From: a virus
DNA length: 23,610 nucleotides
Reading direction: 5' to 3' (one strand)
Virus record (IMG/VR): IMGVR_UViG_3300021976_000230
Coordinates: 1 to 23,610 of that record
Below the pieces are notes generated by a model. It did not search any database. It was not told the DNA's origin and saw nothing but the letters and a program-made list of their open reading frames with translations. A program made the position numbers and the translations under genes. Shown in pieces: positions 1-23,610 of this stretch. Position 1 is the first letter of the stretch; every line of letters starts with the position of its first letter.

Positions 1-116
1 ATGTTGAGCAGGCGGTCGATGATCGTCGGGTTGATCCCTGTGAACGAACTACCGTCCGTCGATAGCGGCTCGCCAGGGTCTAGCCTGGTCAGTCCCGCGA
101 ATGGCGTCTTGTCCAT
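1..116 (-). CDS. Minor tail protein, N-terminal fragment (gene leaves the window)
   Basis: The ORF is open from an ATG at 114-116 to the window edge, giving 38 complete codons. Its ATG overlaps the TAA stop of the upstream gene (TAATG), the same coupling seen at several junctions here, which supports it as a real gene. The visible peptide begins MDKTPFAGLTRLDPGEPLST and continues with an Asp/Gly/Ser turn and a NPTIIDRLL segment. From memory, this kind of start (an AGLTRLDPGE-like motif followed by an N-P-x-I-I-D-R-L-L motif) occurs in minor tail or fibre proteins of actinobacteriophages; that family assignment is recall, not a search. Position downstream of the tail hub agrees with a baseplate or fibre role. 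Size and C-terminal domains are unknown because the gene is cut by the window. Confidence 0.6.
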   Translation of the reverse strand, partial: MDKTPFAGLTRLDPGEPLSTDGSSFTGINPTIIDRLLN

Positions 117-628
117 TACTCCCCGTCCTGGCTTAGTAGGTCGTCCGTCATTGGGGCGCCATAGCCCTGGAAGTTCAGGTGAACAGCGCCCGCCGTGAGC
201 ACTTTCTTGCGAACCCCGGGGTTGCACATGCCGATCAGCACGTTGGCCCCGACAAGGGCTGACTTGTCCTCGTTTGAGTGGTAGCCGGTCAGGCAGATGG
301 TGACGAGCACCGGCTGCGACTCCATGCCGCCCGGCCCGGCGTTGTTGTCCCGGGTATTGGTGAACTGCCATCCGCTCGTAAACGTCGGCGTGGCAAGATA
401 CGGGCTCTCGCGGGCGGGTTCAGTGACGAATGCCACGTTGAACTTGACGCCCGCCGCAACCCAGCGGGTCTGGTAGTCCACGACCGCCTTGAAGTTGACG
501 CGGAACTGCTGGTCGTACTCGTCCAGCGCGCCCTTCCAGTCTTCCGTCTTCTTGGCGTCGTAGGCCGAGACTGTCCCCAGGGTGATCCCGGCGACAGCGC
601 GCTGGACTGCCGATGTGCCGATGGACAT
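116..628 (-). CDS. Minor tail / baseplate protein (170 aa)
   Basis: This 170-residue protein starts at an ATG that overlaps the TAA of the tail hub gene (TAATG), and its own TAA overlaps the next ATG in the same way. It has no signal peptide or membrane segment. The N-terminal third is mixed helix (AYDAKKTEDWKGALDEYDQQ). The rest alternates short hydrophobic strands with turns, ending in the segment VLVTICLTGYHSNEDKSALV and then GANVLIGM, which looks like a beta-sandwich core. Two Cys (in VTICLTG and GMCNPG) are present without a metal motif. Its place between the hub and another minor tail gene implies a structural tail-tip or baseplate role, possibly receptor contact. I do not recognise a named family with confidence. 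Confidence 0.6.
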   Translation of the reverse strand: MSIGTSAVQRAVAGITLGTVSAYDAKKTEDWKGALDEYDQQFRVNFKAVVDYQTRWVAAGVKFNVAFVTEPARESPYLATPTFTSGWQFTNTRDNNAGPGGMESQPVLVTICLTGYHSNEDKSALVGANVLIGMCNPGVRKKVLTAGAVHLNFQGYGAPMTDDLLSQDGE

Positions 629-3279
629 TAGTCGGACCCCACTCCTGCGAGGATGTCACCGATGGACGACACCGCCGCCCCCGGCGGCACGAGCGCGGCC
701 AGCGACTGCTTCACTCCGGTAACCCACGGCGTGTCGAGCAACGCCCCGCCCAGCGTTGTCTTGTAGCTCGCCTTCTCGCCGGAGACGAAGACCGTGGATC
801 GCCGCGCGACGTACAGCCGTGTGTTGAGGCCCGTGCCACTATCGCGGAGCGCCACCTGCCAGTCCAGGTCGTACTCCGGGGTGCCGGGGATCTCTATGGT
901 CGCCGTCGTGCTCTCCAGAGCCTGCTTCAGCGCGATCAGGCGCGACATGACATCGACGGAGACCTGATCCGTCAGGCGGGGCTCATAGTGGACCACGTGA
1001 CGGAGGACGCCGCCCAGCGGCCACCACGGCGGCCGATAGAACGCCTGAAGCCGATGCTCCTTGTCGGCGCCCTCGGTGAACGCCTTCCCGCCGCTCTCCT
1101 TCTTCACGAGCGCCCCGCGCACCCGGACGTTGGTTGACAGGGGCTCGTCCGTCGTCTTGGCCTGGATGCTACCCAGGAGCATGTCTTCGGTGATGTACGG
1201 CACGTTAGGCAGGTCGTCACGCAAGAGGAACGAAGACCGGAACGTGGGGATGCCCACGGACAGGTCATGCTCGGTCGGCGGAGCCATGTAGAAGACGTAG
1301 CCCGTCATCTCCTCAACCTTGGCGATGATGTCACGCAAGGCGGTCTGCCGGTTGAAGATCCAGTCGCCTTCGAGTTTCGCTCCGGTGTTCTCGATGGACC
1401 ATTCCTGAAACCCAGCCCAGCGCAACACGACGCGCACGATGTCCGACGGGTCGTCCACCTCCACGATCTTGCGCTTGTTCGCCTTCGCCTCCTCCTCCTC
1501 GCTCGTCGGCGGCGGCTGTGCGACGCCGGAGCGCGTCTGGCCGTGCAGCTTGCCGACGATGGCGCGGAACTTCCCGCCCCCGATGGGGTGCAGATGGCGG
1601 AAGCCGACGCGGATTACGCTGTCAGGTCCCAACTCAAGTTCGTGCGGAAACTGGAACGCGACCGACTTCTTGTCCATCTTCTCGACGGAGGCCGCGTACT
1701 TGATAAAGGGCCAGCCGCCGTGTTCGCCCGGCACCTCACCCATGCCGATGTGCAGCCATCCCTCGGCCACGTCCACGTCGCCCATCTGGGACGGGTAATA
1801 CTCGTACGTGTTCTTCTTGGTGCCCTTCTTGCGGCGGCGGGGCCTGGCATAGACGCCGACGAACATCTCCATTGCGTTCACGTCGGTGAACAGCCGGAAG
1901 TAGTTGTAGCGCCCTTGCGGTATCCGAATCTGAATCCACTCTGTCACTTCGCGCCCGTTTCGCGCCTCGGAGTGCCACTCGGTGGAGGCCAGGTCGTCCA
2001 GTACGGCGGGAGAGTGGAAGCCCGACTGGTGTGACGATGACGAAGCCTCGTAGCCAACGTAGCGCACGATCGTTTTGCGCTTTGGCTCCTGCCTGATGCC
2101 CTTCAGGCCGATGACGCTCGCCCGGAAGCCGCCGTCGGAGGCCCTGTGCAGCCTGCGGAAGCCGACGCGGATCACGGTGTCATCCCCGACCTCAAGGATG
2201 TGGTCGAGCTTATAGGTTCGGGCCACCTGCGACATCGTTGTCCACTTCTTGATGTAGGGCCAGTCTCCGTGGGGCTGGGTACCAGGGACGGTGCCGCCGC
2301 CCTCGTCGGCGGGGACCTGTACCCAGCCATCCTTGATGTTCATGCCGTCCAGCTCGCAGGGCTCCTGATCTGAGATCCCGCGCTTGCGCGCGTAGATGCC
2401 GACGTACACCTCCATATTCGGATAGGCCAGGTTGATCCGGAACGACTCGTAGCGGCCCTTCGGTACGCGAATGGAGACCCACTCAGTCCTGTCGGCCGCT
2501 TCGCGGTCACCCGAGATCCAGCGTGTGTCAGGACTGTAGTCCTCCGCAAAGCGCGGCGGGTAGCCGGCGCGACTGGAGGAGGCGTCAGCGCCGTAGCCGA
2601 CCTGCTTGCCGACGGTGTTGTCCTTGTTCGGCTTCTTGGCGCGAAAGATCACGGGGTCGATGAGGTTGGGACCGTTGACGTTGCCGAAGCACTTCTCGTC
2701 GGTTAGCACCTGACCGAAGTCTCGACATGTGACGGTGATCTTGTCCGGTCGCCCCACGGGATCCACGTCATCAATGAGTCCGGTGAAGACCGGGATCAGG
2801 GTGTCGTCGCCGTAGCCCTGCCAAATCCGGATCTGCCGGTTGGTGCTCAGCGCCTCATACCACTCGTTCGGTCCGACGCCGCCAGGCGGTAGCCCAGGCG
2901 GGTTGTAGCCTCGCCAGGGCGACAGGGCTCCGCGCTCGATGAGGTGGTAGAGGAAGCCGAGGTTGTTCGCCTCGCGGTACAAGACGTTCTCGATCTCGAT
3001 GGTGGTGTGGCCGATGCCCTTGGTCGAGAAGTCCTGGGTGATCTCGGTCTGCATGACGCCGGGGATGGTCACCCACGGCGACTCCGGCGTCCACCACGAC
3101 ATCCACGGCTTCTCGGCCGACTCCTTTGGGAGGACCGCGTTGACCGTCGGACCGTGCCAGTCGTTCCAGCCACGGTTCATGCGTACCTTGCGCACCTCCA
3201 CCACCTGGACAGGGCGGAAGCCGCCGATGTGAAGGCCGCTCGCCCAGCGGTTGTGGAAGTCGATGGAAACGTCGGTCAT
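628..3279 (-). CDS. Tail hub / baseplate protein with two inserted beta-sandwich repeats
   Basis: The product is 883 aa. I chose the ATG at 3279 because it overlaps the previous stop as ATGA and has GGGTGGG upstream; an in-frame GTG at 3291 would add four residues. The first ~200 residues resemble phage tail hub beta-barrel domains: a segment IRIWQGYGDDTLIPVFTGLI, then a DDVDP turn and KITVTCRDFGQVL. Residues ~226-396 and ~407-581 are two copies of one module. They share GYxASSS, TEWxxIRxPxGRY, MExxVGxYARxR, the pattern DGW/EGW...WPxIK, and VIRVGFRxLH. The modules resemble galactose-binding-like (F5/8 type C-like) sandwiches by pattern only. The hub fold resumes at ~605 with IVEVDDPSDIVRVVLRWAGF and runs to the C terminus. 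The family role is the central tail-tip platform under the tape measure; the inserts suggest glycan or cell-wall binding, which is inference. Confidence 0.7.
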   Translation of the reverse strand: MTDVSIDFHNRWASGLHIGGFRPVQVVEVRKVRMNRGWNDWHGPTVNAVLPKESAEKPWMSWWTPESPWVTIPGVMQTEITQDFSTKGIGHTTIEIENVLYREANNLGFLYHLIERGALSPWRGYNPPGLPPGGVGPNEWYEALSTNRQIRIWQGYGDDTLIPVFTGLIDDVDPVGRPDKITVTCRDFGQVLTDEKCFGNVNGPNLIDPVIFRAKKPNKDNTVGKQVGYGADASSSRAGYPPRFAEDYSPDTRWISGDREAADRTEWVSIRVPKGRYESFRINLAYPNMEVYVGIYARKRGISDQEPCELDGMNIKDGWVQVPADEGGGTVPGTQPHGDWPYIKKWTTMSQVARTYKLDHILEVGDDTVIRVGFRRLHRASDGGFRASVIGLKGIRQEPKRKTIVRYVGYEASSSSHQSGFHSPAVLDDLASTEWHSEARNGREVTEWIQIRIPQGRYNYFRLFTDVNAMEMFVGVYARPRRRKKGTKKNTYEYYPSQMGDVDVAEGWLHIGMGEVPGEHGGWPFIKYAASVEKMDKKSVAFQFPHELELGPDSVIRVGFRHLHPIGGGKFRAIVGKLHGQTRSGVAQPPPTSEEEEAKANKRKIVEVDDPSDIVRVVLRWAGFQEWSIENTGAKLEGDWIFNRQTALRDIIAKVEEMTGYVFYMAPPTEHDLSVGIPTFRSSFLLRDDLPNVPYITEDMLLGSIQAKTTDEPLSTNVRVRGALVKKESGGKAFTEGADKEHRLQAFYRPPWWPLGGVLRHVVHYEPRLTDQVSVDVMSRLIALKQALESTTATIEIPGTPEYDLDWQVALRDSGTGLNTRLYVARRSTVFVSGEKASYKTTLGGALLDTPWVTGVKQSLAALVPPGAAVSSIGDILAGVGSD

Positions 3280-3710
3280 GCGCCCACCCACGGGCCGGAG
3301 ATGACGCGAAGCACATCCAGCTCCAGGCCGTACTCGAAGTAGTGAAGCCGGATAGAGGGATCACGCGGGTTGCGCATGGTGCGCTTACGCAGCGGCTTGA
3401 ACTCCACGATCAACACCTCGGCCTGGTAGCCCTCGAAGTCCTCGTAGATGATCGAGCGGTGCTTGCACACGCTGAAGTAGTCGATCATCTTCTGGTGCTG
3501 CGCGGCGTGCAGGATCACGCCGGTCACCCGGATCGTCAGGGGCTCGTCCACACCCTGCTGCCTGACGGTCCCGATGCCACCAGTGGACGCGGTGCGCTCG
3601 ATGTTGCGGCGCTTGCCGAACGACTCCTCGGTGTCGTAGTTGACCTGCCAGTTGTAGGCGCCTAGACCACCCGGCGCCGGGTCGATGAACTTACACCTTC
3701 CGTAGGCCAT
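3276..3710 (-). CDS. Distal tail (Dit-like) / minor tail protein
   Basis: This 144-residue protein lies directly after the tape measure gene. Three bases separate the two, and the site GAGGT that overlaps the tape measure stop region provides its ribosome binding site. It starts MAYGRCKFIDPAPGGLGAYN and ends with a strand-rich segment HYFEYGLELDVLRVISG. The middle holds IRVTGVILHAAQHQKMIDYF, a strand followed by an amphipathic helix, then a further strand pair EVLIVEFKPL. This strand-helix-strand layout and the location between the tape measure and hub are typical of distal tail or baseplate-ring proteins that connect tube to hub. There is no sequence motif that names the family, so the call rests on gene order and general fold pattern. 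The stop overlaps the hub ATG (ATGA), suggesting coupled translation and stoichiometric production. Confidence 0.55.
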   Translation of the reverse strand: MAYGRCKFIDPAPGGLGAYNWQVNYDTEESFGKRRNIERTASTGGIGTVRQQGVDEPLTIRVTGVILHAAQHQKMIDYFSVCKHRSIIYEDFEGYQAEVLIVEFKPLRKRTMRNPRDPSIRLHYFEYGLELDVLRVISGPWVGA

Positions 3711-3713
3711 TGG

Positions 3714-6700
3714 TTACCTCAAGCTCATGCTTCGGCCCGCAGCTCTGCCCGCCGTCCCATGTGTTTCTCCAAACACATTGGCGACGGACTCGACATCCTC
3801 CGAGCGATAGACGTTGACTGTAATCTGCTGGTTGTTGTTGACCGTGGAGCCGCCGCCCGGCATGCCGCCCTGGACGAAGCGCCGGACCTCGTAGAGCGTC
3901 GGCAGCTTGATGTTGCCGACATCCAGTTCGTAGTCACCTTGCGCCTCGTCGCGCAGGCGCTTGGCCGCCAGGATCAGCTCGCGCTGCTTCGCCTTGGAGA
4001 TGCCCTTGGTCTTCGCGAGCTGTTCGAGCTGCTGCGCGGCAACATCGGCGGAGATCTTGCCCATCTCTAGATTGAAGTTGATGTCATCTTGCGCGCTCTC
4101 AACGCGCGCGTTGCGGTAGTTGCGCTGGGCGTCGTTGTACTGGGCCTGTGCGCTGATGCGCTCGGTCCCCTTGGTGCCCTTCACGTTGTTGCGCGCGCGG
4201 TTGCGCTCCAGGCGTGCCTGCTCCACCGGGTCGTCCGTCTGGCTGACGAGCAGGTCGAAGCGGGCGTTCTCGCGTTCGCGCAGCGCCTCCTCAAGCTGGT
4301 TGTTCGCGTTGATGAGGTCGAGCAGTGACTGCAATCTCTCAACACGAGTCTTCGCGGAAGCTCGCGCCTTGCGCGCGGCGGCGACGGCAGCGCGCGCGGC
4401 GGCCACCGGGTCGCCGCCGGCACGCGCGGCTTGGATCTGGGCCTGAAGGCTGTCCACCTGCTGCTGCTCTTGGCGCTGCTGCTCGGCCTGCTGGATCTCA
4501 GCGGTGATGACCTGGGCGCGCTGCTGCTTGATCGCGTTGGAGTCCACCGAGCCCGGCCGCTGCTGGTTCTGCCGCTGCATCGCCTGGAGCGTGTTGCGCG
4601 CGGCCTGCACGGCGGCGTTGGCGGCGTCGGTGGGGTCACCTGACGCGCGGGCGATCATCAGGGCGTTCTCGGCCTCCACGTCGGCGAGCGCGGCCTGCGC
4701 GACCTGCGTTCGGGCCTGGTTCAGCTCAGTGAGCGCCTGCCTGTACTCGCGGGAGTTGCGGCCGAACGTCTTCTGCGCATCCCTGACGCCCTGTGCGGCG
4801 AAGCGGAGCTGGGTTGCGGCCTGGTCGCCCGTGTCCGCCGTGCCACTAAGCTGCAACTGTAGTCGAACGTTCCGCCCCTCCTGACGGTCCGAGTACGCCT
4901 GCCGCTTCAGCTCGTCCTGTAGGCGACGGAGGCGACGGCGCGCGGCGGTCAGCTCCTCGCTCGCGGCGTCACGCTCCACCGTGTAGTCCTGGACCTGCTT
5001 CTGCGCGTTCTCCAGGTCCCGTTCGAGCTGGGCGCGTCGCTCGCCGCCAGCGGGCAGGCCGCCGAGTGCAGTTTGCCCCGTCAAGGGATCCGTCTGGGTG
5101 CCCGGCGAATACTCCCCGAGCGCCTGCTGCGCCTGCCTGCGGGCCTCCTCGGCGCGCGCCAACCGCAGCTCGGCCGCCCCGCTGTTCGTCTGGGCGTTGT
5201 TGAGGGCATCGTTGAGCTGTCCGCGCGCCTGGCGGAAGGCGTCTCGGCGTCCACCTTCACCCCCGGCCTGCGCGAGGTCGTTCTGGAGGTCGTCCTGGAC
5301 GATGGTGTTGATGCCGTCGAAGTAGGCGTTGCGTGCCTCGGCGAGCTGGTTGATGCTCTTGGCGTCCGCCTTGCCCTGGAGCCTCGCCACCTGCTGCCTA
5401 TACACGGACGACAGTCGCGAGATGGACTGGCCACTCCGACCGAACGCGGCGGCGGTGGCCGTGATCGCCTTCGCCTCCTCGTCCAACTGGTCGAAGTTGA
5501 GGTCGGCCAGGGCGTCGTCATATGACGCGCCGCCGCCCTGGCGCAGCGCACCTGACAGCGTAGCGTTGACACGGTTCCGCTGACGCTTGGACGGATCCAA
5601 GAGCGTCTTCGCCTCGATGGCGTAGTTCGCCATGCGCCGGTCGAACTCGGCCATGGAGATGATGCCCGCGCGCCGGTCGCGGTGGGTGGCTTGGATGTCG
5701 TTGACGAGCTGTCCGGCGGTGAGCTGTGGGCGGGCCTTGCCCTGCGCGCCGCGCTCACGCTGGATGCGCTCGCGGTTCTCCTGCTCTGCCTGAAGCTGCG
5801 CGGTCTCCAGGTTGACACGGGCGCGACGCTGGGCGGGGGTCTCGTACTCCCCCTGCGCGATCTGGGGCAGCGTGGACCCGAACAGCTCGACGGGGTTGAA
5901 GATGTCGTTCAGGCGGGACAGGGTGTCGGAGCGGTACTGCGCCTCCGACTGACCCTGCTGGACACGCGCAGCCTTCCCGCGCAGCTCGGCCTGGGCCTTA
6001 TCGGTGTTGCCACGGTAGTTCTGGATGGCGTCATCGGCGGCGTCCAGCTCCTTGCTGAAGTGGTCGGCCACCTGGTCGAGCGCCTGGAAGGCGATGAAGC
6101 CGATGATGGCGGCATCCAGGGCGCCGAGCCCGGAGATGAAGCCGCGCACCTGCCCGGGGATGGTCCGAACGGAGCTGGCCGCACCGCCGACGAAGCTCGT
6201 CGCACGCGCAAGTCCGGACGCCAGTCCAGTCGTTGCGCGTCCGGCGCCACGCGCCGAGTAGCTACCGCCGCCCGCCGCGAGCGCACCACCGGCCACGGCC
6301 ATCTCGGCGAAGGCGCGATCCATTGTCCGCCTGATGCCGCGCGCGGCCTGTGATGTGCGGCGCGCCGACTGGGCGGCAGCCCCTGCCTGCCGCTCCGCCC
6401 CAGCCGTTGTGGAGCCCCGGGGAACGAAGTCGTCCGCCGTCGTGGTGCCGCGCAGGTTCGGCTGGTCCAGCTCGCGCGGCACCGGGATGTTGCGTGACAC
6501 CAGGAAGGTGCGGATCTGCCGCGCCTGGAGCTTCTGTGCCTGCTGGAGATCGTCGTCCACGGTCTGGGCGACCTTTGTGGACAGCACGCGATTCTGCGTC
6601 GCCGCCGCCAGGTCCGCCTCAGCGCGTACTGCCCGCTGCTCCAGCTCCACTCGCCGCGCCATGACACGCTGGCGGTTCGGGTCCTCCTCGGGGAGCCGCT

Positions 6701-9260
6701 GGGCGGCCTGGAACTCACGGGAGCGGGCAAAGCTCGCCGCGTTGGCGCGCTCGATGTCGGCGCGCATGCCCGTGCGCTGCTCCTCGCGGCCGAAGCGCTC
6801 GGTCTCGTTGAACGCCTGCTGCCGGGATTCGCGCAGTCCGGCGACGGCGTGGGTCTTCAGTCGCTGGTCGGGCTGCGCGAGGAACCCCAGCGGGCCACCG
6901 GCCAGCGCGTCGGTCGCGCCGAGCCGCCGCATGACCTGGAGGGCGACCGCCGCCTGGCCCAGCAACATGACAGCCTGCCGCACCCCTTCCGGCAGCTCGT
7001 TGAACAGGCCCACCAGGTCGGCTGTCAACTGCAATGCCTCGACCAGGCCCCTGAGTAGGAGCCCAAACGCGGTGAACGCCCCGGCGCGTGCCAGCTCCGA
7101 CCCCAACACCTCGAAGCCAACGCCGACGGCGGCGAGCTGTTCGCGGACCTCGCTGAGCACCTTGGCCAGCTCCGCCTGCGCCGATCCCTTGGACGCCTCG
7201 GGGGAGGTGTCCTTGAGCGCCCGGTTCAGTACCGTCTGGTCGGCCAGCACTCCGGTGATTAGACGGGCGTACTGATTGCCGAACAGTCCAGTGGAGATCT
7301 CCTGAAGATCGACCTCCCCGGGCGCGGCGGTGGCGGCGCGCTGGAGCGCGTTCTGGAGCGTCTTCTGGAAGTCCTGCGGGTCCACCTCGATGCCCTGCTG
7401 TTCCAGCTTGACCTTCGAGATGGGCTCGCGGATACGCTGGACAGCGCGTGCGATGCCCGTGCCGATCTCGGTGCCGGACCGGCCGGTCGCCTTCTGGATG
7501 GCGACGAACAGGCCGAGCAGGTAGTCCACATCGCCGCCCGCGTTCCGGTACGTACCTGCCGCCTTCGCCAGGCCCGCTTCAGTGTCACCGATGCCGATAC
7601 CGAAGCGGTTCTGCGCCTGGTTGATCTGGTCGAAGACGCCGACGAGCTGGGTGGACTCCAGCCCGAAGCCGTTGACGATGGCGATGAGGTTGCGGGTGGA
7701 CGTGGCAACGTCGATCTCGCCCGTCTTGAGGGAGTACAGCGCCGCCTCTGCCGCCTTGATCGCGGCGGGCTGGTCGTGGAAGACCTGGCCCATGCGATAC
7801 ACGGCATCGGCGGCCTGTTCGACGGGGACGTTGAACTGCTGGGACAGGTCACCGAACGCGCCCTGAAGCGCGTCGCCGTCGAAGCCGCCAGTGATGACAC
7901 GTGACGCCTGGTCAACGCCGGAGGATGCCTGGATCGCGCCCTCGCCGACGCGCTGGAGGGCGCCGACCACACCGAAGACAGCAGTGGCCGCCGCCGTCCA
8001 CCCGGCGAACTTGCCTGCGGTGAGGAGCGCCTGGTTGCCGATCTCGCGCAGCGTCGTCTCGCCGCGCGCCGCTGCCGCGATGAACTCGGAGGTGAGCGCA
8101 CCGTGACGGTGCATCGCCTGTGACAGCGGGTAGAAGTTGACGCCCGCATTACGGGCGGACATGCCGAGCCTGTCCAGTGCGGCGGCGTCACCTGCGACGA
8201 ACTGCGCGACCCTGGCCTCGCGTGCCTGGACCATGGCGCGCTGCATGTCGTCCAGCTCGCCCGCGTACACCCCGGTGGCGCGGGCGCCGCTCAGTGTCGC
8301 GTTCGACTCGCGAGCGATGTCGGTGATTCGCTGCTTGCGCTTGTCGTCGTCCTCGTCACCGAACGCCATCTGGCCGGTGATCGGCGGGCGGGGTGGCTCG
8401 GCGCCACCGGCACCGCCAGCCTGCGGTGTCCGCTGGACGGCCGCGTCGCCCCCGAAGATGTCGAGCTGCCGTCCGACCTGACGCTGCGCTGCCTCCTGTC
8501 GAGCCCGGCGCGCCAGCTCGCGGTCGGCCGCCGCCTTCTCGCGTGACGCCGCCTCGGTCTCTTGTGCGGACTTGAGTTCGATGTTCGCTGCGCGCCGCCG
8601 CGCCGTTGCCTGGTCGCGAGCGTCCCACCCGGCGACGCGCTCGTCCTCAGTCGTCGTCTTGCGCCGGAGCAGGGAGGCGTACTCGCGCTTGGCCCGCTCG
8701 TACTCCACGTCGGCCTGCGTCACGCCCACCCTGGCGGCCTGTGCGCGGGTCTGGGGGCCGGCGGGAGCGCCGGAGCCGTCGGAGGGACGGAAGCCGGCCT
8801 GTAGCGCCTCCTGCATCGCCCGCGCGCGCCGCGAGCCGACCCCTTCGAGCTGCTGGCGCATCTGGTACTGCGTGGTGTCGGCGCCGCCGATACGGGACGC
8901 TGCTGCGAATTGTGGATCGCTGGCCCCGCTAAGCGCCCGACTGACGTTCAGGTTTGCGCGCCGCGCCGCCTCGGTCTGACGCTGACGAGCGCGCGTGTTG
9001 CGCTCGATGGCGTCGGTGTCCTGGTTGGTCTTCTGGACCTCTGCGTCGCCGACCGCAATCGTGCGACGACCAACCTCGACCTTCTCCTTGCGCGCCGCCC
9101 GGCGCTTGCGCTCGACATCCTCCTCGACCTTGGCGGTCTCCAGCGTCTCGCCACGTGACAGGCGCTCGGCCGCGATCAGCTCCTCGCGGCCCTCGCGTAG
9201 GGCTCGGAGGGCCGCCGCCTCCGCGTTGAAGTCCTCCGTTCCGCCGCCGTACCGTGCCAC
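3714..9260 (-). CDS. Tail tape measure protein (1848 aa)
   Basis: This is the longest gene in the window. It starts with GTG at 9260, preceded at suitable spacing by GAGGT. Residues 1-360 are highly charged, Ala/Arg/Glu-rich coiled coil. Residues ~405-775 resemble the TP901-type tape measure core: a hydrophobic stretch KFAGWTAAATAVFGVVGALQ, then an AADAVYRMGQ helix, the conserved-looking GRSGTEIGTGIARAVQRIRE, and a second hydrophobic run GAFTAFGLLLRGLVEALQLT. Another apolar helix, AAIIGFIAFQALDQVADHF, lies a little past the middle. From there to about residue 1790 the protein is Gln/Arg/Ala-rich coiled coil with almost no hydrophobic breaks. It ends with a beta-like VNNNQQITVNVYRS segment. 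Tape measure proteins set tail length and occupy the tube lumen, and they are ejected during infection. The gene follows the frameshifted chaperones, the usual siphovirus order. Confidence 0.95.
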   Translation of the reverse strand: MARYGGGTEDFNAEAAALRALREGREELIAAERLSRGETLETAKVEEDVERKRRAARKEKVEVGRRTIAVGDAEVQKTNQDTDAIERNTRARQRQTEAARRANLNVSRALSGASDPQFAAASRIGGADTTQYQMRQQLEGVGSRRARAMQEALQAGFRPSDGSGAPAGPQTRAQAARVGVTQADVEYERAKREYASLLRRKTTTEDERVAGWDARDQATARRRAANIELKSAQETEAASREKAAADRELARRARQEAAQRQVGRQLDIFGGDAAVQRTPQAGGAGGAEPPRPPITGQMAFGDEDDDKRKQRITDIARESNATLSGARATGVYAGELDDMQRAMVQAREARVAQFVAGDAAALDRLGMSARNAGVNFYPLSQAMHRHGALTSEFIAAAARGETTLREIGNQALLTAGKFAGWTAAATAVFGVVGALQRVGEGAIQASSGVDQASRVITGGFDGDALQGAFGDLSQQFNVPVEQAADAVYRMGQVFHDQPAAIKAAEAALYSLKTGEIDVATSTRNLIAIVNGFGLESTQLVGVFDQINQAQNRFGIGIGDTEAGLAKAAGTYRNAGGDVDYLLGLFVAIQKATGRSGTEIGTGIARAVQRIREPISKVKLEQQGIEVDPQDFQKTLQNALQRAATAAPGEVDLQEISTGLFGNQYARLITGVLADQTVLNRALKDTSPEASKGSAQAELAKVLSEVREQLAAVGVGFEVLGSELARAGAFTAFGLLLRGLVEALQLTADLVGLFNELPEGVRQAVMLLGQAAVALQVMRRLGATDALAGGPLGFLAQPDQRLKTHAVAGLRESRQQAFNETERFGREEQRTGMRADIERANAASFARSREFQAAQRLPEEDPNRQRVMARRVELEQRAVRAEADLAAATQNRVLSTKVAQTVDDDLQQAQKLQARQIRTFLVSRNIPVPRELDQPNLRGTTTADDFVPRGSTTAGAERQAGAAAQSARRTSQAARGIRRTMDRAFAEMAVAGGALAAGGGSYSARGAGRATTGLASGLARATSFVGGAASSVRTIPGQVRGFISGLGALDAAIIGFIAFQALDQVADHFSKELDAADDAIQNYRGNTDKAQAELRGKAARVQQGQSEAQYRSDTLSRLNDIFNPVELFGSTLPQIAQGEYETPAQRRARVNLETAQLQAEQENRERIQRERGAQGKARPQLTAGQLVNDIQATHRDRRAGIISMAEFDRRMANYAIEAKTLLDPSKRQRNRVNATLSGALRQGGGASYDDALADLNFDQLDEEAKAITATAAAFGRSGQSISRLSSVYRQQVARLQGKADAKSINQLAEARNAYFDGINTIVQDDLQNDLAQAGGEGGRRDAFRQARGQLNDALNNAQTNSGAAELRLARAEEARRQAQQALGEYSPGTQTDPLTGQTALGGLPAGGERRAQLERDLENAQKQVQDYTVERDAASEELTAARRRLRRLQDELKRQAYSDRQEGRNVRLQLQLSGTADTGDQAATQLRFAAQGVRDAQKTFGRNSREYRQALTELNQARTQVAQAALADVEAENALMIARASGDPTDAANAAVQAARNTLQAMQRQNQQRPGSVDSNAIKQQRAQVITAEIQQAEQQRQEQQQVDSLQAQIQAARAGGDPVAAARAAVAAARKARASAKTRVERLQSLLDLINANNQLEEALRERENARFDLLVSQTDDPVEQARLERNRARNNVKGTKGTERISAQAQYNDAQRNYRNARVESAQDDINFNLEMGKISADVAAQQLEQLAKTKGISKAKQRELILAAKRLRDEAQGDYELDVGNIKLPTLYEVRRFVQGGMPGGGSTVNNNQQITVNVYRSEDVESVANVFGETHGTAGRAAGRSMSLR

Positions 9261-9268
9261 GCGCTACC

Positions 9269-10506
9269 TCACGCCAGTAGGTCGTTCATGGCCGCGTTGC
9301 GCTCCACCGGACCGTCGATGGGCACGTCGCGGATGTCGTCATCGTCGGACTTGAGTCCGTACTTCTCCTTGCGCCGCCTGTCCACGGCCTTCCACCACTT
9401 CTTCATCTCGTCCGAGTCCAGCCAGATTGAGTTCGGCGGCTGCTCGTCGCGCGGTAGCTCCTCGTAATGGAGGAACACGAGCCCGAGCTTGATCGCCTCG
9501 AACAGTGGATAGGGGAGGTCCCAGATGTCATCTATGCCTTCAGGGAGCAGGAGCTTGAGGTCGCCAAGGTCTCTCGCCAGCCGCACGTGGTCCAGCCACG
9601 TGTCGCTGACGATCATGCTTTTCCCGCTCGGCTCCTTGCCATCGCGGCCTCCAGATCCTCGAACGCCGTCTTCACGGCGTCGATGACCTGCGGGTCCTCC
9701 TGGAACTTCATGGTCTCGATGGACGGCCACATGCGCTCCACCGTCTTGCCGGTGGGGTGCGTCTTGTAGGTGCAGACGAACATCTGCCACGAGCCGTAGG
9801 AGTGCAGGTACGCCTCCAGGCACTTCTGCTCGACGCGCGCCCGGCGGATGATCTCCAGCAGGGCGTCCTCGTCCTGCTCCAGGAGGTGGTCACGGCGCGG
9901 CTTGGCGATCCGGTCCATCGCGGTCTCGATGTCACGACTGTAGTTCGCGTATGTCGTCTCCAGCTCGCCGAAGTCCTCGCCGCGCTGCTCCTCGGTCAGG
10001 TCGCGCTGGCGCAGGTACTCCTCGCGGTCCTGGGCGATGTTCTCGTACAGCTTGCGGACTGGCTCGTCACCCTCGGGCACGTGGTCCGGGTCGTCCAGCT
10101 CGTGGACCTCCCGGGTGGCGTTACCGAAGGTCTCGGTGAAGTCCCTGTCCAGGATCTCGTCCACCAGGATCTCCTTCGGCACGCCGCGCATGCTCTCCAG
10201 CTCCTCCTCCAGCACCACCGACACGTCGGACTGGGGGTCGCGGTACATGCGCGCGCGGCGGGCACGTGCGGCCTGGGACTTCTCGGCGATGTCACGCACC
10301 TGGAAGCCGTTGGGCAGACGACAGACAGCGTGGAAGTGGCCCTGCTCGGCGCACTTGCCGTCGTTGGCGTGCGAGCACGCGATGGCGTCCTGGCCGACGT
10401 GAACGAGCGCACGGTACTTCAGGCGCTCCTCCTTGGTCACCTCGGCGTCCGCCTTGACGGGCTCTGTGTTGGTCGGGGGGGTGTCCACTTCTGCGACGGT
10501 GGTCAT
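9269..10506 (-). CDS. Tail assembly chaperone, -1 frameshift fusion (gpGT-like, 412 aa)
   Basis: The first 296 codons are those of the upstream chaperone. Ribosomes slipping back one base at 9619-9625 would continue as S-MIVSDTWLDHVR... to the TGA at 9269, joining 9269-9619 to 9619-10506 and giving a 412-residue protein. The added 116 residues include a Trp/Leu/Pro-rich segment (DDIWDLPYPLFEAIKLGLVF), an acidic/basic helix with KKWWKAVDRRRKEKYG, and an Asp-rich turn. The downstream part also has its own ATG at 9616 that overlaps the upstream TGA (ATGA), so re-initiation could make a 115-residue stand-alone product as well. In lambda-like phages the fusion recruits the tape measure protein and tube subunits during tail assembly; the location immediately upstream of the tape measure gene fits this. 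Confidence 0.8.
9613..10506 (-). CDS. Tail assembly chaperone (gpG-like, 297 aa)
   Basis: This is the unshifted product, starting at an ATG with a strong AGAGGAG site upstream. It lies between the tail tube and tape measure genes, as expected for the first of the two chaperones. The N terminus is acidic and Thr/Pro-rich. Residues 44-62 contain a compact Cys/His cluster (C44, H46, C52, H57, H59, C62) that could bind a metal. The middle is acidic and helical, with a run of Glu/Asp-rich segments such as QREEDFGELE-like stretches. The C-terminal part has WPSIETMKFQEDPQVIDAVK. At 297 residues it is longer than many gpG-type proteins. The assignment rests on gene order and the canonical slippery heptamer near its 3' end rather than on sequence similarity. 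Confidence 0.75.
   Translation of the reverse strand: MTTVAEVDTPPTNTEPVKADAEVTKEERLKYRALVHVGQDAIACSHANDGKCAEQGHFHAVCRLPNGFQVRDIAEKSQAARARRARMYRDPQSDVSVVLEEELESMRGVPKEILVDEILDRDFTETFGNATREVHELDDPDHVPEGDEPVRKLYENIAQDREEYLRQRDLTEEQRGEDFGELETTYANYSRDIETAMDRIAKPRRDHLLEQDEDALLEIIRRARVEQKCLEAYLHSYGSWQMFVCTYKTHPTGKTVERMWPSIETMKFQEDPQVIDAVKTAFEDLEAAMARSRAGKA
9619..9625 (-). other. Programmed -1 ribosomal frameshift site (GGGAAAA)
   Basis: On the coding strand the heptamer reads G GGA AAA in the zero frame of the chaperone gene, the X XXY YYZ form. It sits two codons before the zero-frame TGA. The -1 frame is open from here to 9269. Similar heptamers drive G/GT synthesis in lambda and many siphoviruses. 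A stimulatory structure was not evaluated. Confidence 0.85.
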
Positions 10507-10525
10507 GTTGCTCCTCTTTCACAAG

Positions 10526-10548
10526 GAAAGCCCCGCGTGGGGGCTTTC
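10526..10548 (-). terminator. Hairpin upstream of the tail chaperone gene (terminator/attenuator)
   Basis: A perfect 9-bp stem (GAAAGCCCC pairing with GGGGCTTTC) has a 5-base loop. On the transcribed strand the hairpin is followed by CTT, giving a short weak T stretch. It lies between the tail tube stop (10675) and the chaperone AGAGGAG site. It is the second of two hairpins in this 168-base gap and may lower expression of the chaperone and tape measure genes relative to the tube. Confidence 0.6.
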
Positions 10549-10605
10549 GATGCGGGTTGCCTGTGTACTACTCCTGGGCCGTAGCCGCTCCTGTTACCCT
10601 CGTGC

Positions 10606-10640
10606 GCGGCGGCGGCGTGCCGGGAGCACGCCGCCGCCGC
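10606..10640 (-). terminator. GC-rich 15-bp hairpin after the tail tube gene
   Basis: A perfect 15-bp inverted repeat, GCGGCGGCGGCGTGC and its complement, flanks a 5-base loop, 34 bases after the tail tube stop. It lacks a T tract. Such stems can end transcription or protect 3' ends in actinobacteria. No gene is seen in the 168-base interval 10507-10674; it holds only this stem, the smaller one at 10526-10548, and the next gene's ribosome binding site. Confidence 0.6.
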
Positions 10641-10674
10641 TATGTCGTCCGGAACTTCCGTCTGGACTTACTTC

Positions 10675-11931
10675 TTACGCCCGGCCGCCCTTGTACTCGA
10701 TGAACGAGCCGTTCACCGAGTTGAACTGGAAGCCGAAGTCGGTGGCCTGGTTCACGCGCGCCGGGGTGCCCGGGGGCTGGAACTGGCCGTCCTCCATGTA
10801 GATGGACTTGATGATCTCGGCCGGGTTCTTCGGGTTCTGGATCTGGACCTCGACCGGGATGGACTCGAAGTTGGCGAAGTCGAACACCTCGTCCACGTCA
10901 CGGCCGGTGACGAGTGACAGGGTGCTGAAGAACGCCGCGATGTCCTTCGGGCGGATGGTGACAGTGCCGGTGGCGTCCGTGCCGTTGACGACGCGGCCCG
11001 TGACCTCCGAGTTGCCCATCTCGCGCTCCACCTCGCCGTCGATGGTGGCCTCCAGCTCGAACGTCTGGATGCCCGGCAGCCGCACCTGGCTGCCGTCCTC
11101 GCCGACGAGCACGACGATGTTGCGGCCACGGACCGCGCCGGGCTTGATGGTGGCGTCGGCGTTGACCGCCTGCGGGTACGCCTTCGCCACCTCAGTGAAG
11201 TACGTGTAGCGGACCTGGGCGCCGACGGGGGGCGCGACCGCGAACGTGATGGTGGCGATGCCCGGCGCCCCAGCGACGGCGGGGGAGGACTCCTCGTAGT
11301 CCACGCCACGCACCTGGAGCACGCCGTCCACCAGGACGCCGAAGACGCGCTGGAAGGTCGTGCCCGCCGGGCCGCCGAGACGCAGGGCGCGCGCGGCCTC
11401 GCTGGTGGCGAAGGCGACCTGCGCGGCGACGCCTGCGGCGATCTCCTCGACCGGCGGTGACTGCGCGTAGTAGAACGCGCCACCCGACAGCTCGACCTCC
11501 TGCACCGCGTTGTCGGTGACACCGAAGCGGTACCGCAGGCGGGTCGGGTAGTAGGCCGGGATGATGAGACCGGCGGCGATGTTGCCGCCCGCCGCGCCGA
11601 CGTTGCGCTTCCACGGCGAGACGATGTTGACGAACTCGCAGTCCTCCCAGCGGTACGCCGTGTTCGCCGGGTCGTCATAGCCCGGGGGCTCGTTGACGAG
11701 CTGGTTGCCGATCTTGCCGTGCAGGAAGGCCATGAGGTCCGTGGTGACATCCCACGACTCCATCGAGAACGTGAAGTCCGGCTCGCCCGGAACCTTGTCC
11801 ACCACCAGGTCGTTGCCGACCTCGCGGACCGTCTCGATGGGGATGCGAGCGTCGCCGAGGCCCGCCGACTGAAGGCGGTCCACGACGTTGCGGCCCGCCA
11901 CGGTGACGATGGAGCCTGCTCGGATGCTCAT
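10675..11931 (-). CDS. Major tail tube protein with an inserted beta-domain (418 aa)
   Basis: The ATG overlaps the previous stop as ATGA. The N terminus (MSIRAGSIVTVAGRNVVDRL) and C-terminal half show the pattern of siphovirus tube proteins: a strand-rich stretch with VEREMGNSEVTGRVVNGTDA, then TIRPKDIAAFFSTLSLVTG, then DGQFQPPGTPARVNQATDFG and a final FNSVNGSFIEYKGG. Residues ~190-248 form what looks like an inserted beta-sandwich (FGVLVDGVLQVRGVDYEES ... ITFAVAPPVGAQVRYTYF), so at 418 residues it is larger than simple tube proteins; such inserts usually project from the tube surface. It polymerises into the tail tube around the tape measure protein. The gene is preceded by a possible late promoter and followed by two hairpins, as expected for an abundantly made protein. 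Confidence 0.85.
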   Translation of the reverse strand: MSIRAGSIVTVAGRNVVDRLQSAGLGDARIPIETVREVGNDLVVDKVPGEPDFTFSMESWDVTTDLMAFLHGKIGNQLVNEPPGYDDPANTAYRWEDCEFVNIVSPWKRNVGAAGGNIAAGLIIPAYYPTRLRYRFGVTDNAVQEVELSGGAFYYAQSPPVEEIAAGVAAQVAFATSEAARALRLGGPAGTTFQRVFGVLVDGVLQVRGVDYEESSPAVAGAPGIATITFAVAPPVGAQVRYTYFTEVAKAYPQAVNADATIKPGAVRGRNIVVLVGEDGSQVRLPGIQTFELEATIDGEVEREMGNSEVTGRVVNGTDATGTVTIRPKDIAAFFSTLSLVTGRDVDEVFDFANFESIPVEVQIQNPKNPAEIIKSIYMEDGQFQPPGTPARVNQATDFGFQFNSVNGSFIEYKGGRA

Positions 11932-12197
11932 GCGGGGATTCTCCTTCGGGTGTGACGGCCGTCAGGATCGGCCTGGTCTCGTAGTTCGAGGGCGAGCGCG
12001 TTCACTTCCTCCCCCGGTCTCAGGGACGTGATCTCCAGGGCATCGAGGGCGAGAGCGTGCATCTTGCGTCGGACGGCGATCTTGAAGGCTTCGGCGACAT
12101 CGGGCGGAAGATGCGGCTCGACCTTCTCCTCGAACTCGCCGAGGATCTGGGCCATGTACCGCTTCTTGCGCTTGTGGACTAGGGCTGCCTTGTCCAT
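11928..12197 (-). CDS. Small protein upstream of the tail tube gene (89 aa)
   Basis: This 89-residue protein is first in the tail transcription unit, directly downstream of the proposed promoter at 12227-12239. It is basic at the N terminus (KAALVHKRKKRYMAQILGEF) and otherwise helical and acidic/basic, with a PPDVAEAFKIAVRRKMHALA helix, and ends in an Arg-rich tail. Its stop overlaps the tail tube ATG (ATGA). The ATG at 12197 is preceded by GGCGG, a modest site; an internal ATG at codon 15 is an alternative start. No family is recognised. Its place between neck and tube genes would fit a tail accessory or assembly factor, but that is only positional inference. Confidence 0.7.
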   Translation of the reverse strand: MDKAALVHKRKKRYMAQILGEFEEKVEPHLPPDVAEAFKIAVRRKMHALALDALEITSLRPGEEVNALALELRDQADPDGRHTRRRIPA

Positions 12198-12226
12198 CTA
12201 CCAGTCACCGCCGCCTATTTCGGAGG

Positions 12227-12239
12227 TAATATACGACTG
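12227..12239 (-). promoter_or_regulatory. Candidate late promoter (CAGTCGTATATTA) before the tail operon
   Basis: The coding strand reads AACGACAGTCGTATATTA over 12227-12244, which differs by one base from the copy inside the protease gene. The TATATT part fits a -10 element; start would fall near 12221, giving a leader of about 24 bases before the ATG at 12197. It sits in a 50-base non-coding gap, an AT-rich island in GC-rich DNA. No convincing -35 is seen. Confidence 0.55.
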
Positions 12240-12247
12240 TCGTTCGG

Positions 12248-12958
12248 TCATCGGGTACGCCGCCGCCGCCCCGCTGGGTCCACGCCGGCCCGAGACCGCT
12301 TGATCGCGTTGGACTGGGCCACGGCGATCTCGCAGGAGCGGATGAAGTCGCGCTTCGCTCGGCGCACCTGCCCATGCCAGTCACGCTCGGCCACCGCCGC
12401 GCCGCTACGCACGAACTTGCGCTCGGGGATCGGCTCGGTGATCTCCATTTTCGGCCCCTTTGGGCCGGTCGGCTGGAACAGTGGATGGGTGCGCGGAGGA
12501 GCGGCGCCAGGGCGGGAGCGGCCAGGCTGGAAGAAGCCGTGGACCTCGCGCCCGACGTGGCCGCTGTAGCCCTCCTCGTTCGTGAACCACCAGTCCACGC
12601 CGTTGGCGTCCAGGGTCGGTTCGTGGTTGATACCGACGGAGCCCTCGACGCCCTTCAGTGGGTGGGACTCGCCGATGAAGTCGCCGAGGCGCGGCCCGCC
12701 CTGGCCGCCCGTGTCGGGCCGCACGCGCGTGACGACCTCCTCCTTCTTGATCTCCTTCTCTGCCACCTGCGAGATGACAACGGCGATCTTGTCCAGGTCC
12801 GACAGTAGCTTGATGTACGCCTGGCGGACGAGTGACGCCTGCGCCGTCGTGCCGTCGGCCTGAAGCGTGCGCGAGAGGCGAATGGCTTCCTGCTCCAAGG
12901 ATGCCAGGCCGACGGTGGCCAGGACGATGCTGTACTCGGTGGCGTTGCCGGCGGCCAC
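12248..12958 (-). CDS. Neck / tail completion protein, HK97 gp10-like (236 aa, GTG start)
   Basis: I place the start at a GTG at 12958 that overlaps the previous TAG as TAGTG; the frame is open farther upstream but there it lies inside the tail terminator gene. The N-terminal ~75 residues are helical (NATEYSIVLATVGLASLEQE ... VAEKEIKKEEVV). The middle has WWFTNEEGYSGHVGREVHGF followed by THPLFQP, and then PIPERKFVRSGAAVAERDW. This order, a Y-x-x-x-V-E-like segment followed by a HP motif and a conserved Pro-Phe/Lys segment before a helix, is what gp10-like neck or tail completion proteins show. The C terminus is Arg-rich. The family call is by pattern, not alignment. It is the last gene before the promoter gap, so it probably closes the head-neck unit. 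Confidence 0.5.
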   Translation of the reverse strand: MAAGNATEYSIVLATVGLASLEQEAIRLSRTLQADGTTAQASLVRQAYIKLLSDLDKIAVVISQVAEKEIKKEEVVTRVRPDTGGQGGPRLGDFIGESHPLKGVEGSVGINHEPTLDANGVDWWFTNEEGYSGHVGREVHGFFQPGRSRPGAAPPRTHPLFQPTGPKGPKMEITEPIPERKFVRSGAAVAERDWHGQVRRAKRDFIRSCEIAVAQSNAIKRSRAGVDPAGRRRRTR

Positions 12959-13455
12959 TAATACGCCAGGCTGGGGTTGTAGGTGTCCTCGACGCGGACC
13001 GTGACGGTCCAGACGTACATGTCCCACGGGCGCGGATCGGCGTTGACCTGGCGGGCGACGACGGCGCCGCGCTCGTCCACGAGCACGAGCTGGTCCACGA
13101 CCGGCTGGCCGTCGGTCCCAATGTCCTTCAGTGGGATCAGGCCGTCACCACCGTTGAGGATGCCTCGAATGACGTTGGCGACGTTGCGACCAACCCCGGT
13201 GTTGATGCCGAATACCCAAATCTCCACGGTGTGGATGAACTGCGTCAGGTCGGACCCCAGCTCGATCTGCTTGCCACCGTCATCGAAGTTGAAGCCGAGG
13301 GCGACGACCGTCTTGGCGAGTGCCGTCGCACGCTCGGTCGGCGTCGGGAACGACTCGCGCAAGGTGACTACGCCCGGAAGGTAGTTCAGGGTTGTCAGCT
13401 CCTGCTTCACGAAGTCGAACGTGGACTGCTCGACGGCATCTTCACGAGTAATCAC
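12958..13455 (-). CDS. Tail terminator protein (165 aa, GTG start)
   Basis: The GTG start at 13455 overlaps the preceding TAG (TAGTG) and has an excellent GGGGAGG site seven bases upstream. Residues 1-50 are helical (ITREDAVEQSTFDFVKQELT) followed by a strand-turn region. A central SDLTQFIHTVEIWVFGINTG strand leads into the helix VGRNVANVIRGIL, and the C terminus has the strands QPVVDQLVLVDERGAVV and WDMYVWTVTVRVEDTYNPS. This alpha/beta layout (strand, helix with regularly spaced apolar residues, long final strand) is typical of tail terminators that cap the tube and dock it to the neck. Gene order between stopper and gp10-like protein supports it. The TAGTG junctions on both sides imply coupled translation of the connector genes. 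Confidence 0.6.
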   Translation of the reverse strand: MITREDAVEQSTFDFVKQELTTLNYLPGVVTLRESFPTPTERATALAKTVVALGFNFDDGGKQIELGSDLTQFIHTVEIWVFGINTGVGRNVANVIRGILNGGDGLIPLKDIGTDGQPVVDQLVLVDERGAVVARQVNADPRPWDMYVWTVTVRVEDTYNPSLAY

Positions 13456-13910
13456 TACTGAGCCTCCCCGAAGGCGACGTGGCGCCCGTTGAAGGACGAG
13501 TCGTTCACGATCTCGGAGATGCGATACGTCATGTCGTCCAGGACAAAGGTGGTGGCGTCCTCGATGAGCGGGCGGTCGGCCTCCTGGATTAGAAGACCCA
13601 CCCGCTCGTCGTGGCGCACGCCGGACGGACCCTCGATCACGTCGTCGGTCCCGCCGATGGGCGCGTACACGACGGTGACCTTGATCTCGACCGGCCCCGG
13701 TTCGCCACCCGAAATCGGAACGACAGTCGGATCGTAGGGCGTGTTGGTCTCGGGGTCGAGCATCGTGCCCTCCGGCCAGACCGGCGTGCCCGGCACGAAG
13801 AACGTGACGAACTGGCCCATCGCCTGGTTGAGCCGGGCCTGGGCGTCCTTGAACCCCGCCAGGTCCGGCGCGTTCGCGGGCGGGAGGTCGGGGAAGACGC
13901 CTTGCGGCAT
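13455..13910 (-). CDS. Head-tail stopper / head closure protein (151 aa)
   Basis: The ATG overlaps the stop of the small ORF upstream (TAATG), with GAGGTG as ribosome binding site. The N-terminal ~40 residues look helical (APDLAGFKDAQARLNQAMGQ); the middle is a Pro/Gly-rich loop. The C-terminal half has strands VEIKVTVVYAPIGG, RVGLLIQEADRPLIEDATTF and VLDDMTYRISEIVNDSSFNG. That last pattern (a D-x-x-x-Y-x-I/V-x-x-I/V segment after an acidic loop) matches the small beta-barrel of head-closure proteins such as the stopper class of siphoviruses. Such proteins plug the portal exit after packaging and bind the tail terminator, whose gene follows directly. Separation from the adaptor gene by a four-gene cassette is unusual. 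Confidence 0.6.
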   Translation of the reverse strand: MPQGVFPDLPPANAPDLAGFKDAQARLNQAMGQFVTFFVPGTPVWPEGTMLDPETNTPYDPTVVPISGGEPGPVEIKVTVVYAPIGGTDDVIEGPSGVRHDERVGLLIQEADRPLIEDATTFVLDDMTYRISEIVNDSSFNGRHVAFGEAQ

Positions 13911-14065
13911 TACTTGTCACCTCGCGGCCAGAGCTGTCCTTCGGTGGGCGGCGGATTGCCGCCACCCGTCCCCTGGTCCCCCGACGTGGGCACGCGGAAG
14001 ATGCGCGGCATCGACCCGATAATCGAAGGCGTGTTGAAGGTGGTGGTGGCAGGATCGACGGGCAT
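13910..14065 (-). CDS. Small Pro/Gly-rich protein (51 aa)
   Basis: This 51-codon ORF fills the gap between the second paralogue and the stopper. It has an ATG at 14065 with GGGAG six bases upstream, and its TAA overlaps the stopper ATG (TAATG). The predicted peptide starts MPVDPATTTFNTPSIIGSMP, then RIFRVPTSGD, a Gly/Pro turn, and ends EGQLWPRGDK. It is Thr/Pro-rich, has no signal peptide or membrane segment, and contains one Trp. The overlap and ribosome binding site make translation likely. Function is unknown; a peptide of this size could be a structural linker or translational spacer. Confidence 0.6.
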   Translation of the reverse strand: MPVDPATTTFNTPSIIGSMPRIFRVPTSGDQGTGGGNPPPTEGQLWPRGDK

Positions 14066-14068
14066 GGC

Positions 14069-14917
14069 TCACTCCCAAAGGACGGCCACGCCAAGGGCGG
14101 CGTTGCCCGACCAGGTTGGGCCGAGCTGGATGGGGAGGAAGGCGTGGACGGCGCCGAGGTAGTCCATTGTGAAGGGCGTCAAGGTGGCCAGGTCCACCGT
14201 CTTGTAGCTGACCCTCCACAGGTATCGCCACTTGCCGACAACGGCGAAGTAGGGCGCGAGAGCTAGGTCTTGTCCGACGTTGGTGACGACCGTGGACTTG
14301 GTGAGGTCAGCAACGAGTGCCACCACCGCTGCGGTCGCCGCCACGCCGCCGTGACGGACGATCTGCTCCTGGTAGAAGCCGGACCCCCCGCCGACGCCGA
14401 ATAGGACTCCATCGCCGACCGACTCCCCCGCCCCACTTTTCAGGCGCTCCACCACGATGTATATGTTGCGCGTCTCGACGGCAGTGTCGGTCGGGCCAAG
14501 CCAGTAGAAGCGGCCCTTGTCACCTGACATGAAGTTGCGCGACTGCGCGACGGCGGTGCTGGGGATCACCGCGCGACGCTGGCTCGTGCCGAGCCCTATG
14601 AGGGTGCCCGCGCCGTTGCTGCCGTCTGGGCCGATCTGCACGGCGAGGCCGGGTGACGCCTGCCCCGTACCGACACCGTACTCCACCTTCATGTGGATGG
14701 GGTGGGTCGCCTGAAGCGCGTCGTCCATCCGCCAGACCTCGTACCCGGCGAAGGCGGACGCCGCAGGGCGAACGGCAGTTGCGAGGTTGATCTGTCCGGT
14801 GTCGGCCGTCTGGACCCAGCCCGCCTGGACAAGCGAGCCGTGGAAGTCCTGACACCACACGCGCCAGTCGGCGTCGTTCGCGAAGGCGTTGACGAGGAGG
14901 TTATTACGAGTCGCCAC
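14069..14917 (-). CDS. Virion surface protein, second tandem paralogue (282 aa, GTG start)
   Basis: The GTG at 14917 is preceded by GGGAG, and it lies three bases past the TGA of the paralogue upstream. Strong similarity to the neighbour is visible throughout: WRVWCQDFHGSL then GWVQTADTGQINLAT, a VWRMDDALQATHPI segment, a central YQEQIVRHGGV, and a long conserved C-terminal block with TNVGQDLALAPYFAVVGKWR, MDYLGAVHAF and the ending LWE. The protein looks strand-rich with no signal peptide or membrane segment. Middle residues ~100-180 differ most from the paralogue, which would fit a conserved anchor and a variable exposed face. I know of no named family. Context with a collagen-like fibre suggests an exposed head, neck or tail-fibre component. 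Confidence 0.65.
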   Translation of the reverse strand: MATRNNLLVNAFANDADWRVWCQDFHGSLVQAGWVQTADTGQINLATAVRPAASAFAGYEVWRMDDALQATHPIHMKVEYGVGTGQASPGLAVQIGPDGSNGAGTLIGLGTSQRRAVIPSTAVAQSRNFMSGDKGRFYWLGPTDTAVETRNIYIVVERLKSGAGESVGDGVLFGVGGGSGFYQEQIVRHGGVAATAAVVALVADLTKSTVVTNVGQDLALAPYFAVVGKWRYLWRVSYKTVDLATLTPFTMDYLGAVHAFLPIQLGPTWSGNAALGVAVLWE

Positions 14918-14920
14918 AGG

Positions 14921-15772
14921 TCACTCCCAAATCATCGCCAAGCCGTTGCCCGTCCCCGTCAGCGCTACGGGGGAAGTCGCGAATGACTTGAAGTGGTGGA
15001 CGGCGCCGAGGTAGTCCATGTCGAACTCTGCCAGGTCGGCGAGGTCCACGGCCCTGTGGCTGAGCCTCCACAAATATCGCCACTTGCCGACGACGGCGAA
15101 GTGCGGCGACAATGCGAGATCCTGGCCCACGTTGGTGACGGTCGCGGCGAGCAGTGGAGCGGAGAGCGCGGTGTCGGCCGCGCCGGGGACTACGCCGCCG
15201 AAGCGGACCACCTGCTCCTGGTAGGAGCTACCGGCCGAACCGCCGCACACCACGCCGTCTGTCGTCGGCGCGCCCTGCGAGTCCTTGGTGCGCTCGATGA
15301 GGAACGTCACGCTGCCCGACGCGCTTGGGCTATACGGGCCGTACCACAGGAAACGCCCCCCATCACCGCTCGCGTAGTGGTTCCGGAAAGTACTCGCGTT
15401 GATGGTCACGGAGGGGGAGAGGGCGTTCGCGACACTGACGCTGACGCCAACTAGACCCCCGGCGCCGTTCGTGCCCTGAAGGCCGAGCTGAATCCGGATC
15501 GCCGGACCCGGCTGGTTACCGTACTCGACCTTCAGGTAGATGGGGTGCGTGACCGACAGCGCGTCGTCTGACTTCCAGATTTCCGGCGCCGTGTACCCGC
15601 CTGCGCCGGGACGAGCCACTGTGGCAAGGTTGACCTGTCCAGTATCCGCCGTCTGGACCCAGCCCATGGCGGCGATTGCGGTGTGAAGGTTCTGACACCA
15701 CGCGCGCCAGGAGGCGATACCTGCCGTGGTGTCCGGGAACCAGATTTCGAGCGTGTCGATCCGCGTCGCCAT
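14921..15772 (-). CDS. Virion surface protein, first tandem paralogue (283 aa)
   Basis: The ATG follows directly on the TAG of the collagen-like gene; GAGGA just before that stop is the likely ribosome binding site. Key segments are WRAWCQNLHTAIAAMGWVQT, ADTGQVNLATVARP, EIWKSDDALSVTHPIYLKVE, SSYQEQVVRFGGVVPG and the C-terminal TNVGQDLALSPHFAVVGKWR with MDYLGAVHHF. These match the next gene closely, so the pair probably arose by tandem duplication. The sequence suggests a beta-rich, trimer- or ring-forming virion protein without transmembrane segments. It could ride on the collagen-like fibre made by the previous gene, or be an independent neck or capsid appendage; the sequence does not decide. 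The final codons TGG GAG TGA also form the GGGAG site for the next gene. Confidence 0.65.
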   Translation of the reverse strand: MATRIDTLEIWFPDTTAGIASWRAWCQNLHTAIAAMGWVQTADTGQVNLATVARPGAGGYTAPEIWKSDDALSVTHPIYLKVEYGNQPGPAIRIQLGLQGTNGAGGLVGVSVSVANALSPSVTINASTFRNHYASGDGGRFLWYGPYSPSASGSVTFLIERTKDSQGAPTTDGVVCGGSAGSSYQEQVVRFGGVVPGAADTALSAPLLAATVTNVGQDLALSPHFAVVGKWRYLWRLSHRAVDLADLAEFDMDYLGAVHHFKSFATSPVALTGTGNGLAMIWE

Positions 15773-17248
15773 CTACTCGGTCCTCACGTACGTCAGGGTC
15801 ACGGTCACGCCCACCGTCGCGCCGTCGTTCTTCACGAGGAAGCGCAACGTCGAACTGCCGTCCGACGAATAGAGGTCTGCGGTCGGCGAGAGCATCCACG
15901 CCAAGTCGTCGGCGGTGAGCGCGAAGTCCAGCAATAGGCCGTGGTCTCCCGCCGGGTCGACGCCTACAGCGCGCGCGGCGTCAGCGTCACGGTAGGCGTC
16001 GCTGGCGTAGGCGCGAACACGCGCGGCCTTAGTGGACTCGATGGCGAGCACGCGGACGCTCGGGTGGAGGTTCAGGTCGTGCTCGACCTCGGCCCCGGCC
16101 GCGAGCGCGGGCAGCGCGATGTTCACCGTGGCGCGTACGGGGAGCGAGCCCGCCGAGTCGTAGACGAGGCGATCCCATGAGCTGGTAATCGGCGCCAGCG
16201 AGGCCGTGCCGAGCACGATCCTGACCGTGCCGGACTCGGGGATCGCGTTGTTGGGCTCGATTGAGATGAAGTAGCGGCCAGCCACGAGATTGACGTTGGC
16301 GGCGTCGGCACTGCCGGAGTGGCGCTGCGTGCCACCCGCGTCGCGTATCGTCATCACCCCGGCCCCGCCGAGGCCGGGCTCCTTGTCAACCGTGAGCGTG
16401 CCGTCAGTGGCGAGATCGAAGTAGTAGAACGCGAACGTGTCGGGGGTGCCTCCACACGTCCAGTTGTCAGGCGCGGTGCCCAGCGGCTCGGACGGGTGAC
16501 CGGCATAGGGCGGCAGCGAGAGCACGGGGTGGTCACTGCTAGCGCCGGGTTCGTCACCGCCAGGCGCCGTATCCATGGCGATCCACAAGGCGTCAGCGTG
16601 GCGCACGACGGCGCCAGCGGGGTAGAGCTGGGCCGTCCAGTCGCCGCGCCAGTCGAAGCCGCCGGACGCACCATCGGCACCGGGCACGCCCGGCAGCCCC
16701 TGGGCACCCTCCGGGCCTGCCGGACCCGCGTCGCCCGTGTCACCCTTCGGCCCAGCCGGTCCGACACCGCCCGCAGGACCCTCGACGCCCTGTGGTCCGG
16801 CGTCACCTTGCGGGCCTGCGGCGCCAGGCGGACCCGGATCGCCCTGGAGGCCGTCATCGCCCGGATCACCCTTCGGTCCGGGCGGACCCTGCGCACCCAC
16901 GCCGGCCGGACCCGGGTCGCCCTGGAGGCCCTGCGGCCCAGCCGGTCCCGCACCGCCAGCCGGACCGGCTGGGCCGGGCTCGCCCTGGAGTGGCGTGTCG
17001 AACGGCTCGGGCTCCGACGTGAAGCCCCGATAGCTGAACGTCCACGTGTAGCGGCCGGGCTCGACCCAGAAGGTGACCTTGCCATCTATCGGCGTGGTCG
17101 ACGGATTGTCAGCGGGCGCCGGATCGGCCTCGGTCTCGTACACGGCGGCCGGAAGTCCGGACTGTCGTTCGGTGACAAGCACTTCCGCGCCGCGTCGCAC
17201 GTTGCCCGCGCGATCCGTGACCGTGACGTTGAGCGGGTATCGCGCCAT
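15773..17248 (-). CDS. Collagen-like fibre protein with possible carbohydrate-binding module (491 aa)
   Basis: The ATG directly follows the adaptor stop (TAGATG), so translation is probably coupled. Residues 1-88 form a beta-sandwich-like domain with [20 protein letters not shown] and [19 protein letters not shown]. Residues 89-197 are about 35 Gly-X-Y triplets, broken once near residue 116-118, a collagen-like stalk. Residues 198-235 ([20 protein letters not shown], then [15 protein letters not shown]) have the W...Y-x-x-G-x-x-V...W-x-A spacing of chitin-binding type CBM5/12 modules. Residues ~270-490 are further beta-rich domains, including the [11 protein letters not shown] segment and the C-terminal [20 protein letters not shown]. 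Collagen-like stretches occur in many phage fibres and form trimers. Its position in the connector module, not with the tail tip genes, suggests a head, neck or whisker fibre; a tail fibre cannot be excluded. Confidence 0.8.
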
Positions 17249-17785
17249 CTACGGCACCGCGTAGCCGGGGACTGTCCAGGGCTCCAGCATGGCGGCGGAC
17301 GCGCGGTCGCGGACCTCCAGGAATGAGGCGTAGCGGGCCATGACGGGGTTGGCGGCCTTCGCGCCCGCGAGCGCGCCGTCGCGCATTTCCAGGAGCGACT
17401 TCAGCCAGTCGCGGATGAGGTTGGCGGACTTCGCCCACTCCCACTCCACACCCTCGTTGCGGATCCGCTCCGAGACCTTGGTGTCCGCGAGGATGCGGTA
17501 CCAGTACGAGACGCCCGCCTGGGCAGCGATCAGCGCCTCATCCTCGGGCGACAGCTCGGGGTCCACTGTCCAGTGAAGCGGCGCGTCCGTGGCCGGATCG
17601 CGCTCCAGCACCACGAGCTTGTGTTCCCACTGTCCGACGGTGAGCAGGATGATGTCCGCGATGCAGTCGGCGGCCAGGGCCTCCACCTGCGCGTCGGACA
17701 GACCTTCGCCGCCGGGCAGAGGTACAGGTCCCTCGATGGCACGCCGGACCCTCGGGACAAGAGCCCGCACGTCCTGGGCGGCCAT
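17249..17785 (-). CDS. Head-tail connector / adaptor protein (178 aa)
   Basis: The ATG at 17785 has AGGAG ten bases upstream, overlapping the stop region of the previous gene. The protein is almost entirely helical: LSDAQVEALAADCIADIILL, then a long loop with TVGQWEHKLVVLERD, then LSPEDEALIAAQAGVSYWYR and SANLIRDWLKSLLEMRDGAL, ending in WTVPG. Several helices with an inserted beta-loop are typical of gp6/gp15-like adaptors, which form a ring beneath the portal and extend the DNA channel. The location downstream of the capsid genes agrees. There are no enzymatic motifs. Confidence is moderate because adaptor sequences diverge quickly. Confidence 0.6.
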   Translation of the reverse strand: MAAQDVRALVPRVRRAIEGPVPLPGGEGLSDAQVEALAADCIADIILLTVGQWEHKLVVLERDPATDAPLHWTVDPELSPEDEALIAAQAGVSYWYRILADTKVSERIRNEGVEWEWAKSANLIRDWLKSLLEMRDGALAGAKAANPVMARYASFLEVRDRASAAMLEPWTVPGYAVP

Positions 17786-17791
17786 CGTGGG

Positions 17792-18535
17792 CTACTCCTG
17801 AGGCGGCGAGTAGGGAGCGGGCTGCGTCGCCACGTCGGCGGCCGGAGCTGACGGCGTGCCGACCTCCTCGGACGCCTGGTAGCCACCCTGGGGCGCGGGA
17901 TGCGCCGGGGGCTGCGCGGCGCCGGTCTCCTCGCCGACCTCCTTGTCCACCTTGGCGGCCGTCTCCTCCGGCGTCGCGGCCGGGGGCTGCGGCTCGGGGG
18001 TGGGCTCCGGCTGCGTCTCGGGCTCGGGCGGGGACTGCGCTGCGGCGGCGGCCTGGGCGGCGCGACGCGGCGGCTGCGGCACCTGGCCGGGCTTCACGGT
18101 CTCGCCCATGGTGTCGACCTCCATGTGACGCTGGAAGGCCGGGACCTCGGCGACCGTGACGGTGGACGGCTCGTCGGACGTGGCGGCAGCCTGCGCCTCC
18201 CGGAGCGCGAGGTGCGCGCTCATGGTGCCGGGGATCGGGCGCGCGTCGGCCGGGACGTACCGCTCCTCGGAGACCGGCGTGAGCGGCGTGACCATGTAGG
18301 TCTCGCGGTTGCCCGTCTCCGGGTCGATCCGCTCCTTCTCCTGCTCGATGAACGGGTTGTCCTTCGGGTTGCGCGGAGCGTTGGCGGTCAGCCGCTGCTC
18401 GGGCTCCGACAGCCAGACGTGACCCTCGGGCTCGACGGCGATCCCACGGTCGTCACCACGCGGGCCGATGATGGTCACGCCGAGAAACCCGCCCGTGTTG
18501 TTCTTGAACTGCGTCTTTTCGATTTCGAGCGCCAT
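17792..18535 (-). CDS. Structural protein with Pro/Glu/Ala-rich C terminus (247 aa)
   Basis: The first ~70 residues (EIEKTQFKNNTGGFLGVTII, GPRGDDRGIAVEPEGHVWLS) look like a compact beta-domain. Residues ~85-120 contain a linker with MVTPLTPVSEERYVPADARP. After residue ~150 the protein is low complexity: Ala runs followed by PEPETQPEPTPEPQP-type repeats and further Pro/Ala/Glu to the C terminus, probably disordered. AGGAG lies about 14 bases before the ATG, a longer spacing than elsewhere. It sits between the major capsid gene and the adaptor, separated from the capsid gene by a hairpin, suggesting lower expression. A head-associated or decoration role is plausible. No family is recognised. 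Confidence 0.6.
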   Translation of the reverse strand: MALEIEKTQFKNNTGGFLGVTIIGPRGDDRGIAVEPEGHVWLSEPEQRLTANAPRNPKDNPFIEQEKERIDPETGNRETYMVTPLTPVSEERYVPADARPIPGTMSAHLALREAQAAATSDEPSTVTVAEVPAFQRHMEVDTMGETVKPGQVPQPPRRAAQAAAAAQSPPEPETQPEPTPEPQPPAATPEETAAKVDKEVGEETGAAQPPAHPAPQGGYQASEEVGTPSAPAADVATQPAPYSPPQE

Positions 18536-18589
18536 GGTGTGTGTAGTGACTCCTGGGAGGGGTGGTCTCCGATGCCTGTCAGTGCAAGA

Positions 18590-18615
18590 GGCCGGGCGTC
18601 ATGTGACGCCCGGCC
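18590..18615 (-). terminator. Hairpin after the major capsid gene
   Basis: A perfect 12-bp inverted repeat (GGCCGGGCGTCA and its complement) with only two central bases lies 12 bases beyond the capsid stop. On the coding strand it is followed by TCTTGC, a weak T stretch. It could terminate, attenuate, or stabilise the abundant capsid message. Confidence 0.6.
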
Positions 18616-18627
18616 AGCCGGTTGCTG

Positions 18628-19566
18628 CTACGTCAGGACGATGCGGCCGACGCGACCCCGGTTGATGCCGTAGAGGAGCATCCCGGCGTCCTTCGCCGTC
18701 TCCCAGCGCGTGTAGAACGCCGGGCGGGGGAGCTGCTGGACCTTCGCCGCCGCACCGAAGTACGTCAGGCGTCCGGCGTTCTGGCCGACGATCCACAGCT
18801 CGTTCGTGGGCAGCACGAGGTTGCCCGCGAAGTCCTCGAAGTTCTCGACCTCGACCACCGGGTAGCCCTTGTACGTGCCGATCTGGCCCGTCCGGAACAC
18901 CTGGTTCTTGATCTCGTCGCCGAACTCCAGTCCGATGTTCGCCAGGTTGCGCGTCGCCTGGCGGGCGCCGAGGATGGAGATGTTGCCCTTGGAGCGGTTC
19001 GCCACCGCCTCCAGGACCGGATCGAGCTGCACGCCCGTGAGCGTGGCGGACGCGAACGTCCCGAACGTGGCGCCGGCCGTGATGCCCGCCTGGATCAGCT
19101 CGACCAGGCGGAACGCCGGGAGCTGGCGCAGCTTCTCCTGCGCCTGCGCCTGGAGCTTCCCGAAGGAGCCCCAGAAGTCCAGCGTGATCTCGTCGCGGTG
19201 CAGGTCGATGGCGGTGACCATCTCCTCGCGCGGCATCTGCGCCCGCTCGTAGCGGATGATGTCGGAGAGGATCTGGCCGCCCTTGCCCTGCCAGTAGGCG
19301 CGCATGCCGCGCAGATCCTCGTCCACGTAGTCGGGGTCGCCGAGGCCGACCGTCTTGACCTCGATGACACGACGAACGATGTCGCCGTCCATCGCGTCCG
19401 ACCACGCACGGTTGAGCAGGTCGTACGCGACCTCCTCCATGTCGCTCGGGTGGCGCATGAAGTGCTGGCCGAGGGCGGCGTTGCTCTGGGCCATCAGGAG
19501 CTGACGCTTCTCGGCGTCCTGCTCCTCCGCGACGGCCTTCAGCGTGTTGAAGACGAGGGCGTCCAC
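18628..19566 (-). CDS. Major capsid protein, HK97 fold (312 aa)
   Basis: The start is a GTG at 19566 with AAGGAG seven bases upstream. The N-terminal ~50 residues are helical (MDALVFNTLKAVAEEQDAEK). The middle has MPREEMVTAIDLHRDEITLD and a helix FRLVELIQAGITAGATFGTF. The C-terminal half has LDPVLEAVANRSKGNISILG, then IGTYKGYPVVEVENFEDFAG, NLVLPTNELWIVGQNAGRLT and YFG, which is the typical P-domain/A-domain pattern of HK97-fold capsid proteins. Its 312 residues are within the usual mature range, with no obvious separate delta domain, agreeing with the separate scaffold encoded upstream. Order protease/scaffold, decoration, capsid is normal. The gene ends at a strong hairpin. Confidence 0.85.
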   Translation of the reverse strand: MDALVFNTLKAVAEEQDAEKRQLLMAQSNAALGQHFMRHPSDMEEVAYDLLNRAWSDAMDGDIVRRVIEVKTVGLGDPDYVDEDLRGMRAYWQGKGGQILSDIIRYERAQMPREEMVTAIDLHRDEITLDFWGSFGKLQAQAQEKLRQLPAFRLVELIQAGITAGATFGTFASATLTGVQLDPVLEAVANRSKGNISILGARQATRNLANIGLEFGDEIKNQVFRTGQIGTYKGYPVVEVENFEDFAGNLVLPTNELWIVGQNAGRLTYFGAAAKVQQLPRPAFYTRWETAKDAGMLLYGINRGRVGRIVLT

Positions 19567-19630
19567 TTGTCAGCTCCTTGGGGTTCCTGTGTCGTGGTGT
19601 TCGAGGGTGTCAGGCCGTGACGGCTGCGGC

Positions 19631-20194
19631 CTAGAACTGGTTGGCCCGCAGGAACGCCACCGTCAGGATGCCGTCGTTGCCCGCGCCGTACTTGCGGTAC
19701 TCCCGGACCTCGAAGATGTCGGTGCCCGCGAGGATGGCGGCGTTCGACCACGCCCCCGCTCCGGCCGCCTTGCCCGCCGGTCGCGGCGCGGCGACCGCCC
19801 AGCCGACCTTCTGGCCGGGCGTGTAGTCGGCGCGCGGCTCCACGAGCGTCAGGTGCAGCACGCCCGTGTGGACGGTGCGCACCCAGTCGGCCGACGCGAT
19901 GGCCTGGTTGACGATCTCGTTCGGGCCGAGCGCGCCGGGACCGTTGTTCACGTCCGGGATCTCGACCTGACGCATCGCCACGGCCACCTGGTCCTTGTCC
20001 GGCGCGTCACCCACGATGAGCTGCTTGTAGGCGAGCTTGCCTCCCACGCCCCCGGCGACGGGGGCGACGCACGCGCCCGGGATGATGACGCCGGACGCGC
20101 GGCGGTCCGACCAGATCTCGCCGGGCGAGGCGATGGTGACGTTGGCCAGCTTGCCGACGCCGAGAAGCGGGTAGGCACCTGCGACGGGGCTCAT
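19631..20194 (-). CDS. Probable capsid decoration / stabilisation protein (187 aa)
   Basis: The ATG has AGAAGGAG upstream, one of the best sites in the window, implying high expression. The sequence is rich in Gly, Ala and Val and looks all-beta: GVGKLANVTIASPGEIWSD, SGVIIPGACVAPVAGG, QVAVAMRQVEIPDVNNGPGA, WVRTVHTGVLHLTLVEPRAD and FEVREYRKYGAGNDGILTVA. There is no membrane segment or catalytic motif. Its location between scaffold and major capsid genes, and its size, fit head decoration proteins that trim the capsid surface in stoichiometric amounts. The family could not be named from the sequence, so a minor head protein is the alternative. Confidence 0.6.
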   Translation of the reverse strand: MSPVAGAYPLLGVGKLANVTIASPGEIWSDRRASGVIIPGACVAPVAGGVGGKLAYKQLIVGDAPDKDQVAVAMRQVEIPDVNNGPGALGPNEIVNQAIASADWVRTVHTGVLHLTLVEPRADYTPGQKVGWAVAAPRPAGKAAGAGAWSNAAILAGTDIFEVREYRKYGAGNDGILTVAFLRANQF

Positions 20195-20252
20195 GTTTGG
20201 AAGGCTCCTTCTCTGACTGTCGTTCGAAGTTCAGGTCGTGGTCGGCGGGCGA

Positions 20253-20825
20253 CTACTTCTTCGCGCCGCTGAACGCCCCCGCCAGGCTGCCGACGACCGA
20301 GGCCCGCTCGGCGTCCGACGGCGCGGTGGACGCCGGGGTGGACGGGGTGACGCCGCGCGCCGCCGCGATCTCCTCCAGCGAGAAGGTCGGGCCGGTCCGC
20401 GCCTGCTCGTTGGCCGGGGGCGGGTCGCCAGCCTTCGGCGCGTCGCGCTTGACGGCCGTCAGCTCCTCGACCTCCTTGAGGCGGGAGTCCCAGTCCTCGT
20501 CGGACATGGCACCGGCCTGCTCCTGGAGCTTGGCCTTGGTGTGGTCGCCGAGCTTGGCGACGAAGCCCTCGCCCAGGCCGCCCCAGCGCTTGTCCTTGAG
20601 CTGCGACTTGGCAGCCGTCTCCTCGGCGGTCGTCACCTTGGCCTCGGCCTCGGTGGCGCGCGTCTCGGCGGCGGTGACCTTGGCCTCAGCCTGCTCGACC
20701 TTGGTCTCCAGCTCGGCCTTCTCCTGCGCGGCCGTCGTCTTCGCCGTGGCGGTCTCGGCCTTGGCGTCGTCGCGCTCCTTGCGCAGCGTGGCCAGCTCGC
20801 TGTCCTCGATCTGGACGAGTGCCAT
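20253..20825 (-). CDS. Nested scaffold protein from an internal start (190 aa, same frame)
   Basis: An in-frame ATG at codon 273 of the protease gene is preceded by AGGAG with a ten-base spacing (20836-20840). Translation from it would give a 190-residue protein beginning MALVQIEDSELATLRKERDD. It is a charged heptad-like coiled coil (Ala/Glu/Lys/Thr repeats to ~residue 85), then a TKAKLQEQAGAMSDEDWDSR segment, a Pro-rich linker and a small C-terminal piece ending AGAFSGAKK. In lambda, Nu3 scaffold is made the same way from within the protease gene C. The scaffold guides procapsid assembly and is later cleaved. A promoter-like element lies 163 bases upstream at 20988-21000. Expression from this start is inference. 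Confidence 0.6.
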   Translation of the reverse strand: MALVQIEDSELATLRKERDDAKAETATAKTTAAQEKAELETKVEQAEAKVTAAETRATEAEAKVTTAEETAAKSQLKDKRWGGLGEGFVAKLGDHTKAKLQEQAGAMSDEDWDSRLKEVEELTAVKRDAPKAGDPPPANEQARTGPTFSLEEIAAARGVTPSTPASTAPSDAERASVVGSLAGAFSGAKK

Positions 20826-21641
20826 GTTCCTGTCGCTCCTCTGTGTGGCTTGCGCAGTTGCGGTGTGGGCGGTGTGGTGGAAGCTGGCCACCTCGTCCTC
20901 CCAGGACTCCAGGTGGGCCTCGCTATAGGCACCTTGTGCTCCACGGGATCCGAAGATGAGGCCGGTCCCGGTGAAGCAGACATCGCCTAATATACGACTG
21001 GCGTTTGCACCTTGGCTCGCCGCCGTGTCCACGTAGCCCGCGTTGGGGTTCGACGCCTTGAGGTGTTCGCACCACTGGGCCTGCTCTGCGCCCTGTGGCA
21101 GCTTGTGGAACACCCGGCCGCATTCGCTGCACTCGTACCACGGGCTGAAGCACTCCATCGACTGCATCAGCGAGCCCTTGCTGGCGTTCGCCTCGGCCTC
21201 GTGGACGGCCTCCGGGAACCGGTGCCCCCAGAGCGCGAGCACGGTGTCGATCCGGGTCCGTGGCACGCCGTCCTTCTCAGGCGTGTACAACTTGGTGTCG
21301 GCGATGGTGCCAACGGCAGTCCGGGGATCGTGCATGACGGTCACCGGCATCAACATGGGCGTCAGGCTCTTGATGGCCAGCTCCTGGCCGTGCCACTGAG
21401 CGCCGTTCTGGTTCGCCTTGTCGGCCTCGACGTAGCTGCCCTTGAACCAGACGATGTTCTCGTTCGGCGCGTTCTGCTTGACGGCCTTCGAGAAGGCGTA
21501 CTCCTCGATCTGCTCGGTCGTCGGTGTGATCCGCTGGACCGGCGTCGTCAGGAAGATCTTGTCGCCGCGCTCGAAGATGCCCTGAGTCTGCGGCACCGGG
21601 ACGCTCAGGATCGGGCGCGACATGACCGGAACGGCTGGCAT
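20253..21641 (-). CDS. Prohead protease-scaffold fusion protein (462 aa)
   Basis: Residues ~60-240 resemble a herpes-type prohead serine protease: IVWFKGSYVEADKANQNGAQ, then MLMPVTVMHDPRTAVGTIAD carrying the likely catalytic H104, and GSLMQSMECFSPWYE carrying the likely nucleophile S161 in a SMEC motif. A Cys/His group follows (C171, C174, C191, H193), probably zinc-binding. Residues 273-375 are a coiled coil and the C terminus is Pro-rich, the scaffold part. It would cleave the scaffold and other head proteins during maturation. The ATG at 21641 lies five bases after an AT-rich promoter-like element, so the message might be leaderless; ATG codon 7 at 21623 is an alternative but lacks a ribosome binding site. 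The gene has an internal start at codon 273. Confidence 0.8.
   Translation of the reverse strand: MPAVPVMSRPILSVPVPQTQGIFERGDKIFLTTPVQRITPTTEQIEEYAFSKAVKQNAPNENIVWFKGSYVEADKANQNGAQWHGQELAIKSLTPMLMPVTVMHDPRTAVGTIADTKLYTPEKDGVPRTRIDTVLALWGHRFPEAVHEAEANASKGSLMQSMECFSPWYECSECGRVFHKLPQGAEQAQWCEHLKASNPNAGYVDTAASQGANASRILGDVCFTGTGLIFGSRGAQGAYSEAHLESWEDEVASFHHTAHTATAQATQRSDRNMALVQIEDSELATLRKERDDAKAETATAKTTAAQEKAELETKVEQAEAKVTAAETRATEAEAKVTTAEETAAKSQLKDKRWGGLGEGFVAKLGDHTKAKLQEQAGAMSDEDWDSRLKEVEELTAVKRDAPKAGDPPPANEQARTGPTFSLEEIAAARGVTPSTPASTAPSDAERASVVGSLAGAFSGAKK
20988..21000 (-). promoter_or_regulatory. Candidate internal promoter within the protease gene
   Basis: The coding strand reads CAGTCGTATATTA, and with its flank (20988-21005) it matches the tail operon copy at 17 of 18 bases. 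It falls in the protease reading frame as AGT CGT ATA TTA (S215-R216-I217-L218), using ATA and TTA, which are rare in GC-rich actinobacterial genes. The TATATT would start transcription near 20982 and supply the nested scaffold gene. Confidence 0.5.
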
Positions 21642-21646
21642 GCCCC

Positions 21647-21657
21647 TAATTTACGAC
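21647..21657 (-). promoter_or_regulatory. Candidate late promoter (GTCGTAAATTA) before the protease gene
   Basis: This AT-rich element is in the 34-base gap between portal and protease. The TAAATT hexamer at 21648-21653 would place transcription start at 21641, the A of the protease ATG, if the usual 7-base spacing holds, implying a leaderless message. It shares GTCGTAWATTA with the other two copies. Confidence 0.55.
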
Positions 21658-21675
21658 GGGAGTCCAGAGAACGGA

Positions 21676-23610
21676 CTACTCGGCGGGCGCGGGCGACTGG
21701 ATCTGGATGACCGGGGCGGGCTGGTTGGCCACGGCTTCGGCCACAGCCCTGCCGATCACCTGCGCGAACACCTCGCTGGCGCTGGCGATGACGGCGGCCA
21801 CGTCCAGGCCGCCGACGGCGGTGCGTGCCTGCGCCGCGATGGCGGTCGCGATCTCCTCGGCGCTGGCCACCTCGGGATGCTCCAGCTCGGCGTACTCCTC
21901 GGCGACGGTGGCGGTGATGAAGCCCCAGCGCAGCGCCAGCCCCTCGGCGCGTTGGAGGTCGAAGTGGGGCTCGCGGAAGGCGAGCGCCTTGGCCACGATG
22001 GCTCCGTCCTGCTCACGCTGGCCGACGATCATGGACAGACCCTCGTCCAGGCGGAACGCCCGGATCTCTGTCACCTCGTACTCGGTATTGACGGGGATGA
22101 CGCAGATCGGTCCACTCACCGCCATCTCGGTCTGCGCTGCTGCGGTGCGCTCGAACTCGGTGATCCGCCCAACCGCGTGATCGGGGTACTGCTCCATGAC
22201 GGCCGCCGTCACTTCGCCGACGCGCACCACGCGGTCGTCCAGCCACTCAGCGCGGATCGCCTCGCCCGTGGGGCGACGGAGGAGCTGGCGCTGCGGCGCT
22301 GCGCCCGGCCGGTTCTGGTCCGGCGCACCCGGACGGCCGTTGTTCGAGGACGAGCCCGGGGGACGGCCTGACGGATTGTCGTTCGGCGGTCCGTCAGGGC
22401 TGGAGAACGGGACGGCGCCCGGCACCATCAGCTCGTCATGTCCGGCCGCCTTCTCGCGCTTGCGCTGTGCGACACCAGCCTCGTAGTCGTAGCCCAGCAC
22501 CTCCACCGCGTACTGGCGCGGGATGTCACCCCGGTCGCGTGCCGCCATGACGTTCGCGAAGAAGTCCTTCACGCCGGAGAGGACGACCTTCGGAAACCAG
22601 AGGCTCGGCGGCCCCTTGCGGAAGGCCGACGGGTTGCGAGTGACAACCTCCTCGTAGGTGAAGCGCTCGACGTGGCGCTTGATGTCGCGCCGGTCCGACG
22701 TGACCGTATTGGCGATGAACTCCAGTTCGGACCTAGCCCCCTCGTTGCCGGGGTCCGGCGTCACCTGCTCCGGGATGCAGAGGATCGCCATGGCCAGCTT
22801 GCGGCCGATGAGCTTGCGCTTGGCCGGGTTCAGAAGCTCGTCCAGCTTCGGCGTGATGATGTCCACGGCGAGGCGGTGGTCACCGACGAGCACACCAGTG
22901 CGTGACGCCGCCCGGATCTGGTCCGTCAGGTTGTCGATCTCGGGCTGCTGGGCCGGGATCTGATCGGAGCCCTGCCGGGCGATGACGATGTAGTTCGTCC
23001 CGCCCTGAAGGAGCGCGTAGTCCATGATGTTCAGGAGGCGCTTGGCTTCGAGCAGGGCGAAGTTGGCTGTCATGCGCGGACGCGGGTAGGCTGCCGAACC
23101 CTTCGGCATGGTCGTGCGGTGGACCATGCGCGGGTTCAGCTTGTACAGCTTCTTCCCCGCCGCGAACACGTCCTGGTCGTTCCAGTCGTACTCGATGGCG
23201 CCGATGAACAGCGCGGAGAGGACGGGTTGCTCCTCGCGCATCTTGTTCTTGATGGCGTTCGACGTGCCCTTGTCGAAGAACTTGTCCAGCCAATCCTTCA
23301 GGTGAACGTCAGTTACCTCGTAGGCCAGGTCGCCCGTGCCGAACACGTCCATCGACGTGACACGAATATTCTCGGCGGGGAGGACGCCGATCAGCGGCGT
23401 GGTGAGCTGTGCCTGGACCTTCTCCTCCGTGCCGCTCGGAGTGAAGTTCAGGCGTGAGCGCGTGAACAACTGGACAGTGTTGACCTGTGACGTAATCAGG
23501 TACTCCCGGTGCAGCTCCTTCAACGTGAGGTCCATGTTCGCGTCGCGGCATATGCGGTTGAACAGTCGCAGCGTCGGCTCGTCCTCGTGCTGGTTCTGCA
23601 TGCCGTCCTT
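21676..23610 (-). CDS. Portal protein, 5'-truncated at the window edge, with C-terminal extension
   Basis: The frame is open to the window edge. An ATG at 23601 exists with AAGGA just upstream, but the sequence that follows (HEDEPTLRLFNRICRDANMD) looks like the interior of a portal N-terminal domain, so the true start is probably outside. Residue numbers here are counted from 23601. Visible portal features include a helix-rich core with SNAIKNKMREEQPVLSALFI, the YKLNPRMVHRTTMPKG segment, NIMDYALLQGGTNYIVIARQ, and a later KDFFANVMAARDRGDIPRQY with VEVLGYDYEAG, typical of the portal C-terminal region. A Pro/Gly/Asn-rich linker (~401-440) then leads to a ~200-residue extra domain ending in Ala-rich helices and PAPVIQIQSPAPAE. 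Portals form the 12-mer DNA entry ring. The protease and scaffold genes follow. Confidence 0.8.
   Translation of the reverse strand, partial: KDGMQNQHEDEPTLRLFNRICRDANMDLTLKELHREYLITSQVNTVQLFTRSRLNFTPSGTEEKVQAQLTTPLIGVLPAENIRVTSMDVFGTGDLAYEVTDVHLKDWLDKFFDKGTSNAIKNKMREEQPVLSALFIGAIEYDWNDQDVFAAGKKLYKLNPRMVHRTTMPKGSAAYPRPRMTANFALLEAKRLLNIMDYALLQGGTNYIVIARQGSDQIPAQQPEIDNLTDQIRAASRTGVLVGDHRLAVDIITPKLDELLNPAKRKLIGRKLAMAILCIPEQVTPDPGNEGARSELEFIANTVTSDRRDIKRHVERFTYEEVVTRNPSAFRKGPPSLWFPKVVLSGVKDFFANVMAARDRGDIPRQYAVEVLGYDYEAGVAQRKREKAAGHDELMVPGAVPFSSPDGPPNDNPSGRPPGSSSNNGRPGAPDQNRPGAAPQRQLLRRPTGEAIRAEWLDDRVVRVGEVTAAVMEQYPDHAVGRITEFERTAAAQTEMAVSGPICVIPVNTEYEVTEIRAFRLDEGLSMIVGQREQDGAIVAKALAFREPHFDLQRAEGLALRWGFITATVAEEYAELEHPEVASAEEIATAIAAQARTAVGGLDVAAVIASASEVFAQVIGRAVAEAVANQPAPVIQIQSPAPAE

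Follow-up and report, generated by a model that had tools for sequence, protein, structure and literature searches.

Genome organization

The window (the whole stretch of viral DNA analysed here, a 23.6-kb fragment) has a GC content of 67.7%, and its structural genes lie on the minus strand in the order portal, protease-scaffold fusion, decoration-like gene and major capsid gene, with a shorter putative scaffold gene nested in frame within the fusion (Table 1). A further minus-strand gene (15773–17248) encodes a probable tail or fibre protein with collagen-like GPxGxxG repeats.

Table 1. Positions of the genes and putative regulatory features of the window.
Feature	Coordinates	Strand	Basis or comment
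Portal gene	21676-23601	-	Structural gene
CGTAAATTA, putative leaderless-type promoter of the full-length protease	21647..21655	-	Hexamer 6 nt upstream of ATG
Protease-scaffold fusion ORF, 462 aa	20253..21641	-	Present in the window
Putative internal promoter element CGTATATTA, codons R216-I217-L218	20988..20996	-	Codon conservation across homologues
-10-type hexamer TATATT within CGTATATTA	20994-20989	-	
Predicted transcription start, 6-8 nt past the hexamer	20981..20983	-	Expected from the spacing of leaderless copies
AGGAG, Shine-Dalgarno sequence of the nested gene, also read as codons AGG AGC	20836..20840	-	Conserved spacing
Nested putative scaffold gene, 190 aa from M273	20253..20825	-	Start codon conserved; predicted helices
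Decoration-like gene, probably within the transcription unit	19631..20194	-	Synteny in relatives; function from position only
Major capsid protein gene, probable last gene of the unit	18628..19566	-	phrog_2522 major head protein, E 1.2e-8
CGTATATTA upstream of a small gene (11928-12197) and a tail-like gene (10675-11931)	12227..12235	-	

The protease-scaffold fusion and its relatives

In its structural model the 462-residue product resembles the T4 gp21 capsid protease over a first part, which is followed by a helix of 75 residues and by a C-terminal part that is also helical. Foldseek matches the model to gp21 of T4 (5jbl; E 5e-4, probability 1.00), prohead proteases in BFVD are matched as well, and residues H104 and S161 are invariant across 31 protease homologues. 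The model thus points to a prohead protease fold of the T4 gp21/HK97/assemblin type with conserved Ser/His, an assignment of only moderate strength because the mean pLDDT is 71.6.

Homologues were collected using an eight-row protease alignment and peptides located away from the site described below (PVTVMHD and APNENIxW), which yielded 35 viral loci plus one in an Actinomycetota MAG contig. The site is present in 35 sequences, the window among them, of which 31 are distinct (below 95% identity); pairwise identity among these 31 proteases has a median of 48% and a minimum of 35%. Phages searched with the window protease gave no match. The protease of GX15bay (Caudovirales; L084:7302-9284), a distant catalogued relative, has an intein-like insert immediately before a SMET motif corresponding to QSMEC (S161) of the window, and a terminase-like ORF at L005:24-1910 begins with a Hint/intein-like sequence.

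A putative nested scaffold gene

A preliminary description of this DNA reported an internal ATG at 20825 with AGGAG ten bases upstream. Both are present (ATG at 20825–20823, codon 273; AGGAG at 20840–20836, with a 10-nt spacer), and all homologues have a purine-rich Shine-Dalgarno sequence (mostly AGGAG) ~10 nt (range about 7–13) upstream of a nested start that is located at M273 or a few codons off and is ATG in all except L050, which uses GTG. L044 has an alignment gap at the nested start and also contains a Shine-Dalgarno sequence and start codon. The Shine-Dalgarno sequence is dual-coded as AGG AGN, and only three columns of the alignment are more codon-conserved than that of its AGG (268). 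The nested domain has a predicted 75-residue helix (280–354) and a C-terminal helical part, a coiled coil is predicted, and the 190-residue product that would be made from M273 is a putative scaffold.

A conserved element in the protease reading frame

The sequence CGTATATTAGG (20996–20986, minus strand) is in frame with the protease and encodes R216, I217, L218 and G219, the first three with the codons CGT, ATA and TTA. A promoter-like element had been noted overlapping ATA and TTA; these codons are in frame and rare as described, although the numbering requires correction, with ATA at codon 217 and TTA at codon 218. Among the 31 distinct homologues covering the site, CGT and TTA are each kept in 31/31, and ATA in 30/31 overall and in 30/30 of those with Ile at residue 217. 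The exception, L050, reads CGTACATTA, where ACA replaces ATA (Ile to Thr) and TANATT is retained. Synonymous GC-rich codons at 216–218, for which a comparison of relatives had been proposed, occur in 0/31, and the promoter reading thus withstands this comparison. With the site omitted, CGT accounts for 12.9% of Arg, ATA for 4.8% of Ile and TTA for 0.8% of Leu codons in the same proteases, with seven TTA codons outside the site in the entire set.

When 246 columns were tested for codon conservation, 218, 217 and 216 took the top three places (binomial log10 P of −65, −40 and −27.5, respectively; because the sequences are related these values serve as ranks and not as true probabilities). Synonymous conservation likewise peaks at the triplet 216–218 (0.58 over expectation; mean 0.07, sd 0.12), whereas the codons of neighbouring invariant residues vary. 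Hits from a DNA pattern scan, which required the motif, were left out of these statistics.

No recognizable −35 is present, and a sigma-70 −35/−10 scan at the element found nothing. An ECF-type −35 (AAC at 16–17 nt) was considered and rejected, as a fixed upstream element is absent and there is only a weak CCGA near −11 to −8. Codon 220 leans to NNT (Asp is GAT in 14/15, versus an 18% background), which in 19/31 homologues creates an out-of-frame RTG 5 nt past the hexamer (near window 20981–20983). A leaderless ORF beginning here was ruled out as a real product, since the ATG occurs in 19/31 and a stop codon closes its frame after 8 codons in most cases (in the window it runs for 116); the codon 220 bias might reflect either a leaderless mini-ORF or a preference for certain bases in the initial transcript.

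A strand-specific motif family

The element belongs to a family with the consensus CGTANATTA, of which there are 127 copies (distinct contexts) in 545 kb of the window and its relatives, 127 of them sense and 0 antisense; a reversed-motif control occurs once in 545 kb. Fifteen long whole contigs contain 95 copies, confined to a single strand in each contig, numbering 4–9 in most and concentrated largely in the structural region. In the window, a second exact copy (CGTAAATTAGG, 21655–21645) directly precedes the ATG of the protease, and another copy, with two mismatches, is at 12235–12225. GX15bay lacks the motif throughout the 22 kb examined, and its protease has no coiled coil fused to it.

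Of the 96 non-internal copies, 49 have an RTG 6–8 nt past the hexamer (46 if it must be the first RTG of an ORF), and a second group has a spacing of about 27–47 nt to the start. Half of the non-internal copies thus resemble leaderless −10 promoters in their start spacing, and judged by sequence the family is laid out as expected for a −10 element whose starts are leaderless or have short leaders. At the internal copy, the distance from CGTA to the nested start is 150–198 nt.

The bases preceding CGTA are lineage-specific across the clade (GCT, CGG, GT or AGT). At −1 to −3 the internal copy agrees with the remaining copies in its own phage at 86, 70 and 54%, against 54, 38 and 33% when permuted (p about 5e-4, phylogeny not corrected for). 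Since the flanks of the internal copy follow those of its own phage's other copies, one factor probably reads them all, and the lineage-specific flanks suggest that the element co-varies with its reader.

The probable transcription unit and the variable base

The 32 loci covering both the internal site and the major capsid gene have no motif copy in the interval between them, so the likely unit consists of the scaffold, decoration and major capsid genes. The next copy is directly after the major capsid gene in nine distinct loci, and 19 distinct relatives carry a copy before the tail-like gene. The earlier proposal of a promoter favouring scaffold over protease is supported but was too narrow, in that the unit most likely includes the decoration and major capsid genes too.

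At internal copies the variable base N of the motif is T in 30/31, and at tail copies in 15/19; elsewhere T is rare (protease start 1/24, portal 2/22, post-capsid 0/9). Because T brings the hexamer nearer to TATAAT, it can reasonably be taken to mark stronger promoters for the capsid and tail units. The need for Ile at 217 in most relatives may add to the prevalence of T at the internal site; it cannot explain T at the tail site, where the copy lies between genes.

A candidate sigma factor and the host

A divergent sigma-like protein of about 200 residues is encoded in 13/13 contigs of at least 63 kb (five-row profile), an example being G003:C1:37055-37660, and is lacking only from partial, shorter contigs, including the window fragment. 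Pfam gave the first region 2 and region 4 matches in this protein, and tblastn against 50,697 phage records found no match to it. This phage sigma factor probably reads CGTANATTA. A T7-type RNA polymerase search gave no match, its control being likewise silent. One homologue of the window protease is on a 6.1-kb contig of an Actinomycetota MAG, with no other strong match among 395 genomes of that class.

A probable late promoter within the protease gene

From the motif family with its strand bias and placement, the base conservation of the internal copy, the nested Shine-Dalgarno sequence and start, and the sigma gene, all of them seen by comparison of relatives, we infer transcription from the internal copy, its start site, the relative promoter strengths and recognition by the phage sigma factor. 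We consider it highly probable that a phage-specific late promoter in the protease frame, combined with the nested scaffold gene, yields scaffold and shell proteins in excess over the protease. The promoter would be CGTATATTA, of −10 type and without a recognizable −35; the preliminary description was correct that the element is promoter-like, but it consists of just one box, of −10 type, and its reader is probably a sigma factor of the phage. RNA polymerase, most likely with the phage's own sigma factor, would initiate about 6–8 nt past TATATT, and 5′ ends would be expected 6–8 nt past CGTANATT at internal and gene-start copies. The internal transcript would be without the protease part, with the nested scaffold as its first gene, translated from M273 with its own Shine-Dalgarno sequence, followed by the decoration and then the major capsid protein. 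The leaderless copy before the protease ATG, probably a weaker promoter, would give rise to the full-length protease-scaffold fusion. With both an internal promoter and a nested Shine-Dalgarno sequence, the scaffold and shell proteins would exceed the protease at the RNA and the ribosome level. A more specific formulation is favoured with somewhat less assurance: that transcription of scaffold, decoration and capsid is clade-wide, is driven by a phage-sigma −10-only promoter lying obligately in the protease frame and tuned by N, and resembles the UL26/UL26.5 arrangement.

The main rival, which we regard as having a minor though real chance of being correct, is that the promoter is read by the host housekeeping sigma factor. 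TANATT fits the TANNNT −10 of mycobacterial leaderless genes, in which the hexamer goes with an RTG located at the 5′ end or close to it (PMC4633059), and one homologue is in an Actinomycetota MAG contig. However, the 9-mer is a longer element than that of actinobacterial leaderless promoters and a more constrained one (CG precedes the hexamer, A follows it, and hexamer position 4 is A), its flanks vary by phage lineage, the copies are on one strand and largely in the structural region, and every long contig has a sigma gene. Less likely again, and in our view improbable, the motif is a strand-oriented binding site or RNA element (a stoperator-like operator, a start-associated sequence or an RNA processing site) and scaffold excess is purely translational, as for lambda C/Nu3; fixed orientation and many copies near gene starts also fit such an element, and the nested Shine-Dalgarno sequence by itself could yield scaffold. 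The 6–8 nt peak between a TANNNT-like hexamer and RTG is, however, the expectation for a leaderless promoter, there is one copy per transcription unit, and copies 27–47 nt upstream of starts, or 150–198 nt for the internal one, are unsuited to a role in translation.

Two further readings concern the codons themselves. Residues 216–219 form a predicted strand and the FTGTGLIFG downstream of RIL is highly conserved, as would be expected were RIL kept for the protease fold alone with incidental codons, but the fixation of rare CGT, ATA and TTA beside neighbours with varied codons refutes this, L050 has Thr in place of Ile, and we give the idea virtually no credence. The suggestion that the rare TTA ties protease synthesis to bldA tRNA supply is equally implausible and was not borne out: TTA forms, with CGT and ATA, a single fixed 9-mer that is also found between genes, just seven other TTA codons occur in the 31 proteases, and nothing points to a Streptomyces host. 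Since the 9-mer recurs at gene starts, always in the sense orientation, the best reading of the codon conservation is the one originally put forward, namely that the rare codons are kept because the DNA acts as a promoter.

For these uncultivated soil phages, which make up a large family, the protease-frame 9-mer apparently provides for separate, high-level production of scaffold and shell proteins. This is an unusually clean case of one stretch of DNA serving as protein code and apparent promoter, in proteases sharing only about 35–85% of their residues. For a soil-phage clade with almost no cultivated relatives, it also provides a promoter motif together with a candidate sigma factor, making late-gene regulation in these uncultivated phages testable.

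Comparison with known systems

Phage lambda produces its Nu3 scaffold from an internal in-frame start of protease gene C, by translational means only. The same layout is found here, with an in-frame internal start and ribosome binding site ahead of a predicted scaffold domain but, unlike lambda, an in-frame promoter-like element is conserved too. The gp55-dependent late promoters of T4 (TATAAATA) are −10-only elements used by a diverged phage sigma factor, and share this simplicity with the element here while differing in sequence.

Single-element late promoters read by a phage sigma factor are already known for phiEco32 and 7-11 relatives (PMC8948821; PMC4331800). The phiEco32 gp36-type middle/late promoters (tAATGTAtA) are present in few copies upstream of late genes (PMC8948821; PMC4331800), and transcription starts 6–8 bp downstream of the single element (PMC8948821). 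The likeness lies in a single 9-base element without a −35, in one orientation, at several late-gene starts and with a phage sigma factor; the RTG spacing here (6–8 nt past the hexamer) is compatible with the phiEco32 start distance. The element here is CGTANATTA and not the phiEco32 consensus, indicating similar working by another promoter family, and it differs further in having an in-frame copy inside the protease gene, many leaderless starts and a sigma factor that keeps a region-4-like match. Mapping in phage AR9 has placed internal late promoters within ORFs (PMC5312081). A clade-wide promoter fixed in the protease frame before a nested scaffold gene and capsid gene was not found in the open-access papers searched; nested scaffold starts and single-element phage-sigma late promoters are known separately.

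A parallel in gene layout is offered by herpesvirus UL26/UL26.5 (UL80/UL80.5), where a protease-scaffold fusion likewise contains a scaffold gene nested in the same frame. UL26.5 is transcribed from a separate promoter located within UL26, and herpesviruses and tailed phages have capsid and protease folds in common. Scaffold derived from the fusion makes up only about 10% of herpesvirus scaffold (PMC12474303). Herpesviruses are eukaryotic viruses with unrelated promoter machinery, and the unit here extends into the decoration and major capsid genes. The comparison nevertheless suggests that a nested scaffold layout with its own transcription arose in tailed phages as it did in herpesviruses.
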